NCBI GenBank assembly: GCA_030697165.1 | Contig: JAUYQQ010000001.1 | Location: forward strand, 186,001 to 250,000 | Direction: 5' to 3' | Origin: Acidobacteriota bacterium | Lineage (GTDB): Bacteria > Acidobacteriota > Vicinamibacteria > Vicinamibacterales > UBA2999 | Length of the DNA stretch: 64,000 nucleotides | Shown here: one piece after another, positions 1 through 64,000 of the stretch | Position numbering within the stretch: the first letter of the stretch is position 1 | How the letters are laid out: each line of letters opens with the position of its first letter | Notes under the pieces: generated by a model | The model's input: the letters and a program-made list of their open reading frames with translations, nothing else | Databases searched by the model: none | Told to the model about the DNA's origin: nothing | Translations under genes and position numbers: made by a program

Positions 1-432
1 CTCCTCGAACGAGTCTTCCTTCTTGGCCGGCGCGAACGCCGACTTCAGCGTCGCCACCAGGTAGTCGAAGATGATCCGCGCCGACAGGAACGGCGACACG
101 CCGGTCAACACCTGCAGCATTTCGAGCGGGTAGACGTATTCCTTGCCCCGCAACAGCACGCGGGTGCCGCGCGTGAGGATTAGCGGGTCGTCGCCGAAGA
201 AGTGCTTGATTGCGGCCAGCACCTGGCGGCTTTCGTCGGTCTCGCGAATATGGAAGGTGTGCGGCCCGAAATCGACGGCGTACTTGCCGACGTTGATGGT
301 TCGCGCCATGCCGCCGACGGCATCGTCACGCTCGAGCACCGTCACCGGGTAGCCCAGTTGCGCCAGGCGCCAGGCCGCCGTAATGCCGGCCGGGCCCGCT
401 CCCAAGATCACCACTCGCTGCTTTCCGCTCAT
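1..432 (-). CDS. FAD-dependent amine-oxidase-like oxidoreductase, N-terminal part
   Basis: The first 144 codons are present; the gene runs off the left edge. It opens with a Rossmann FAD-binding fold: GAGPAG at residues 11-16, an acidic residue closing strand 2 (VLERD), then a GGMAR turn, as in amine-oxidase/protoporphyrinogen-oxidase-like or UDP-galactopyranose-mutase-like flavoproteins. Such enzymes recur in surface-glycan clusters, where many have no assigned reaction. The ATG overlaps the stop of the upstream epimerase by 4 bases (ATGA), so it belongs to the same leftward operon. Substrate cannot be inferred from this fragment. Confidence 0.8.
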   Translation of the reverse strand, partial: MSGKQRVVILGAGPAGITAAWRLAQLGYPVTVLERDDAVGGMARTINVGKYAVDFGPHTFHIRETDESRQVLAAIKHFFGDDPLILTRGTRVLLRGKEYVYPLEMLQVLTGVSPFLSARIIFDYLVATLKSAFAPAKKEDSFEE

Positions 433-1370
433 CCTCGCCTCACGTCTACTGCCGGGCCACCCGCAAGAAAGGCTTGGAGGCGCTGCAATCCGCTTTCAAA
501 TGACACCCGAGGCACAAAGCCGAAGGTGTCGCGCATGGTGGTGTCCGCCGACCGAAACACGATGTATTCCGCGACCGCGCCTTCGTGCCGGATCGACACC
601 TCGACGCCCGCGACCCGGGCCATCATGCGAACGACCTCGTTGACGCTGACGGGAGTGCCGGACGCGAAGTCGACAGTGGCTCGCGTGCCGGCGGCCTTGA
701 CCAGCGACAGGAAGCCCTCAACCGCATCGTCGACATACATGAAGTCGATCAGGTTCTGGCCGTTACCGCGCACCACGCATTCGCGCTGGCCGTCGCGAAT
801 CGCCGACAGCCACTTGGTCGTGATCTTCCGGGGCGCCTCGTAGGGGCCATACGCGCCGAAGAACCGCACGTTGACGTAGCTCGAGACCGACTGGCGGCGC
901 TCGGCGAAGAACCGCAGGTACTGCTCGGACGCCAGCTTCGAGATGGCGTAGGGCAGCATGGGCGACACCGGCGTCGCCGGGGTCACGGCGCCGCTCAGCC
1001 CGTCGTAGACCGCACCCGACGAAACGTAGACGACGTGACCTGACGGGCAGTGTTCGAGTGTGGTCACAAACGCCGCAGTGTTGGAGTCCAGGTCCCAGCG
1101 CGGCCGCTCGGCCGATGCCGCCGGGTCGCCGTTGGCCGCCAGATACAACATCGCGTCGGGCCGGCCGATGCGACTCGCCAGCGCCTTGACGTCGTCGGCA
1201 TCCAGCAGATCACAGCGCTCAACCTGCACATTGGCCAGGCCTTTCGCCGCCACGAACTGCTCCAAGCCGGACGTGCGGTGATAGACCGCCACGATTTCCC
1301 ACTCGCGCGGCGCGCGCAGGAGCACGTTATGGCCAATGAAGCCCGACGCGCCGGTGAGAAGGAGTTTCAA
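429..1370 (-). CDS. NAD-dependent epimerase/dehydratase (extended SDR)
   Basis: 313 residues with the extended-SDR NAD site TGASGFIG (residues 6-13) and the catalytic YxxxK as Y141-AIS-K145, preceded by the serine-rich strand VYVSSGAVY. Members of this family epimerise, dehydrate or reduce nucleotide-activated sugars in the cytoplasm. The start is a TTG directly abutting the TAA of the preceding epimerase gene, with no spacer, which indicates translational coupling. It sits in a surface-sugar operon and probably modifies an NDP-sugar; the exact reaction is not readable from sequence. Confidence 0.85.
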   Translation of the reverse strand: MKLLLTGASGFIGHNVLLRAPREWEIVAVYHRTSGLEQFVAAKGLANVQVERCDLLDADDVKALASRIGRPDAMLYLAANGDPAASAERPRWDLDSNTAAFVTTLEHCPSGHVVYVSSGAVYDGLSGAVTPATPVSPMLPYAISKLASEQYLRFFAERRQSVSSYVNVRFFGAYGPYEAPRKITTKWLSAIRDGQRECVVRGNGQNLIDFMYVDDAVEGFLSLVKAAGTRATVDFASGTPVSVNEVVRMMARVAGVEVSIRHEGAVAEYIVFRSADTTMRDTFGFVPRVSFESGLQRLQAFLAGGPAVDVRRG

Positions 1371-2345
1371 TTATTTCTTGCCGCTGACCGCGTCGTAGTT
1401 CTCGCGGTACCAGGCAATGGCCTGGGCCACGCCGGCTTCGAGCGAGACCGTCGGCTTGAAGCCGAGCAGCGACATGGCTTTCTCGATCGACGGCACGCGG
1501 AGGTCGACTTCGGGACCCGGATGCGGCTTGAACACGATCTCCGACTTCGAGTTGGTCAGACGAATGATCAGGTTAGCGAGCTCGAAGTTGGTCGCGGTGC
1601 CTTGCGGGTTGCCAATGTTGAAGGCTTGACCGATCGCGGCGGGGTTCTCGGTGCAACGCAGGACGCCATCGACAAAGTCGGACACGAAGCACCACGAGCG
1701 AATCTGGGTGCCGTCGTTGAAGAGCGTGATCGGCAGGTTGCGCAGCGCCTGCAGCGTGATGCCGCGGATCGCGCCGTCACCAACCTGGCGCGGACCGTAG
1801 ACGTTGAACGGGCGGATGATCGACAGCGGCAGGCCGTCTTCGCGATAGTGCGCGTACGACAGGTGCTCGGACGCCAGCTTGCTGGCGGCATACACCCAGC
1901 GGCTCTCGCCAATCGGCCCGATCGGCGTGAAGTCGTCTTCCTTGCCCTTGTGGATGAACGCGCCGTAGACCTCGCTGGTCGAGAACTCGACGAAGCGCTC
2001 CACGCCGGTGGCGAGCGCCGCCTTCACCACCTGGTGGGTGCCGAGCAGGTTGACCTCCATCGTCCGCACGGCGCTGCGATCCACGGTGTAGACGCCGGCG
2101 ATGGCCGCGCAGTGAATGACGATCTGGCAGCCATCAATAGCCTGGCGCGTGGCCTCGTAGTCGAGCACGTCACCCTGGATGAAGTGCAGGTGCTTGTGTT
2201 CGGAGAGGTGCGCGAACTGCAGCGCGTTGCGGTGCAGGTTGTCGTAGACAACGATCTCGTTGTCGTCCACCAGCAACGACACCAGGTGGGAGCCGATGAA
2301 GCCGGCGCCGCCGGTGATGCAGATTCGCTTGTTCTTCAATGCCAT
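1371..2345 (-). CDS. NAD-dependent sugar-nucleotide epimerase/decarboxylase-like (extended SDR)
   Basis: 324 residues. TGGAGFIG lies at residues 11-18, STSEVYG near 122-128 and the catalytic Y152-AAS-K156. The STSEVYG form is typical of UDP-glucuronate decarboxylase and UDP-glucose 4-epimerase relatives rather than RmlB (STDEVYG). It follows the MarR-like regulator by 17 bases and is immediately followed by a second epimerase, so the two probably act on successive intermediates of the same activated sugar. A second UXS-like enzyme is at 9866-10852 in the neighbouring operon. Confidence 0.88.
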   Translation of the reverse strand: MALKNKRICITGGAGFIGSHLVSLLVDDNEIVVYDNLHRNALQFAHLSEHKHLHFIQGDVLDYEATRQAIDGCQIVIHCAAIAGVYTVDRSAVRTMEVNLLGTHQVVKAALATGVERFVEFSTSEVYGAFIHKGKEDDFTPIGPIGESRWVYAASKLASEHLSYAHYREDGLPLSIIRPFNVYGPRQVGDGAIRGITLQALRNLPITLFNDGTQIRSWCFVSDFVDGVLRCTENPAAIGQAFNIGNPQGTATNFELANLIIRLTNSKSEIVFKPHPGPEVDLRVPSIEKAMSLLGFKPTVSLEAGVAQAIAWYRENYDAVSGKK

Positions 2346-2362
2346 GACAGAGGTCCTCTGAG

Positions 2363-3010
2363 CTAGTGCTTGCCGTTGGTGGCACGCGCACGGACGGAGA
2401 CGGGCCTGCGCTTCGCCGGTGGGGGCACCGGCTCCTGGCGCAGCGGAAACAGCTTTTCGCGAGCCACCCCAACGTCGAGCAACCCCTGGAGCTGGCGGCC
2501 AGAGCGATCGAGCGTCGCAACGATGATCAAGTCGAACTCGACCGTGCCGTGTTCGGTAATGGGCAGCACCGGCATGCCCAGGAACTCGTGCTGGCCCTCG
2601 TGGTCGAACACGGCGACCGGCTCGAGCCCGGATTCCTTCAACGACAGGTAGGCCAGTTCGGCGGCCTCGCCACTGCCGCAGATCGCCACGCGCTTGCCGG
2701 CTTCAGCGCAGTCCTGCAGCGCAGTGCGCAGGTGCTGGCGCACCTCGCCGTAGAGGTGCAGCGAGTAGTCCATGAACTCGTAGGTCAGCCGCGCCTTCTC
2801 GGCAATGCCGCGCGGCGTTACCAGGTAGGTGATCCGGTTGGGCTGCACGTTCACGACCTTGATGAAGCCCTTGTGAACCATGCGCTTGAGATACACGTTG
2901 GCCAGGCCGAGGGCGATGCCCAGCTTGCTGGCCAGCCCGCGCTGCGTGACGCGCCCGTCCTCATGGACTGCTTCGAGCAGCCGTAGGTCGCGGTGGGTTT
3001 CGACGTCCAT
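2363..3010 (-). CDS. EPS-type MarR winged-helix regulator fused to a Rossmann-like domain
   Basis: 215 residues in two parts. Residues 1 to about 75 form a winged helix-turn-helix that matches the pattern of EPS-associated MarR-type regulators (QRGLASKLGIALG recognition region, then VTPRGIAEKARLT). Residues about 105-200 form a Rossmann-like domain beginning RVAICGSGEAAELAY, similar to nucleotide-binding domains seen in sugar-cluster proteins. A fused sensor domain suggests the regulator reads a nucleotide or sugar-nucleotide made by the operon. No Shine-Dalgarno is visible: the bases upstream of the ATG are a GGGATCA tandem array. Candidate target sites are the palindromes at 9732-9823, at the head of this operon. 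Confidence 0.82.
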   Translation of the reverse strand: MDVETHRDLRLLEAVHEDGRVTQRGLASKLGIALGLANVYLKRMVHKGFIKVVNVQPNRITYLVTPRGIAEKARLTYEFMDYSLHLYGEVRQHLRTALQDCAEAGKRVAICGSGEAAELAYLSLKESGLEPVAVFDHEGQHEFLGMPVLPITEHGTVEFDLIIVATLDRSGRQLQGLLDVGVAREKLFPLRQEPVPPPAKRRPVSVRARATNGKH

Positions 3011-3013
3011 TGT

Positions 3014-3066
3014 TCAGGGATCAGGGATCAGGGATCAGGGATCAGGGATCAGGGATCAGGGATCAG
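3014..3066. repeat. Heptamer tandem repeat (TCAGGGA)n at the 3-prime end of neuA
   Basis: Seven perfect copies of TCAGGGA (3014-3062) plus a partial copy. The array encodes the last residues of the NeuA-like protein (LIPDP), supplies its TGA stop (3049-3051), and fills the spacer upstream of the MarR-like start codon. Related heptamers occur inside waaF and lpxK and at 37351-37371. Confidence 0.95.
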
Positions 3067-3759
3067 CGCGCGTTCGGCGGCGGCCCAGTCGTCCATGTCA
3101 TCAATGCTGATCGACCGCTCGGCCGGCATGCGGTAAGCGACGACGCGGTCGCCGTACAGGCTGGGGTCGGCGCCGAGCAACACGCCGGTGCGGACGAGGT
3201 AGATCGCGCCGTTCATGACCCAGGCTTCCGGCAGATCCTGGCGGCGATTGATGCGCTTTCGCACCGGTTCGCCGGTCGCAAACAGCACCGCCTCACCGTT
3301 GGCCGCGAGCCGCAACGTTCGCGAGGGATGGCTGTGTCCAGGGACCTCGCTAACGCTCAGCACCGAATCGGCGCCAGACGACGCAAGTAGCGCGATCGCC
3401 GCCGCGATGTCGGCGCTGGTCCGCAGGGGCGAGGTCGGCTGCAGCACCATCACCGCGTCAGGCGTGTAGCCCGCATGATCACGCATCCAGGTCGCCGCAT
3501 GCTGAACCACGGGCAAATGCGGGGTATCGTCGCGCGACAGCTCCGCCGGACGGATGAACGGCACTTCGCAACCGAGCGACCTGGCCATGTCCGCGATGGC
3601 GGCGTCCTCGGTGGACAGGATCACCCGGTCGAGCGCGGCGCACGCCCGCCCCGCCTCGACGGTGTAAGCAAGCAGCGGTTTGCCGGCCAACAATTTCAGG
3701 TTCTTCCCGGGAACGCCCTTGGACCCGCCGCGCGCCGTGATGATGCCGAGAACCTTCAC
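3049..3759 (-). CDS. neuA: Acylneuraminate cytidylyltransferase-like CMP-sugar synthetase
   Basis: 236 residues. The N-terminus carries the CMP-NulO/CMP-Kdo synthetase signature RGGSKGVPGKN (residues 10-20), followed by LQPTSPLR and the SISIDDMDDW region near the C-terminus. The enzyme would activate a 2-keto-3-deoxy acidic sugar with CTP. The start is GTG, overlapping the NeuC-like stop by 4 bases. The last five residues and the stop codon are written by a GGGATCA tandem repeat, so the native C-terminus may have been replaced. No NeuB-type synthase is visible in the window, so the identity of the sugar is open; legionaminic-, pseudaminic- or sialic-acid-like compounds are possible. Confidence 0.87.
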   Translation of the reverse strand: MKVLGIITARGGSKGVPGKNLKLLAGKPLLAYTVEAGRACAALDRVILSTEDAAIADMARSLGCEVPFIRPAELSRDDTPHLPVVQHAATWMRDHAGYTPDAVMVLQPTSPLRTSADIAAAIALLASSGADSVLSVSEVPGHSHPSRTLRLAANGEAVLFATGEPVRKRINRRQDLPEAWVMNGAIYLVRTGVLLGADPSLYGDRVVAYRMPAERSISIDDMDDWAAAERALIPDP

Positions 3760-4913
3760 GCGCCGTCGAAGAAACGTTTCTGGGTGTAGAGCTTGGCCGA
3801 GGCGAGGATATCAACCACGGTGTCGCTGGTGTTGGAACGGTAGTACAGGTTGGAGGACGGATACGGGCCGTGCGCGAGCTGCGCCGCCACGGCAGCGGCG
3901 ATCTCGGTGGCGTCGTAGGCGACGTGCGTCACGTGTTCGCCCGCCAGGCGCCCGTGCTGACGGCCGCCAATGTTGACCACCGGCGTGCCGAGGTACGAAC
4001 ACTCCTTAATGCCCGCCGAGGAGTTGCCGACCAGGCAGGCGGCGTTGGCGAGCAGGGCCACGAACCGATCGGCCGGCACGTTGGTGATGAAGTGCATCCT
4101 GGCGGTGAGCTCGGCGTGGCGCTCGCGCATGTGGCGCAGGCTGTCGGCCATCTCGCCGGTGCCCGCGTCCGCATTGGGCCAGAACCAGATGGCGGGAAGG
4201 TCCAGCGCCGCCACCGCCCGCAACGTTGTTTCCAGGTGCAGCCGGTTGTCGGCCTCGGTGGTGACCGGGTGCTGCACCACCATCAGGAACGGTTGCTCGA
4301 CATCAATCGGGTAGCCGACGCCGAAGCGGTTGACCTCGTCACTGGTAATCGCGGTGTCCACCGCCGCCGCCAGTTCGACGTCGAGCGAACCGGTATTGAA
4401 GACGTACTGGGGATCCTCGCCCATCGCCAGCACCCGGCGCTCGGCGTCGGCGTTGGTGACGAAGTGCAGGTGGGCCAGTTTGGTGATGGCGTGACGAACG
4501 CTCTCGTCGATGCTGCCGGTGACGTCGCCGCCCTCGATGTGCGCGATGGTGATGTTCAGGTACGCCGCGGCCATGGCTATGGCCAGCTGCTCGAAACGAT
4601 CGCCGCAAATGACGACCAGATCAGGGTTCGCGGTGTACAGCTCGTTGGTGAACTCCAGCGCGGTCAGGCAGGCGGTCTTGGCCATGGCCACGTGGTTGCC
4701 GCCCTCGATCACGTTGAACAAAGACGAGGCAATGTCAAAGCCACCCGCGGCGATGTCGTCGGCAATGTGCCGGCTGTACTTGTCGAGCAGGATCGATCCG
4801 CCCAGCATCAGCTTGAGGTCGATGCCGGGGTGTGCCTGCAGCTTGCGCAGCAGCATCTGGCTGCGGCCGTAGTAGGCGCGGTTGGTGATCGGAAAGCAGA
4901 CCTTGCGCTTCAT
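3756..4913 (-). CDS. neuC: UDP-N-acetylglucosamine 2-epimerase, hydrolysing type (NeuC-like)
   Basis: 385 residues from ATG 4913, the usual length of the family. Diagnostic blocks are GDRFEQ (104-109), HIEGGDVTGSIDE and RHAITKLAH (125-148), and VGNSSAGIKE near the C-terminus, the UDP-binding part of GT-B-fold 2-epimerases. The reaction is conversion of a UDP-HexNAc to a free ManNAc-type sugar with release of UDP. The longer reading frame extends upstream to 5030, but GGGGAG eight bases before ATG 4913 and homology to known N-termini favour the shorter form. It overlaps neuA by 4 bases. Confidence 0.88.
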   Translation of the reverse strand: MKRKVCFPITNRAYYGRSQMLLRKLQAHPGIDLKLMLGGSILLDKYSRHIADDIAAGGFDIASSLFNVIEGGNHVAMAKTACLTALEFTNELYTANPDLVVICGDRFEQLAIAMAAAYLNITIAHIEGGDVTGSIDESVRHAITKLAHLHFVTNADAERRVLAMGEDPQYVFNTGSLDVELAAAVDTAITSDEVNRFGVGYPIDVEQPFLMVVQHPVTTEADNRLHLETTLRAVAALDLPAIWFWPNADAGTGEMADSLRHMRERHAELTARMHFITNVPADRFVALLANAACLVGNSSAGIKECSYLGTPVVNIGGRQHGRLAGEHVTHVAYDATEIAAAVAAQLAHGPYPSSNLYYRSNTSDTVVDILASAKLYTQKRFFDGA

Positions 4914-5241
4914 CACCACCGCTCCCCGGCCATCTGCCGGACAAACACAGCCACAGATTCGACACCGATTAGACGCCGATTGAGAACCAGGCGCGCTCCG
5001 CCTTCGACAACGGGCCCGCGAGGCGGCCAAAGGCCGCCGCCACGAGGCAGCGGAGCCGGATTCGAGAGCAGGCCGCGGGATATCAGTGCCGCTCTCGAAT
5101 CCGGTTCCGCTGCCTCGTGGCCGGACGCCCTGGTTTGAGCGGCGTCCGCGGGCCCTCGGCTAATCTGCGTGAATCGGTGCAAATCGGTGGCTGTACGTTT
5201 GATGCGCGCGCGAGGTGACCGCATGGGGGGCTTTGCGAGAT
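4914..5241. other. 328-base spacer between neuC and the aldehyde dehydrogenase gene
   Basis: No credible gene. Almost all of it is the nested palindromic element at 4947-5194. The remaining bases upstream of neuC hold its ribosome-binding site. Because the operon continues through it, the element would be transcribed as structured RNA between two coding regions. Confidence 0.8.
4947..5194. repeat. Nested palindromic element with a cloverleaf-like fold
   Basis: Four sets of inverted repeats pack with almost no free bases. The closing stem is GGGCCCGCG (5012-5020) with CGCGGGCCC (5147-5155). Inside it are hairpin 1, GGCGGCC-AAA-GGCCGCC (5022-5038); hairpin 2 with 31-base arms at 5039-5069 and 5091-5121, one mismatch; and hairpin 3, CGGACGCC with GGCGTCCG (5122-5148). 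Looser outer arms, both beginning ACAGCCAC on their own strand, lie at 4947-4985 and 5160-5194. A MITE-like or REP-like cassette or a structured RNA would fit. No coding sequence is present. Confidence 0.85.
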
Positions 5242-6705
5242 TCACAATCGTCCCGGGTCGTGATTGATCACGACGGTCTTCAACTCCGTGTAGACGTCGA
5301 GGGATTCAGTGCCGGGCTCGCGGAAGCCGTTGCCGGAATTCTTGACGCCGCCAAACGGCATGTGCGGCCCGGCGCCGAACGTGGCGCCATTGACCGACAC
5401 CAGGCCGCCTCGATAGCGGGCAACGAACGCCTGCGCACGATGGTGGCTCGCGGTGTGAATCGTGCCGGTCAGGCCGTAGCTCGTGCCATTCGCCAGTTGC
5501 ACGGCTTCGTCGAAGTCGCGGCAGCGATACAGGCACGTGACCGGCCCAAACAGCTCGTGCTGCGAGACTTCATCGTTCATCGCCGCACCTTCCAGGACCG
5601 TGGGCGCCATGTAGTAGCCGGGCGCCAGGGCGGTGACGGCACTGCCACCGGCCAGCAGCGTGGCCCCGCGCGACACCGCGCCCGCGACCTGCCCCACCAG
5701 CCGATCCAGGCTGGCGCGCGAAATCACCGGCCCGCACTCATCATCGGGACCCGAGCCCACGCGCACGCGCGCCACCCGCTCCAGCAGAGCCTTGCGGAAG
5801 GCGTCGTAGACGCGGTCGAACACGATCAGGCGGCTGCCCGATGCGCACCGCTGCCCCGCATCCACAAACGCCGATGCTACCGCCAACTCCGCCGCCGCTT
5901 CCAGGTCCGCATCGTCACAAACGACAAACGGGTTCTTGCCACCAAGCTCGAGGCAGACCTTGGCGAGCACGGCGCGCTCGCTGACCATCTTCTGGATCAG
6001 CTTGCCGGTCGCAGACGAGCCGGTGAAGCTGACCACGCCAACGCGATCGTCCTGCACCAGCGGCGCGCCCGCGTCTGGCCCGTATCCCTGCACCGCCGCG
6101 TAGAGGCCAACCGGGAGGCCGGCATCCTTGAGCAGGCGGCCAAACGCCACCGCCGTGTAGGGCGTGAGCTCGTGCGACTTGGCGACGACGGCGTTACCAC
6201 AGAGCAGGGCCGGGAACGCCTTCCAGGCAATGCCGGCCAGCGGGCTGTTGAACGGCATGATCCCGGCGCAAATGCCGATCGGCGATCGCACGGTCTGCAC
6301 CGTGCGATTCAGGATCGGGCTCGGCATGGTCTTGCCGTAGAACCGGCTACCCTCGCCCTCCATGAACAACGCCAGGTCTGCGGACGAAGCCACTTCGGCA
6401 ATGGCGTTCTTCCACGGCTTGCCGGTCTCGGCCTGGATAATCTCGCCGAACTTGCGCTCACGCTCACGCAGCAACTGCGCCGCGCGACCGAGAATGGCGC
6501 CCCGGCGAGGCGCCGGCACCTGCGCCCACGCGTCGGCGGCGCCAGCCGCCGCTGACAGCGCGTGCGCGACTTCAGCCGCACCGCCACGCGCCACCTGGGC
6601 GACCAGGCGATCGTCTATCGGACAGCGCTTGTCGAATGTGGCGCCGCCCATCGACGGCACTTCGGCGTCGGCAATCCAGTGAGGGACGAAGGAGGGGTAA
6701 GACAC
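5242..6705 (-). CDS. NAD(P)-dependent aldehyde dehydrogenase
   Basis: 487 residues, full length for the ALDH superfamily. Key positions are FTGS (227-230) in the cofactor site, general base E253 in LELGGKNP, catalytic C287 in GQRCASG, and a C-terminal PFGGVKNSGNG. It would oxidise an aldehyde to the acid. The start is GTG with AGGAGGGG-like bases just upstream. Placed between transketolase and the NeuC-like epimerase, it may oxidise an aldose or ketose intermediate of the surface sugar; a general detoxification role cannot be excluded. Confidence 0.92.
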   Translation of the reverse strand: MSYPSFVPHWIADAEVPSMGGATFDKRCPIDDRLVAQVARGGAAEVAHALSAAAGAADAWAQVPAPRRGAILGRAAQLLRERERKFGEIIQAETGKPWKNAIAEVASSADLALFMEGEGSRFYGKTMPSPILNRTVQTVRSPIGICAGIMPFNSPLAGIAWKAFPALLCGNAVVAKSHELTPYTAVAFGRLLKDAGLPVGLYAAVQGYGPDAGAPLVQDDRVGVVSFTGSSATGKLIQKMVSERAVLAKVCLELGGKNPFVVCDDADLEAAAELAVASAFVDAGQRCASGSRLIVFDRVYDAFRKALLERVARVRVGSGPDDECGPVISRASLDRLVGQVAGAVSRGATLLAGGSAVTALAPGYYMAPTVLEGAAMNDEVSQHELFGPVTCLYRCRDFDEAVQLANGTSYGLTGTIHTASHHRAQAFVARYRGGLVSVNGATFGAGPHMPFGGVKNSGNGFREPGTESLDVYTELKTVVINHDPGRL

Positions 6706-6708
6706 TGT

Positions 6709-6759
6709 CAGTTGAAAGTTGAAGAGTTGAAAGTTGGTAGTTTCAGTTCAAAGTTTCAG
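6709..6759. repeat. GTTGAAAGTT short repeats between transketolase and ALDH genes
   Basis: The spacer is built of imperfect direct copies of GTTGAAAGTT and its variants (GTTGAAGAGTTGAAAGTT, then TTTCAGTTCAAAGTTTCAG). It starts just upstream of the ALDH start and ends at the transketolase stop. No gene or promoter is evident. Confidence 0.7.
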
Positions 6760-8694
6760 TTACAAGTTCGCAGCCAGGACGGTGCGGGCGATCGAGGCGG
6801 CGTCGAGGCCGTGGTACGCCAGCACTTCGGCGTTGGTGCCGCAGGCGGGGATCTCGGTCAGGCCAATCGGGGTGACCGTAGCCCTCACGCCGGTGCGCGC
6901 GAGCGCCGCGGCTACCATCACACCCTGGCCGAACTCGAGGTAATGGTTGTCGAGCGTCACGACGTGCTTGAAGCCACCCAGCGTCTCGCGGACCCACTGG
7001 TCGTCGATGCGGTTGAGCCACGGCAGGTCGATGACCGCTGCCGAAATGCCCTGGCCGGCCAGTTCCTCGGCAGCGCGCCATGCGTTACTCAGCAGCATGG
7101 TGCCGTAGCCGACGAGCGCCACGTCGGTGCCGGGCTTCAGCGTGACGCCGCGACCGACGTGCAACGTGTAGTCGGCCGGCATCGTGTACGGCAGGTCGAG
7201 CGGCACGTTGACGAAGCGCAGGTAGGTGCTTTCGGGGTTCTGCTCGACTGCCCAGCGAATGGCCAGCCGCGCTTCCCGCTCGCTACACGGCTCGAATGCG
7301 ATCAGGCCGGGCACCGCGCCAATCGCCGAAATGTCGCGCACCGACTGGTGCGAGTGGCCGGGGCCGCCGGGGACGAGGCCGGCCAACGTCGCGACGTAGA
7401 TGATCTTCGTCTTCTCGGTGGCGTTGTTGTAGATATGCTCGTTGGCGCGGGTGCCCAGGAAGCACGCAAACGAGTGCACCACCGGCAGCATGCCGCGCAG
7501 GGCCATGCCACCGGCCGCCGACACCATGTGCATTTCAGCAATGCCACACTCGATGAACCGCTCCGGCAGCTCCGCCTTGAACGCCTCGATGCCGCAATCC
7601 GACAGCAGGTCGGCATCCATCACCACGATCTCGGGACGGTGACGCGCCATCGCGAGCAGTTCGTCTCCGTACGCGAGCACGATCTTCTCCGGCTTCGACG
7701 GCGAAATGCGCACCGGCAACGGCGCCGAGGTCAGCACCGCCGGCGGCACGCCAATCGTGTCGAGCGTGCCGTTGACGCGCGCGATCATCTCGCGGGTCGC
7801 GGCGACGTAGTCCTTAAGCGACGGCGCGCCGGCGTGGAAGTGATAGGTCTGGTCACCGCAGGCCAGGCCCTCCATGAACGACACGCCCTTGCCCTTGATG
7901 GTGTCGGCAATGAACACCTTCGGCTTGTCGGTCACGGTGGCGAAGTGCGCAAGCGTATCGCGAAGCACGGCGAAGTCGTGGCCGTCGCCGCGGCGCACCT
8001 CCCAGCCGAACGCGCGGAACTTGTCCTCGATCGGACCGAGGTCGCTGACCGCGGCCACCGCTGAATCCGACTGCAGCTTGTTGTGATCGACGATCACGGT
8101 GATCTCGGCCAGGCCCTCGTTGGCCACCGGCTGCAGCGACTCCCAGATTTGCCCTTCCTGCAACTCGCCATCACCGGTCATCACGACGATCCGTCCGGCG
8201 CGGCCGGTGTAGCGGTTGGCCCGGGCCATGCCGTAAGCCTTGGCAATGCCCATGCCGAGCGAACCGGTGTTGGTGGCAATAAACGGCGTCGCCACATCGG
8301 GATGACCCGGCAGGCCGTTAATGCGGCGCAACTGCGGCAGCAGGTCGAAGCCGAGCTTCTCCATCGCGATCAGCAGCGAATACAGCGCCGGCGCGTCGTG
8401 GCCCTTCGACGAGAAATAAATGTCGGCGTCATCGCTGTCGCCATTGGGGTCGCGCAGGTACTCGGTCCACAGCCAGGTGATGATGTCGGTGGAGCTGAAG
8501 CTCGAACCGATATGGCCCGACCCGGCCTGCATGATCATGAACAGCGTGTTGATGCGGCACAGGTCTGCGATCACGCCGGCCCGAACAATCGGATCCGTCA
8601 CCCCGTCGCGCACCGCGCGAAACACGTCCCGCGACACGTACGACAGCGAGTCGTCGCCTACTAGCGCACGATCCGAGAAGTCTTTTTCGCCCAT
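6760..8694 (-). CDS. Transketolase (thiamine-diphosphate enzyme), full length
   Basis: 644 residues comprising all three transketolase domains. The thiamine-diphosphate motif starts at GDGELQEG (174-181) and ends at the conserved N of VDHNK (205); SSKGHDAPALY and GSLGMGI are typical. The Pyr domain follows residue about 340 (GIAEMHMVSAAGGMA). The reaction is transfer of a two-carbon ketol unit between sugars. Location inside a glycan operon, not next to pentose-phosphate genes (zwf and gnd are at 45-48 kb), suggests a dedicated sugar-chain role. It could instead simply be the housekeeping enzyme. Confidence 0.92.
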   Translation of the reverse strand: MGEKDFSDRALVGDDSLSYVSRDVFRAVRDGVTDPIVRAGVIADLCRINTLFMIMQAGSGHIGSSFSSTDIITWLWTEYLRDPNGDSDDADIYFSSKGHDAPALYSLLIAMEKLGFDLLPQLRRINGLPGHPDVATPFIATNTGSLGMGIAKAYGMARANRYTGRAGRIVVMTGDGELQEGQIWESLQPVANEGLAEITVIVDHNKLQSDSAVAAVSDLGPIEDKFRAFGWEVRRGDGHDFAVLRDTLAHFATVTDKPKVFIADTIKGKGVSFMEGLACGDQTYHFHAGAPSLKDYVAATREMIARVNGTLDTIGVPPAVLTSAPLPVRISPSKPEKIVLAYGDELLAMARHRPEIVVMDADLLSDCGIEAFKAELPERFIECGIAEMHMVSAAGGMALRGMLPVVHSFACFLGTRANEHIYNNATEKTKIIYVATLAGLVPGGPGHSHQSVRDISAIGAVPGLIAFEPCSEREARLAIRWAVEQNPESTYLRFVNVPLDLPYTMPADYTLHVGRGVTLKPGTDVALVGYGTMLLSNAWRAAEELAGQGISAAVIDLPWLNRIDDQWVRETLGGFKHVVTLDNHYLEFGQGVMVAAALARTGVRATVTPIGLTEIPACGTNAEVLAYHGLDAASIARTVLAANL

Positions 8695-8709
8695 AGATTC
8701 AAACCTATA

Positions 8710-8783
8710 AACAGGAGTTAAGGAGATCAGGAGTAATTTCTTCTCCTGAAAGACTTGAACTCTTGATCTCTTGATCTCCTGTT
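8710..8783. repeat. AACAGGAG ... CTCCTGTT palindromic element, copy A
   Basis: Terminal inverted repeats AACAGGAG (8710-8717) and CTCCTGTT (8776-8783) enclose purine-rich AGGAGATCAGGAG and its near complement TCTTGATCTC. It begins eight bases after the SDR stop on the coding strand. Copies B and C are at 42636-42691 and 52858-52911, also directly after stop codons. Confidence 0.88.
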
Positions 8784-8791
8784 GAAACTGA

Positions 8792-9637
8792 CTAGCGGGC
8801 GGTCCAGCCGCCGTCGACGACCACGGTGGCCCCGGTCATGTACGAGGAAGCCGGTGACGCCAGGAACAGCACGGCGCCGTTGTAGTCGCCCTCGGCGGCC
8901 ATGCGGCCGAGCGGGGTACGGCGTTCGTACTCGCGCACGAACGCGGGATCGTGCCCGGCTTCGCGGACGCCCCCGGGCACCAGCGTGTTGGCGCGAATGC
9001 CGAGGGGCGCGCCGTACTCGGCCAGCCACCGCGTGAAGTTCAACACCCCCGACTTGGCGACGGAATACCCCACCGGCTTGAAGTAGGTCGCGCCGGCGGC
9101 GCGCTTGTACTCGTACACCGCCTGCTCGGGCGACACCACGCCGTAGGTCGATGAAACGTTGACGATGCTGCCGGCCGAGTGGCCGGCGGCGCGGAAGTGC
9201 CGGACGAACGCCTGCGACGCGAACAGCGTGCCCTTGAGGTGCGAGTCGATCATCGTGTCCCATGCCTCTTCGGGATAGTCCTCGAAGGCGCCGTTCTCGA
9301 GACCGGCCGACGCCGGCGACGAGCCCATCCCGGCGTTGTTGACCAGGATGGTGGCGCTGCCCAGCGCGCCACTAAGGCGCGCGAACGCCGCATCGACATC
9401 GGCCTTCCGGGTGAGGTCAACCAACTCGGTGTGGACGGGCAAGCCGCCACCGGACAGGCCGTCAAAAAGGCCGGCCGGGCCGGCGAGATCGAGCGCGGCG
9501 ACCCGCGCGCCGGCCGCCGCGAGGGTACGGACGTACTCGCGACCGAGGCGGCCGAGGCCGCCGGTCACTACGGCGACCTGCCCGGACAGGCCATACAGCC
9601 GGGTTAGTAAACTGGCTTGGATGTCGTTATTCGACAA
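8792..9637 (-). CDS. Classical short-chain dehydrogenase/reductase
   Basis: 281 residues with cofactor motif TGGLGRLG (25-32), NNAG, the Ser strand IVNVSSTYG and catalytic YSVAK, ending TGATVVVDGGWTAR as usual in SDRs. The start is TTG; no better in-frame start lies before the fold. It is the first gene of the leftward surface-sugar operon, about 95-110 bases from the promoter at 9757. It resembles oxidoreductases found in nonulosonate and flagellin-glycan clusters, but the substrate is unknown. Confidence 0.88.
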   Translation of the reverse strand: MSNNDIQASLLTRLYGLSGQVAVVTGGLGRLGREYVRTLAAAGARVAALDLAGPAGLFDGLSGGGLPVHTELVDLTRKADVDAAFARLSGALGSATILVNNAGMGSSPASAGLENGAFEDYPEEAWDTMIDSHLKGTLFASQAFVRHFRAAGHSAGSIVNVSSTYGVVSPEQAVYEYKRAAGATYFKPVGYSVAKSGVLNFTRWLAEYGAPLGIRANTLVPGGVREAGHDPAFVREYERRTPLGRMAAEGDYNGAVLFLASPASSYMTGATVVVDGGWTAR

Positions 9638-9731
9638 TGGTTTAGAGTGAAACAGTGTGCAGGGAAGCAGTGTCCGGCAGACAGGCCGCTGGCTTTCCCA
9701 GTCACAGGCATGGCCTGACCGGGACCGCCAC

Positions 9732-9823
9732 GTTCATGAAGTGAACGACCAATTATACACATCTCGTTCACGAAGTGAACGAAAAGCCACGGCCCCACCA
9801 GGGGCCGTGTTCATATTGTGAAC
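9732..9823 (-). promoter_or_regulatory. Promoter with three 15-base palindromic operator candidates
   Basis: On the minus strand a perfect TATAAT lies at 9757-9752. Palindrome 1, GTTCACGAAGTGAAC (9766-9780), covers the -35 region; palindrome 2, GTTCATGAAGTGAAC (9732-9746), covers the expected transcription start; palindrome 3, GTTCATATTGTGAAC (9809-9823), is upstream. This is the layout expected for a dimeric repressor controlling the SDR-to-FAD-oxidoreductase operon. The MarR-like protein at 2363-3010 is the obvious candidate; that link is inference. Confidence 0.68.
9782..9809 (-). terminator. Rho-independent terminator of the rmlA/epimerase operon
   Basis: On the minus strand the stem CACGGCCCC / GGGGCCGTG (9 pairs, loop TGGT) is followed by GGCTTTTCG, 57 bases after the epimerase stop. 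It separates the holB-to-epimerase operon from the promoter at 9757. Confidence 0.75.
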
Positions 9824-9865
9824 GAAGTGCCAGTCGGGTCCGACTGTCGGTGTCTTATCGGTGGC

Positions 9866-10852
9866 CTACAGGATGGTACGGTTGGCGCCGGCGTAGGTGC
9901 GCTTCTCGGCAACGACCCGCGCGATGATCTCATCGAGCTGAACCTTGGGCTCGTAGCCGATCGCCTTGTGAATCTTGGTCAGATCCGGCACGCGGCGCGG
10001 CATGTCCTCGAACCCTTCTTCGTAGGCCTGGTCGTACGGAATCGTGACGATCTCCGACGTGCTTCCGGTCGCCGCCTTGATCCGCTCGGCCAGCCCGCGA
10101 ATGCTAATCTCCTCGGAGTTGCCGACGTTGAAGACCTGGCCGATCGCCGAGGGGGTGACCATCAGCTTGAGCAGGGCGCCGACCACATCACCGACATAGG
10201 TGAAACTGCGCTGCTGGTTGCCATCGCCAAACACCGTGATTGGCTCGTTCGCCAGCGCCTGGCGCACGAAGGTCGGCACCACCATCCCGTACTGCCCGGT
10301 CTGGCGCGGCCCGACGGTATTGAAGAAGCGCATCACGATCACCGGCTGCCTGGTCTCTTTCCAGTAGGCCAACGCCAGGAACTCATCAAGCGCCTTGCTG
10401 CAGGCATAGGCCCAGCGGTGCTTGGTCGTCGCGCCCATCACCAAATCGGCGTCTTCGCGGAACGGCACGTGCACGCTCTTGCCGTAGACCTCGGAGGTCG
10501 AGGCAATGAAAACCAGCTTCTTCTTCTTCGCGGCGTGCTTGAGGACGACCTCGGTGCCGTGGACGTTGGTCTCGATGGTATGCACCGGCCGTTCGACAAT
10601 CAGCTTGACGCCGACCGCCGCCGCCAGGTGGAACACCACATCGGCGCGATCGACCATCTCGGCCACCAGCTGATCGTTGAAGACCGTGTCGATGGTGTAG
10701 TGGAAACCGGGCCGGCCCTTGAGGTGGGCGATGTTGTCGATCGACCCCGTGGACAGATCGTCGAGCACGAAGACCTCGTGGTGACCTTCGAGCAGGGCCT
10801 CCGCCAAATGCGAGCCGATAAAGCCCGCGCCACCGGTAATCAAAACGCGCAT
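9866..10852 (-). CDS. UDP-glucuronate decarboxylase / 4-epimerase-like enzyme (extended SDR)
   Basis: 328 residues from ATG 10852 (a longer frame continues to 11068 but only adds non-conserved, basic sequence). TGGAGFIGSH near residues 7-16, ASTSEVYG, YACSK and RFFNTVGPRQTGQ match UDP-glucuronate decarboxylases and UDP-glucose epimerases. It is the last gene of the holB-pdxA-smpB-rmlD-rmlA operon and is followed by a terminator. It probably supplies a UDP-pentose or other NDP-sugar for surface glycan. Confidence 0.87.
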   Translation of the reverse strand: MRVLITGGAGFIGSHLAEALLEGHHEVFVLDDLSTGSIDNIAHLKGRPGFHYTIDTVFNDQLVAEMVDRADVVFHLAAAVGVKLIVERPVHTIETNVHGTEVVLKHAAKKKKLVFIASTSEVYGKSVHVPFREDADLVMGATTKHRWAYACSKALDEFLALAYWKETRQPVIVMRFFNTVGPRQTGQYGMVVPTFVRQALANEPITVFGDGNQQRSFTYVGDVVGALLKLMVTPSAIGQVFNVGNSEEISIRGLAERIKAATGSTSEIVTIPYDQAYEEGFEDMPRRVPDLTKIHKAIGYEPKVQLDEIIARVVAEKRTYAGANRTIL

Positions 10853-10949
10853 GTCTGTCGCACTATCCTTCCTGAGTGCCGGACGCCCGGCCGTGCCTTG
10901 ATCGTATCCGCATTGTGCCGACTTCTCGCAAGCATTGTCCGGTCCTGGC

Positions 10950-11852
10950 CTACCGACCCGAGTCGTCGGGCAGCGCCGCCAAGTATCGGCCGTACTCGCT
11001 GGCTTTGCCAAATGCCGCCGCCAGTTGCAAGAGCTGCGCAGCGTCGATCCACCCCTGGCGATAGGCAATCTCTTCGGGACACGCGATCTTCAGGCCTTGC
11101 CGGCGCTCGATCGTCTCGATGAACTGGCTGGCTTCGAGCAACGAGGCGTGGGTGCCGGTATCGAGCCACGCGTAGCCCCGCCCCATGACCTCTACGGACA
11201 GATTGCCCTGGTCAAGGTAAACGCGGTTCAGGTCCGTGATCTCCAACTCGCCACGAGGCGACGGCGTCAGGCCGGCCGCAAACTCCGACGCCTGGCCGTC
11301 ATAGAAATACAGGCCCGTGACGGCGAAGTTCGACTTGGGGTGCGCCGGCTTTTCCTCGATCGAGGTGGCCCGACCCTCGGCGTCGAACGCCACCACGCCG
11401 TACCGCTCAGGATCGCCGACGTGGTAGGCAAACACAGTCGCGCCATCGCGGCGGTTGGCGGCGGCCAGGCGCTCAGGGAGATCGTGGCCGTAAAACAAGT
11501 TGTCGCCGAGAATCAGCACCGAGGGTGCGCCGGCGAGAAACTCGCGGCCGATAGTCAGGGCCTGCGCCAGGCCGCCGGGACTAGGCTGCACGGCGTACTG
11601 CAGGCGCAGCCCCCACAGGCTGCCGTCGCCCAGCAGTTGCTCGAACATGGGCGTGTCACGCGGGGTGGAGATGACCAGGATCTCGCGCACGCCGGCCAGC
11701 ATCAGCGTGCTCAGCGGGTAATAAACCATCGGCTTGTCGTAGATCGGCAACAGCTGCTTCGAGACCGCCCTGGTGGCGGGATACAACCGCGTGCCCGACC
11801 CTCCCGCCAGGATGATGCCTCGCCTCGCCACGCCCTTTGCCGGCACACTCAT
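10950..11852 (-). CDS. rmlA: Glucose-1-phosphate thymidylyltransferase
   Basis: 300 residues with the nucleotidyltransferase signature [13 protein letters not shown] (15-27), [28 protein letters not shown] and [14 protein letters not shown], the standard RmlA blocks. It makes dTDP-glucose from dTTP and glucose-1-phosphate, the first step to dTDP-rhamnose and other 6-deoxyhexoses. It overlaps the upstream 2-hydroxyacid dehydrogenase by 4 bases. RmlD is two genes upstream; RmlB and RmlC are not seen in the window. Confidence 0.95.
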
Positions 11853-12814
11853 CGCACTACTCCCTGTCCCTGCATGACCGGATGGTCTGGTCCCAGTTCC
11901 TGCGCGGATTCAAGTCCCGCAATGGCCGCGCGGCCCATGGCCAGCTGCGCCTCGGCGGTGCTGCCGCCAATGTGCGGCGTGCCGAGAAAGGTCGGCAGCG
12001 CCAGCAACTCCGGATTCGCGTCAGGCTCCATCTGGAAGACGTCGAACGCCGCGCCGGCCAGGTGGCCGTTCGACAGCACGTCGATGAGCGCCGGCTCGTC
12101 CACCAAGCCGCCACGGGCCGCATTGATCAGGCAGGCGCCCTTACGCATCCGCGCCAGTTCCGGCACGCCGATCATGCCACGGGTGGAATCGTCCAGCGGC
12201 ACATGCAGCGTGACGATGTCGGCCTCGGCGAGCAGGCGATCGCGGCTGACCGGCTCGACACCGTGGGCGGCGTAAAAATCGGGGTAATCACGAATGTCCT
12301 GCGCCAGCACGCGGCAACCAAACGGCGCCAGTAGCGACACCAGGTCCTTGCCGACGAAGCCGCAGCCGATGATGCCGACCACGCGACCTGTGAGCTGCCG
12401 CCCAACCAGCGGCTTGAACTCGCCGTCGCGCAAGCCGGCGCTGGTTTCCGGCACCCGGTGCAACAGGGCAATGGCAAACGCCAGCGTCAGTTCCGCCACC
12501 GAGCGCCGGTTCACGCCGCCGGTCCACGCCAGCTTGACGCCGTGACGCGCCAGCGCGTCCAGGTCCAGGCGGTCGAGGCCGACGCCGTACTTGCTGATGA
12601 CCTTCAGCTCGGGCAGCTCCGCCAGCACGCGTTCGTCCACGCGCTCCAGGCCGACGATGGCGCGATCGTGGCCACGCAGCAGCTTCACCAACGCCGCGCC
12701 CTGGAGCACGTGCGCGGATTCGCTGAAGGTGACGTCGCGATACTTCTCCGCCAATTCGATCCGCAGCACCGGGTTGCGCGAGAACGATCGGGAGGCGACG
12801 GCTATGCGCGTCAT
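11849..12814 (-). CDS. D-3-phosphoglycerate-dehydrogenase-like 2-hydroxyacid dehydrogenase
   Basis: 321 residues from ATG 12814. The NAD site is [12 protein letters not shown], and the catalytic residues are Arg in [10 protein letters not shown], Glu in DVFQMEP and His in TPHIGG. No ACT domain follows, so it is shorter than SerA and more like dehydrogenases in sugar clusters. It overlaps both neighbours (rmlD and rmlA) by 4 bases. The substrate may be a D-2-hydroxyacid used to decorate a sugar or 3-phosphoglycerate; sequence does not decide. Confidence 0.87.
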
Positions 12815-13659
12815 GGCCGCGTCCCCTGCTCGAGGTGCCGGCGAATCGCGTCCTGCCAGGTCGGCATGGCATACCCGGCGGCGGCCAGCTTCTGGTTGCT
12901 GAGCGCGGCATAGCGCGGTCGGCGCGCCTTCCACGTCACCGAATCGACCGACACTGGCGTGAGGGCAGCGGACGGCTGGGCGAGGACCCGGGCAATCTCC
13001 TGGCCCAGCTCGAGCCAGGTGGCGTGGCCGGAGTTCACGCAGTGATACAACCCGAACGCGGCGCCCCCCGCCAGCAGGTGCGCGGCCGCGTCTGCGACGT
13101 CCTCGATGTAACTGGGCGAAGTGACGCGATCGAAGAACACCGGCGCGGCAGCGCCCTGGCGAACGGCGGCAATGATGCGGTCGACGCTGCTGCGCCCCTC
13201 GGTGCCGCCAAACAGGCTTTCAACGCGCACCACGAAGTGGCGCCGCCAGTCGGCGACCATCCACTCGCCCACCAGTTTCGATTGCGCGTACACGCTCTGC
13301 GGCTCCGGCCCATCGTCCTCGGTGTAGGGCAGCGAGGCGGTGCCGGCGAAGACGAAGTCGGTGCTGTAGTGCACCAGAACGGCGTCGACGGCCTCAGCCG
13401 CGTGGGCCAGCGTTCGCGGCGCGAACGCGTTGACGGCAAAGGCCAGCTGCTGGTGCTGTTCGGCGCCATCCACGTCGTTGTACGACGCGCAGTTGACGAT
13501 GGCGTTCGGCGCGGCGCGCTCGACAAACTCCATCACGGCGGCGTGGTTGGTGAGGTCGACATCGGCGCGCGTGCACGACGTGACGGCGTGCTCGCGGGCG
13601 AGGCGAACGACCATGGCCTGCCCGAGCTGGCCGGCGGCACCCACCACTAATACCTTCAT
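12811..13659 (-). CDS. rmlD: dTDP-4-dehydrorhamnose reductase-like (RmlD family)
   Basis: 282 residues from ATG 13659. GAAGQLGQAM at the N-terminus, NCASYNDVDGAE, HYSTDFVFAG and YAQSKLVGE are the RmlD landmarks (cofactor loop and catalytic YxxxK). It would reduce dTDP-4-dehydro-rhamnose to dTDP-rhamnose. It is coupled by 4-base overlaps to smpB upstream and the 2-hydroxyacid dehydrogenase downstream. Confidence 0.88.
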   Translation of the reverse strand: MKVLVVGAAGQLGQAMVVRLAREHAVTSCTRADVDLTNHAAVMEFVERAAPNAIVNCASYNDVDGAEQHQQLAFAVNAFAPRTLAHAAEAVDAVLVHYSTDFVFAGTASLPYTEDDGPEPQSVYAQSKLVGEWMVADWRRHFVVRVESLFGGTEGRSSVDRIIAAVRQGAAAPVFFDRVTSPSYIEDVADAAAHLLAGGAAFGLYHCVNSGHATWLELGQEIARVLAQPSAALTPVSVDSVTWKARRPRYAALSNQKLAAAGYAMPTWQDAIRRHLEQGTRP

Positions 13660-14159
13660 CGGCGGACGCGTTCCTTCACGGCGGCGCGCGTCTCGCGGTC
13701 GAGCTCGCGATTGCGCAGGGTCTCGCGCTTGTCGTGGTCCTGCTTGCCGCGGGCCAGTCCGATGGCGACCTTGACCTTGCCGTTCTTGAAATAGAGCTTG
13801 GTCGGGATCAGCGTCAGGCCCTTCTCGACCGTCTTGCCAATCAGCTTGCGGATCTCGTAGCGGTGCAACAGCAGGCGGCGCTTGCGACGCGGATCGTGAT
13901 CGACGTAGCCGCGGTGGCTGTAGGGGTTGATGTGCACGTTGTGGAGCCACACTTCGCCCCGGTCCACGCGCGCGAACGCGTCGCGCAGGTTGGCCTGCCC
14001 CTCGCGAATACCCTTCACCTCGGTGCCCAGCAGGGCGATGCCCGCCTCGAAGGTTTCGAGGATGTGGTAATCGTGATACGCCTTGCGGTTGTCGGCAATC
14101 AGCGTGTCTTTCTCGCTGGCAGCCTCTTTCGCGGCCTTCCGCTCGATCTTGGCTTTCAT
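13656..14159 (-). CDS. smpB: SsrA-binding protein SmpB
   Basis: 167 residues. FEAGIALLGTEVKGIREG, ANLRDAFARV, PRRKRRLLLHRYEI and GLTLIPTKLYFKNGKVKV are conserved SmpB blocks, with a basic C-terminal tail (LARGKQDHDKRET) that enters the ribosome. It binds tmRNA for rescue of stalled ribosomes. There is a short charged N-terminal extension before DNRKAYHDY. It overlaps pdxA and rmlD by 4 bases each. No tmRNA gene was recognised in this window. Confidence 0.97.
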   Translation of the reverse strand: MKAKIERKAAKEAASEKDTLIADNRKAYHDYHILETFEAGIALLGTEVKGIREGQANLRDAFARVDRGEVWLHNVHINPYSHRGYVDHDPRRKRRLLLHRYEIRKLIGKTVEKGLTLIPTKLYFKNGKVKVAIGLARGKQDHDKRETLRNRELDRETRAAVKERVRR

Positions 14160-15112
14160 TTCAATTGCGCGTCCGGCTCTGATGTGGCGTCCGGCGTTAA
14201 TGTGGCGTCCGGCTTTAGCCGGACTTTACCCGTTGCCATCATGGCTGCCAACTTGACAGCTTCAATCATGCTACCGGCATCAGCTACGCCGCGGCCGGCA
14301 ATATCGAACGCGGTGCCGTGATCCACGGAGGTCCTGATGATTGGCAGGCCGATGGTGACGTTCACCGCCTGGCCAAAGGCCAGCAGCTTCACGGGAATCA
14401 ATCCCTGATCGTGATAGCAGGCGAGCACGCAGTCAAACTCGCCCCGCGAGGCGCGGACGAACACGGTGTCGGCCGGGATGGGTCCCTCGATGTCGAGACC
14501 GGCGGCGCGCGCGGCGGCCACGGCGGGCGCCAGCACCAGGTCGTCTTCGGTGCCGAGCAGGCCGGATTCGCCGGCGTGCGGGTTGAGCCCGGCCAGCGCG
14601 AGGCGCGGCGCGGCGATGCCGAACTGTGGCAGCGACGCGGCGGTGAGCCGAATGGTGTGGGCCACCAGGTCGGGCGTCAGCCGCGCGGCGACCTCCCGCA
14701 GCGGCACGTGCACGGTGATCAGCACCACCTTGAGCTGTGGAGCGTGAAACAGCATGGCCACGCGCTCGACGCCGCACAAGTGCGCCAGCAGATCGGTGTG
14801 GCCCTTCCACGGCAACCCCGCCTGCGCGAACGCCAGCTTGTTGATCGGCGCCGTCGCAATCGCGTCCACGTCGCCACGGCGGGCGGCGGCCACGGCCGAG
14901 ACGATGGTGTCGTAGGCGGCCTGGCCGGCCACAGCCGAGACTTCACCGATCCGAAAAGGCGTGGTGGGTGTCGTGGCGAAGATCACCGGATCGCACACGG
15001 CGCGCACGGCAGGATCCGCGGCGGCCTTCGCGACAATCTCGGGACCAATGCCGGCCGGGTCGCCCGCGGTGAGCGCGATGCGCGGTTTGGGGCCTGGCAC
15101 GGTTACAGCCAA
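14156..15112 (-). CDS. pdxA: 4-hydroxythreonine-4-phosphate dehydrogenase PdxA, with repeat-derived ends
   Basis: 318 residues if TTG 15112 is the start. GDPAGIGPE (17-25), KGHTDLLAHLC, ACYHDQGLIPVK and SVDHGTAFDIAG carry the metal-binding histidines. It oxidises 4-phosphohydroxy-L-threonine in pyridoxal phosphate synthesis. Both ends derive from repeats: the first residues (VTVPGP) are encoded by the palindrome at 15089-15209, and the last ~22 residues (RLKPDATLTPDATSEPDA) by the 18-base modules at 14169-14224. A GTG at 15100, inside the repeat, is an alternative start. The conserved core is intact. Confidence 0.93.
   Translation of the reverse strand: MAVTVPGPKPRIALTAGDPAGIGPEIVAKAAADPAVRAVCDPVIFATTPTTPFRIGEVSAVAGQAAYDTIVSAVAAARRGDVDAIATAPINKLAFAQAGLPWKGHTDLLAHLCGVERVAMLFHAPQLKVVLITVHVPLREVAARLTPDLVAHTIRLTAASLPQFGIAAPRLALAGLNPHAGESGLLGTEDDLVLAPAVAAARAAGLDIEGPIPADTVFVRASRGEFDCVLACYHDQGLIPVKLLAFGQAVNVTIGLPIIRTSVDHGTAFDIAGRGVADAGSMIEAVKLAAMMATGKVRLKPDATLTPDATSEPDAQLK
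14169..14224. repeat. 18-base modular repeat with terminal hairpin, in frame in pdxA
   Basis: Two 18-base units, GCGTCCGGCTCTGATGTG (14169-14186) and GCGTCCGGCGTTAATGTG (14187-14204), are followed by the hairpin GTCCGGC-TTTA-GCCGGAC (14207-14224). The same layout is inside the heptose kinase gene at 23605-23660. Confidence 0.93.
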
Positions 15113-15209
15113 AACGCGGCAACTCCTGCCGTACGAGGGGTTAACACCATGGCAATCGTTGCACAGTACGAAAGAACTGCCGCGTTTTCGACGTAACCGT
15201 GCCAGGCCC
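15089..15209. repeat. GGGGCCTGGCACGGTTAC palindromic element, copy 1
   Basis: Left arm 15089-15106 (GGGGCCTGGCACGGTTAC) and right arm 15193-15209 (its complement, one base short). A second inner pair, AAAACGCGGCA and TGCCGCGTTTT, extends the stem. It fills the holB-pdxA spacer and enters the first codons of pdxA. Copy 2 is at 38945-39033. Confidence 0.92.
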
Positions 15210-15211
15210 GG

Positions 15212-16225
15212 TTACAGCTGAACCGCGAGCCATTCGGCCACGACTTTGGTGCCGGCGTTGCGCTCGAGCGCCGTCAAGGCGCGGTCAACCGCGCCGAACG
15301 CCGTGCGGGCGCGGTCGCCGGCAAAGGCGCGCGCCAGCGTCGACAGATCGTCGGTCAGCAGGGGGTTGGCCAGCACGCGCTGGTCGGCGCCCGAGTTGAG
15401 CGCCTCGATGTCGCGCAGCATCGACGCCGCGAGCCTCAGCACAGCGGTGAAGTCGGCGCGTTCTTCTTTCTTCGACAGTCCGGCGACGACGGAGGTGGCG
15501 GCCTGGAGGCGAGCCTGGGTGTCGGCGCGGCCGGCCGTCTGCTGCAGCAGGCGCATGGCGAGGTCGCGCATGCCGCCGATGTCGAGGTCTGACAGCGCCA
15601 ACGCCTGTCCGATGCTGCCGTCGGCGAGCGGCGCCGCCTCTTTCGCGTCGCGGGCGCTTTGGCCATGGTCGCGCACCAAGGCGAGCTCCACTTCAGCCGC
15701 GGTGAGGCGGCCGAACCGTAACCGCATGCATCGCGAGCGGACCGTGGACAGCAGGACGCCCGGCACGGCCGTGGTCAGGATGAACACGGTGCCCGGCGGC
15801 GGCTCTTCGAGATTCTTGAGCAGCGCGTTCTGTGCCTCTTCGCCCAGGGTGTCGGCTTCGCGGATCAGCACCACGCGGCGCTTGCCTTCGAACGGCCGGT
15901 AGCCGGTGCGGCCGAGCATGTCGCGGACCACGTCCACCTTGATCGAGGCGCGCTCGTCCGGCTCGAGCATGATGACGTCCACGTGCACGCCGCGGGCAAT
16001 GCGGTCGCAGGCGCGGCACCGGCCGCAGGCATCGAACGGCAGGCCGTCGGCGTCGCGCGCCGGTTCGAGGCAGTTCAGCGCCTGGGCCGCGGCCAACGCG
16101 ACCCGCCACTTTCCCACGCCCGAAGGCCCGGCGAACAGCAGCGTTGGCGGCAGCGATTCGCGATCAATTGCCCGGGAAATCAGGGCGGTTAATCGCCGAT
16201 GGCCGATGACGTCACGGAGGGACAT
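15212..16225 (-). CDS. holB: DNA polymerase III delta-prime subunit
   Basis: 337 residues from ATG 16225 (MSLRDVIGHRRL); the frame continues upstream to 16336 but that part overlaps the tRNA promoter region. It has an AAA+ fold with LFAGPSGVGKW, a zinc-binding cysteine set (NCLEP ... CGRCRAC), NALLKNLEEPPPGTVFIL and SRCMRLRF (sensor 1 and SRC motif). The P-loop Thr/Ser is replaced by Trp, in keeping with the ATPase-inactive delta-prime of the clamp loader. It begins the leftward operon. Confidence 0.92.
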   Translation of the reverse strand: MSLRDVIGHRRLTALISRAIDRESLPPTLLFAGPSGVGKWRVALAAAQALNCLEPARDADGLPFDACGRCRACDRIARGVHVDVIMLEPDERASIKVDVVRDMLGRTGYRPFEGKRRVVLIREADTLGEEAQNALLKNLEEPPPGTVFILTTAVPGVLLSTVRSRCMRLRFGRLTAAEVELALVRDHGQSARDAKEAAPLADGSIGQALALSDLDIGGMRDLAMRLLQQTAGRADTQARLQAATSVVAGLSKKEERADFTAVLRLAASMLRDIEALNSGADQRVLANPLLTDDLSTLARAFAGDRARTAFGAVDRALTALERNAGTKVVAEWLAVQL

Positions 16226-16249
16226 GAGGCAGATAGATGATAGCGCCCA

Positions 16250-16279
16250 TTGACCAACTGCCGCCTGGCTGGCTACAAT
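16250..16279 (+). promoter_or_regulatory. Promoter for tRNA-Val/tRNA-Asp
   Basis: TTGACC (16250-16255), an 18-base spacer and TACAAT (16274-16279) on the plus strand, about 65 bases before tRNA-Val. It lies in the gap divergent from holB. Confidence 0.7.
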
Positions 16280-16344
16280 CGGATGTTTGCCGGGTGTCGG
16301 GCCTGCCCCGCCGTAGCTTGTGAGGCAAGTCTGCAAGCGAAGGA

Positions 16345-16420
16345 GGGCGGTTAGCTCAGTTGGTAGAGCACCGGCTTTACACGCCGGCTGTCAGGGGTTC
16401 GAGTCCCTTACCGCCCACCA
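16345..16420 (+). tRNA. tRNA-Val (anticodon TAC)
   Basis: 76 bases including encoded CCA. The acceptor stem is GGGCGGT/ACCGCCC, the D loop has AGCTCAGTTGGTAGAGC, the anticodon stem CCGGC/GCCGG holds loop TTTACAC (TAC at 16378-16380), and the T loop is GGTTCGAGTCC. Confidence 0.97.
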
Positions 16421-16495
16421 AATCACTTCTTGCACTTGGTGATTTCGTGACTTGGTGATGTAGTGATCGAGCTAGTGACGTAAGTTTTCCCCTTA
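16421..16495. repeat. GTGA-rich direct repeats between the two tRNAs
   Basis: The spacer is made of variants of CTTGGTGATTT and TAGTGATCGAGCTAGTGACG; AAATCACTT and its near complement CTTGGTGATTT also form a weak hairpin. No gene is visible. Confidence 0.5.
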
Positions 16496-16572
<77 letters not shown>

Positions 16573-16698
16573 TTCGACTCACCTATGCTCCGCCTACGGC
16601 GAACCATAGGTTCGCTCATGGCAAGCCATCTGTCAGGGAGAATGTCCTGAGTGAGTGAGCGGCCAGCCGCAGGCTGGACGATCGCGAATCGAAGGGCA
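16573..16698. repeat. tRNA-3-prime-associated structured element, copy A
   Basis: It starts right after the tRNA-Asp CCA (TTCGACTCACC) and ends ATCGAAGGGCA. Two hairpins: CCTATG..CCGCC / GGCG..CATAGG and CCAGCC-GCA-GGCTGG. Conserved blocks TTCGCTCATGG and GAATGTCCTGAGT lie between. Copy B follows tRNA-Leu at 32845-32969. The next 100 bases (to 16798) hold further GCGACTCGCTTCGCTCATCGC-like sequence and no gene. Confidence 0.85.
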
Positions 16699-16798
16699 TT
16701 CTCACTTCACTCCGCTCGTTCGAATTGGTGGGGTGTCCGGTCCTCGGGTTCAATCAGCGACTCGCTTCGCTCATCGCTAGATAGTGCGAGTCCCGTCG

Positions 16799-17878
16799 TT
16801 ACTTTTCCCTTGGACTCTCCAGACCCTCGTTCGGCGGACGATACGTGCCGGTGCGTAGCTGCGTCACCATGTTGCTCAGGCTGAGCGCGGCCTGTTCGAC
16901 CTGCACGAACAGCGCCTGGTCCTTGTCCAGCTCGTCGTGGCTCGTCGCATAGGGCTGATACCAGCCGATCCACGTGTCGAGCGCGGCCAGCGGTCCGGCC
17001 TGCACCATGCCGAGATCGGTCATCCAGTCCACGAGCATGCGCCGCAAACTCTCGGGACCCGCCGCGTCGCCGTGCGTGATCACCGCAAAGGCACGGCCGG
17101 CAAGGTGCTTGGGGTAATCCCATCCCTTCAGTTCCACTTCCTTGGCCAGTTGCGGGTCCTTGCCGTGCGTGGTGGTCGGATCGGGATTGCCGCCATCAGC
17201 ACACACCAGGCGATCGATCATCAGTTTCAAGCTGGCCGGCACGTGATACCAGTTCACCGGCGTCACCAGGAACACGCCGTGCGCGGCGGCCCACCTCGGA
17301 TAGAGCTCGTTCATCCAATCGCCGGCCTGCCCGAGCGCGTGATTCGGATAACACGAGCACGGCCAGTGACACAGCGGCTGCGCGGTCGAGACACAGGCCT
17401 TGCAGGGATAGATCACCTTGAGCGGTTCGTCGGCGAGCGCCGACACGTCGAGCAGATCGACCTCGTGATTCGGCAACGCCTCGATTGTCTTGCGCGCATG
17501 CTCGATCAGCCGGCGCGTCTTGGAGACCTCACCCGGGCAGGTGTGCTCGCTTCTGGTCGATCCGCTCACCAGCAGGATCCGCGACGGCGCCGATGGGTCG
17601 CGCTGACGGCGCTGCGCCAGTTCCACGGCCGCCTTGGTCTCGAGCCATTCGACCGCAAGCGGCTGCGCTGGATCGGCGAATCCATCACCGGCCGGCCGCG
17701 TCCGCGGCGACTTGCGATACACGTGGTAACCGTCCCACGCCTTTTCGAACACCAGCTCGAGCGCATCAGACACGTCATCAAAGGCCGGGTCGGCAAAGCG
17801 CGCGAAGAAACGAGCGCGGAACTGCTCCTTCGTCAACGGTACGTACTCGGTCAAATGGCGAACAGTGGGTGGCGGCAT
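16799..17878 (-). CDS. Flavodoxin-fold NAD(P)H-dependent FMN reductase-like protein
   Basis: 359 residues from ATG 17878 (the frame extends to 17965 but overlaps egtB). The core from residue ~125 is flavodoxin-like: ILLVSGSTRSEHTCPGEVSKT (FMN phosphate loop), a cysteine cluster YPCKACVSTAQPLCHWPCSC, and VFLVTPVNWYHVPASLKLMID. The first ~120 residues are an additional helical region of unknown role. Family members reduce FMN, quinones or other acceptors. It is divergent from egtB, whose start lies only about 50 bases away, so co-regulation is possible. Confidence 0.8.
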   Translation of the reverse strand: MPPPTVRHLTEYVPLTKEQFRARFFARFADPAFDDVSDALELVFEKAWDGYHVYRKSPRTRPAGDGFADPAQPLAVEWLETKAAVELAQRRQRDPSAPSRILLVSGSTRSEHTCPGEVSKTRRLIEHARKTIEALPNHEVDLLDVSALADEPLKVIYPCKACVSTAQPLCHWPCSCYPNHALGQAGDWMNELYPRWAAAHGVFLVTPVNWYHVPASLKLMIDRLVCADGGNPDPTTTHGKDPQLAKEVELKGWDYPKHLAGRAFAVITHGDAAGPESLRRMLVDWMTDLGMVQAGPLAALDTWIGWYQPYATSHDELDKDQALFVQVEQAALSLSNMVTQLRTGTYRPPNEGLESPREK

Positions 17879-17931
17879 GGGCCACAATGATGACAGACGC
17901 GCACGCCGAAACAGTCGGGCTGGAGGAGACG

Positions 17932-19278
17932 GTGAACAACACCGCAACGACGACGAGAGCCACACTCGATCGAGACAGCCTGCTCGACTGGTATCGGCGG
18001 AACCGCCGGCGCTCGACGGCGATCTTCGATCTGCTGGCCGACGACTGTTACTACAGCCGGCCCATCGACCTGCGACATCCGATCGTGTTCTACGACGGCC
18101 ACTTGCCCGCGTTCAGCTTCAACACCCTCGTCAAGCGCGGCCTGGGCCGGCCCAGCATCGACCCGGCGCTCGAGATGTTGTTCGCGCGCGGCATCGATCC
18201 TCACGAGTCGCACAAGACCCCGGACCAGAGAGCACTGTGGCCGAGTCGTGAGACGGTGCGCCAGTTCGCGGGCGAAGCCGACCGCCAGGTGATCGACGCA
18301 CTCGCCCACGGCGAGATCGTCCAGCCCGGCCACCCGCTGCTGGACGCCGCCGAGGCCGCCCTCTGCATCCTGGAGCACGAGGCCATGCACCAGGAGACGC
18401 TGCTCTACATGTGGCATCGGCTCCCGCTCGAACAGAAGCGCCGGCCCGATGGCTACCAGCCACTCATCGATGGTCCAGCGGTCGATCACGCGTGGGTCGA
18501 TGTGCCGGCAGGCACTGCCACGCTGGGCGTCGATCGCGGCATGGTGCCGTTCTCGTGGGACAACGAACGGCCAGCGTGCCACGCGCACGTCCCCGCCTTC
18601 CGCGTGCAGCAACACAACGTGACCAACGCCGACTTCTTTGGGTTCCTCGACGCCGGCGGCTATCGCGACCAGCGGTGGTGGCGCGCCGACGATTGGGAAT
18701 GGGTGACGAAGGAGGGCATCAGCCATCCGCCGTTCTGGGAGCGAGACGACTGCGATGCCTGGTGTTGGCGCGGCATGTTCGATCGCATCCCGCTGCCCAT
18801 GGCGTGGCCGGTCTACGTCAGCCAGGCAGAAGCGGTCGCCTACGCCGCGTGGCGCGGCGACCGCCTGATGACCGAAGCCGAGTTTCAACGTGCCGCCTAC
18901 GGCGAGCCCGGCGGCAGCGAACGCACCTACCCGTGGGGCGGGGCGCCGCCGCAGCCAGTCCATGGCGCCTTCGACTTCGACGGCTGGGATCCGCAGCCGG
19001 CCGGCAGCCACCCGCAGGGCGCCAGCGCGTGGGGCGTCCACGACCTGGTCGGCAACGGCTGGGAGTGGACCAGCACCCCGTTCGCGCCGTTCCCGGGTTT
19101 CGCGGCGCTGCCATCCTATCCGGAGTACTCGGCGGATTTCTTTGACGGCCAGCACTTCGTGATGAAGGGTGCGTCACCGGTGACCGCCCGCGAGCTGATC
19201 AGGCCGTCGTTTCGCAACTGGTTCCGCGCGCGCTACCCATTTGTCTACGCCTCGTTCCGCTGCGCGAGGAACGCATGA
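17932..19278 (+). CDS. egtB: Ergothioneine synthase EgtB (DinB plus formylglycine-type domains)
   Basis: 448 residues from GTG 17932, which has GGAGGAG five bases upstream; ATG 17887 is an alternative that would leave only 8 bases to the divergent gene. The N-terminal DinB-like domain carries the iron ligands in HEAMHQE, and the C-terminal FGE-sulfatase domain contains RLMTEAEFQRAAY, DLVGNGWEWTS and SFRNWFRARYPFVYASFRC. EgtB is a mononuclear iron sulfoxide synthase joining a cysteine-type thiol to hercynine. The gene is coupled to egtD by a 4-base overlap; egtE was not seen. Confidence 0.95.
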   Translation: MNNTATTTRATLDRDSLLDWYRRNRRRSTAIFDLLADDCYYSRPIDLRHPIVFYDGHLPAFSFNTLVKRGLGRPSIDPALEMLFARGIDPHESHKTPDQRALWPSRETVRQFAGEADRQVIDALAHGEIVQPGHPLLDAAEAALCILEHEAMHQETLLYMWHRLPLEQKRRPDGYQPLIDGPAVDHAWVDVPAGTATLGVDRGMVPFSWDNERPACHAHVPAFRVQQHNVTNADFFGFLDAGGYRDQRWWRADDWEWVTKEGISHPPFWERDDCDAWCWRGMFDRIPLPMAWPVYVSQAEAVAYAAWRGDRLMTEAEFQRAAYGEPGGSERTYPWGGAPPQPVHGAFDFDGWDPQPAGSHPQGASAWGVHDLVGNGWEWTSTPFAPFPGFAALPSYPEYSADFFDGQHFVMKGASPVTARELIRPSFRNWFRARYPFVYASFRCARNA

Positions 19279-20258
19279 ACGCGCCAGCCAACGCGGCTCA
19301 GCCCGCGCCGGAGCGCTCGCCGGCCGACGCCTTCGCGGCAGCAGTGCGTGACTTCCTGACCCGCCAGCCGCGCCAGTTGCCGTCGCGGTTCCTGTACGAC
19401 CCGCTTGGCTCAGCGCTGTTCGACGCCATCTGCCGGCTGCCGTGGTACGGCCTCACGGCCGCGGAGTTGCGGCTGCTGCGCGAACACGGCGCCGCCATCA
19501 TCGCCCGCGTCGGCCCGCTCGCTCGCATCGTCGAACTGGGCTCGGGCAATGGCGAGAAAGCCGCGGCGCTGATCGGCGGCCGGCTGTCAGCCACGCCGCT
19601 GGACCTGCACCTGATCGACATTTCACCGGCGGCATTGACGACCGCGACACAAGCGGTGACTGGGGTCGATCGGCTGCGCGTCTTCACGCACGAGGGCAAT
19701 TACGACGTGGACCTCGCGCGGCTCGCCACGCAGTTCCAGGGCCCGGGACGCACCCTGATGCTGTTTCTGGGATCGAACATCGGCAACTACGATCCGCCGG
19801 CGGCCGGCGCGCTGCTCCGCTCAATCCGCCAGTCGCTGCGATCCGGCGACGGCTTCCTGCTGGGCGCCGACCTGGTGAGGAGCGAACGCGAACTGCAACT
19901 CGCCTACGACGACCCGCTGGGCGTCACCGCGGCCTTCAATCGCAACCTGCTGGTGCACATCAACCGCGAGCTCGACGGCGACTTCGACCTGGCGGGCTTC
20001 CGCCATCGCGCGGTGTGGAACACGGAACAGTCGCGGGTGGAAATGCACCTGGTCAGCCTGCGGCCGCAACGCGTACGCGTGGCGCGGGCCGGGGTGGAGA
20101 TCGCGTTCGTCGAAGGCGAGCACATCTGGACCGAAAGCTCGTACAAGTACCGGGCCGACGAAGTGGCGGCGCGGTTGGCGTCGGCCGGATTCGAGGTTCG
20201 CGAGCAGTGGATCGAACCCGCCGCGCAGTTTTCGCTCACGCTCGCAACCGTGCGGTGA
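19275..20258 (+). CDS. egtD: L-histidine N-alpha-methyltransferase EgtD
   Basis: 327 residues. LPSRFLYDPLGSALFDAI near the N-terminus, IVELGSGNGEKA (S-adenosylmethionine loop), LFLGSNIGNYDP and FVEGEHIWTESSYKY are characteristic. It trimethylates histidine to hercynine, the EgtB substrate. It begins inside the egtB stop (ATGA). Hercynine and ergothioneine protect against oxidative stress. Confidence 0.96.
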   Translation: MNAPANAAQPAPERSPADAFAAAVRDFLTRQPRQLPSRFLYDPLGSALFDAICRLPWYGLTAAELRLLREHGAAIIARVGPLARIVELGSGNGEKAAALIGGRLSATPLDLHLIDISPAALTTATQAVTGVDRLRVFTHEGNYDVDLARLATQFQGPGRTLMLFLGSNIGNYDPPAAGALLRSIRQSLRSGDGFLLGADLVRSERELQLAYDDPLGVTAAFNRNLLVHINRELDGDFDLAGFRHRAVWNTEQSRVEMHLVSLRPQRVRVARAGVEIAFVEGEHIWTESSYKYRADEVAARLASAGFEVREQWIEPAAQFSLTLATVR

Positions 20259-20293
20259 CGCGCTGGCGTCAGGCGCCGCGCTCGGGATCGACG

Positions 20294-20322
20294 GAGAGGG
20301 CCTCGATCGACGAAGCCCTCTC
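20294..20322. terminator. Stem-loop between convergent egtD and the DUF1554-like gene
   Basis: GAGAGGGC (20294-20301) pairs with GCCCTCTC (20315-20322) over a 13-base loop, 36 bases after egtD and 13 bases from the stop of the convergent gene. No strong T-run, so termination is only probable. Confidence 0.45.
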
Positions 20323-20334
20323 CCGTCTAAACGC

Positions 20335-21033
20335 CTACTGCGCGAAGCAGTAAAAGAGGCCGTTACCGCCGGTCTTGACCAGCGCCGGCTGGCTGCAGCC
20401 GGCCGAGGCGTGCACCGCGTTCCACGACGCGTTGGCGCCGCCGAGGCGATCGTGGTGGCCGACGATGGTGCGGTCGGAGTCGAGGTTGCTCGTCCAGTTG
20501 TTGCAGGTGAGTGTGTTAGCCGCGCCAATCGGAATGCGGCCGTGCGAGTCGGATCCGGTCAGGATGTCGTGCTGGTTCGGCTGGTCGCCGACGCCCTTGA
20601 CCTCGGCACCCTTCTCGTCCAACGCTGTCGGCTTGCGGATGTTATTGCGATCGCGCTCGAAATCGCCATGCAAGTCGGCGACGTTGGCGGCAATCAGCAC
20701 GCCCTTGGCGTTGTACCAGGGACCGCTGCCGATGCGGTCGCGCGCGTTGACCGCCAACTGGCCGCCTCCGGCCGCCGTGCTCAGATATGCCCGCCACGTC
20801 CGGCTGCCGGCGCCCGCGGCCGCCGCCAGATCCTGGCAATGCTTGTCGGCGCCCGCCAGGCCGCCCAGGTTGCCGCCCTGGCCCGAGCCGACGCTGGTAA
20901 TAAAGAATCCCATCGGCTGAGGTGGCGGCGCCTGCGCCTGCGCCTGTCCACTCACCGTCGTCGGCGACCAAAGTCCCGACACCAGCAAGGTCATCGCGAC
21001 CGTCGTGACACCTGCAACACTCCACTTTTTCAT
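20335..21033 (-). CDS. Secreted DUF1554/endostatin-like domain protein
   Basis: 232 residues from ATG 21033 with GGAGGAG six bases upstream. A signal peptide (MKKWSVAG, hydrophobic stretch, cleavage near VSGQAQA) precedes a domain with GFFITSVGSGQGGNLGGLAGADKHC pattern elements: GGLAGADKHCQ, TWRAYLST, ARDRIGSGPW and a final CF. That layout resembles the DUF1554 / endostatin-like lectin fold of secreted proteins. The role is unknown; it probably acts in the periplasm or outside the cell. Confidence 0.7.
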   Translation of the reverse strand: MKKWSVAGVTTVAMTLLVSGLWSPTTVSGQAQAQAPPPQPMGFFITSVGSGQGGNLGGLAGADKHCQDLAAAAGAGSRTWRAYLSTAAGGGQLAVNARDRIGSGPWYNAKGVLIAANVADLHGDFERDRNNIRKPTALDEKGAEVKGVGDQPNQHDILTGSDSHGRIPIGAANTLTCNNWTSNLDSDRTIVGHHDRLGGANASWNAVHASAGCSQPALVKTGGNGLFYCFAQ

Positions 21034-21133
21034 GCTGTTCTCCTCCGCGCGAGGCGACGGCACTGGCCGCCGACCGCTGTGCGCGCGACTATAGTCGAGG
21101 CGCGCGACAGCGACAAGCACAACAGACTTGCGT

Positions 21134-21640
21134 CTACTGCATCCACATCTTCATCGCCAGCAGGGCCAGGCCGGTCGCCAGCCCGAGCATGGAGTGGTGC
21201 TCGCGGTTGCCGATCGCGCGTGCCCAACTGAACGGCCGATCCATGGGCGCTGCGCGCTTCTCCGAATACGCGTCGTAGGCATCGCCGAACTTCTCGCGCA
21301 GGTGGGCCTCCTCACTGCGCATCGCCGCGGTCAGCGTCAGCGCCATGTAGGCCACGACGAGGCCCGAGACGATGAGACTGTGCGATGCGACGGCAATGCC
21401 AATGCCGATGATGGACGAGCCGAGATACAGCGGGTGACGCGTGTAGCGGTACGGTCCCGAGCGCGTCACTTCCTTGCTCTTCTCGAGATGACCCGCCGCC
21501 CACAGGCGAAGGCACTCTCCCGTGACGGCAATGGCCGCGCCCAGCAGCAACGAAGTCGGCGTCGGCGATGCCAGCCACAGCACCAGCGCGGCGAACACGA
21601 ACCCGAGGAACACGCGCCAGCGCGCCAATAGCCGCGTCAT
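21134..21640 (-). CDS. Isoprenylcysteine carboxyl methyltransferase-family membrane protein
   Basis: 168 residues with about four membrane segments. RSGPYRYTRHPLYLGS and EEAHLREKFGDAYDAY are the hallmark RHPxYxG and EExxL..FGxxYxxY blocks of this methyltransferase family. Bacterial homologues methylate lipids or are of unknown function; protein prenylation is not expected here. It overlaps waaC by 4 bases, so the product may act on LPS or an isoprenoid carrier. Confidence 0.82.
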   Translation of the reverse strand: MTRLLARWRVFLGFVFAALVLWLASPTPTSLLLGAAIAVTGECLRLWAAGHLEKSKEVTRSGPYRYTRHPLYLGSSIIGIGIAVASHSLIVSGLVVAYMALTLTAAMRSEEAHLREKFGDAYDAYSEKRAAPMDRPFSWARAIGNREHHSMLGLATGLALLAMKMWMQ

Positions 21641-22680
21641 GATCCCCCTCCGCCAAGGCTACGGGGGACAAGCTTCGCACTGAGCAGCCGCCGCTCAGCG
21701 GCCGCCAGCACGTCGGCGACCTCGATCTCGTTGATGCACGGCGCGCCGCGCAGGCATTGACGTTTGTGATGGCACACGCAGCCGCCGGCGCGAGAGATCA
21801 CTTGATCGTCCGGATCCCAGGGCCCATTGCGCTCCGGCCAGGTCGGTCCATACAACCCGACCAGCGGCGTGCCCATGGCCGCGGCAATGTGCAACGGTCC
21901 GGTGTCGCCAGAGACGACGAGTGCGGCATCGCGCATGATCACCGCCAGGTCGGCAATCTCGGTCGGGGGCGCGGCCGCGGCGGCGCCGTCTGACGCGGCG
22001 ATCACCCGTTCAGCCAGTTCGCGTTCGCTCGGTCCCCAGGTCACCAGGGATGGCAGGCCGGTGCGCGCTCGCAACTGCGCGGCCAGCACGCCAAACCGCT
22101 CGGCCGGCCATCGCTTGTTCGGCCAGGCGGCGCCAGGGTTGAGCACCGCGTACTTGCGCGGGCCACCCGCCGCCGTCACCGCGGCGGTCGTGGCCGGCGC
22201 CGCCGCGGGGTGCAGCGGCAACTCGACGGCCGAGGGCGGCACGCCAAGCGCTTTCATAATCGACAGGTTCTTCTGGATGACATGCGGCGCATCGAGCGGC
22301 ACCACGGTCTCGCTGTAAAACGACGCGGCGAACGGTTCGCGCAGGTGGGCGCGATCGAAACCAATCACGCGCGCGGCGCCGGACAGCCGCGCCCACACCG
22401 CCGACTTCAGCAGCCCTTGCAAGTCGAGCGCGGCCTCGTATTTCTGCGCTCGCAAGTGGCGCACGGCATCGAGATAGTCCATGACGCCGCCATTCTTCCT
22501 GCGAACGATCACGCGCTGGTGCAACCCCTCGGCAAGCGTCAGGATCGGCGCATATGCCTCGTCCACAATCCAATCCACCTTCGCCGCTGGCCAGGCACGG
22601 CGCAGCGCCGCCAGCACCGGCAGGGCGTGCACGATGTCACCGAGGGCGCTCATCCGAACGATCAGAATCCGCGTCATCAT
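21637..22680 (-). CDS. waaC: LPS heptosyltransferase I-like (GT9)
   Basis: 347 residues. The N-terminus [35 protein letters not shown] and [26 protein letters not shown] are GT9 heptosyltransferase signatures; a cysteine-rich loop ([18 protein letters not shown]) lies near the end. It transfers L-glycero-D-manno-heptose from ADP-heptose to Kdo on the inner face of the inner membrane. The tail after residue ~330 ([11 protein letters not shown]) is not family-conserved. It overlaps rfaE2 and the methyltransferase gene by 4 bases. Confidence 0.92.
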
Positions 22681-23141
22681 TTCAGGCGAGTCAGCAAGTC
22701 CGTCGTCGAATGATCTTTCGGGTCGCCGACGATCGCGATGCGGCCGCCATAGGCGCGAACGGTGTCGCGTTCGGGAACGGTTTCGACGGTGTAGTCGGTG
22801 CCCTTGCAGTGGACGTCAGGTTTGAGCAGCTTCAACAACGTCGTCACGGTGGCCTCCGGGAAGATCACCACGTAGTCGACGGCGCGCAGGGCCGCGACCA
22901 GCTCCGCGCGGTCGGCCTCGGGCAGCACCGGCCGCGATGGCCCCTTCAGGCCCTGGATGGAGCGATCGTCGTTGACGGCGACGATCAGTCGATCCGCTTC
23001 GCGCCGCGCGGCTTCGAGATAGCGCACGTGGCCGACGTGCAGCAGGTCGAACCCGCCGTTGGCGAACGCAGTCGTGAGTCCCCGCGCGCGATCGTCGGCG
23101 ACGCGCGCCGCCAGTGCCTGTCGGCTGAGGATTTCGCCCAT
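22677..23141 (-). CDS. rfaE2: D-glycero-beta-D-manno-heptose 1-phosphate adenylyltransferase
   Basis: 154 residues, the stand-alone nucleotidyltransferase half of Hld[20 protein letters not shown] contains the HxGH motif, with VAVNDDRS and GTDYTVETV downstream. It makes ADP-heptose. No Shine-Dalgarno is apparent: the 16-base spacer after the kinase gene is part of a CTAAAG-core hairpin. Confidence 0.94.
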
Positions 23142-23149
23142 ATGGTGGT

Positions 23150-23171
23150 GGGCGGGTCTAAAGACCCGCCC
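23150..23171. repeat. CTAAAG-core hairpin supplying the kinase stop codon
   Basis: Stem GGGCGGGTC / GACCCGCCC with loop TAAA (TTTA on the other strand). The TAG stop of the heptose kinase gene (23158-23160) is in the core of the palindrome. Confidence 0.9.
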
Positions 23172-24213
23172 CTACGGCCCGGCGCAGTTCGGCGGCCGAC
23201 ACGGTGGCGGTGCCGCGCTTCATCACCACGAGTCCGCCGGCAAAGTTGGCGAGCCGGGCAGCCTCTTCGAACGTCGCCCCCGAGGCCAGCGCCAGGGTCA
23301 TGGTCGCCATGACGGTATCGCCGGCGCCGGTCACGTCGGCAATCTGGTCGGAGCCGAAGATCGGAATGTGCACGGTCTTCTTGCCGGCTTCGAACAGCGC
23401 CATGCCGCGGCTGCCACGCGTGACGAGCACGGCCTGCATCCGGGTGCGCTTCAGCAGGGCGCGGCCGGCCCGTTCGAGGACCTGGGCCTGGTCATCAATC
23501 GTGATGCCAAGCACCTGCTCCACTTCCGACTCGTTGGGCGTGCAGGCGGTCAGGCCGCGATACTTGGTCAGCGCATAGCGCGAGTCGATGAGTATCGGAA
23601 TGCGGTGTCCGCCCTGGATGTGGCGTCCGGCTCGAATGTAGCGTCCGCCTTTAGGCGGACCATTCCCCGTCAGTCCCGCCAACTCGTGAACGAACTTCGG
23701 CGTCACCAGTCCGGAGCCATAGTCGGAGACCAGCACCGCATCCGCGCCCTTCACGGCCTTGCGCGCGATACGCTCCGCGGCTTCACGATGCGCGTCGGCC
23801 ACCGGTTCGCCGGTAAAGCGATCGATGCGCACGACCTGCTGCTTCGCGGAATGAATGCCACCGGCCAGGATGCGGGTCTTCACGGGGGTGCGATAGCCAC
23901 CGGGCCTGGCCAACCCGGCCCGCTCGACGCCGCGTGGCAGCACCTTGAACAGGCGCCGGCCGGGCTCGTCGCGGCCGACGAGCGAGACCAGCGTGACGGT
24001 CGCGCCGAGGCTGGCGACGTTGTTGGCGGCGTTGCCGGCGCCACCCGGCACAATCTCCGTCGCGTCGTACTCGAGGATCAGGACCGGGGCCTCGCGCGAG
24101 ACGCGGGCGATGCGGCCGGAGACGTATTCATCGGCGATCAGGTCGCCAAAGACGACGAGCCGCTTGCCGCGGAACGAGGCGATGAGTTGGGTCAGGCGAT
24201 CGCGAGTAGGCAT
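23158..24213 (-). CDS. rfaE1: D-glycero-beta-D-manno-heptose-7-phosphate kinase, with an in-frame repeat insert
   Basis: 351 residues of the PfkB/ribokinase fold: [37 protein letters not shown] and [13 protein letters not shown] (anion hole with catalytic Asp). It phosphorylates heptose-7-phosphate for ADP-heptose synthesis. Residues about 184-203 ([20 protein letters not shown]) come from an 18-base modular DNA repeat, between HELAG and PILIDSRY where the family normally has a short loop. The stop is inside a hairpin. The catalytic residues are intact, so the enzyme is probably functional. Confidence 0.94.
23605..23660. repeat. 18-base modular repeat with terminal hairpin, inside rfaE1
   Basis: Units GTGTCCGCCCTGGATGTG (23605-23622) and GCGTCCGGCTCGAATGTA (23623-23640), then hairpin GTCCGCC-TTTA-GGCGGAC (23643-23660). 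Same module order as at 14169-14224. Confidence 0.93.
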
Positions 24214-24267
24214 CAGCAGGTTTCTATTGCCAGAAGGGCCGAAACGTCAGTTTTCTTGTTGCCAGAA

Positions 24268-24289
24268 GGCCGGCACTTTAGTGCCGGCC
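24268..24289. repeat. CTTTAG-core hairpin supplying the gmhB stop codon
   Basis: Stem GGCCGGCAC / GTGCCGGCC with loop TTTA. The gmhB stop TAA (24278-24280) is the loop read on the minus strand. It fills part of the spacer to the kinase gene, together with TTGCCAGAAGG-type direct repeats (24228-24267). Confidence 0.9.
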
Positions 24290-24856
24290 CCGGCCAGGGC
24301 TTGCCAGAATCACCGACACGGCGTGCATGAGATTGTCGCACACGGCATCGACCTCCTGGTCGGCCGGCCGCTTCTCTTCCTGTTCGGCGCCCCAGCCGGT
24401 GCGCACGAGAATCGACCGCGCGCCGACATTGCGCCCCAGGTTCACGTCGAGCCACTTGTCGCCGATCACCCACGAGCCCGCGGGATCGATGCCGCGATCG
24501 CGAACCGCGTCCTCGATCATGCCGGGCGACGGCTTACGGCAGCGGCACTCGACCGCCAGGCTCTCCACCGACCCGCGCGGATGATGCGGGCAGTAGTAGA
24601 GGGCATCGAGGTCCGCGCCGCCCGCCTGCAGCCGGCGCCGCATCTCGTCGTGGCACTGCTCGACAAAGCCCGGCGCGATCAAACCCTGGGCGAGGCCGGA
24701 CTGGTTGGTCACGATGATCAGTTCGTAGCCGGCGCGCTTGAGCAGGCGCAGCGCATCAACCGCATACGGGAACAGTTCGAGGTCCTTCAGCTGGTGCAGG
24801 TAGCCGACATCCACATTCAGGGTGCCGTCGCGGTCGAGGAAAATGGCTTTTTTCAT
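24278..24856 (-). CDS. gmhB: D-glycero-D-manno-heptose-1,7-bisphosphate phosphatase
   Basis: 192 residues of the HAD superfamily. FLDRDGTLN holds the nucleophile and acid/base aspartates, IIVTNQSGLAQG is motif II, and a zinc loop CPHHPRG...CRCRKP precedes GDKWLDVNLGRN. It removes the C7 phosphate to give heptose-1-phosphate for RfaE2. The last residues (PGRGRH) and the stop come from a hairpin. It overlaps waaF by 4 bases. Confidence 0.95.
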   Translation of the reverse strand: MKKAIFLDRDGTLNVDVGYLHQLKDLELFPYAVDALRLLKRAGYELIIVTNQSGLAQGLIAPGFVEQCHDEMRRRLQAGGADLDALYYCPHHPRGSVESLAVECRCRKPSPGMIEDAVRDRGIDPAGSWVIGDKWLDVNLGRNVGARSILVRTGWGAEQEEKRPADQEVDAVCDNLMHAVSVILASPGRGRH

Positions 24857-25884
24857 GGCAGTGATTCGAACGCTCGTTCCGCGGTGATGCCGCGCATGCA
24901 GCGATGGTCAATGGGGCATTCGCGCAGCATGCAGGGCCGGCAGAATACCGCGTGGGTCAGGATGGTGGGCACCGGGGCCTCGGCGCCGGCCGTCAGCGGC
25001 GACGTGCGCGTCTCGTTGGTCGCACCAAACAGCGCCACCACGTGGGTGCCGACCGCGCCAGCCAGGTGCATGGCGCCAGAGTCGTTCGCCACCACCGCTC
25101 GGGCGACGGCGAGAATCCCCGCCAGCGTAGCCAGGTCGCTCTTGCCAGAGAAATCGATCAAGCGATTCAGCCGGGAGTCGGGAGTCGGGAGTCGGGAGTC
25201 GATCTCTTTACAGACCGCGCGATCGGCCTCGGCACCAACCATGACCACGCTCCAGCCGCGCTTCACGATCAGCATGTGCGCAAGCTCGGCAAACCGCTCT
25301 GGCAGCCATTGCTTCGCGCGGCCATATGCGGCGCCGGGGGCGAACACCGCGAACGGCTCGTCCAGGTCGAGGCCAATTTCGCGCAGGACGGTCCGGGCCC
25401 AGTCGGTGTTGGGCCACACCCGCGCATGCAACGGTCCCGGCGGCACCCCGAGCGCCGTCGTCAACGCCTGGTAATAGGCGCCTTGATGGAGCGGCGCCGC
25501 CGGTTTCGGCACGGCACGGGTCAAGTAGCGGGCACGCCAGTCGGTGGCAAAGCCCCACCGCTCGGCAATGCCAGACCGCGACGCGATCAGGCCGGTCGCA
25601 AACGAGTTCGGTAGCAGCAACGCGGCATCGAACCGCCCGCTCGCCAGCACGGCGGCATCCTGCTGCCACGTCGTCAGCGCGCGCATGCCGCCACGGCCCG
25701 GCAGCGTGATCACTTCATCCACGCCCTGGACCATGCCGAACAGCGGCGCCACCGAGCCGCGCGCGGCCACGGCGAGATGAGCCGACGGGTAGTGACGGCG
25801 AACATCAGCGATCGCCGGTAGCGCCATCACGGCATCGCCAAGCCAATTCGGCGACACCACAACCAGGCGATCAGCGGCCATCAT
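24853..25884 (-). CDS. waaF: LPS heptosyltransferase II-like (GT9), with an in-frame heptamer insert
   Basis: 343 residues from ATG 25884 (a longer frame lies inside the upstream gene). VVVSPNWLGDAVMALPAIADV, FAPGAAYGRAKQWLPERFAEL and VVANDSGAMHLAGAVGTHVVALFGAT are WaaF landmarks. It adds the second heptose of the inner core. Residues about 228-237 (DSRLPTPDSRL) are encoded by four GGGAGTC heptamers, in a loop before LIDFSGKSDLATLAGIL. Catalytic blocks are intact. It overlaps the acyltransferase gene by 14 bases. Confidence 0.92.
   Translation of the reverse strand: MMAADRLVVVSPNWLGDAVMALPAIADVRRHYPSAHLAVAARGSVAPLFGMVQGVDEVITLPGRGGMRALTTWQQDAAVLASGRFDAALLLPNSFATGLIASRSGIAERWGFATDWRARYLTRAVPKPAAPLHQGAYYQALTTALGVPPGPLHARVWPNTDWARTVLREIGLDLDEPFAVFAPGAAYGRAKQWLPERFAELAHMLIVKRGWSVVMVGAEADRAVCKEIDSRLPTPDSRLNRLIDFSGKSDLATLAGILAVARAVVANDSGAMHLAGAVGTHVVALFGATNETRTSPLTAGAEAPVPTILTHAVFCRPCMLRECPIDHRCMRGITAERAFESLP
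25173..25200. repeat. Heptamer tandem repeat (GGGAGTC)4 inside waaF
   Basis: Four perfect GGGAGTC units in frame in waaF. The same heptamer, in the opposite orientation, is at 37351-37371. Confidence 0.95.
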
Positions 25885-26821
25885 CACCTGCGTGGTTGGT
25901 GATTCGTTCTTCGTGTTTCGCCTTGGGAAACATTCCCGGCGTCTCGGGAATGGGCGCGTCGCGCCAGCGGCGGTGCATCCACAGCCACAACTCCGGATGC
26001 TTGCGGACATGCATCTCGAGCACGTCGGTGCAGCGCTGCGTGAACTCGCGGATGGCGTCGGGACCATCACCCGCCGGCGGCTCGACGGGCGATTCGTAGA
26101 TGAAACGATAGCGCCCGCCGGGCAGCGGCAGGGCGAACACCGGGATCACCGCGGCGCCGGTGCGGAGCGCCAAGGCGGCCAGCGTCGAGGTGGTCGCTGC
26201 CGGGCGGCGGAAGAAGTTGACCCAAATCGCGTCGGGGCTGTGCATGTGCTGATCGATCAGCATCGCCACACCTTCGCCTGCCGCCAGCAACCGCAGCACG
26301 CGGCGCACCGCACCCTGGCGGTAGATTACGGAGTTGCCAGTGCCGGTTCGCATGCGCTCCAGCAGGTCGTTCAGCGGCCCATTGTCGAGGGCGCGCGCCA
26401 GCACGCCAATCGGCCGCAGCTTCGCGCCGTGCGCCATCGCCTGGAGTTCCCAGAAGCCGAAGTGACCGGTGAAGAACAACACGCCCTTGCCCTGCGCATA
26501 GGCCAGGCGCACGCGTTCGTCGCCCTCGTATTCCGCGCGCGCGAGCATCTGGTCTGGCGTGAGGGCGCTGAACGTCAACAGCTTCAGCAGCACCTGGCCG
26601 AAGTGCGCGAACGTCGCCCGCGCAATGGCGCGTCGCTCGGCTGCGGGCCGCTTGGGAAAACACTGCTCGAGGTTGGCCAGCGCCACACGTCGGTGCGGCG
26701 CGTCGAGCGCGTAGAACATCAACCCCAGCGCGCTGCCACCCATGCGCACCATGCCGTCGGGCAGGCGGCACGCAATGCCGCGCACGGCAACGACGGCCCA
26801 GTGCTCAAGGGTCTCGCGCAT
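25871..26821 (-). CDS. Lipid A lauroyl/myristoyl-type acyltransferase (LpxL family)
   Basis: 316 residues from ATG 26821. One N-terminal hydrophobic segment (GGSALGLMFYAL) is followed by NLEQCFPKRPAAER, FTGHFGFWELQAMAH (the HxxxxE/D catalytic motif), MLIDQHMHSPDAIWVNFF and WLWMHRRWRD. It transfers secondary acyl chains to Kdo-lipid A at the inner membrane. The start overlaps the lpxK stop by one base (TGATG). LpxL and LpxM cannot be told apart here. Confidence 0.92.
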   Translation of the reverse strand: MRETLEHWAVVAVRGIACRLPDGMVRMGGSALGLMFYALDAPHRRVALANLEQCFPKRPAAERRAIARATFAHFGQVLLKLLTFSALTPDQMLARAEYEGDERVRLAYAQGKGVLFFTGHFGFWELQAMAHGAKLRPIGVLARALDNGPLNDLLERMRTGTGNSVIYRQGAVRRVLRLLAAGEGVAMLIDQHMHSPDAIWVNFFRRPAATTSTLAALALRTGAAVIPVFALPLPGGRYRFIYESPVEPPAGDGPDAIREFTQRCTDVLEMHVRKHPELWLWMHRRWRDAPIPETPGMFPKAKHEERITNHAGDDGR

Positions 26822-27805
26822 CAGAGGATCGCCCGCACGGATTCGAAGAGCGCCTCTGCGGGCTCGAAGGTCACGACCAGAGGGACGCGATACACCGCGA
26901 AGGGCAAGGCGCCCAGCGCTTCGAATCGCACCGCGTCCTTGTCGGTCGTCAACACAGCATCGGCGCCACTGGTTTGCAGCGTGCTGGCGATCCGGTCGAC
27001 GTCCGCGCGCGTAAAGCGATGATGATCGGGAAAGAAGACCGAGTCGGCGACGGTCCATCCCGCGTCGCGAAGACTCTCCACGAACCGAGACGGATGAGCA
27101 ATGCCGGCGACGACGAGAATCTTCGAGTCCAACGCCCTGATCCCCGATCCCTGATCCCCGAGCCCTGTCCACACAGGAGCCCCCAGGGTCCGCCGGGCTC
27201 CACACGATTGCGAGATGCCAAGGGACCATGCTTCGGTGGACGCGGCGCCGGCGGTCGCATCCGACACGACCAGTACGTGCGCGCGGGCCGCGGCATCCAC
27301 CGGCTCGCGGAGGCGTCCCATCGGGATCACCCGGCCCTGCGAAATCTCGCCCATGGTCGTGACCAGCACATCGAGATCGCGCGCGAGCTGCACGTACTGA
27401 AACCCGTCATCGAGAATATGGACCGTGCAGTGCAACTGCCGCTCGGCCAGCGTGCCGGCGAGGTAGCGATCGGGCGACACGCACACCACGGCGCCGGGCA
27501 CCTGGCGCGCCAGCATCAGCGGCTCGTCGCCGGATCGGTCCACGCCTTCGCGGACCTGCGCGCCATCGGACACCACGACCACGCCGTCCGGCGCGTCGGC
27601 CCGGCCGTAGCCGCGGCTCAAGATCGCGGGCCGCTCGCCCTGGTCAACCAGCCACTGCGCGATGGCGGCGACGACCGGCGACTTGCCGGTGCCGCCCATC
27701 GACAGGTTGCCCACGCTCACGACCGGTCGCGCCAAATGCTGCCGGCGCTCGGGGTGCTGCTCGAGCCACCGCCGGCGAACGCGCATCACCTGGCCGTAAA
27801 GGGTA

Positions 27806-27813
<8 letters not shown>
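26821..27813 (-). CDS. lpxK: Tetraacyldisaccharide 4-prime-kinase, with an in-frame repeat insert
   Basis: About 330 residues. SVGNLSMGGTGKSPVV is the LpxK P-loop and ILSRGYGR and ILDDGFQYVQLARDLDVLV are conserved. TTG 27813 is chosen because LLDTLYGQVMRVRRRW matches the family N-terminal helix; ATG 27786 is the alternative. It phosphorylates lipid A disaccharide at the inner membrane. Residues ~215-227 (GLGDQGSGIRALDS) are encoded by degenerate GGGATCA repeats. It overlaps waaA by 8 bases with this start. Confidence 0.9.
27133..27168. repeat. Degenerate GGGATCA heptamers inside lpxK
   Basis: On the minus strand: GGGCTCG, GGGATCA, GGGATCG, GGGATCA, then GGG. Same heptamer family as 3014-3066, in frame in lpxK. 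Confidence 0.82.
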
Positions 27814-30209
<2,396 letters not shown>

Positions 30210-30222
30210 GGCCGGAACGGAG

Positions 30223-30269
30223 GGCGAGGGCTTTAGCCCTCGCCTGAGGCCGAGGCTGAAGCCTCGGCC
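30223..30269. repeat. Two CTTTAG/CTGAAG-core hairpins between gap and pgk
   Basis: GGCGAGGGC-TTTA-GCCCTCGCC (30223-30244) and GGCCGAGGC-TGAA-GCCTCGGCC (30248-30269), beginning 14 bases after the gap stop. They could act as intercistronic stability elements; no T-run follows. Confidence 0.92.
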
Positions 30270-30280
30270 CTCCCAACACC

Positions 30281-31480
30281 ATGACCAAACATTCGCTCAA
30301 GGATTTCTCCGTCGCCGGGAAGCGCGTCTTCATCCGCGTGGACTTCAACGTGCCGCTCAAGAACGGCGCGATTACCGACGACACCCGGATCACGTCGACG
30401 TTGCCGACCATCCAGCACGTGCTGGACCAGGGCGGAACGGCCATCCTCGCGTCACACCTGGGGCGGCCCAAGGGCAAGCCGGCGCCCGAGTTTAGCCTCA
30501 AGCCGGTGGCGGCGCGGCTCGGCGAACTGCTCAAGCGGCAAGTCACGTTTGCCGACGACTGTATCGGTCGCGCTGCCATTCGCGCGGTCGAAGCGGCGCA
30601 CGCCGCGGGCGGATCGAAGCTCGTGCTGCTCGAGAACCTGCGCTTCCACGCCCAGGAAGAGAAGAACGACCCTGCCTTCGCCGAAGAGCTGGCCACGCTC
30701 GGCGACATCTACATCAACGACGCCTTTGGCGCGGCGCACCGGGCGCACGCGTCGGTGGCGGCCATAGTCCCGCACTTTGCTGAAGCGGGCGCGGGACTGT
30801 TGATGGAGAAGGAGCTCACCTATCTCGGCCTCGCGTTGGGCGAGCCGGATCGTCCGTTCGTGGCGGTGATGGGCGGCGCCAAGGTGTCGGACAAGATCGA
30901 TGTGATCGACGGCATGCTCGGCCGGGTGGATCGGCTGCTCGTCGGCGGCGCCATGGCCTACACGTTCTTCAAGGCGCTCGGCATGCCGGTCGGCAAGTCG
31001 CTCGTCGAAGACGACAAGCAGGACGAGGCGCGCACGATCATCGCGCACGCCCAGGCTCGCGGAGTGGTGCTGCAACTGCCGGTCGATCACGTGGTAGCGG
31101 CGGCGCTCGACGCGGCCGCGGCCACCGAGGTATTGAAGGTGGGCGACGCGGCGATTGGCGATCGCATGGGCCTGGACATCGGCCCCGAAACATCGCGGCT
31201 CTATGCTGGCCTGCTGGCCGATGCCAAGACGGTGGTCTGGAACGGCCCGATGGGCGTGTTCGAACTGGCGCCGTTTGCCAAGGGCACCTTGGCGGTGGCC
31301 CAGGCCGTGGCCCAGGTGCAGGGCACGACCATCATCGGCGGCGGCGATTCGGTGGCCGCGATCAACGCCGCTCACGTCGCCGACAAGATCACGCACATCT
31401 CGACGGGCGGCGGCGCCTCGCTGGAATTCCTCGGCGGCGCCGAGTTGCCTGGAGTAGCGGCGTTACCCGACAAGAAATGA
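30281..31480 (+). CDS. pgk: Phosphoglycerate kinase
   Basis: 399 residues. [70 protein letters not shown] and [13 protein letters not shown] are the standard PGK blocks in order. It transfers the acyl phosphate of 1,3-bisphosphoglycerate to ADP. Second gene of the glycolytic operon, ending next to a repeat element. Confidence 0.98.
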
Positions 31481-31483
31481 AAG

Positions 31484-31591
31484 GCGACCACGACGGACAC
31501 GAAGACGGAATCACGAGGGACGCGATGCCTTACTTAAGAAAACCAATATTCGCGTGCTTCGTGGACCCTTCGCGTGCTTCGTGGTTGCGTT
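31484..31591. repeat. CCACGA-GGACACGAAG inverted element between pgk and tpiA, copy 1
   Basis: GACCACGACGGACACGAAGA at the left is mirrored by TTCGCGTGCTTCGTGGTTGC at the right, with a second GTGCTTCGTGGACC inside. It starts within a few bases of the pgk stop. Copy 2 is at 41693-41807. Confidence 0.82.
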
Positions 31592-31597
31592 GAGACT

Positions 31598-32356
31598 ATG
31601 CGCACACCGCTGATCGCCGGCAACTTCAAGATGTTCAAGACCGCGGCCGAGACCGCGGCCTACGTCGCCGAGTTGCGCGGGTTGATCAAGGACGTGGGCA
31701 GCGTCGAGATCGTGATCGCGCCGCCGTTTACGTCGCTGGCGGCAGCGGCGCAGGCGGCGGCCGGCAGCAGTGTTGGCGTCGGCGCACAAAACGTGCACTG
31801 GGAGCGCGAAGGCGCGTTCACGGGCGAAATCAGCGCGGGCATGGTGCGCGAGACCGGTGCGCGGTTCGTCATCGTCGGCCACTCCGAACGCCGGACGCTC
31901 TTTGGCGAGACCAACGCCACCGTCAACAAGAAGATGAATGCGGCGCTCGGCGCGGGCCTGACACCGATCGTGTGCATTGGCGAAACGCTCGAGCAGCGCG
32001 ACCGGAACGAGACGCTGGCGGTGCTCGATCGGCAAATCAAGGAAGGCCTGGACGGCGCCACCGGCGAACAGCTGGCGGCCATGGTCCTGGCCTACGAGCC
32101 GGTATGGGCGATTGGGACCGGGCGCAACGCCACGCCGGCCCAGGCCGGCGAGGCCCATTTCCACATCCGGCAGCGGCTCAAACAGTGGTTTGGGCTCGAG
32201 TCCTCGGATCGGTGCCGCATTCTGTATGGCGGAAGTGTGAAGCCCGACAACATCGCCAAGCTCATCGCCCAGCCCGACGTGGACGGGGCTCTGGTTGGAG
32301 GGGCCAGCCTCGACCCGAAGAGCTTCCTTGCCATCATCCGCGGCGCGGCGATATAA
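31598..32356 (+). CDS. tpiA: Triosephosphate isomerase
   Basis: 252 residues from ATG 31598. LIAGNFKMFK carries the N-terminal Lys, FVIVGHSERRTLFGET the catalytic His, LAYEPVWAIGTGRNATP the catalytic Glu and flexible loop, and ILYGGSVKPDN the phosphate loop. Classic N-K of NWK is NFK here, a common variation. Third gene of the glycolytic operon. Confidence 0.97.
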   Translation: MRTPLIAGNFKMFKTAAETAAYVAELRGLIKDVGSVEIVIAPPFTSLAAAAQAAAGSSVGVGAQNVHWEREGAFTGEISAGMVRETGARFVIVGHSERRTLFGETNATVNKKMNAALGAGLTPIVCIGETLEQRDRNETLAVLDRQIKEGLDGATGEQLAAMVLAYEPVWAIGTGRNATPAQAGEAHFHIRQRLKQWFGLESSDRCRILYGGSVKPDNIAKLIAQPDVDGALVGGASLDPKSFLAIIRGAAI

Positions 32357-32371
32357 TCGGAAGTTCTTGCC

Positions 32372-32701
32372 ATGATTTATTACGCCATCATCACCGGTTA
32401 CGTCGTTATCTGCGTGCTGCTGATCATCACGATCCTGCTGCAGCAGGGTAAAGGCGGCGATATTGCGAGCGCGTTTGGGGGCGGCAGCAGCCAGGCGGTG
32501 TTCGGCGCGCGTTCGGGCGCCACGTTGCTGACCCGGGCGACCGCGGTGCTTGCGGCCCTGTTCGTGATTGGCGCGATTACGCTCACGATCTGGGGCCAGC
32601 GGGGTCCAGGATCGGTGGTCGGCGGCATCGACGCTCCGCCCCTTGCCCCGGCCCCGGCCGCGCCGCCGGCGACTCCGGCACCGGGTAACAGCACGCCGTA
32701 G
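32372..32701 (+). CDS. secG: Preprotein translocase subunit SecG
   Basis: 109 residues. Two membrane segments (YVVICVLLIITILLQ and AVLAALFVIGAITLT) flank LLQQGKGGDIASAFGGGSSQ and VFGARSG, typical of SecG. A Pro/Ala-rich tail follows. It completes SecYEG at the inner membrane. It lies 15 bases after tpiA, and the stop abuts a CTGAAG-core hairpin. Confidence 0.95.
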   Translation: MIYYAIITGYVVICVLLIITILLQQGKGGDIASAFGGGSSQAVFGARSGATLLTRATAVLAALFVIGAITLTIWGQRGPGSVVGGIDAPPLAPAPAAPPATPAPGNSTP

Positions 32702-32703
32702 CC

Positions 32704-32724
32704 GGGCGCACTGAAGTGCGGCCC
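32704..32724. repeat. CTGAAG-core hairpin after secG
   Basis: GGGCGCAC-TGAA-GTGCGGCCC with one bulged base, three bases after the secG stop; no strong T-run. Confidence 0.7.
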
Positions 32725-32739
32725 TGCCAGAAACTGGTC

Positions 32740-32745
32740 TATACT
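32740..32745 (+). promoter_or_regulatory. -10 element for tRNA-Leu
   Basis: TATACT about 12 bases before the expected transcript start of tRNA-Leu. No convincing -35 box. Confidence 0.4.
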
Positions 32746-32757
32746 TTCTATCTGCCT

Positions 32758-32844
32758 GCGGGAGTGGCGGAATTGGCAGACGCACTAGCTTGAGGTGCTA
32801 GCGGGAGCAATCCCGTGGAGGTTCGAGTCCTCTCTTCCGCACCA
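32758..32844 (+). tRNA. tRNA-Leu (anticodon GAG)
   Basis: 87 bases with long variable arm and encoded CCA. Acceptor GCGGGAG/CTTCCGC, anticodon stem CTAGC/GCTAG with loop TTGAGGT, T loop GGTTCGAGTCC. A dispersed element starts at the CCA. Confidence 0.96.
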
Positions 32845-32969
32845 TTCGACTCACCTACGGTTCGCCTCCGGCGAACCGCAGGTTCGCTCATGGCGGGCCA
32901 TCCACGGGTCGAATGTCCTGAGTAAGCAATAGGTTCGCCGAAGGCGAGCCTATTGCGCATCGAAGGGCA
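32845..32969. repeat. tRNA-3-prime-associated structured element, copy B
   Basis: Starts TTCGACTCACC directly after the tRNA-Leu CCA and ends ATCGAAGGGCA. Hairpins: CGGTTCGCC-TCC-GGCGAACCG and CAATAGGTTCGCC-GAA-GGCGAGCCTATTG. Conserved blocks match copy A (16573-16698), while stem sequences differ but stay paired. Confidence 0.88.
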
Positions 32970-33023
32970 AACTCCAAACCCCTTTGCTAACCAACACCAG
33001 ACGATGGCATCGTCGTCGGCGTC

Positions 33024-33326
33024 ATGCCATTCGTGTATCTCCTTCGCTGTGTGGATAGCACCTTGTACGTGGGCCACACCCACGACCTCGCCGCTCGCGC
33101 GAAAGCCCACAACGACGGCCACGGCTCAGCCTACACGGCATCCCGACGGCCTGTGACCATGGTCTACGCAGAGGAGCACTCTACGCTGCCGGGCGCGGTC
33201 ACGCGTGAGCATCAGCTCAAGCGATGGACACAGGCAAAGAAGCAGGCCCTCATCGATCGCCGTCTGGCCCCGATGAACGCGCCGGCCCCGCGCGGCCGAC
33301 GGTGCCGAACGCGTCAACACCCTTGA
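33024..33326 (+). CDS. GIY-YIG domain endonuclease-like protein
   Basis: 100 residues, a single GIY-YIG domain. FVYLLRC and LYVGHT stand for the GIY and YIG strands, the conserved Arg is in LAARAKAHN, and the metal-binding Glu in REHQLKRW. Solitary GIY-YIG proteins of this size (YhbQ-like) are common and mostly uncharacterised. The gene follows the tRNA-Leu-associated element by 54 bases and its last 77 bases overlap the 3-prime end of the opposite gene, suggesting the tRNA element plus nuclease arrived together and disturbed the neighbour; that is inference. Confidence 0.85.
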   Translation: MPFVYLLRCVDSTLYVGHTHDLAARAKAHNDGHGSAYTASRRPVTMVYAEEHSTLPGAVTREHQLKRWTQAKKQALIDRRLAPMNAPAPRGRRCRTRQHP

Positions 33327-34221
33327 AGCTCCACGGCCAGGCGCCCAGATAGCCGCCATCGCGGGCGAGCGCCTGGTAATCCTCGGGCCAGTACGCCGGC
33401 GGCAGGTGATCGGGCGGATGCTGTCGCGGACTCGCGGCATGCTCACCGATCAACAGCGGCTTGCTCAATCCGAAACTCGCCGCGCTGCGGCCAAACACGG
33501 AGAGGTCTCGATCCTGGTAGCGCACGTCAGGGTACGAATGCACCTGGATGAAGTCGAGGCCGTACGCGGGATGGTCCCATTCGGTCGCGAAGCGGACGCG
33601 ACCCCCGCCCAGCGTGACCAGGGCCGAGGAGCGCGCGTGAATGCTGGCTGACACGTCGCCCACGAACGCCCGCAGTTCGTCGAGGGTCAAGGTCTCGCGG
33701 CCAAAGGGCGGCTCGAGGCCGGCCGTCACCCAATCCGGCTCGTTGATGATGTCGAACGAGTGGATGGCCTGCCCGAGGTCGGCGCGCGCGCCGGCCGTGC
33801 CGTAGGCATCAAGCAGCGGCTCGACCAACGCGCCAATCATCCCGGCCCGATCGCGAGCGGACGCCGCCATGGCCCGCCTCATCGGATCGTGCATCCAGGC
33901 GTAATCGAACAGCACCAGGCACAGGCGCACGCCGGCATCGCGCGCGCACGTCAGGGCCGCGTCCATGTCGGTGAAGAACAGGGTGTCCAGGCCATCGCAG
34001 CGGCGATCGGCGCCCCACCGTATTCCGCCGCGACCATCGGTGAACACAAACCACCGCACGACCTCGATGCCCAGGCCGGCCATCGCATGGAGATCGGCTT
34101 GCACGTCATCGACATGAGTCGAGACGCCGGTGTGGCTGTTCCAGATATTGCGGCCGAAGTCGCAGCCGTAGTTGGGCCGGCCGTTGACGATGGTCCAGGG
34201 ATAGTTGATGCCGGCGATCAC
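33250..34221 (-). CDS. Glycoside hydrolase-like protein (clan GH-A, GH5-type)
   Basis: 323 residues from GTG 34221. A TIM-barrel glycosidase pattern is visible: HSFDIINEPDW places the acid/base Glu after strand 4 and KPLLIGEHAAS the nucleophile Glu after strand 7; AWPWSFKG is close to the C-terminus. No signal peptide. Mannanase or glucanase activity is possible. The final ~25 residues (GRAGPARSSGPDGDR) lie opposite the GIY-YIG coding region and look like run-on sequence rather than a native end. Confidence 0.72.
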   Translation of the reverse strand: MIAGINYPWTIVNGRPNYGCDFGRNIWNSHTGVSTHVDDVQADLHAMAGLGIEVVRWFVFTDGRGGIRWGADRRCDGLDTLFFTDMDAALTCARDAGVRLCLVLFDYAWMHDPMRRAMAASARDRAGMIGALVEPLLDAYGTAGARADLGQAIHSFDIINEPDWVTAGLEPPFGRETLTLDELRAFVGDVSASIHARSSALVTLGGGRVRFATEWDHPAYGLDFIQVHSYPDVRYQDRDLSVFGRSAASFGLSKPLLIGEHAASPRQHPPDHLPPAYWPEDYQALARDGGYLGAWPWSFKGVDAFGTVGRAGPARSSGPDGDR

Positions 34222-34272
34222 GTTTCGCGCACGTTCGATCCCATCCTAGCCTAGCCGTGAGAAAATCCCGAC

Positions 34273-35199
34273 ATGACACGCTTCGCCTGCCGGCTCCTCA
34301 TCGCGACCCTGGTGGTCGGCGCCGGCGCGTGCGGCCGCGCTGACTCACCACCGGCGAATGCGACGCCAACGGTCGCCCCGGCGCCTGCCTCACCCGCGCC
34401 GGCCGCACGCCGGCCGATCGAGGAAGCGGCGCCTGAACCACCGCCATCAGCGGGCGCCCTTGCCCTGATCAAGGCGCCGGCCCTGGGCGACCTTGACGCC
34501 ATGGCCAAGCGCGGCCGCATCCGCATTCTCGTGGCGCGGAGCCGCACCTACTACTTCGTGGACAACGACCGTCAGCGCGGCGCGACCTACGACGCGGGCG
34601 TGACGTTTGCGCGCTTTGTGACCAGCCGCCTGGGGCCCGGACAGGCGCCGATCTCGGTGGTCTTCATCCCCACCCCTGAGAATGCCCTGGTGGCCGACCT
34701 GCTGGCCGGGCGCGGCGACATTGCCGCCAACCTCCGGCAGACGTTCGAGCGCGACGACCAGGTGGCCTTTGCCACGCCGACGCTGACCGGCATTCGCGAG
34801 TTGATCGTCACCGGGAGAGGCGAGCGGCCACTCGTGAGCCTGGAAGACGTCGCCGGCCGCAGCATTCACGTGCGCAAGAGCAGCGATCACCACGCGAGCC
34901 TGGTGCGCCTGAACGAGCAGCTGAAGAAGATCGATCGCCAACCCGCCCGCATTGCCATGGCCGACGAAGCGCTGACGGACGAGGACCTGCTGGACCGCGT
35001 GAACGAAGGCACCTTCCCCGCAACGCTGGCCGACGACTACATCTTCGACGCGCGGCAGCGCGAGCTGACGAGCGTGGCGGCGAACCGGGACGTGGCGGTG
35101 AGCCAGGACGGCGTGATCGCGTGGGTCACGCGCAAGGACGCCACGCAGATGCTCGAGGCAATCAACGCCTTCTTCGCCACGCACCGGCCGAAGCCCTGA
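34273..35199 (+). CDS. Periplasmic solute-binding-domain lipoprotein (MltF-N-like)
   Basis: 308 residues. The signal ends in the lipobox VVGAGAC with the lipid-modified Cys near residue 20, then a Pro/Ala-rich linker to about residue 60. The rest is an SBP_bac_3-like fold (AKRGRIRILVARSRTYYFVD, ADLLAGRGDIAAN, LVSLEDVAGRSIHVRKSSDH) resembling the N-terminal half of the lytic transglycosylase MltF, but with no lysozyme domain. It may bind a peptide or cell-wall fragment and precedes a two-component pair and HtrA. Confidence 0.78.
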   Translation: MTRFACRLLIATLVVGAGACGRADSPPANATPTVAPAPASPAPAARRPIEEAAPEPPPSAGALALIKAPALGDLDAMAKRGRIRILVARSRTYYFVDNDRQRGATYDAGVTFARFVTSRLGPGQAPISVVFIPTPENALVADLLAGRGDIAANLRQTFERDDQVAFATPTLTGIRELIVTGRGERPLVSLEDVAGRSIHVRKSSDHHASLVRLNEQLKKIDRQPARIAMADEALTDEDLLDRVNEGTFPATLADDYIFDARQRELTSVAANRDVAVSQDGVIAWVTRKDATQMLEAINAFFATHRPKP

Positions 35200-35205
35200 G
35201 CCGCA

Positions 35206-35287
35206 GATGGGTCACAGCCACAGACTTGACGCAGATTACGAGCCGCAGATTAACGCAGACTACCAGCCGCAGATTATCAAGACAGGC
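35206..35287. repeat. GCCGCAGATTAACGCAGA-type tandem repeats
   Basis: Degenerate units such as GCCGCAGATTAACGCAGACT and AGCCGCAGATTATC run from just after the lipoprotein stop to 13 bases before the response regulator. CACAGCCACAGA also occurs in the outer arm of the element at 4947-4985. Confidence 0.8.
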
Positions 35288-35300
35288 TATTAGCTACGTT

Positions 35301-35975
35301 ATGCGCATCCTGGTTGCTGAAGACGACTCCGTGATCGCCGACTTCGTGGCCCAGGGGCTACGCGAGGCGGGGTTCGTCGTCGACGTGGCCGCCACCGGAC
35401 CCGACGGCCTCCGCAAGGCGTTGAACGGGACGTACGATGCCGCCGTCATCGACGTGATGCTGCCGGGACTGGACGGCCTCGCATTGATCGAGCAACTGCG
35501 GGCGAAGAAAGTGCAGACGCCGGTGCTGATCCTGAGTGCGCGCCACACCGTTGACGACCGCGTGAAGGGCTTGCAGGCCGGCGGCGACGACTACCTGACC
35601 AAGCCGTTTGCCTTCGCCGAGTTGCTGGCGCGGGTCCAGGCGCTGCTGCGCCGAGGCGGCGGCACACCGGAAGTGACGCGGCTAGTCGTGGGCGACCTGT
35701 CCCTCGACCTGCTGTCGAGAAAGGTCGAGCGCGCCGGCCAGGCCCTGGACCTGCGGCCGCGCGAGTTCGCCCTGCTCGAGTACCTGATGCGGCACCCCGG
35801 CCGCGTGCTGTCGAAGACCATGATCCTGTCGCAGGTCTGGGGCTACTCGTTCGACCCGGGCACCAACGTGGTCGACGTACTGGTCTCGCGGCTGCGCGAC
35901 AAGGTCGACGAAGGGTTCGCGACCAGGCTGATTCATACCGTGCGCGGAGCGGGCTATGTCCTCAAGCTGGATTGA
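35301..35975 (+). CDS. OmpR-family response regulator
   Basis: 224 residues from ATG 35301. Receiver domain: acidic pair E7-D8-D9, phospho-acceptor D51 (AVIDVMLPGLDG), T/S in LILSAR, and K101 in YLTKPF. The C-terminal winged helix has LRPREFALLEYLMRHPGRVLSK and VDVLVSRLRDKVD. It overlaps the kinase gene by 20 bases, so the two proteins are a cognate pair. HtrA downstream suggests an envelope-stress response. Confidence 0.94.
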   Translation: MRILVAEDDSVIADFVAQGLREAGFVVDVAATGPDGLRKALNGTYDAAVIDVMLPGLDGLALIEQLRAKKVQTPVLILSARHTVDDRVKGLQAGGDDYLTKPFAFAELLARVQALLRRGGGTPEVTRLVVGDLSLDLLSRKVERAGQALDLRPREFALLEYLMRHPGRVLSKTMILSQVWGYSFDPGTNVVDVLVSRLRDKVDEGFATRLIHTVRGAGYVLKLD

Positions 35976-37344
35976 GCGCGCCAGCCAGGCCCTCGGCCTC
36001 CGGCTCGCGGCGTGGTACCTCGGCACCTTCCTCGCCAGCACGTTCATCATCGCCGGGCTGACCTACGGGCTGCTCGCGGCGTCGCTCGAGACCCGCGACC
36101 ACGACATCATCCAGTCCACGCTTCGCGAGTACGCGACGCGCTACCAGGCCGGCGGCCTGCCGGCGCTGGCCCGCGCGATCGAGATCGAACAACGGTCGGG
36201 ACTGCGCGAGCCGCTGTTCGTGCGGCTGGTCGGGCCGTTCCAGGATGTGCTGCTCTACTCGCTGCCCGAAACCTGGGGCGCGTTCGACCTGTCGGCGCTG
36301 CCCGGCGGCCCCAACGACATCTGGGGACAGGTACCCGCACGCGATCGCAACGCGGTGCTCGAGGTGGCCACGTTGACGCTCGGCGGCGGCACCGTGCTGC
36401 AGGTCGGCAAGACCAGCGAATCGCGCGACCAGTTGTTGGCGAACTTCCGTCGCGTGCTCCTGCTCGGCGCCGCCGCGGCCGTCGCCATTGGCATCATCGG
36501 CGGCTTCTTCCTGACGCGCTCGACGCTCAAGCCGCTGCGCGACCTGCGCGATGCGGTGCAGCGCATTCTCCGCACCGGGCAGACCGACGACCGCGTGCCG
36601 GTCTACGGCAGCGGCGATGCGGTCGACGAGTTGAGCGGGTTGTTCAACGCGATGCTGGCGCGGATCACCACGTTGATCCACGGCATGCACAACGCCCTCG
36701 ACCACGTCGCGCACGACCTGCGCACGCCCATGACGCGCCTGCGCGTCACGGCCGAATCGGCGTTGGCCACCGCCGACCCGGCCCGTCACCGGGAGGCGCT
36801 GTCAGACTGCCTGGAAGAATCAGAGCGCGTGCTGTCGATGCTGACGACGCTGATGGACATCTCCGAGGCTGAGACCGGCACCATGAAGCTGAACCGGCAG
36901 CCCGTTGATGTGGCGAAGCTCGTGGGCGAAGTGACAGCGGTCTACGAAGACACCGCCGAAGACGCCGGCGTGACGCTGCACGCGCGGGTGTCCGAACATC
37001 TAATCGTGACCGCCGACCGCGATCGCCTGCGCCAGGCGCTGGCCAATCTCGTCGATAACGCGATCAAGTACACGCCGCCGGGCGGGCGCGTGGAGCTTGA
37101 GGCCGGCAGGCCTGACGGCGGCGGCGTCACCATCAGCGTGCGCGACACCGGCGCCGGGATCCCCGAGCATGAGATCCCGCGCATCTGGGATCGCCTGTAC
37201 CGAGGCGACCAGAGCCGCACGACCCGCGGCCTGGGCCTGGGCCTGAGCCTCGTTCGGGCTTCAGTGGAGGCCCAGGGCGGCAGGGTCGCGGTGGAGAGCG
37301 CCCCCGGCCACGGCTCGACATTCACAATCACCCTGCCGAAGTAG
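35956..37344 (+). CDS. Sensor histidine kinase
   Basis: 462 residues. Membrane segments at ~18-42 and ~167-187 flank a periplasmic sensor of ~125 residues. HAMP follows (RSTLKPLRDLRDAV), then the H-box VAHDLRTPM with H253, N-box LVDNAIKYTPPGG, G1 DTGAGIPEHE and G2 RGLGLGLSLVRAS. It phosphorylates the overlapping OmpR-type regulator. The periplasmic domain has no recognised name. Confidence 0.93.
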   Translation: MSSSWIERASQALGLRLAAWYLGTFLASTFIIAGLTYGLLAASLETRDHDIIQSTLREYATRYQAGGLPALARAIEIEQRSGLREPLFVRLVGPFQDVLLYSLPETWGAFDLSALPGGPNDIWGQVPARDRNAVLEVATLTLGGGTVLQVGKTSESRDQLLANFRRVLLLGAAAAVAIGIIGGFFLTRSTLKPLRDLRDAVQRILRTGQTDDRVPVYGSGDAVDELSGLFNAMLARITTLIHGMHNALDHVAHDLRTPMTRLRVTAESALATADPARHREALSDCLEESERVLSMLTTLMDISEAETGTMKLNRQPVDVAKLVGEVTAVYEDTAEDAGVTLHARVSEHLIVTADRDRLRQALANLVDNAIKYTPPGGRVELEAGRPDGGGVTISVRDTGAGIPEHEIPRIWDRLYRGDQSRTTRGLGLGLSLVRASVEAQGGRVAVESAPGHGSTFTITLPK

Positions 37345-37350
37345 TCGGCC

Positions 37351-37371
37351 GACTCCCGACTCCCGACTCCC
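37351..37371. repeat. Heptamer tandem repeat (GACTCCC)3
   Basis: Three perfect units six bases after the kinase stop. This is the reverse complement of the GGGAGTC array in waaF. The remaining spacer to htrA (37372-37458) shows only ACACGGTTGTAATGC-like dyads and the ribosome-binding site. Confidence 0.9.
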
Positions 37372-37458
37372 GGCATTACACGGTTGTAATGCTGCGGTAA
37401 GGCTCCTGCAAGACCCTCCCACGTCTTACTAAGCATGAAGACGAAAGAGGAGGGTGTA

Positions 37459-38937
37459 ATGACCCGTTCACAAATGAGAGCCGGAGCCGTCGCACTCGCC
37501 CTGGGCGCCGCCAGCCTGGGCGCTTGGATCGGCGTGCCGGCCAGTCCCGTCGCCCAGGCCGCTATTACCGCGCCCGTCGCGGCAGACGCCGGTCAGGGCC
37601 GTGTGGTCACCCAGGGGTTCGCCGACGTGGTGGCCAAGGTCACCCCGGCAGTCGTCACCATTCGAACCGAGCGTAGCGCGTCGCCACGGATGACGCAGCT
37701 GCCGCAACTGCCGGAAGGCTTCGGCGACCTGTTCGGGCAGCGCGCGCCGCGCGGCGGCAGGCCGATGCCGCCGCCACTGCAGCGCGGCCTCGGCTCGGGA
37801 GTCATCGTCTCCACCGACGGCTACATCCTGACGAATAACCACGTGGTCGAGGGGTCGGCCCGCATCCAGGTCGAGTTGTCGGATCGCCGCGTGCTCGACG
37901 CGAAGCTGATTGGCGCCGACGAGCCGAGTGACCTGGCGGTGATCAAGATCGACGCGGCCGACCTGCCGGTGGTGCCGATCGGCGACTCCACGGCCATGCG
38001 CGTGGGCGACCTGGTGCTCGCGGTGGGCAACCCGCTCGGCGTGGGACAGACCGTGACCATGGGCATTGTCAGCGCGAAGGGCCGTGCGACCGGTTTTGGC
38101 GACGGCAGCTACGAGGATTTCCTGCAGACCGACGCGCCCATCAACCAGGGCAACTCGGGCGGCGCGCTGGTGAACACGGCCGGCGAACTGGTGGGGATCA
38201 ACTCGCAGATCCTGTCGCCGTCGGGCGGCAGCATCGGCATTGGCTTCGCGGTGCCCTCGAACATGGCGAAGCACGTGATGGATCAGCTCGTGAGCAACGG
38301 CCGGGTGCGTCGCGGCCGGCTCGGCGTCACGGTGCAGGGCGTCACGAGCGACCTGGCGGCGGGCCTGGGCCTCGACAAGACCGAGGGCGCGCTGGTCAGT
38401 GATGTGACTCCCGGCGGCGCAGCGGCTCGCGCGGGGCTCAAGCGGGGCGACGTGATCCTGGGCTACCAGGGTCGTCCGGTGGTCGACACGAACGCGTTCC
38501 GCAACGAGATTGCCGCGACCACGCCTGGCAGCACGGTGACGCTGCAGGTGTTGCGTGAAGGCAAGTCGAACGAGGTCAAGGCGACCCTCGAAGAGATGGC
38601 GGCCGGCACGGCGGCCAATCGCAGCGAGGGCGCGGGCCCCAGCGGTGCTGGCAAGTTCGGCTTGACGATCGAGCCGCTGACGCCGCAGATCGCGAATCGG
38701 CTGGAGTTGCCCCGCGACGTGGAAGGCGTGGCGATCACCGCCATCGATCCGTCGGGCGCGGCGGCTTCCGCCGGCCTGCGGGAAGGCGACGTGATCCAGC
38801 AGATCAACGGGCGGAGCGTCCGCTCGACCGAGCAGGTGCGGGCAGGACTGGACGCGGCGTCGGATAAGCCGGTCGTCCTGCTCGTGGCCCGCGGCAGCAG
38901 CTCGTTCTTCGTGCCGCTGCGCGCTCCGCGCGGCTAG
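37459..38937 (+). CDS. Periplasmic serine protease of the HtrA/DegP family
   Basis: 492 residues from ATG 37459, six bases after GGAGGG; ATG 37435 is upstream without such a site. A signal segment precedes a trypsin-like domain with triad H128 (LTNNHVVEG), D158 (EPSDLAVIKID) and S233 (GNSGGALVN). Two PDZ domains follow (~285-375 and ~400-490). It degrades or refolds misfolded envelope proteins. Its place after a two-component pair suggests control by that system, as CpxR controls degP; that is inference. Confidence 0.96.
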   Translation: MTRSQMRAGAVALALGAASLGAWIGVPASPVAQAAITAPVAADAGQGRVVTQGFADVVAKVTPAVVTIRTERSASPRMTQLPQLPEGFGDLFGQRAPRGGRPMPPPLQRGLGSGVIVSTDGYILTNNHVVEGSARIQVELSDRRVLDAKLIGADEPSDLAVIKIDAADLPVVPIGDSTAMRVGDLVLAVGNPLGVGQTVTMGIVSAKGRATGFGDGSYEDFLQTDAPINQGNSGGALVNTAGELVGINSQILSPSGGSIGIGFAVPSNMAKHVMDQLVSNGRVRRGRLGVTVQGVTSDLAAGLGLDKTEGALVSDVTPGGAAARAGLKRGDVILGYQGRPVVDTNAFRNEIAATTPGSTVTLQVLREGKSNEVKATLEEMAAGTAANRSEGAGPSGAGKFGLTIEPLTPQIANRLELPRDVEGVAITAIDPSGAAASAGLREGDVIQQINGRSVRSTEQVRAGLDAASDKPVVLLVARGSSSFFVPLRAPRG

Positions 38938-38944
38938 TTGTTAA

Positions 38945-39033
38945 GGGGCCTGGCACGGTTACACGCGAATTCATTTCAGTTTCTGCAACGTTGCAAAAAC
39001 TGCCATGATTCAGACGTAACCGTGCCAGGCCCC
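38945..39033. repeat. GGGGCCTGGCACGGTTAC palindromic element, copy 2
   Basis: Arms 38945-38962 and 39016-39033 are perfect 18-base complements. A smaller palindrome (TGCAACGTTGCA) lies between. The right arm encodes the first codons of the pseudouridine synthase (VPGP), as copy 1 does for pdxA. Confidence 0.95.
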
Positions 39034-39939
39034 GATACGATCCGACTCGACAAGCGCCTGAAAGAGGCGCATCCCGATCTATCGTGGCGCCAGATCCGCG
39101 AAGCCATTGCCAAGGGGCAGGTCACCGTCGACGGCCAGATCCAGCGAGACGAGGCCGTCGAGAGCGGGCCGACCGCGCGCATCGAGCTCAATCGCAACCG
39201 CCCCGCCCAATCGCGAGCCCGCGCCAACTTCCCGATTCTCCACGAGGACGAGCACATCATCGTGCTCAACAAGCCGGCTGGCCTGCTCTCCATTCCCTCG
39301 AGTCCAGACGCGGGCAGTTCCGAAGACACCGTGCTGAAGCGCGTGCGCGAGTACATGGCCTTCAAGCTGGGCCACAAGTCGTACGTTGGTATGCTGCACC
39401 GCCTCGATCGCGACACGTCTGGATCCCTCGCGGTCGCGCTCTCGAAGGACGCGCATGCGGCGGGACGCGAGATGTTCAAGCGCCACGCCTTCGAACGCCA
39501 CTACCTGGCGATTGTGCAGGGCATTCCCAACCCGCCACAAGGCACGATTGAGGCGAAGATCTCGACCGGCTATCGCAGCGGACGCCGGAAGCTGGTTGAT
39601 GACGATGACGAGGGGCTCGAGGCGGCGACCGACTACCGGGTGAAGGAACGGCTGAAAGACGCAGCGCTGCTGGAGTTGCGCCTGCACACGGGCCGGCAGC
39701 ATCAAATTCGCCTGCACCTCGAGCAGCTTGGTCATCCGCTGCTGGGCGAGCGAGTGTATGTCGAGGGCGACGCGCGCCAGTCGAGGACCGGCAGCGCCAA
39801 GGCCGTGGCGAAGCGCAACATGCTGCACGCGTGGACGCTGGCGTTTCAGCATCCGCTGACGGGCGCCCCAATCGCGGTGGCAGCGCCGCCGCCAGAAGAT
39901 TTCGAAGCGGTCTTGAAGAAACTCCGGTCGCGCAGCTAA
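39022..39939 (+). CDS. RluA-family pseudouridine synthase
   Basis: 305 residues if GTG 39022 is the start; the frame opens at TTG 38938 through the palindrome. An S4-like RNA-binding region (RLDKRLKEAHPDLSWRQIREAIAKG) precedes LNKPAGLLSIPS, GMLHRLDRDTSGSLAVAL (catalytic Asp in HRLDRDTSG) and RLHTGRQHQIRLHLEQLGHPLLGE. It isomerises uridine in rRNA or tRNA. The conserved fold begins at RLDKRL, so whichever start is used, the first residues are repeat-derived. Confidence 0.92.
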   Translation: MPGPDTIRLDKRLKEAHPDLSWRQIREAIAKGQVTVDGQIQRDEAVESGPTARIELNRNRPAQSRARANFPILHEDEHIIVLNKPAGLLSIPSSPDAGSSEDTVLKRVREYMAFKLGHKSYVGMLHRLDRDTSGSLAVALSKDAHAAGREMFKRHAFERHYLAIVQGIPNPPQGTIEAKISTGYRSGRRKLVDDDDEGLEAATDYRVKERLKDAALLELRLHTGRQHQIRLHLEQLGHPLLGERVYVEGDARQSRTGSAKAVAKRNMLHAWTLAFQHPLTGAPIAVAAPPPEDFEAVLKKLRSRS

Positions 39940-39979
39940 GCGCTTGCGGGCCCTGCTCGCTTCGGCGCATGATGCCCGC

Positions 39980-41692
39980 ATGAAACCGTCCGCATTTACG
40001 CTGATCCTCGCCGCCGCCCTGGTCGGTGCCTGCGCCCCCACACCGCCTCCGCCACCAGCCCCGTTCTCGGTCGTCGAGGCCACGATTCCCGACATGCAGC
40101 AGGCGATGCAGGAGGGGCGCATCACGTCCCGTCAAATCGTCGAGCAGTACCTGGTGCGCATCGCGCTCTACAACGACAAGCTCAACGCCATCGTCACCGT
40201 GAACCCGAAAGCGTTGCAGGAGGCCGACCGACTCGATCAGGAGCGCCAGGCGGGCAAGGTCCGCGGTCCGCTTCATGGCATCCCGATCGCGCTCAAGGAC
40301 AACATTCACACCACCGACCTCCGCACCACCGGCGGTGCGATCGCGTTCGAGAACCTGGTGCCGTCGTACGACGCCACGCTGACCACGAACCTGCGGGACG
40401 CCGGCGCGGTGATCATCGCGAAGACGACGCTCACCGAGTTGGCCAATTTCGTGACCAACGGCATGCCCGGCAACTACAACGCGGTGGTCGGCTACGCGAT
40501 GAATCCGTACGACCCTCGCCGCGACCCGCGGCAGGGGCTGAACGACGGCCGGCCGGTCTTGAACACGGGCGGATCCAGCTCGGGCGTTGGGACGGCCGCC
40601 AATTTCTGGGCCGCGAACGTCGGTACAGAGACGTCGGGATCGATCTTGAGTCCGGCGAACCAGAACATGCTTGCTGCCATCAAACCAACCGTGGGCCGCG
40701 TCAGCCGTCACGGCATTATTCCGATCACCGCCGATCAGGATACGGCTGGGCCGATGGCCAGGTCGGTGACCGATGCCGCGATCCTGTTCGGCGCGCTCGA
40801 AAGCGCCGCGCCCGATCCCAACGATGCGGCGACCACCGCGTGCCAGGCACCGCCCAATCGCGACTACACGCCGTTTCTCAAGCGCGAGGGACTGAAGGGC
40901 GCCCGCATCGGCATTCCGCGCGCGAACTACTACGATCGCATCACGCCACCGGGCGAGAAGAACCCCCGCGGCGGCCTGAACGAGGCGCAAGCCAAGTCGA
41001 TGGCCGACGCGATCGAGATCCTCAAGCAGGAAGGCGCGACGATCGTTGACGCCGACATTCCCAGCGTGGTCGACCAGGACCCGAACAACAACTTCCTGCT
41101 CTGGGGCGGCGGATGCAGCAACGGCCCGCGCGATCCGAATTGTTCGTCGGTGCTGTGGTACGGAATGAAGCGCGACTTCAATGCGTGGCTCGCCACGCTC
41201 GGCCCGGGGGCGCCGGTGAAGACGCTCGCAGAACTGCGCGCCTTCAATACCGCGCACGCCAATCGCAACGCGATCAAGTACGCGCAGGTCAACCTTGATA
41301 GTTCGGACCTGCTCGATCTCGAAAAGGATCGCGCGAAGTGGCAGGTCGATCGCGACAGGGACATCCAGCTGGCCGCGACCCACGGCATCGACGAGGTCAT
41401 GAAGGCGCAGAAGCTCGACGCGCTGCTGTTCCCGGGCGCGAGCGGCGCCGGGATCGCGGCCAAGCCGGGCTACCCGACCGTGATCGTGCCTTTCGGGCTG
41501 TTCGTGCCCCAGCCGCCGGCGACGAGCGCTGGTTCAGCGCCGGCAGGTTATCCCGAGGGCTTCTCGCTCGCGCCCGCGCCGTTCGGCGTCAGCTTTACCG
41601 GCATGGCCTGCAGCGAGCCGCGGTTGATCGAGTTGGCGTATGCGTTCGAGCAGGCATCGAAGCGGCGCGTCCCGCCGCCGAGCGCCCCGTAA
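39980..41692 (+). CDS. Amidase-signature-family lipoprotein
   Basis: 570 residues from ATG 39980. A lipoprotein signal (LVGAC, Cys near residue 17) precedes the amidase signature domain: catalytic Lys in GIPIALKDNI, cis-Ser in GGSSSGVGTAANF and nucleophile Ser in TETSGSILSPA. Such enzymes hydrolyse amides such as glutamine or acylated amines. Export makes it a periplasmic or surface hydrolase rather than GatA. The stop runs straight into a CCACGAAGGAC repeat. Confidence 0.93.
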   Translation: MKPSAFTLILAAALVGACAPTPPPPPAPFSVVEATIPDMQQAMQEGRITSRQIVEQYLVRIALYNDKLNAIVTVNPKALQEADRLDQERQAGKVRGPLHGIPIALKDNIHTTDLRTTGGAIAFENLVPSYDATLTTNLRDAGAVIIAKTTLTELANFVTNGMPGNYNAVVGYAMNPYDPRRDPRQGLNDGRPVLNTGGSSSGVGTAANFWAANVGTETSGSILSPANQNMLAAIKPTVGRVSRHGIIPITADQDTAGPMARSVTDAAILFGALESAAPDPNDAATTACQAPPNRDYTPFLKREGLKGARIGIPRANYYDRITPPGEKNPRGGLNEAQAKSMADAIEILKQEGATIVDADIPSVVDQDPNNNFLLWGGGCSNGPRDPNCSSVLWYGMKRDFNAWLATLGPGAPVKTLAELRAFNTAHANRNAIKYAQVNLDSSDLLDLEKDRAKWQVDRDRDIQLAATHGIDEVMKAQKLDALLFPGASGAGIAAKPGYPTVIVPFGLFVPQPPATSAGSAPAGYPEGFSLAPAPFGVSFTGMACSEPRLIELAYAFEQASKRRVPPPSAP

Positions 41693-41807
41693 CCACGAAG
41701 GACACGAAGGACACCACGAAGGACGCGAAGCAGCGTTTGTCAGCCCACGAATTGATTCGTGTGCTTCGTGATGCCCTTCGTGGCCTTCGTGGTTGTATTT
41801 AAGGCAG
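41693..41807. repeat. CCACGAAGGACACGAAGGAC inverted element, copy 2
   Basis: CCACGAAGGACACGAAGGAC and a further CACCACGAAGGACGCGAAG at the left are mirrored by CTTCGTGGCCTTCGTGGTTG at the right. It starts at the first base after the amidase stop. Confidence 0.93.
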
Positions 41808-41814
41808 GTCATTA

Positions 41815-42636
41815 ATGGAATACGAACCGGACGAACAGCCGATTGAGCGCGCGCCGACACCGGAATTCGGCGACCGGGCGCCTGACGGCCCACCGCTGCT
41901 GCCGATCGCGATCGGTGCCGTGGCGATCCTGGCGTTGCTCGGCGGCGGTGCGTGGTGGATGTGGCGCAGACCGGCGCCGGTCAACGCGACGCCGGCCGCC
42001 GTGGCCGCCACCGAGGTGCCGCTCACGGCGGCAGCGCCACCGCCGGTCGCGTTGCCGCCGCTTGATGAGATGGACGGCTTCCTGCGGCCGTTGCTGCAGG
42101 CGCTCTCGACCCGGCCGGAACTGGTGCGCTGGCTGGCCACCGACGACCTGGTGCGGCAACTGGCGGCGGCGATCGCCAAGGCTTCCCAAGGCGACAACCC
42201 CGCGGGCGGATTCATGGAACTGGCGCCGACCTCGCGGCTGTCGGTCGCGCGGAGCGGTAACCGCCGCACGATCGATCCCTCCGGCTACCGGCGCTACAAC
42301 GGCCTCGTCACCACGGTCACGACCATCGATGCCTCGGCGGTCGCCCGGATCTACAAGACCATCCGCCCGCGGCTGAACGAGGCGTACCAGAACATGGGCC
42401 ACCCGGGGGGCAACGTCGATACCGCGATGCGGCAGGCGCTCGACCTCCTGCTCGACACACCGGTGGTGAAAGATCCGATCGTGCTGGTGGAAGGGGCCGG
42501 CGCGCGGTGGGCCTACGCCGATCCCAAGCTGGAGTCGCTCACGTCCACGCAGAAGCAGCTGATTCGCATGGGCCCGGCCCACACCGACGCAATGCTGGTG
42601 TGGTTGCGGGCCCTGCAGAGCGGGATTGACCAGTAA
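41815..42636 (+). CDS. DUF3014 family membrane-anchored protein
   Basis: 273 residues. A single membrane segment at ~29-49 (IAIGAVAILALLGGGAWW) follows an acidic N-terminus, then a Pro/Ala linker and a DUF3014-like domain: LLQALSTRPELVRWLATDDLVRQLA, YRRYNGLVTTVTTIDASAV and LLDTPVVKDPIVLVEG. The topology predicts a periplasmic domain. Function unknown. The TAA stop is also the first bases of a repeat element. Confidence 0.85.
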   Translation: MEYEPDEQPIERAPTPEFGDRAPDGPPLLPIAIGAVAILALLGGGAWWMWRRPAPVNATPAAVAATEVPLTAAAPPPVALPPLDEMDGFLRPLLQALSTRPELVRWLATDDLVRQLAAAIAKASQGDNPAGGFMELAPTSRLSVARSGNRRTIDPSGYRRYNGLVTTVTTIDASAVARIYKTIRPRLNEAYQNMGHPGGNVDTAMRQALDLLLDTPVVKDPIVLVEGAGARWAYADPKLESLTSTQKQLIRMGPAHTDAMLVWLRALQSGIDQ

Positions 42637-42691
42637 ACAGGAGCTGATGAGATCAGGAGAAAACATCTCTCGTGATCTCTTGAACTCCTGT
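42636..42691. repeat. AACAGGAG ... CTCCTGT palindromic element, copy B
   Basis: AACAGGAG at 42636-42643 and ACTCCTGT at 42684-42691, with AGATCAGGAGA and GTGATCTCTTG inside. It overlaps the DUF3014 stop. Confidence 0.88.
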
Positions 42692-42704
42692 AAGCCGTCT
42701 AGGG

Positions 42705-42720
42705 CGCCTCGACCGAGGCG
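42705..42720. terminator. Perfect palindrome between convergent genes
   Basis: CGCCTCG-AC-CGAGGCG in the spacer between DUF3014 and the convergent glucosidase gene. No T-run; a weak bidirectional terminator at best. Confidence 0.35.
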
Positions 42721-42756
42721 AACCGACGCAGTCAGTAGCGGTGTCTGGCCGGCCGG

Positions 42757-45383
<2,627 letters not shown>

Positions 45384-45387
<4 letters not shown>

Positions 45388-46763
45388 TTCGGCGTATTCC
45401 AGCCGCCCACGTCAGCGGTGAGCCGCTCGGCTTCCGCCGGCCCCCACGTGCCCTGGTCGTAGAAGTGCAAGCCGGTCGGCGGCAAGTCCAGCAGCGGATC
45501 GACGATCGCCCAGGCCGCTTCGACGACGTCCTGGCGGGCGAAGAGCGTCGGGTCGCCGTCGAGCGCATCGCCCAGCAGGCGCTCGTATGCATCCATCGTC
45601 CCGTGCGATGGCGGCACGGCCAGCAGTTCCACCGGCCGGCCGGTGAGTCCGTCGCCCGGCTGCTTCACGCGCGCGCCAATGGCAATTTCCACATCCGGGC
45701 CCAGTCGAAACCGCACGTAGTTTCCGTGGGCCGGCGCCGCCTCGTCGAACACCACCTGCGGCGAGTTCTTGAACTCGACCATCACTTCCGTGCAGGTGGT
45801 CGCCAGCTTCTTGCCGCCACGCACGAAGAACGGCACGCCCTGCCAGCGCCAGGAGTCGATCCACAGCTTCAGCGCCGCGAACGTGCCGACCTCGGAGTCG
45901 GCCGCCACGCCGGCTTCGTCGCGGTAGCCTTTGAACTGGCCACGCACGAGGTCGCCGGGATCCAGGGGACGCACTGTGCGCAGCACCTTGGCTTGTTCCG
46001 AGCGAATCGCGTCGGAGACCGTGCTCGATGGCGCTTCCATGGCCAGCAGTCCCAGCACCTGGAACAGGTGATTCTGGATCACGTCGCGAATGACGCCGGT
46101 TTCTTCATAGAAGCTGCCGCGGCCGCTCACCCCGAACGACTCGGCCATGGTGATCTGCACGTTCTCGACATAGTGCCGGTTCCAAATCGGCTCGAGCATC
46201 GCGTTGGCGAAGCGGAAGTAAAGGATGTTCTGGACCGCTTCCTTGCCGAGGTAGTGATCGATCCGGAAAATGCTGTGCTCGGGAATGAACCGGTGCAGCG
46301 TCTCGCTCAACTCACGCGCCGAGGCGAGGTCGCGGCCGAACGGTTTCTCGACAATGACGCGCGCGCCGGCCACGCAACCGGCGGCGGCCAGGTTCTGCAC
46401 CACGGCGGGGAACAGGCTGGGGGGAATCGCGAGGTAATGCGCCGGCCGCTTCGCCCCGCCAAGCTCCTTCTTGAGCGCGGCAAACGTCGCCGGATCGTTG
46501 TAGTCGCCGTCAACGTAGCGCAGGCGGGCGGCGAGGATCGCAAACGCGTGCTCGTCGAGGCCGCCGTACTCGGTAACGCTGGCGCGCGCGCGCTCGACGA
46601 GTTGGTCGCGCGTCCATCCCGACCACGCCACCCCGATCACCGGGACATCGAGTTGACCGCGCCGGGCCATGGCCTGCAGGGCCGGGAAAATCTTCTTGTA
46701 GGCGAGGTCACCGGTGGCGCCGAAGAAGACCAGCGCGTCGCTGCGGTCGCGGCTCCCGGTCAC
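45384..46763 (-). CDS. zwf: Glucose-6-phosphate 1-dehydrogenase
   Basis: 459 residues from GTG 46763. [17 protein letters not shown] is the cofactor site, [15 protein letters not shown] the substrate-binding signature with catalytic His-Lys, and EKPFGRDL is conserved. It makes 6-phosphogluconolactone and NAD(P)H. It overlaps gnd and the glucosidase gene by 4 bases each. A 6-phosphogluconolactonase gene is not adjacent. Confidence 0.97.
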
Positions 46764-47773
46764 GCCTTCTTCTCGAGGTGACCGCCGAACCCCAGGCGCA
46801 TGGCCGACAACACCTTGTTCTGGAACAGGTCCTGATCGCGCGACGCAAACCGCGCGAACAGCGAGGCCGCCAGAACATGCGCGGGCACGCCCGCGTCGTT
46901 GGCCGCCTGCACCGTCCAGCGGCCCTCGCCGGAGTCCGACACGTGGCCGCCGAACTGATCGAGCGCCGGATCGGTCGCCAGTGCGTCAGCCGTGAGATCG
47001 AGCAACCACGAGGTGACCACACTGCCACGACGCCAGACTTCGGTGATGTCGGCCAGGTTGAAGTCGTACTGGAAATGCTCGGGATTGCGCAGCGGCGTCG
47101 CGTCGGCGTCGTGCGGGTGGGTCGGCTTGCCGATGTTGGCCCGATGCAGGATGTTGAGGCCCTCGGCGTAGGCGGCCATCATGCCGTATTCAATGCCGTT
47201 GTGGATCATCTTGACGAAGTGGCCGGCGCCAGCCGGGCCGCAGTGCAGGTAGCCATGTTCGGCGGTGCCGCCGAGCGCGGCGCGGCCCGCGGTGCGCGGG
47301 ATCGCGCCAATGCCGGGCGCCAGCGTCTTGAACATGGGTTCGAGCCGCTGGACGATGGCGGCTTCGCCACCGATCATCAGGCAGTAGCCGCGCTCGAGCC
47401 CCCACACGCCGCCGGAGGTGCCCATGTCGATGTAGTGCAGGCCGTCGGCAGCCAGCCGGGAGGCGCGGGCGATGTCGTCGTGATAGTGCGAATTGCCGCC
47501 ATCGATGATGACATCGTCGCTCGACAGCAGGGGCCGCAGCTCGTCAATCACGCGATCGACGATGGCGGCCGGCACCATCATGCAGATGGTTCGCGGAGGG
47601 GACAGCTGCTGGACGAACTCCGCCAGTGACGCGGCGCCGGTCGCGCCATCGGCGGTCACTTCCGCCACGGCCTCGGCAGAGCGATCGTAGCCGACCGCGG
47701 CATGGCCGCCCTTGATCAAGCGTCGCACCATGTTCGCGCCCATCCGCCCCAGTCCGATCATGCCGATCTGCAT
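46760..47773 (-). CDS. gnd: 6-phosphogluconate dehydrogenase, short (GndA/YqeC-like) type
   Basis: 337 residues, shorter than the ~470-residue NADP enzymes. [15 protein letters not shown] is the cofactor loop, [10 protein letters not shown] and [21 protein letters not shown] follow, and [18 protein letters not shown] holds the catalytic Lys. It decarboxylates 6-phosphogluconate to ribulose-5-phosphate; the short type often prefers NAD. First gene of the gnd-zwf-glucosidase operon. Confidence 0.94.
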
Positions 47774-47886
47774 CGTGTGCTCCTGATGAGGTACTCGCCC
47801 GACTCGCCGGCGCGGCCAAAGCCAGTTTACGGCCGTTCGTGCTCATCCGCGGCGGCGACGGCAGGGAGCGGTAGCATAAGGAATCA

Positions 47887-49113
47887 ATGGGCGGTAGAAG
47901 TTCACGAAAGCAGCATCCTCGCGCGGGGTCCCCGCACTCGTCCGCCACCCCGCCATGGGGACCCATTCTCGTGGCCGTCGCGTTGATTGTGGGAGCCGGA
48001 TGGTGGTTTGCGCGCCCTGATCACTCACCGGTGGGTGGGTCGCCGAACGGGCCGGCCACCTCAGCGATGACCACAACCGCAACGGTGTCGGAGTTTCGGC
48101 CAACCGTCGAGAATTCGAGCCGGCCGGCGGGCGGACCTCCAGAGGGCATGGTGTGGATTCCCGGCGGTGAGTTCTCCATGGGCGCCGCCGAGGCGCCGGG
48201 CATGAACGAGGTCGGCATGCAAGCGACGCGGGACTCGCGGCCGATTCACCGCGTTTACGTCGATGGCTTCTGGATGGACGCTACCGAGGTCACCAATGCG
48301 CAGTTCGCGACGTTTGTCGCCGCGACGAAGTACGTGACGATTGCGGAGCGCGTGCCTCGCGCGGAAGACTTCCCCGGCGCCTCGCCCGAGGACCTGTTCG
48401 CCGGCTCCGTCGTGTTCACGCCGCCGGCGCACCCGGTGCTGCTGAACGATCACTTTCAGTGGTGGTCGTACGTCAGGCATGCGAACTGGCGGCAGCCGGA
48501 AGGCCCCGCGAGCAACCTGAAGGGCCGCGATCAGTTTCCGGTCGTCCAGATCGCCTTCGATGATGCCGTGGCTTATGCCACGTGGGCGGGCAAGCGGTTG
48601 CCGACCGAAGCGGAGTGGGAATTTGCCGCGAGAGGCGGTCTGGACGGAAAGCTCTATCCGTGGGGCGACGACTTCATGCCGGCCAACCGCGCGTCGGCCA
48701 ATAGCCGTCGCGCGATGGCCAACAGCCATCAAGGACACTTCCCCGATCACGACAACGGCGAAGACGGCTTTCGCGGCATTGGGCCGGTCGGCCAGTTCAC
48801 CCCGAATGGCTACGGCCTGTACGACGTCGCGGGGAACGTGTGGGAGTGGGTCGCCGACTGGTATCGGCCTGACTACTACGCCCGGCTCGCTTCGGCGGGG
48901 GGCGTGGCGCGCAACCCGCAGGGACCCTCGACATCGTTCGACCCTGCGGAGCCGGGTGAGAAGAAGCGCGTCCACCGCGGCGGTTCGTTCCTGTGCACGG
49001 ACCAGTACTGCTCGCGCTACATGGTGGGCACTCGTGGCAAAGGCGAAAGCAGCACCGCAACCAACCACGTCGGGTTCCGCTTGGTCAGCGCGGCGAGACC
49101 GGGCGTGCCGTAG
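47887..49113 (+). CDS. Membrane-anchored formylglycine-generating enzyme (sulfatase-modifying factor)
   Basis: 408 residues. An N-terminal membrane anchor (PILVAVALIVGAGWWF, ~26-41) precedes the FGE-sulfatase domain: MVWIPGGEFSMGA, MDATEVTNAQFATFV, RLPTEAEWEFAARGG, GLYDVAGNVWEWVADWY. The C-terminal GGSFLCTDQYCSRYM keeps the two active-site cysteines spaced as in aerobic copper-dependent FGE, with NHVGFRLV at the end. It probably converts sulfatase Cys to formylglycine in or at the periplasm. No sulfatase gene is in the window. Confidence 0.88.
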   Translation: MGGRSSRKQHPRAGSPHSSATPPWGPILVAVALIVGAGWWFARPDHSPVGGSPNGPATSAMTTTATVSEFRPTVENSSRPAGGPPEGMVWIPGGEFSMGAAEAPGMNEVGMQATRDSRPIHRVYVDGFWMDATEVTNAQFATFVAATKYVTIAERVPRAEDFPGASPEDLFAGSVVFTPPAHPVLLNDHFQWWSYVRHANWRQPEGPASNLKGRDQFPVVQIAFDDAVAYATWAGKRLPTEAEWEFAARGGLDGKLYPWGDDFMPANRASANSRRAMANSHQGHFPDHDNGEDGFRGIGPVGQFTPNGYGLYDVAGNVWEWVADWYRPDYYARLASAGGVARNPQGPSTSFDPAEPGEKKRVHRGGSFLCTDQYCSRYMVGTRGKGESSTATNHVGFRLVSAARPGVP

Positions 49114-49114
49114 G

Positions 49115-49921
49115 TTAGTGGGACATCGCGTAGACCAGCACATTGATCCCGAACGCGTAGCCCTTGCTGGACATTTCGTAGAAGTACTGGGGGTTCGACG
49201 CTTCCTCTTCCCACGAATCGCCAATGTCGGTGTTGTGCGACATCAGCACGAGAATGCGCCCGTGGCCGTCAACAATGGCGCGTGCGTTTGGCACCGCGCT
49301 GTCGGAACCACGCTCGGAAGTGCCGCCGCCGCTGTTCCACCAGTGGCCGATCGAGGCAATCTGCGGCATACCGGCGAGGATGAACTGCGCGCGAAACAAC
49401 GGGTGATCCGGCGGCAGGTCAATGATTGGGTACTGGGCGGGCGGCAGGGCCTTCGCCAGCTGTTCCGCCCAGACCTGGAAGGCATACTCGCCCCAGAAGT
49501 CGTCGGCCCACAGGAAGCCGCCCTTGTCGACGTAGGTGCGCAGGGCAGCGGCCTCTGCCTCATCCAGGTACGCGGCGCCCACCTCGGTCATCATCACGAA
49601 CGGACATTGGAACAGCGCGTCATCGGTCAGGCGGACGACGGCGTGACGGGGATCCTGGGGACCGTCGAACGCGACCGTGGTCTTGGTGAGTTCCGACAGG
49701 CGAATCGATAGGTTAATGTCGGCGCGGGGATAGTCCACAGCCCAGTTGGCGCCATCGCCGGCACGGTTCTGGCGGAACGCGGCGCGGCAGAACTGGAAGC
49801 GGCCGTCGAAGTCGTCGGTCGTGGCAAACTGCAGGTCGAAGCCGCGGCCGCCGCGGCGCTGCGCTTCGCCGCTGGCAGCGGCGACAAGCGCTAACGCGAC
49901 GACCAGAGCGAGGCGTTTCAC
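49115..49921 (-). CDS. Secreted DUF4159 domain protein
   Basis: 268 residues from GTG 49921 (VKRLALVVALALVAAASGEAQ signal peptide). The frame continues upstream to 50275 but without conserved sequence. The DUF4159 domain shows WAVDYPRADINLSIRLSELT, FVMMTEVGAAYLDEAEA, LRTYVDKGGFLWADDFWG and ALPPAQYPIIDLPPDHPLF. The fold resembles glutamine-amidotransferase-like domains, but the function is unknown. It converges with the formylglycine enzyme gene, the stops two bases apart. Confidence 0.87.
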   Translation of the reverse strand: MKRLALVVALALVAAASGEAQRRGGRGFDLQFATTDDFDGRFQFCRAAFRQNRAGDGANWAVDYPRADINLSIRLSELTKTTVAFDGPQDPRHAVVRLTDDALFQCPFVMMTEVGAAYLDEAEAAALRTYVDKGGFLWADDFWGEYAFQVWAEQLAKALPPAQYPIIDLPPDHPLFRAQFILAGMPQIASIGHWWNSGGGTSERGSDSAVPNARAIVDGHGRILVLMSHNTDIGDSWEEEASNPQYFYEMSSKGYAFGINVLVYAMSH

Positions 49922-49944
49922 CGGGTCAGTATAGGAGAAACGGG

Positions 49945-50034
49945 GCGTGGCGGCCGGCGGGTAATTCCGTTCGGCCGCCGCGAACCAAGAGCAGGTCCAG
50001 TTCGGCCCCACCGTAGGGACCGCAGGGCAAGCGA
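49945..50034. other. Short spacer with a GGCGGCC hairpin
   Basis: GGCGGCC (49949-49955) pairs with GGCCGCC (49973-49979). It lies between the radical-SAM stop and the DUF4159 start, both on the minus strand, and may terminate or insulate. No gene. Confidence 0.4.
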
Positions 50035-51540
50035 CTACACCGGCACCTGCAGCAACGGCATCGGCGTGCCTTTCAGCAGCTTCACCAGCGGCCGGACGAT
50101 CAGGCGAGTCATCCGCCGCGCCCGGTCGGAGCGCGCGCTGTCGGTGGAAATGCCAGTGTTGGCGTACATCTGCCGGTACAGCTTCGAGATCATCACGAAC
50201 GCGAGGCGCGACTTCAGCGACTTGACGCACTTGGCGCGCTGCCACACCAGCGGCAGGCGGTAGAACTCGTCCCACACCCGCTGCGTGCGTTGACGGATCT
50301 CATCGGCCGACATCACCGGGTGCGGCGCGTAGATCTTGGGCCGCAGGTGCTTCGGGATCAGCCAGTGACGCGTCACCGGCACGCCGCCAATCTTCGGCGC
50401 ATCGCCGGCCACCGAGGCCTCCCACTTCTTGAAGTCGAGCGTGCCCGGAAACGGCGTCAGCATCACGAACTGCGCCAGCGTCACGTCGGCCTGCTGCGCC
50501 AGCGCCGCCGTGGCGTCGAAGGTCTGCGGCTTGTCGCTCGGCAGGCCGAAGATGAACGAACCGAGCACGTGCACGCCGCGCTTCTTGAACTCCTGCAGCC
50601 GCGACGCCAGCGCGTCGCCCGACAGATTGAAATCCTTATGGATGTCCTTCAGGCCTTCCGGGGTCACGGCTTCGATGCCAACCAGCGCGCCGCGAATGCG
50701 GGCGCGGCCCATCGCATCCAGGTACTCGGGATCCTCCGCCGCCTCCATCGTGATCTGCGTGAAGAACACCATGTCGGACGGCATTCTTGCCAGCAGCGCC
50801 ATCAACGCGAAGCGCTCGTCGCGCAGCGCCTTGAGGTGCTGGTACGCGGTCTTGTCGACGCGCCGTTCGGCCATCCGCAGGTCGGCCAGCGTCACCGGAT
50901 AGAAGTTGTCGTCGGCGAGTGCGACCAGGCGGAAGCCGAGGCGGCGCAACTGGACGATCTCGTCAATCACCGCGGCCGCCCCGCGCACGCGCGGCAGTTG
51001 GCCGTCGGTGCGCCACACCGAGCAGAACGAACAGTGCTTTGGGCAGCCGCGCAGAGTTTGCACCGACGCGATCATGTACTTGTCGGGCGACAGCAGGTCC
51101 CAGCGCGCCGCTTGCATGGCGCAGCCTGGGATGCGGCCGCCATCGTACACGCGTTGAAGGGAACCGGCGTGGCAGTCGGCAATCACCTGCCCCCACACCT
51201 GATCGCCATCGCCTTTGACCACCGCCTGCGCAGCGCCCTGCTCGAACGGCTCGTCGGGAAACAGCGTGGCGTGAATGCCGCCGTACACGACATGGGCGCC
51301 GCGCGCCCGCACGGCGCGACCCAACTCGTAGCCGCGCAGGGCATTCAAGGTGTGAATGCCAATGCCGACCACGTCGCCGGCGGCGACCGATGCCAAATCG
51401 AGCTGTTCGATGGTTTCGTCAACAATGTGGGGATCGCCGAACTGCGCTGGGGTGGCGGCCGCGAGTACGTACAACCATCGGGGGGTAATTACCGCAGCCC
51501 CAAATGACACGTCACTTGGGTTGATCAAATGGACAGGCAT
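50035..51540 (-). CDS. B12-binding-domain radical SAM protein
   Basis: 501 residues. An N-terminal cobalamin-binding-like domain (DVVGIGIHTLNALRGYELGRAVR, VVYGGIHATLFPDEP) precedes the radical SAM core with the cluster cysteines in RGCPKHCSFC, then LADDNFYP and VLGSFIFGLPSDKP. A C-terminal basic region resembles the DUF4070-type end of hopanoid and lipid methylases. It might methylate or tailor a lipid or secondary metabolite; substrate not inferable. Confidence 0.87.
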   Translation of the reverse strand: MPVHLINPSDVSFGAAVITPRWLYVLAAATPAQFGDPHIVDETIEQLDLASVAAGDVVGIGIHTLNALRGYELGRAVRARGAHVVYGGIHATLFPDEPFEQGAAQAVVKGDGDQVWGQVIADCHAGSLQRVYDGGRIPGCAMQAARWDLLSPDKYMIASVQTLRGCPKHCSFCSVWRTDGQLPRVRGAAAVIDEIVQLRRLGFRLVALADDNFYPVTLADLRMAERRVDKTAYQHLKALRDERFALMALLARMPSDMVFFTQITMEAAEDPEYLDAMGRARIRGALVGIEAVTPEGLKDIHKDFNLSGDALASRLQEFKKRGVHVLGSFIFGLPSDKPQTFDATAALAQQADVTLAQFVMLTPFPGTLDFKKWEASVAGDAPKIGGVPVTRHWLIPKHLRPKIYAPHPVMSADEIRQRTQRVWDEFYRLPLVWQRAKCVKSLKSRLAFVMISKLYRQMYANTGISTDSARSDRARRMTRLIVRPLVKLLKGTPMPLLQVPV

Positions 51541-51601
51541 CAGGAATAACTCCTACCTCGACTGTGCTCCCCTTACGGAACGAAGTCAATTCGGACAGAA
51601 T

Positions 51602-51636
51602 AGGGGGCCTGGGGTGCCTGAGGTGCCTAGGGTGCA
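51602..51636. repeat. GGTGCCTGAGGTGCCTAGGG repeats before the M28 peptidase
   Basis: Decamer-like units GGGGTGCCT, GAGGTGCCT, AGGGTGC, directly upstream of AAAAGGAG. They are the complement of the GGCACCTTAGGCACC array at 60033-60085. The rest of the divergent spacer (51541-51601) shows no feature. Confidence 0.75.
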
Positions 51637-51651
51637 AAAGGAGACAATGTG

Positions 51652-52857
51652 ATGTCGCGTGTATTGCTCGCCCTCGTGACGACCGTGGTCGTCGCCACTA
51701 ATCTGCATGGCCAGCAACCGGCGGCGCCGGCGGCGACCGCCGATCCGGTTCGGACGTTGGTCGGCCGGCTGGATCTCGAAAAGTACAAGGCCACGGTGAA
51801 GGGCCTGACGCAGTTCGGCGATCGCCGCCAGGGCACCGAGCGCAACCGCAAGGCGGTGGACTGGATCGAGGCGCAGCTCAAGAGCTACGGTTGCACCAAC
51901 ACCGAGCGGCTGAAGTACACCTACACCACGCCGCCGCGAAACCCGAACGCCGGCAGACCGCGCCCGGCGGCCGATCCCAACGCCATCCCGACCGCCTCGG
52001 GCGGCGGACGGCCGCGCGGCCTCCGCGCGCCGACCGGGGTCAACAACGACCCCATGAAGCAACCCGACGAGAAGCTGCGCGCGCTTAACAGCGAGCCCGC
52101 CACGGACGGCCCGCGCGAACAGGTCTACTGCACCAAGATCGGCGCGACCCGGCCCGACGAGATGTACATCATCGGCGCGCACATGGACGGCCACGGCTGG
52201 GGCGAGGCGGTCAACGACAACGGCTCTGGCACCGCGCTCGTCATGGAATTGGCCCGCATCTTCAGCTCACCCGACGTCGTCACCGATCGCTCGATCCGCT
52301 TCGCGCTGTGGAACAACGAAGAGACCGGTCTGAACGGCGCCTATGCCTACGTCGAGCAGCGTAAGGACCTGCAGGGCAAGGAAGATCCGCCGGGCTCGGG
52401 CCGCTACCCCGAACCGAAGTGGGTCGGCATGATCCAGCACGACATGATGATGTTCGACCACGGCATGCCACGCGCCGACGGCACGGTCAGCCCCGAACAA
52501 CGGCCGGAAGCCGACGTCAACATCGAGTTCCAGGTCACGTCAAAGTTCCTCGCTGGTGCCAGGGACCTCGCGTGGGCCCTGCACGCGGCGAACGAGAAGT
52601 ACGCCACCGACTATCCGTCGAACGTCGGTGAGCATATGACCAACACCGACTCCACCGCGTTCATGGATCACGTGCCGTCGATCAGCCTGCGCGAGAACGA
52701 GCGCGGCATTCACACCGGCAACGGCTGGAACCCGCACTGGCACCAGCCGACCGACGTGTTCGCGACCTACTCGGACAAGGATTTCCGTCTGGGATTGAAC
52801 GCCGCGCAGACCACGCTGGCGGGTGTCGCGCAGTTGACCGGCGCGCGCCTGAAATAG
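51652..52857 (+). CDS. Secreted M28-family metallopeptidase
   Basis: 401 residues from ATG 51652 with AGGAG eight bases upstream; GTG 51649 is equally placed. A signal peptide (ALVTTVVVATNLHGQ) precedes the zinc aminopeptidase core: GAHMDGHG (His, Asp), NDNGSGTALVMELA (bridging Asp), WNNEETGLNGA (Glu pair) and a late His in PHWHQPTD. It probably removes N-terminal residues from peptides in the periplasm or outside. A proline-rich insert at ~95-130 (PRNPNAGRPRPAADP) is unusual. Confidence 0.93.
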   Translation: MSRVLLALVTTVVVATNLHGQQPAAPAATADPVRTLVGRLDLEKYKATVKGLTQFGDRRQGTERNRKAVDWIEAQLKSYGCTNTERLKYTYTTPPRNPNAGRPRPAADPNAIPTASGGGRPRGLRAPTGVNNDPMKQPDEKLRALNSEPATDGPREQVYCTKIGATRPDEMYIIGAHMDGHGWGEAVNDNGSGTALVMELARIFSSPDVVTDRSIRFALWNNEETGLNGAYAYVEQRKDLQGKEDPPGSGRYPEPKWVGMIQHDMMMFDHGMPRADGTVSPEQRPEADVNIEFQVTSKFLAGARDLAWALHAANEKYATDYPSNVGEHMTNTDSTAFMDHVPSISLRENERGIHTGNGWNPHWHQPTDVFATYSDKDFRLGLNAAQTTLAGVAQLTGARLK

Positions 52858-52911
52858 AACAGGAGGTCAAGAGGTCAAGAGAAACCATTCTTGAACTCCT
52901 TATCTCCTGTT
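52858..52911. repeat. AACAGGAG ... CTCCTGTT palindromic element, copy C
   Basis: AACAGGAG (52858-52865) and CTCCTGTT (52904-52911), beginning at the base after the M28 stop. AGGTCAAGAGGTCAAGAG and TTCTTGAACTCC form the inner arms. Confidence 0.92.
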
Positions 52912-52917
52912 ACGACA

Positions 52918-52948
52918 AAGAAAAAGGCCGGGGGTTAACCCCGGCCTT
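52918..52948 (-). terminator. Rho-independent terminator of the RRM operon
   Basis: On the minus strand AAGGCCGGGG pairs with CCCCGGCCTT (arms 52939-52948 and 52924-52933) followed by TTTCTTTG. The TAA stop of the small basic protein is in the loop (52935-52937). Confidence 0.9.
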
Positions 52949-53192
52949 CGTCGTTGTCGGAAGTGTCTGAGTCCTCGGTTGGCTCGTCTTCCAGGTCATC
53001 GAGCCATGGATTGGGCTGCGGACCGGGGACGATGCCCGCGATGTCCGGATCCACTCCAGCTGGGTCGTTCGGGCCAACCTGGCTGCGACGCTGCTTGGTC
53101 TCCTCGCGGCGAAGCACTTTCTGCTTCTGCTTCTCCACGCGAGCCCGTTCGCGTTCTCGCTTACCTCTGCCGAGGGGTCCTCGTGTAGCCAT
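52935..53192 (-). CDS. Small basic/acidic hypothetical protein
   Basis: 85 residues. The first 37 are strongly basic with repeated Arg/Lys/Glu helices (GKRERERARVEKQKQKVLRR), then a Pro/Gly-rich middle (VGPNDPAGVDPDIAGIVPG) and an acidic tail (DDLEDEPTEDSDTSDNDEG). No named domain. It follows the RRM gene by 11 bases in the same orientation and ends in the terminator, so it is co-transcribed. A charged, probably disordered partner of RNA or ribosome would fit, but this is unproven. Confidence 0.75.
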   Translation of the reverse strand: MATRGPLGRGKRERERARVEKQKQKVLRREETKQRRSQVGPNDPAGVDPDIAGIVPGPQPNPWLDDLEDEPTEDSDTSDNDEGRG

Positions 53193-53203
53193 TTAGCGTT
53201 GGC

Positions 53204-53584
53204 CTACCAGCGCGGCTCGCGCCGTCCGCCGCCACCGCCACCGCCGCCGTTACCGCCACGGCCGCCGCCGCCGCCACCGAAGCCACCACCGCCGCGGCCG
53301 CCGCCGCCACCACCGAAGCCACCGCCGCCGCGGGCTTCCTTGGGACGCGCTTCGTTCACAGTGAGAGTCCGGCCACCCAGCTGCGATTCGTGCAGCTCGG
53401 TGATGGCCTTCTGGGCGCCTTCATCGGTGCCCATCTCGACGAACCCGAAACCGCGGGCGCGTCCAGTAGCCATGTCGCGCATCACCGTGACCGATTCCAC
53501 GGGGCCGACTTTTTCGAACAACTCCTGAAGATCCTGCTCCGCCGCGGTGTAGGGAAGGTTCCCCACGTACAACTTCCGACCCAT
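53204..53584 (-). CDS. Glycine-rich RRM RNA-binding protein
   Basis: 126 residues. One RRM: RNP2 KLYVGNLPY at the N-terminus and RNP1 RGFGFVEM near residue 46, followed by a Gly/Arg-rich tail (GGGGFGGGGGGRGG repeats). Bacterial RRM proteins of this type bind RNA and are often cold- or stress-induced. The DNA encoding the tail is a CCACCGCCG-type repeat. The leader (53585-53774) has a hairpin at 53682-53699. Confidence 0.94.
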   Translation of the reverse strand: MGRKLYVGNLPYTAAEQDLQELFEKVGPVESVTVMRDMATGRARGFGFVEMGTDEGAQKAITELHESQLGGRTLTVNEARPKEARGGGGFGGGGGGRGGGGFGGGGGGRGGNGGGGGGGGRREPRW

Positions 53585-53681
53585 CGTCTTCTCCTCGTCT
53601 CGCTACGCGAGAACGCTTCGCCACAACCCTTGCAGGCTGCCGGCCGCTGGCAGTGACCCCAATTGGCCCTGAAACACGAAA

Positions 53682-53699
53682 GACCGCCTCTGGGCGGTC
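53682..53699. other. Hairpin in the RRM leader region
   Basis: GACCGCC / GGCGGTC with a four-base loop, followed on the minus strand by TTTCGTGTTTC. It is about 100 bases upstream of the RRM start and could be a leader attenuator or part of a divergent promoter region; no clear promoter was recognised in 53585-53774. Confidence 0.45.
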
Positions 53700-53774
53700 C
53701 TCCCCTACAGCACCCTTGAGTCTACCAGAAATCACCGTGTCGCCAGCCCGGAGGGCCCCCGTCTGCACGAACGG

Positions 53775-55655
53775 TTGGGCTGGGACGAATGCCTGGCCGA
53801 TAATGATTGCTCAGTGCTTTGGACGACCACGCTCCATGCCGCGATTCTCTTCGCCGCCACCGGCCTGTCGATCTGGGCCGCGGTGCTCGCGCGCACGCGC
53901 CGCGGCGTGCCCGGCGGCGCTCCGTTCGGCTGGATGATGATCGCCGTCGCGGTGTGGACTTTCACCAGCGCATTGCACGCGCTGGTACCCGACACCGGCA
54001 CCCGCGTGGCCCTGGCCAAGCTGCAGTACCTCGGCGTGGCGCCGATCGGCGTATTGTGGCTGCTCTTCATCAGCGCCTACAGCCGCGCCGCGTGGCCGGA
54101 GAATCGCCTGCTGCGCGCGGCGATCTGGATCGTGCCCGTAATTACTCTGGCACTGGCCGCCACCAACGACTGGCATCACGCGTACTGGACGGCGATTACC
54201 GAAGTCGCGACCGCGTCCGGGACGCGGCTCATCTACACCGGCGCAACGTGGTACTGGGTGAATGCCGGCTACAACTACGTGATGATGGCGATCGGCACCT
54301 GGATCCTCGTGAGGGGGTTGCGCCGCTTCCCGCCGCCCTATCGCCGCCAGACCGTCTTGATGATCATCGGCGCGATCGTGCCATGGCTCAGCAACGTCCT
54401 CTACCTGTCGAGCGCGCTGCCGGCCACCGGCCTCGACCTCACGCCGATCGGCTTCACGGTGTCGGGGGTTTGTTTTACCTGGGCGCTCTCTCGCTATCGC
54501 CTGTTCGGCCTGGTGCCGGTCGCCCGCGACATGGTGGTCGACAGCATGGACGACGGCGTGCTGGTGCTCGACGCCGAGCGCCGCCTCGTGGACCTCAACG
54601 CCGCGGCCGAGAAGTTCACCGGCTGCACGGCGGCAAGCCTGGGCCGGCCGGTCGAAGAAGTGGTCGGCTGGTGGACGGCCGCAGTGGCCAACGACCGGCC
54701 GCTCGGCGAAGGGCAGCCGGCCATTGTCAAGGTGGAGCCCGGACCGCGGTTCTTCGAGGTCAAGGTGACGGCCGTGCGCGACGCCAAGCGCCGGTTCGCC
54801 GGCTGGCTGGTGACGGTGCACGACATCTCGGGCCGCCGCCGCAACGAAGCCGAGCGGTACGCCTTTGATCGGCGGGTGCAGGAGCAGCAGAAGGCCGAAA
54901 GCCTGATGGTGCTGGCCGGCGGCGTCGCCCATGACTTCAACAACCTGCTGACCGGCATTCTCGGCAACGCTGAGCTGCTGGCGATGCAGGCGCCGGCCGA
55001 GTCGGGCCAGCGGCGCGCCGCCGAGTCGATTGTGATCGGCGCCCAACGGGCCGCCGACCTGGTGTCGAAGATGCTGGCCTACGCCGGCGGCGGCCGCGTC
55101 GTCGCCGAGCGCGTCGACCTCGACGCGCTGGTGCGCGAGATGGTGGACCTGCTCGAGGCGTCGGTGGCGCGGCACTGTACCCTGACCTACCAGAGCCCGG
55201 GACCACTGCCACTGGTCGAGACCGACCCGACGCAGCTGCGCCAGGTGGTGATGAACCTGATCATCAACGCGACCGAAGCGGTCGAAGAAGGAGGCGTGGT
55301 GACGGTGGCGACCGGCGAGGAACGACTGGATCGCGAGCTGCTGAAGCGCATGACGTTCGGCGCCGACGTCGAGCCGGGCCGCTACGTGTTCATCGACGTG
55401 GTGGACAACGGCGCCGGCATGAGCGAGCACACGCTGGCGCGGATGTTCGATCCGTTCTTCTCGACCAAGGATCAGGGGCGCGGCCTCGGCATGGCCGCGG
55501 TGCGGGGCATTGTCGGCAGCCACCACGCCGCGCTGCGGGTGACGTCGGCCCAGGGTCAGGGCACGCGGTTCAGGGTCTGGTTCCCCCTGGTCGTGTCGAG
55601 CCACTCGACCAGGCCGGCAAAGGAACTGACCCGCGGGCAGTCGACGCCGCCGTAA
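53775..55655 (+). CDS. Sensor histidine kinase with 7-helix N-terminal and PAS domains
   Basis: 626 residues. About seven membrane helices fill residues 15-245 (7TM sensor). A PAS-like domain follows (~255-360: VVDSMDDGVLVLDAERRLVDLNAAAEKFTG), then the phospho-acceptor H386 in GGVAHDFNNLLTGILGN, N-box VVMNLIINATEAVEEGG, and FSTKDQGRGLGMAAVRGIV. No receiver domain or adjacent regulator. The last 100 bases overlap the convergent HAD gene, so the final ~33 residues may not be conserved. Confidence 0.9.
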   Translation: MGWDECLADNDCSVLWTTTLHAAILFAATGLSIWAAVLARTRRGVPGGAPFGWMMIAVAVWTFTSALHALVPDTGTRVALAKLQYLGVAPIGVLWLLFISAYSRAAWPENRLLRAAIWIVPVITLALAATNDWHHAYWTAITEVATASGTRLIYTGATWYWVNAGYNYVMMAIGTWILVRGLRRFPPPYRRQTVLMIIGAIVPWLSNVLYLSSALPATGLDLTPIGFTVSGVCFTWALSRYRLFGLVPVARDMVVDSMDDGVLVLDAERRLVDLNAAAEKFTGCTAASLGRPVEEVVGWWTAAVANDRPLGEGQPAIVKVEPGPRFFEVKVTAVRDAKRRFAGWLVTVHDISGRRRNEAERYAFDRRVQEQQKAESLMVLAGGVAHDFNNLLTGILGNAELLAMQAPAESGQRRAAESIVIGAQRAADLVSKMLAYAGGGRVVAERVDLDALVREMVDLLEASVARHCTLTYQSPGPLPLVETDPTQLRQVVMNLIINATEAVEEGGVVTVATGEERLDRELLKRMTFGADVEPGRYVFIDVVDNGAGMSEHTLARMFDPFFSTKDQGRGLGMAAVRGIVGSHHAALRVTSAQGQGTRFRVWFPLVVSSHSTRPAKELTRGQSTPP

Positions 55656-56272
55656 AGACCGGCCATGTCGAACAAGACCGCGTCGCGCAGGCCGGCGCGG
55701 CGCGCGCCGATTACGTCCACGTGATAGAGGTCGCCAACGTGCACGGTGCGCCCGGGTTCGGCGCGCGCCTGCTGGAGCGCCAGGTGAAACAGCTGCGGGT
55801 CGGGCTTCTCAACGCCCCATTCATGTGAATCGAGCAGGTGGTCGAACCAGCGCGTGAGCTGCAGGCGGTCGAACAGGTGACGCAGGCGGCCGTTCGCGTT
55901 CGAGACCACGACCAGGCGCAGGCCGCGCTCGCGCAGCGCCGCCAACGCCGGCTCGACATCGGGTTCGACGTGCTCCCAGAGGTTTTCGGCCTTGTGGTAC
56001 TCGCGCAACTCGGCGAGGGCGGCGTCGGTGGCGGCGCTCTGTGTCACGCCGGCATGCTGCAACACCAGGTTGAAGTAGAGCCAGCCGCGGGAGCGATCGT
56101 CGGTGGCGGCAATCACTGACGCCTGGTCAAGCTCGTGGGTGGCGCGTTGTTCGGCGGCGGCGAGCGCGGCTGCGGTCACCGGCGCGCCGTAACCCACCAG
56201 GGCCGCGGCCACGCGGGTCCACGACGGATGGCACAGCACGCCGCCCGCGTCGAGAAAGACGGTGTCGATCAC
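55556..56272 (-). CDS. HAD-superfamily hydrolase
   Basis: 238 residues. FLDAGGVLCHP at the N-terminus holds the nucleophile Asp, but the usual second Asp of DxDGT/DxGGV is Gly-Gly, as in many HAD-IA members. VVVSNANGRL is motif II, EKPDPQLFHLAL motif III and VHVGDLYHVDVIGARRAG motif IV. It probably dephosphorylates a small metabolite. It overlaps the MFS/synthase gene by 4 bases and the sensor kinase by 100 bases in antisense. Confidence 0.85.
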   Translation of the reverse strand: MIDTVFLDAGGVLCHPSWTRVAAALVGYGAPVTAAALAAAEQRATHELDQASVIAATDDRSRGWLYFNLVLQHAGVTQSAATDAALAELREYHKAENLWEHVEPDVEPALAALRERGLRLVVVSNANGRLRHLFDRLQLTRWFDHLLDSHEWGVEKPDPQLFHLALQQARAEPGRTVHVGDLYHVDVIGARRAGLRDAVLFDMAGLYGGVDCPRVSSFAGLVEWLDTTRGNQTLNRVP

Positions 56273-58539
56273 CGGCCACCGCCGCTGATGATGCGGTTGA
56301 CATCACCCTTGACCGACGACAGGTCCAGCGGCGGCTGCTCGCTGGCCGGTGGCAGCCAATGCTGGTACTCCACGAGCGGCCGGTCGTCGGTAAGCACCGG
56401 ACCCGGACCAATCAAGGCCTGCATCTCCACGGCGCTCGCCGTGTACCAGCTGCGCAGCGCGGCAAAGCTGGTGAGGCCGACGGCGTCGAGCGCGGCGCGC
56501 GTCTCGGCCGTGGACCGCAAGCGCTCGAACCGGTCCGGGGCAATCGTCAGCGGCGTGCGCGAGCCGATCATGAAGTTGCCGTCGTACCAGAGCGTGGCGT
56601 CGGGAAACACGGCCAGGAACGTCCGCATGATCAGGCCGTACTCGATCGACGGGCGATGACCAATCCACTGGAGCACGAGGCCGTCATCGGTGAGCGCACT
56701 GCGGACCAGCTCGAAGTACTCACGCGAATACACGTGACCGGCGCCGGCGTGGCCGGGCTGGATGATGTCGGCGGTAATGACATCGAAGCGGCGGTTGGTC
56801 AGCGACAGGAAGTTGCGGCCGTCATCGATGCGAATCGTGACGTTGGGGCGCTCGAGCAGGTCGTAGTTGACGTGCGCGAAGAACGGCGCCGCGCGCCGCA
56901 CGCTTTCCGACAACTCGACGACCAGCACCTCGGCTTCGGGGTACTGGCTGACCGCGCCCGGCGTGGCGCCGCCGCCCATGCCCACCACCAGGACGTCGCG
57001 GGGCGAGCCGTGCAGGACCATGGGCAGATGCCCGATGGCCCGGTGCAATTCCACCATTGGCGGCTGGTCGTTGGCCTGGTGCAGGCCGTCCAGGTACAGC
57101 ACCCGCTGGAACAGGTTCGCGCGCACGCTGACGGCGGTCTGCGGGCCCTCGTCGCGCCACAACTCGCTCATCGTATTGCCGTAGCGGCGGTCGATCGCCA
57201 CCGTGAACGGATCGGCCATCCCCCTGGCCACCGGTACGAACGCGATCACGATCAGGGCCACCGCAAGGAGGGCCCCTCGGCCACCGCGGGCCGCCACCAT
57301 CAACCCGCTGGCGACGAACAACGCGGCCATGGCGATGAGCGCCTGTTGGGCACCGAGCCAGGGCAGCAGCAGGAACCCGGCCGCCAGCGAGCCGGCAATC
57401 GCGCCGGCCACGTTCAGCGCGTACATTACGCCGACACGCCGCCCGATTGCGGCGCGGTCGTGACCACCTGCCGCTTTACCAGTGGCGAGGCCGAGGGCCA
57501 AGGGGAAGCCGACGCCCATGGCGATCGCCGCCGGCAGGATCGCGATCAGCACCGCCGCCCACAGGCCGGTCGTCTTCCAGCCCGCGGCGATGGTCCACAG
57601 CAGGAAGCTCATCGACGCGACGGTGGCGAGCCCGGTGGCCGCCTGTACCACGGCCAGCCACATCGTCGCCCTCGCACCCGTCCGCAGGATGCGCGCGGCC
57701 AGGAAGCCGCCCATCGCAATGCCGAACAACACGGTCGCCAGCATCGCGGTAAAGGCCTCGGTGGTGGCCACCACGAACTGCAGCATCAGCCGGAACCAGA
57801 GAATCTCGAGACCAAGTGACGCAAAGCCGGAGATGGCCACAACGGCAGCGAGCAGGAGGGGCACGCGCGCGAGGGCCGGCGACGCCTGGGCCTCACTGGC
57901 GGTCTCTGGACGCCATGCGGGACCGTGCCCACGGCCGGCCCACAAGGCCAGTATGCCTACCGCAATGTTCACGGCCGCCGCGGTCATGAAGGCGCGCTGG
58001 ACGCCGATGGCCGGTATCAACAGGAAGCCCGTGAGCACGGTGCCGACCATGGCGCCGGTCGTGTTGACCGCGTAGAGCAGGCTGATGCGCGAGGCGATCG
58101 GCGCGTTCGTCGCCGCCACCGAGGCGCTTAACAGCGGCAGCGTCATACCCATCAGCGCCGTGGGCACCACGAGGATTGCCAACGAGGAGGCCAGGCGCGC
58201 GACGGTCAACAGCCCCAGCGATTCCGGGGCGGCGGCCTGGAGCGCGCCGTACAGAGCCGAAGCTGCGCTCAGCAGGTACGGCGATGCGAAACCGGTGACG
58301 CCAATCAGGATCTCGGCGGCGCCGAAGGCCAGGAGCGGCGGGATGCGCCGGCGCAGGACGTACCCGGCCAGGAGGCTGCCGATCGCCAGCCCGGCCATGA
58401 ACGCGGCCAGGACCGTGCTGGCCGCGTAGACCGTCACGCCGAACACCAGTGACAACCGTCGCAACCAGAGCACCTGGTAAACGAGGCCCGCGATTCCGGA
58501 AAAGAAGAAGAGGGCGAAGACCGCTCGCCGGTTGGACAT
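56269..58539 (-). CDS. Membrane MFS/spermidine-synthase-like fusion protein
   Basis: 756 residues. Residues 1 to ~440 contain 12 or more hydrophobic helices with MFS-like repeats (GIAGLVYQVLWLRRLSLVFG, GGHDRAAIGRRVGVMYALNVAGA). Residues ~460-720 form a spermidine-synthase-like Rossmann domain: DVLVVGMGGGATPGAVSQYP, VVELSESVRRAA, IRIDDGRNFLSLTNRRFDVI. Such fusions may export or make aminopropylated compounds; activity is unproven. The gene diverges from blaI with a 50-base gap. Confidence 0.88.
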   Translation of the reverse strand: MSNRRAVFALFFFSGIAGLVYQVLWLRRLSLVFGVTVYAASTVLAAFMAGLAIGSLLAGYVLRRRIPPLLAFGAAEILIGVTGFASPYLLSAASALYGALQAAAPESLGLLTVARLASSLAILVVPTALMGMTLPLLSASVAATNAPIASRISLLYAVNTTGAMVGTVLTGFLLIPAIGVQRAFMTAAAVNIAVGILALWAGRGHGPAWRPETASEAQASPALARVPLLLAAVVAISGFASLGLEILWFRLMLQFVVATTEAFTAMLATVLFGIAMGGFLAARILRTGARATMWLAVVQAATGLATVASMSFLLWTIAAGWKTTGLWAAVLIAILPAAIAMGVGFPLALGLATGKAAGGHDRAAIGRRVGVMYALNVAGAIAGSLAAGFLLLPWLGAQQALIAMAALFVASGLMVAARGGRGALLAVALIVIAFVPVARGMADPFTVAIDRRYGNTMSELWRDEGPQTAVSVRANLFQRVLYLDGLHQANDQPPMVELHRAIGHLPMVLHGSPRDVLVVGMGGGATPGAVSQYPEAEVLVVELSESVRRAAPFFAHVNYDLLERPNVTIRIDDGRNFLSLTNRRFDVITADIIQPGHAGAGHVYSREYFELVRSALTDDGLVLQWIGHRPSIEYGLIMRTFLAVFPDATLWYDGNFMIGSRTPLTIAPDRFERLRSTAETRAALDAVGLTSFAALRSWYTASAVEMQALIGPGPVLTDDRPLVEYQHWLPPASEQPPLDLSSVKGDVNRIISGGGR

Positions 58540-58574
58540 CCCTTGCCGATTCTACCTTGTCCGTTCAGTCTCGC

Positions 58575-58580
58575 TATAAT
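58575..58580 (+). promoter_or_regulatory. Promoter -10 for the blaI-like gene
   Basis: A perfect TATAAT ends 9 bases before ATG 58590, so the transcript would be nearly leaderless. The -35 match is weak. Confidence 0.6.
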
Positions 58581-58589
58581 CGGGACGTC

Positions 58590-59054
58590 ATGTCCGACAC
58601 TGCGCGGCCGCCACGCACGCATTTCGACGCGGCTTTCGGGCCGCTCGAAAGCCGCGTGCTCGACGCCCTGTGGTCGCGCACCACGGCGGCGTGCGTCCGC
58701 GATCTGCAGCCCGCGTTCCCCGGCGTGGCCTACACCACGCTGATGACCACGCTCGACCGGTTGTTCCGCAAGGGGGTGCTGCGCCGCGACAAGATCGGGC
58801 GCGCGTTTTTCTATCAACCGCAGGTCACGCGAGATGAGCTGCGATCACAACTGGCCGGGTCGACGTTCGCGATCATGCTGCCGGGCGACGCCTCTTCGGC
58901 GCGGCCGATCCTGTCGCAGTTCGTGGATGCCGTGGGCGATCGCGATCGCGCGCTGCTCGACGAACTCGAAGGCCTGGTGCGGGCCCGCCGGCAACAGCTA
59001 GAACGCACAATGGCGACGCCGCGCGACGCCATCAGCCGGAAGGACGCCAAATGA
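58590..59054 (+). CDS. BlaI/MecI/CopY-family transcriptional repressor
   Basis: 154 residues from ATG 58590. The winged helix has LESRVLDALWSRTTAACVRDLQPAF, YTTLMTTLDRLFRKGVLRRDKIG and FFYQPQVTRDE as in Penicillinase_R proteins. It binds TACT/AGTA-type dyads and is normally inactivated by proteolysis. It is coupled by ATGA to an M56 peptidase gene; the operator-like dyad at 60094-60109 lies upstream of the TonB receptor. Confidence 0.92.
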   Translation: MSDTARPPRTHFDAAFGPLESRVLDALWSRTTAACVRDLQPAFPGVAYTTLMTTLDRLFRKGVLRRDKIGRAFFYQPQVTRDELRSQLAGSTFAIMLPGDASSARPILSQFVDAVGDRDRALLDELEGLVRARRQQLERTMATPRDAISRKDAK

Positions 59055-60031
59055 GCCGCGCCATGCTCATGGTTTCGGTGGCGCTCGCCAGCTACGCGCT
59101 GCTCAGCAGCCTGGCCTCGCTCCTGGCAGTGGTCGCCTGGCAATGCGGCTGGCTCTCCCGCCAGAAATGGCCACCGGCCATCCGCGCGCGCCGTCTCGTC
59201 ATGCTCCGCGCCTTCCCCGTTGCGTCTGCGGGCATCATCGTCTCGTTATTGGTCATGCCGGCATTCGTCATGTTCGAGCCGGTGCGGACCACCGAGCCGG
59301 TCGGGCCTCTACTTATCGGCCTGGCGCTCGTCGGCCTCGCGCTGCTCGGGTCCGGTGTCGCGACCGCCGCCATCAGCGCCCTTGCCACCTGGCGCGTCGA
59401 GCGCCGCTGGCTGCGCGCGGCCAGGCCTCTTGATCTCGATCCGCCGGCCGGCGTTCCCGCCTACGCCGTTGACTCGTTCACGCCAATCGTGGCCCTGGTC
59501 GGCGTGTTCGCGCCGAAGCTGATGGCGGCGCGGACCATCATCGATGCCTGCGAACAAGACGAGTTGGCCAGGATCGTCGCGCACGAACGCGGCCACCTGC
59601 GCGCCAGGGACAACCTGAAGCGATGGTTGATGGCGTGCGCCCCCGACCTGCTGCGCTGGACCCCCGCGCACCACGCGATCGTCCTGGCTTGGGATGACGC
59701 CGCGGAAGATGCGGCCGACGATGTGGCGACGGCCGGCCACGAGAAGGCGCGGCTGGACCTGGCCGCGTTGCTGGTGAAAGTCGCGCGGCTGTCGGCCGGC
59801 CCGGGCTGGACCGCCGCGACCATCAGCCCCTTCATCGAGCGCGACCGCCTCGACCGCCGGGTCCGTCGCCTGCTCTCGTCCACGCAGAACGCCGATGCGC
59901 CCCGCCCAGCTCCGGCGCAAGCCCTCGTCCTTACCGCCATCGCCGGCGTCGTGTTGACGACCGCCGGCAGTCCGACGGCTATGAAGACCCTGTACGAAGC
60001 CGTCGAAGCCGTCGTCGCCTTCGGCCGTTAA
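59051..60031 (+). CDS. M56/BlaR1-like membrane metallopeptidase
   Basis: 326 residues with membrane helices at ~8-30, ~58-76, ~86-112 and near the C-terminus (~288-305). The zinc motif is HERGH (VAHERGHLRARDN) in the cytosolic segment, and a Gluzincin-type second site is likely in WDDAAEDAADDVA. There is no C-terminal penicillin-binding domain, so the trigger is not a beta-lactam in the classical sense. It probably cleaves the BlaI-like repressor. Confidence 0.9.
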   Translation: MSRAMLMVSVALASYALLSSLASLLAVVAWQCGWLSRQKWPPAIRARRLVMLRAFPVASAGIIVSLLVMPAFVMFEPVRTTEPVGPLLIGLALVGLALLGSGVATAAISALATWRVERRWLRAARPLDLDPPAGVPAYAVDSFTPIVALVGVFAPKLMAARTIIDACEQDELARIVAHERGHLRARDNLKRWLMACAPDLLRWTPAHHAIVLAWDDAAEDAADDVATAGHEKARLDLAALLVKVARLSAGPGWTAATISPFIERDRLDRRVRRLLSSTQNADAPRPAPAQALVLTAIAGVVLTTAGSPTAMKTLYEAVEAVVAFGR

Positions 60032-60032
60032 G

Positions 60033-60085
60033 CACCTTAGGCACCCCAGGCACCCTCTAGGCACCTTAGGCACCTTAGGCACCCT
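60033..60085. repeat. GGCACCTTAGGCACC tandem repeats
   Basis: About five imperfect 10-base units (AGGCACCTT, AGGCACCCC) starting at the base after the M56 stop. Complementary units lie at 51602-51636. Confidence 0.85.
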
Positions 60086-60093
60086 GTCTCTGT

Positions 60094-60109
60094 CTACTAG
60101 CACTGGTAG
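60094..60109. promoter_or_regulatory. BlaI-type operator candidate upstream of the TonB receptor
   Basis: CTACTAGCACTGGTAG, an imperfect dyad with CTAC/GTAG half-sites (12 of 16 positions symmetric), 35 bases before the TonB receptor start. It resembles the TACA/TGTA-type operators of the BlaI family. A TATTGT that could be a -10 lies at 60127-60132. Confidence 0.5.
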
Positions 60110-60143
60110 TAAGACGAGCGCGTTCGTATTGTCGTGAAGTCCT

Positions 60144-62327
60144 ATGTACCTTCGGTTTCTGCTGGTCCTGGCGATCCTGGCCCTGCCCTCATCGGCCTTC
60201 GCGATGAAGGGGCGAGTGGTGGACCAACAGGGCCGTCCGGTAGCCAATGCCACGGTCTCGGTGCTCGGCCGCCCCGGCGAAGCGATTACCGACGCGGATG
60301 GCCGTTTCGAGTGGCAGCCCGATCCGCCGACCCCCTTCGAGGTGCTGGTCATCGACAAGGCGGGGTCGTACTCGCGACCCGTGTTGATCGAGACGGTGGT
60401 GCCCGGGCAGGAAGTGCTGATCACGATCGCGCCGTTGCTGAGCGAGTCGGTCACGGTCACCGGCTCGGCGCCCAGTATTGAAGCCACGCCGGCCGCGGCG
60501 ACGACGAGCGTGAGCGGCCGCGACGTGTCGGTGCGCCAGCCGGCCAACCTGATGCAGGCGATCGAGAACGTCGCCGGCGTCAACCAGGTTTCCGAGGGCC
60601 AGGCCGCGGTGCCCGCCATTCGCGGACTGGCGCGCGGCCGTACGCTGATCCTGATCGACGGCGCCCGGGTCAGTTCCGAGCGCCGCGCCGGGGCCAGCGC
60701 GACATTCCTGGATCCGTCGCTGGTCGAGGGCGTGGACGTGGCGCGGGGACCGGGTTCGGTCGCCTACGGCTCCGACGCGTTTGGCGGGGTGATCTCGGTG
60801 CGCACCAGGCGCGTGCCGCCCGGCTCGCCGTGGGCGGCGCAGTTTTCGGGCACGGCCGGCACCGGGGTGCCGGAACTGCGCGCTTCGGTCGAAGTGTCGA
60901 AGGGCTTCGCCCACGGCGGCGTGCTGATGGCGGCGCACGTGCGCGAGGCCGATGATTGGAACAGCCCCCAGGGCGAGGTCTTCAACTCCGGGTTCTCCGA
61001 TCGCGGGTTCATGGTCCGCGCCGAGCAGCAAGCCAGAGGCGGAGTGCTGAGCGCGGGATGGCAAAGCGATTTCGGCCGTGACATCGAGCGGCCGCGGGAC
61101 AACTCGCAGGCCGTCCGGTTCTACTACCCGGCCGAGGACTCGCATCGCTTCACCGCCGGCTACGAAGCGCGCGAGATCGCAGGGTTCCAGCGGCTGGGCG
61201 TCACCACCTTCGTCGGCAACCACGCCCAGGTCACCGACCAGGATCGGTTCGCGACCGCCACGACCGTCCGCACCATCGAGCGAGCCGACGTGACCGCGAA
61301 CGACTTCCAGGTGCGGGGCTTTGGCGAGCGGCTGTTCGGCACGTCGCGGTTCGAGATCGGGCTGGACGTCAACGGCCGTGCCGGCCTGCATGCCATCGAC
61401 GACTTCATCACCTACAACCTGGCGGGCGAGGTGGTCAGCACGCACCCGAGAGTCTCGATCGACTCGGCGCGGCGCACCGACACGGGCGCGTACGCCTCGA
61501 TCGACTCGGCGCTCAGCAGCGTGCTCGCCGTCGGCGCCGGCGTGCGCGGCGACTACGTGACGACCAGGAACGAAGGCGGCTACTTCGGCGATCACCGCAC
61601 CAGCAACGGCGCCTTCTCCGGCTTTGCGTCGGCCACGCTCGGCAGCTTCCGGGGAATCAGCCTCACCGGCCAGATTGCGCGGGGCTTCCGCGACCCGGTC
61701 CTGTCGGACCGCTACTACCGCGGGCCGACCGGGCGTGGCTACATCACCGGCAACCCCGAACTGGATCCGGAAACCAGCATCCAGGGCGACCTCGCGCTGC
61801 GCTATGTCGCACCCAGGTTCCGGCTGGCGACCTACTACTACGATTACCGCATCCACGACCTGATCGAACGCTACGCGACCTCGTCCGACGACTTCTTCTT
61901 CCGCAATCGCGGCAGCGCCCGCATCCGCGGGTTCGAGGTCGAAGGCCAGGCCGAGATCGGCGCCGGCCTCTCTCTCGAACTGGCGACCCAGGTAGCCGAA
62001 GGGCGTGCGCTGGACGACGACGCCTACCTGGACGACATCTCGCCGACCAACATCTCCGCCGTGCTTCGCCGGCAGTTTGGCGCAGGGGCATTTGGGCAGG
62101 TGCGGGTCGCCTACTTTTCAGACGACGAGCACACCGGTCCGACCGAGCGCCGCGTCCCGGGCTACACGCTGCTCGACGCCGCGGCCGGCTTCCGGGTGGC
62201 GAAGCCGCTCGAGTTGCGTCTCCAGGCCCGCAACCTGCTCAACCAGGAGTACTATGCAAGCCAGGACGTGCGCGCGGTGCTGGCGCCCGGCCGGTCGGCT
62301 TCGCTAATTGCAGCGGTCAAGTTCTAG
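60144..62327 (+). CDS. TonB-dependent receptor with N-terminal carboxypeptidase-regulatory-like domain
   Basis: 727 residues. A signal peptide (LVLAILALPSSAFA) precedes a carboxypeptidase-regulatory-like domain (~22-95: GRVVDQQGRPVANATVSVLGR), then the plug (IENVAGVNQVSEGQAAVPAIRGL, GSVAYGSDAFGGVISV) and a beta-barrel ending in an aromatic residue (IAAVKF), with NLLNQEYYASQ near the end. It takes up a ligand across the outer membrane. The operator-like dyad and adjacent PepSY gene suggest metal or siderophore uptake; that is inference. Confidence 0.94.
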   Translation: MYLRFLLVLAILALPSSAFAMKGRVVDQQGRPVANATVSVLGRPGEAITDADGRFEWQPDPPTPFEVLVIDKAGSYSRPVLIETVVPGQEVLITIAPLLSESVTVTGSAPSIEATPAAATTSVSGRDVSVRQPANLMQAIENVAGVNQVSEGQAAVPAIRGLARGRTLILIDGARVSSERRAGASATFLDPSLVEGVDVARGPGSVAYGSDAFGGVISVRTRRVPPGSPWAAQFSGTAGTGVPELRASVEVSKGFAHGGVLMAAHVREADDWNSPQGEVFNSGFSDRGFMVRAEQQARGGVLSAGWQSDFGRDIERPRDNSQAVRFYYPAEDSHRFTAGYEAREIAGFQRLGVTTFVGNHAQVTDQDRFATATTVRTIERADVTANDFQVRGFGERLFGTSRFEIGLDVNGRAGLHAIDDFITYNLAGEVVSTHPRVSIDSARRTDTGAYASIDSALSSVLAVGAGVRGDYVTTRNEGGYFGDHRTSNGAFSGFASATLGSFRGISLTGQIARGFRDPVLSDRYYRGPTGRGYITGNPELDPETSIQGDLALRYVAPRFRLATYYYDYRIHDLIERYATSSDDFFFRNRGSARIRGFEVEGQAEIGAGLSLELATQVAEGRALDDDAYLDDISPTNISAVLRRQFGAGAFGQVRVAYFSDDEHTGPTERRVPGYTLLDAAAGFRVAKPLELRLQARNLLNQEYYASQDVRAVLAPGRSASLIAAVKF

Positions 62328-62330
62328 CGC

Positions 62331-62873
62331 GTGTCATTCAACGTCCTCAACCGTAAGGTCCACTACTGGATTGGCTTCGGCGCCGCGCTGCCGGTGCTCG
62401 TGATGATCCTGAGCGGGCTCCTGTTACAGGCCAAGAAGCAGTCCACGTGGGTGCAGCCGGCCGAGAGGCGCGGCACCGGCGCGAGCCCGGCGATCGATTT
62501 CGCGGCCATCCTCGCAGCGGTCAAGACGGTGCCCGGGATGCACGTGCAATCGTGGGACGACGTGAACCGGATGGATGTGCGCATTGCCAGGGGCGTCGCG
62601 AAAGTCTGGTTGATGAACGGCTACGAGGTGCAGGTCGACACCGGCACCGGCGCCGTGCTGCAGACCGCCTATCGCCGATCGGACATCATCGAGTCGATCC
62701 ACGACGGCTCGTTCTTCGGCGGCGACTGGACCAAGCTCGGCATCTTCCTGCCCGCCGGCATCGTCGTGCTGCTGTTGTGGATCAGCGGAATGTGGATGTG
62801 GTGGGTGCCCTATGCCGGCAAGCGGCGACTCAGGGCCGAGCGCGCTAAATCGTCACGGCCTTCTCGACGATGA
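62331..62873 (+). CDS. PepSY-associated membrane protein
   Basis: 180 residues from GTG 62331, three bases after the receptor stop. Helices at ~11-31 (YWIGFGAALPVLVMILSGLLL) and ~138-158 (GIFLPAGIVVLLLWISGMW) bound a periplasmic PepSY-like stretch. IESIHDGSFFGGDWTK matches PepSY-TM reductases that work with TonB siderophore receptors. It is much shorter than full PepSY-TM proteins. Its last 29 bases overlap the convergent queD. Confidence 0.82.
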   Translation: MSFNVLNRKVHYWIGFGAALPVLVMILSGLLLQAKKQSTWVQPAERRGTGASPAIDFAAILAAVKTVPGMHVQSWDDVNRMDVRIARGVAKVWLMNGYEVQVDTGTGAVLQTAYRRSDIIESIHDGSFFGGDWTKLGIFLPAGIVVLLLWISGMWMWWVPYAGKRRLRAERAKSSRPSRR

Positions 62874-63282
62874 AGGTGTTGTTCTCGGTTTCCTGGATGG
62901 TCACCTCGATCGTGTAGCAAATGGCCCTGCCGGGATACTGCGTCCGGATGAGCGCCTCGACGCCGTCGAAGACGTGGTGCGCGACGTTCTCGACGCTGGG
63001 TCCCTTGCCCTTCAGCATCACGATCCCCTCCGGCTCGAACAGGCCGGCGTCGAGGAACGCTGTATCCTGGGCGGTGATCAGCATCTTGTGGTCGAGCGCG
63101 CGCATCACGTTCTTGATGTCACCGAAGTCGATCGACATGTCGAGGTCGTTGCGGGGAAACTCCTCCGTCGCCACCACCACTTTGCCCTGCCAGGTGTGGC
63201 CGTGGACGAACCGGCACTTGCCGGGGTACCCCAGCTGGCGGTGGCCCGCATGGAACTTGGCGGTGACGATGATTTTCTCCAT
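62845..63282 (-). CDS. queD: 6-carboxytetrahydropterin synthase QueD-like
   Basis: 145 residues. KFHAGHR and KCRFVHGHTW provide zinc histidines and the catalytic Cys, followed by MSIDFGDIKNVMRALDHKML and PSVENVAHHVFDG. It makes 6-carboxy-tetrahydropterin from 7,8-dihydroneopterin triphosphate in 7-deazaguanine (queuosine) synthesis. It has no queuosine partner gene in the window. Its 3-prime end overlaps the PepSY gene by 29 bases. Confidence 0.93.
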   Translation of the reverse strand: MEKIIVTAKFHAGHRQLGYPGKCRFVHGHTWQGKVVVATEEFPRNDLDMSIDFGDIKNVMRALDHKMLITAQDTAFLDAGLFEPEGIVMLKGKGPSVENVAHHVFDGVEALIRTQYPGRAICYTIEVTIQETENNTFIVEKAVTI

Positions 63283-63304
63283 TGCTGATTCGATTATGGT
63301 CTAT

Positions 63305-63413
63305 CACGGGGGTTCAAGCACGGGGGTTCAATCACGACGGTTCAAGCACGGGGGTTCAATCACGACGGTTCAATCACGACGGTTCAATCACGACGGTTCA
63401 AGCACGGTGGTTC
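63305..63413. repeat. 14-base direct repeat array, downstream side of the four-helix-bundle gene
   Basis: Eight units of CACGGGGGTTCAA(G/T) or CACGACGGTTCAA(G/T) in perfect 14-base register (63305, 63319, 63333, 63347, 63361, 63375, 63389, 63403 partial). The stop of the four-helix gene lies in the seventh unit. The units are inverted relative to the array at 63824-63906. Confidence 0.97.
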
Positions 63414-63793
63414 TTTTTGGCTTTCTGTTTTGCTGCCGCCGATCGTAGGTAGACCTGCAGGCTAGTGATGGCGGAGCGGCAGCGAGCGCCTTTTAGGATG
63501 AGGGGACCGACCAACGCCGCTGGGAAGTAGCTACTCTCTACCCCGTCTCGTAAGTGGTTCTCCGTCTCGTCCAGTGAGCCGCGAGCGATGCTCAAGAACC
63601 TGGCGAAGTCGCCGGGGTCATAGCGGCCAAACCCTTCGGCAATATTGCTGGCAATTGACCGGCTCGAATCATTCAACTGTTCGCAGAATCTGCGATCTCG
63701 AGACGCCGGACCGGACTTGGTCAGCTTGAGCACCTGCTCACGAAGCTCGAAGGCAAGTTGCCATGCCACCAGTTCCCGAAAGTGCTTGGCCAT
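63398..63793 (-). CDS. Four-helix-bundle protein (23S rRNA intervening sequence protein family)
   Basis: 131 residues from ATG 63793 (a longer frame goes through the upstream repeat array and is not conserved). HFRELVAWQLAFELREQV, FCEQLNDSSRSIASNIAEGF and FLSIARGSLDETENHL are the hallmark helices of the S23/Avd-like four-helix-bundle family, whose members bind nucleic acid or form pentamers. The last residues (NHRA) and the TGA are encoded by a 14-base repeat. The gene sits between inverted repeat arrays and was probably acquired as a unit. Confidence 0.92.
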   Translation of the reverse strand: MAKHFRELVAWQLAFELREQVLKLTKSGPASRDRRFCEQLNDSSRSIASNIAEGFGRYDPGDFARFLSIARGSLDETENHLRDGVESSYFPAALVGPLILKGARCRSAITSLQVYLRSAAAKQKAKKNHRA

Positions 63794-63823
63794 GCCCCGC
63801 GACGGGAGCACAAACAGTGCCAA

Positions 63824-63906
63824 CGAACCTTCGTGGTAGAACCTTCGTGGTTGAACCCCCGTGGTTGAACCCCCGTAGTTGAACCCCCGTGGTTGAACCC
63901 CCGTGG
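63824..63906. repeat. 14-base direct repeat array, upstream side of the four-helix-bundle gene
   Basis: About six units of TTGAACCCCCGTGG or TAGAACCTTCGTGG in 14-base register (63824, 63838, 63851, 63865, 63879, 63893). These are the reverse complement of the array at 63305-63413. The array ends six bases before the permease stop. Confidence 0.95.
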
Positions 63907-63911
63907 TTGAA

Positions 63912-64000
63912 CTACTCGTATCGCAGCGCACTCATGGGATCGATCCTCGACGCGCGCATGGCCGGAATGAATCCCGCGCCCATGGCCACCAGGGCGAGGG
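63912..64000 (-). CDS. MacB/FtsX-type ABC transporter permease, C-terminal end
   Basis: 29 codons enter from the right edge: LALVAMGAGFIPAMRASRIDPMSALRYE then TAG. The PAxRASRIDPMxALRYE tail closes the last cytoplasmic segment of MacB-like and orphan permeases abundant in Acidobacteriota. The stop is six bases from the repeat array. The rest lies outside the window. Confidence 0.82.
   Translation of the reverse strand, partial: LALVAMGAGFIPAMRASRIDPMSALRYE

What the first reader, a model, noticed from the sequence alone, without database searches (positions are those of the whole stretch)
4947..5194. Cloverleaf-like nested palindrome inside the surface-sugar operon
A closing stem (5012-5020 with 5147-5155) encloses three hairpins with almost no unpaired bases, one with 31-base arms carrying a single mismatch. 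Outer arms (ACAGCCAC...) add a second layer. It lies between neuC and the aldehyde dehydrogenase gene of one operon, so it would be transcribed. The four-way-junction geometry is unusual for simple REP sequences.
Basis: seen in the sequence. Interest (0 to 1): 0.62.

Follow-up and report, generated by a model that had tools for sequence, protein, structure and literature searches.

The report
Gene-less mobile DNA cloverleaf element
The folded repeat between two sugar-pathway genes looks like a gene-less copy of a small selfish DNA element whose full-length relatives carry one tiny nuclease gene, which would help to explain short repeat arrays seen between genes in many bacteria.

Summary
The nested palindrome at 4947-5194 is real, and an insertion: six of eight genus relatives have this gene junction without it. 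A model of its four-way junction matches 21 places in the host genome. In 21 of 21 selected copies a closing stem holds hairpins of about 17, 77 and 21 nt; the 77-nt hairpin has nearly unrelated sequence in each copy yet pairs with itself (95.6%; 42.7% between copies). The outer arms are three CACAGATT-type units. Full-length relatives have such arms, and in this genus often cloverleafs, around one small gene, GxxExxY (PF13366/TIGR04256), with a Cas4/RecB-like predicted fold. Inverted short-unit arms flank GxxExxY genes at 38 of 47 loci, 19 of 19 in the rest of the family, but 2 of 8 on plasmids; random places 6-11%. GATT-type arms cluster on the protein tree. Stem mismatches show no G-U preference on the transcript strand, favouring DNA-level function. 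Best reading: a MITE-like, gene-less copy of a nuclease-encoding mobile element. That the nuclease moves it is inferred; no target-site duplication was found.

The parts
4947..5194 (.). whole element (gene-less copy): arm - long spacer - four-way junction - short spacer - arm
   Evidence: insertion relative to six genus relatives; precise ends not fixed because no target-site duplication was found
4950..4981 (+). left arm, GC plus three tandem units (4952-4959, 4963-4970, 4974-4981; CACAGATT, CACCGATT, CGCCGATT)
   Evidence: family of 80 arms in 55 own loci, 61 of 80 with exactly three units by the rule used
4982..5011 (+). long spacer (30 nt)
   Evidence: 7-42 nt in 21 copies
5012..5019 (.). 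closing stem P1, left strand, pairs with 5148-5155
5022..5038 (.). hairpin P2 (short)
5039..5121 (.). hairpin P3 (long; 31-nt arms with one mismatch); its sequence differs from copy to copy
5123..5147 (.). hairpin P4 (short)
5148..5155 (.). closing stem P1, right strand
5156..5161 (+). short spacer
5162..5191 (-). right arm, three units plus GC, inverted relative to the left arm
3756..4919 (-). neuC-type UDP-GlcNAc 2-epimerase gene; its start lies 29 nt from the element
5242..6705 (-). aldehyde dehydrogenase gene; its stop lies 49 nt from the element

Best explanation
The feature is a non-autonomous (MITE-like) copy of a small mobile DNA element. The full element is arm - [cloverleaf] - GxxExxY gene - [cloverleaf] - arm, with the cloverleafs present in this bacterial family only as far as tested. 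The window copy keeps the two arms and one cloverleaf and has no gene. Shown by sequence: a dispersed family, an insertion at a site that is empty in relatives, ends shared with gene-carrying relatives, and a conserved four-way junction with independent compensatory changes. Inferred: the GxxExxY protein, by its predicted fold a minimal Cas4/RecB-like PD-(D/E)XK nuclease, acts on the ends in trans. The three-unit arms would be its recognition site, and the cloverleaf, extruded as a cruciform or folded on single-stranded DNA, the structure that is cut or protected during movement. Copies would survive mainly just behind stop codons because insertions elsewhere are harmful. Selection or repair on folded DNA, not RNA function, would keep the hairpins perfect.
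For: Dispersed family: pattern 110 matches against 22 for the reversed control; 80 arms; covariance model R2 at 21 places in the host and in 8 of 9 genus genomes. Insertion: the alignable ends of the two genes are 331-352 bp apart here, 5-121 bp in six relatives; three of these have nothing there and three have other repeats. Architecture: 21 of 21 selected copies; 21 of 55 pairs with double changes, 98.2% paired against 86.2% shuffled, in 6 copies. Gene link: the gene lies between two cloverleafs in L176, L185, L189, L196 and beside one in L179, L183, L197, L199, i.e. 8 of 29 genus loci. Inverted arms around GxxExxY genes: 38 of 47 distinct evaluable loci in genus and other phyla, 19 of 19 in the rest of the family, a set not chosen by arms; background 12/200, 17/208, 23/216. 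The GATT arm type clusters on the protein tree: 5 changes against 13.9 shuffled, 0 of 500 as low; all four types together 11 against 18.1, 0 of 200. The nearest protein gave the arm type in 15 of 17 new loci (types read by eye). Cloverleaf and gene co-occur: 10 of 11 against 11 of 26 family genomes, p = 0.007, kinship not corrected. Nuclease fold: invariant H, G..E..Y, D, E.K, Q...Y, N-F in 24 proteins; model pLDDT 92; best PDB match SSO0001 4ic1, Foldseek E 8.4e-5, Z 10.1. DNA level: G.T 28 against A.C 31. Sites: 0 of 23 elements inside genes, 19 of 23 with a stop codon within 50 nt.
Against: No target-site duplication in 18 elements, so no direct molecular sign of transposition. No activity was measured and no movement seen within a species. 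The plasmid test set passed the strict inverted-arm test in only 2 of 8 records. Co-clustering of arms and protein also follows if both are merely inherited as one block, and the A, G and R arm types taken alone cluster only weakly (as low in 34, 22 and 24 of 500 shuffles). Outside the genus the cloverleaf-gene co-occurrence is not significant (5 of 6 against 11 of 26, p = 0.086). The cloverleaf was not found in 22 genomes of other phyla, so it is not a general part of GxxExxY elements. Only one empty site was examined. Inverted arrays also flank genes of another family, PF05635, in 17 of 28 loci, and all six Y1_Tnp loci have inverted flanks, so inverted flanks are not special to this nuclease.
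Confidence: 0.66

Rival explanations
1. Free-standing homing-type selfish gene: the palindromic arm pair is a pre-existing repeat and cutting target, and the GxxExxY gene is a nuclease gene that inserts into or spreads between such targets. The gene-less form is then the empty target, not a derivative.
For: Gene-less arm pairs outnumber genes in the host (19 arm pairs under 900 bp, one of them with a false partner, against 8 genes); short 83-90 bp arm pairs look like targets; PD-(D/E)XK homing nucleases exist (recalled); the gene sits co-oriented between genes such as fabD-fabG and ade-mannose-1-phosphate guanylyltransferase.
Against: Arm sequence follows protein clade over distant lineages, as for one element moving as a block; gene-less copies carry their own cloverleafs, and four full elements carry two.
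Confidence: 0.15
2. Structured RNA or mRNA-stability element (like REP/BIME or ERIC in 3' regions): kept because the transcript folds there, and spread by unknown means.
For: 15 of 23 elements lie between co-directional genes, 19 of 23 with a stop codon within 50 nt; very stable RNA fold.
Against: No excess of G.T over A.C mismatches on the transcript strand (28 against 31, p = 0.79), although the helices were taken from RNA folds, which favours G.T; 2 of 23 lie in divergent context; no Rfam family reached its gathering score.
Confidence: 0.1
3. REP-like element of a Y1/HUH (RAYT or TIRYT) transposase.
For: Six Y1_Tnp genes in the genome, with inverted flanks; RAYT/TIRYT elements are described for species that I recall as Acidobacteria (PMC3733652, passages read).
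Against: No CACAGATT arms in the 1.5 kb flanks held for any of the six Y1_Tnp genes; arms and cloverleafs do flank GxxExxY genes.
Confidence: 0.04
4. Product of a reverse transcriptase that writes short tandem repeats (telomerase-like, as reported for DRT10), with the cloverleaf as its RNA.
For: Arms are short tandem arrays and the interior is structured; DRT10 makes tandem-repeat DNA with an ncRNA (PMC12632851, start of abstract seen).
Against: Arms have a nearly fixed number of units (61 of 80 exactly three), not open-ended arrays; no RNA-level signal; no reverse transcriptase was looked for.
Confidence: 0.03

Closest known systems
MITEs and REP/REPIN-RAYT systems (REPtrons, TIRtrons; PMC3733652, passages read)
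   Same: small dispersed palindromic intergenic repeats without a gene, sharing ends with a gene-carrying relative; spread by trans action is proposed
   Different: linked gene is a Cas4/RecB-like PD-(D/E)XK protein, not a transposase or HUH enzyme; ends are three-unit tandem arrays; interior is a four-way junction with an individually sequenced 77-nt hairpin
GxxExxY protein, TIGR04256 / PF13366
   Same: the gene in the full-length relatives is this family
   Different: no mobility or flanking structure is described for it in what I saw: 2 held papers have 'GxxExxY' (of one the passage was read, of the other only the listing) and 1 has PF13366 (listing only)
23S rRNA intervening sequences with four-helix S23 protein (PMC4990558, abstract and outline read)
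   Same: small selfish element with one small gene; that its ends form an inverted-repeat stem is recalled
   Different: lies in rRNA and is removed by RNase III; different gene; here intergenic
Heptamer direct repeats: cyanobacterial STRR (recalled) and TAACTGA repeats (PMC4679880, abstract and outline read)
   Same: intergenic short tandem unit arrays scattered over distant phyla
   Different: described as direct repeats with a possible regulatory role, with no linked gene in the abstract; here 8-letter units at about 11-bp steps, in inverted pairs, with a nuclease gene in full-length relatives
Parvovirus-type terminal hairpins (recalled)
   Same: works-like comparison only: cloverleaf DNA with tandem binding units in the stem
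   Different: no HUH protein seen, not viral, no relationship claimed

Membership tests
MITE | 70-300 bp, terminal inverted repeats, no coding capacity, dispersed | tested here: met
   83-90 and 218-251 bp classes; inverted arms; no gene inside the window copy
MITE | target-site duplication | tested here: inconclusive
   none enriched in 18 elements; old insertions or a mechanism without duplication would both give this
MITE | shares its ends with an autonomous transposase element | tested here: inconclusive
   shares arms and cloverleaf with gene-carrying relatives, but the gene is a nuclease, not a known transposase
REP/REPIN-RAYT | linked to a Y1/HUH transposase gene | tested here: not met
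   0 of 6 Y1_Tnp loci carry these arms in the flanks held, 1.5 kb each side
REP/REPIN-RAYT | 20-40 bp palindrome | tested here: not met
   248 bp with nested hairpins
REP/REPIN-RAYT | GTAG or CGTC tag at one end | not tested
   not searched as such; arms begin (A)CAGCCAC
IVS of 23S rRNA | lies in an rRNA gene and carries a four-helix ORF | tested here: not met
   lies between neuC and aldehyde dehydrogenase genes, no gene inside
Known structured RNA (Rfam 15) | match at a family's gathering score | tested here: not met
   13 matches in 4600-5600, none at its gathering score
GxxExxY-linked tandem-arm element (defined here) | inverted arms of about three tandem units | tested here: met
GxxExxY-linked tandem-arm element (defined here) | four-way junction shared with gene-carrying copies of the same genus | tested here: met
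GxxExxY-linked tandem-arm element (defined here) | GxxExxY gene inside | tested here: not met
   window copy has none; hence 'gene-less copy', not a full member
GxxExxY-linked tandem-arm element (defined here) | moved by the GxxExxY nuclease | not testable with these tools
   needs a bench assay
Cas4/RecB-like nuclease (the partner gene's product) | PD-(D/E)XK fold with D, E.K and Q...Y residues | tested here: met
   invariant in 24 aligned proteins; 4ic1 best match of the predicted model; that Q...Y marks RecB/Cas4 is recalled

The most novel reading that the evidence does not exclude
GxxExxY proteins define a widespread, undescribed class of transposase-free mobile elements: a 120-residue Cas4/RecB-like nuclease between inverted arms of three short units, able to copy gene-less folded DNA in trans. 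Their gene-less remains would be the source of CACAGATT-, CACAGAGA- and CACGAAGA-type intergenic arrays in many phyla, with four-helix-bundle (S23) genes as a parallel class behind heptamer and similar arrays.
Probability: 0.42. Interest if true: 0.88.

Novelty: new variant of a known kind. Interest (0 to 1): 0.74.

Why it matters
It ties a kind of bacterial intergenic repeat that had no known maker to a specific, testable protein family of unknown function, and proposes mobility without a transposase. It also offers a natural set of four-way-junction DNAs whose stems differ in sequence but hardly in length, useful for asking how perfect palindromes are kept in chromosomes.

Tried and rejected
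RNA-level function: tested by mismatch type, no support. A first count on 21 copies of P3, oriented by spacer and not by transcript, showed more G.T than A.C (23 against 13, counted by eye); it is not the right strand test and was replaced.

RAYT/HUH origin: rejected on missing arms. In one search all six Y1_Tnp loci also have inverted flanks over 30, so inverted flanks as such are not special to GxxExxY; the three-unit arms and cloverleaf are what ties the window copy to it.

Large elements: L017 (3.1 kb) and L028 (0.86 kb) arm pairs enclose an ABC-permease-like gene and a glyoxalase-like gene by my reading of the ORFs, not searched; taken as chance pairs of solo arms.

Target-site duplication: none. 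Literature for the arm itself: 0 papers. A first MAFFT alignment of all 21 cores misaligned the hairpins and was not used. PDB by sequence: no match. Viral contigs: 1 match only. Phages: 2 records of one haloarchaeal virus. Cloverleaf in 22 genomes of other phyla: 0; the model rings in the genus, whose members it was built from.

Rows dropped or special. Of the candidates folded, two cut by contig ends (L016, L037) and four without the pattern (L010a, L030, L039, L042) are not among the 21 copies. In one search, 9 of 59 loci could not be evaluated and 3 of the 50 rows were duplicates of the same genome under another handle (L212, L218, L219). Among its misses, L187 has its arms partly outside the 700-bp test stretch, and L186, L199 and L201 have a flank cut short by the contig end. 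In one search, L286 and L287 were not evaluable; L284 passed at 31 without visible units; for arm-type prediction L274 (ambiguous) and L284 were left out, L278 and L290 were wrong. In one search two rows under 80 residues were left out. One search read a wrong frame and was not used.

Full report
What is there. The stretch 4947-5194 lies between an aldehyde dehydrogenase gene (5242-6705, minus) and a NeuC-type gene (3756-4919, minus). It folds as outer arms, a closing stem and three hairpins with 3 unpaired nt at the junction; z is -14.0 (RNA, plus), -13.4 (RNA, minus) and -12.8 (DNA). Each arm consists of three tandem units (CACAGATT, CACCGATT, CGCCGATT and the like; steps of 10-11) facing inwards.

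It is a family. In the host genome (5.39 Mb) the arm pattern with up to 2 mismatches has 110 matches against 22 for the reversed pattern. In 55 own loci (374 kb), most of them fetched because of an arm, I find 80 arms, 61 with exactly three units by my rule, 17 with two, one with four and one with seven. Arm pairs fall in two size classes, 83-90 bp (4 pairs) and 218-251 bp (12 pairs); three further pairs are longer, one of them (L124) with a false partner. With up to 1 mismatch the host has 74 matches (control 11), 7 of 8 other genus genomes have some and one has none; of 51 genomes outside the genus 4 have a single match.

The long class is a cloverleaf. 21 of 21 copies that I took up (18 from the host, 3 from relatives) have a closing stem of 6-13 bp and hairpins of 13-29, 74-84 and 13-25 nt with at most 7 unpaired nt at the junction. 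They were selected: of the candidates folded, two cut by contig ends (L016, L037) and four without the pattern (L010a, L030, L039, L042) are not among them. The 77-nt hairpin is striking: over its first 24 pairs own strands pair at 95.6%, strands of different copies at 42.7%, and the 5' strands of different copies share 31% identity on average, close to random; two pairs of copies share over 80%. In the best-aligned subfamily (6 copies) 21 of 55 pairs have changes on both sides and 98.2% of cells pair, against 86.2% after shuffling. A covariance model, R2, built from many of these copies read on both strands, gives 37 matches at 21 places in the host and matches in 8 of 9 genus genomes, in 11 of 37 family genomes, and in 0 of 22 genomes of other phyla.

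It is an insertion. The two flanking genes are adjacent in six of eight genus relatives; the other two, both under 90% complete, gave no match to them. The alignable ends are 331-352 bp apart here, depending on the relative, and 5, 8, 25, 70, 71 and 121 bp apart there. Three relatives have nothing in the gap; the other three have other repeats: a solo TTCTGCC array (G001), an inverted pair of GAAGGCA arrays (G002) and a short CGACGGCTTCAGCCGTCG hairpin (G007). So this junction seems to have been hit repeatedly by different repeat families. No target-site duplication was found in 18 elements.

Full-length relatives carry a gene. Cloverleafs 0.6-0.7 kb apart enclose a small gene. Two of these proteins match PF13366 PDDEXK_3 (E 6e-36, 3e-39) and TIGR04256 GxxExxY (E 9e-39, 4e-40). 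All 9 genus genomes have the Pfam family, 29 matches in all, 8 in the host. Cloverleafs flank both sides in 4 of these 29 loci and one side in 4 more. In the host one such gene (C11:384-722, L199) has a CACAGATT arm of the window's type and a cloverleaf on one side, the other side being cut by the contig end; it is the best candidate partner for the window copy.

The link is general. I aligned 700 bp upstream with the reverse complement of 700 bp downstream of each gene. A score above 30 occurs in 38 of 47 distinct evaluable loci from the genus and from genomes of other phyla. That set is partly biased: the other-phylum genomes were picked because they carry the arm motif. Scrambled pairings never exceed 30 (192 pairs); random places with real reverse complements give 12 of 200 (window), 17 of 208 (other-phylum arm loci) and 23 of 216 (host arm loci). 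A set not chosen by arms, the rest of the family, gives 19 of 19, one of them (L284) without visible units. A second, the plasmid collection, gives 2 of 8 by the same test; by eye, two more have direct instead of inverted arrays, one has an array on one side, one a single unit on each side, one a weak pair and one nothing clear. Units differ between elements: CACAGATT, CACAGAGA, CACGGAAA, CACGAAGA, CAGGAGA and others. On a tree of 41 proteins the GATT arm type needs 5 changes against 13.9 for shuffled labels (0 of 500 as low), the other three types alone are only weakly clustered (34, 22 and 24 of 500), and all four together need 11 against 18.1 (0 of 200). In the new family set the nearest protein gave the arm type in 15 of 17 loci (types read by eye). 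Common descent of whole elements would also produce this; it shows that arms and gene travel together, not that one binds the other. At genome level 10 of 11 family genomes with a cloverleaf have the gene, against 11 of 26 without (p = 0.007; outside the genus 5 of 6, p = 0.086; kinship not corrected).

The protein. Twenty-four aligned proteins keep H26, G32, E35, Y38, D75, E84, K86, Q98, Y102, L113, N115 and F116 without exception. The model (pLDDT 91.9, pTM 0.84) matches best 4ic1, SSO0001, at Foldseek E 8.4e-5 and Z 10.1, rmsd 4.7 over 103 residues. That this is a Cas4 is recalled. The next rows are the restriction enzyme BpuSI (Z 8.5) and several nucleases at Z 7.5 or below, among them a Cas4-like virophage-resistance protein (7.3) and the Holliday-junction resolvase Hjc (1gef, 6.8); these are not evidence on their own.

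Where it sits and which molecule matters. Of 23 elements none is inside a predicted gene; 15 lie between co-directional, 5 between convergent and 2 between divergent genes, 1 at a contig edge; 19 of 23 have a stop codon within 50 nt (with a simple gene caller of my own). On the strand of the flanking genes, stems of the 15 co-directional elements have 905 Watson-Crick, 28 G.T, 31 A.C and 43 other cells. Selection on RNA should tolerate G.U over A.C; no such excess is seen, so DNA folding is the likelier reason for the pairing.

How it probably works. Shown: mobile-like distribution, insertion, shared ends with a nuclease-family gene, folded DNA. Inferred: the nuclease recognises the arms and works on the extruded or single-stranded cloverleaf in trans. 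I put about 0.8 on 'gene-less copy of a GxxExxY-linked mobile element' and about 0.4 on the nuclease being the mover.

Known or new. 'GxxExxY' is in 2 held papers, in passing in the one whose passage I read, and PF13366 in 1 (listing only); the arm string tried is in none. These searches cover open-licence papers only. Heptamer arrays are known in cyanobacteria and Beggiatoaceae (PMC4679880, abstract and outline); the abstract says no mechanism of transmission is evident. I found inverted flanks around four-helix-bundle (PF05635) genes in 17 of 28 loci, about half of them heptamer arrays by eye, and inverted G-rich unit arrays in 7 of 8 cyanobacterial plasmid loci that I fetched of 26 matching plasmid records, which may be a parallel class; the TAACTGA unit itself formed no arrays there.

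Noticed in passing
window 63283-63925: A four-helix-bundle (PF05635) match at 63515-63778 (minus) is flanked by inverted arrays of CACGGGGGTTCAA-type units, inverted-repeat score 112.
   Followed up: partly
window about 6707-6770: Second dispersed repeat family just upstream of the aldehyde dehydrogenase gene (AACTTTC-type units, read from the sequence); tens of copies in G000, G002 and G008, often as inverted pairs. One such pair brackets a PF05635 match (G000 C13:160371-160664).
   Followed up: partly
window about 3010-3050: GGATCAG-type heptamer array behind the cytidylyltransferase gene (inferred translations); the same unit forms inverted arms around a PF05635 gene in L257.
   Followed up: no
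L105, L107, L109 (ALDH-neuC junction of G001, G002, G007): The same junction carries a different repeat family in each of three relatives: a possible repeat-insertion hot spot.
   Followed up: partly
L297-L304: Four-helix-bundle genes on cyanobacterial plasmids are flanked by inverted G-rich unit arrays (mostly GCAGGGGA-type) in 7 of the 8 records fetched.
   Followed up: partly
G007 = JAIEMQ01 contigs: A MAG titled 'Cyanobacteria bacterium' has contigs of the same lengths as G007, which lies in the host's genus together with G001, whose gene places equal those of a MAG titled Acidobacteria (MELE01): the record title looks wrong.
   Followed up: no
L265: In Sphingomonas parapaucimobilis a GxxExxY gene sits between fabD and fabG, inside a fatty-acid synthesis gene cluster, with a CGCGAAGG-type array on one side only.
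   Followed up: no
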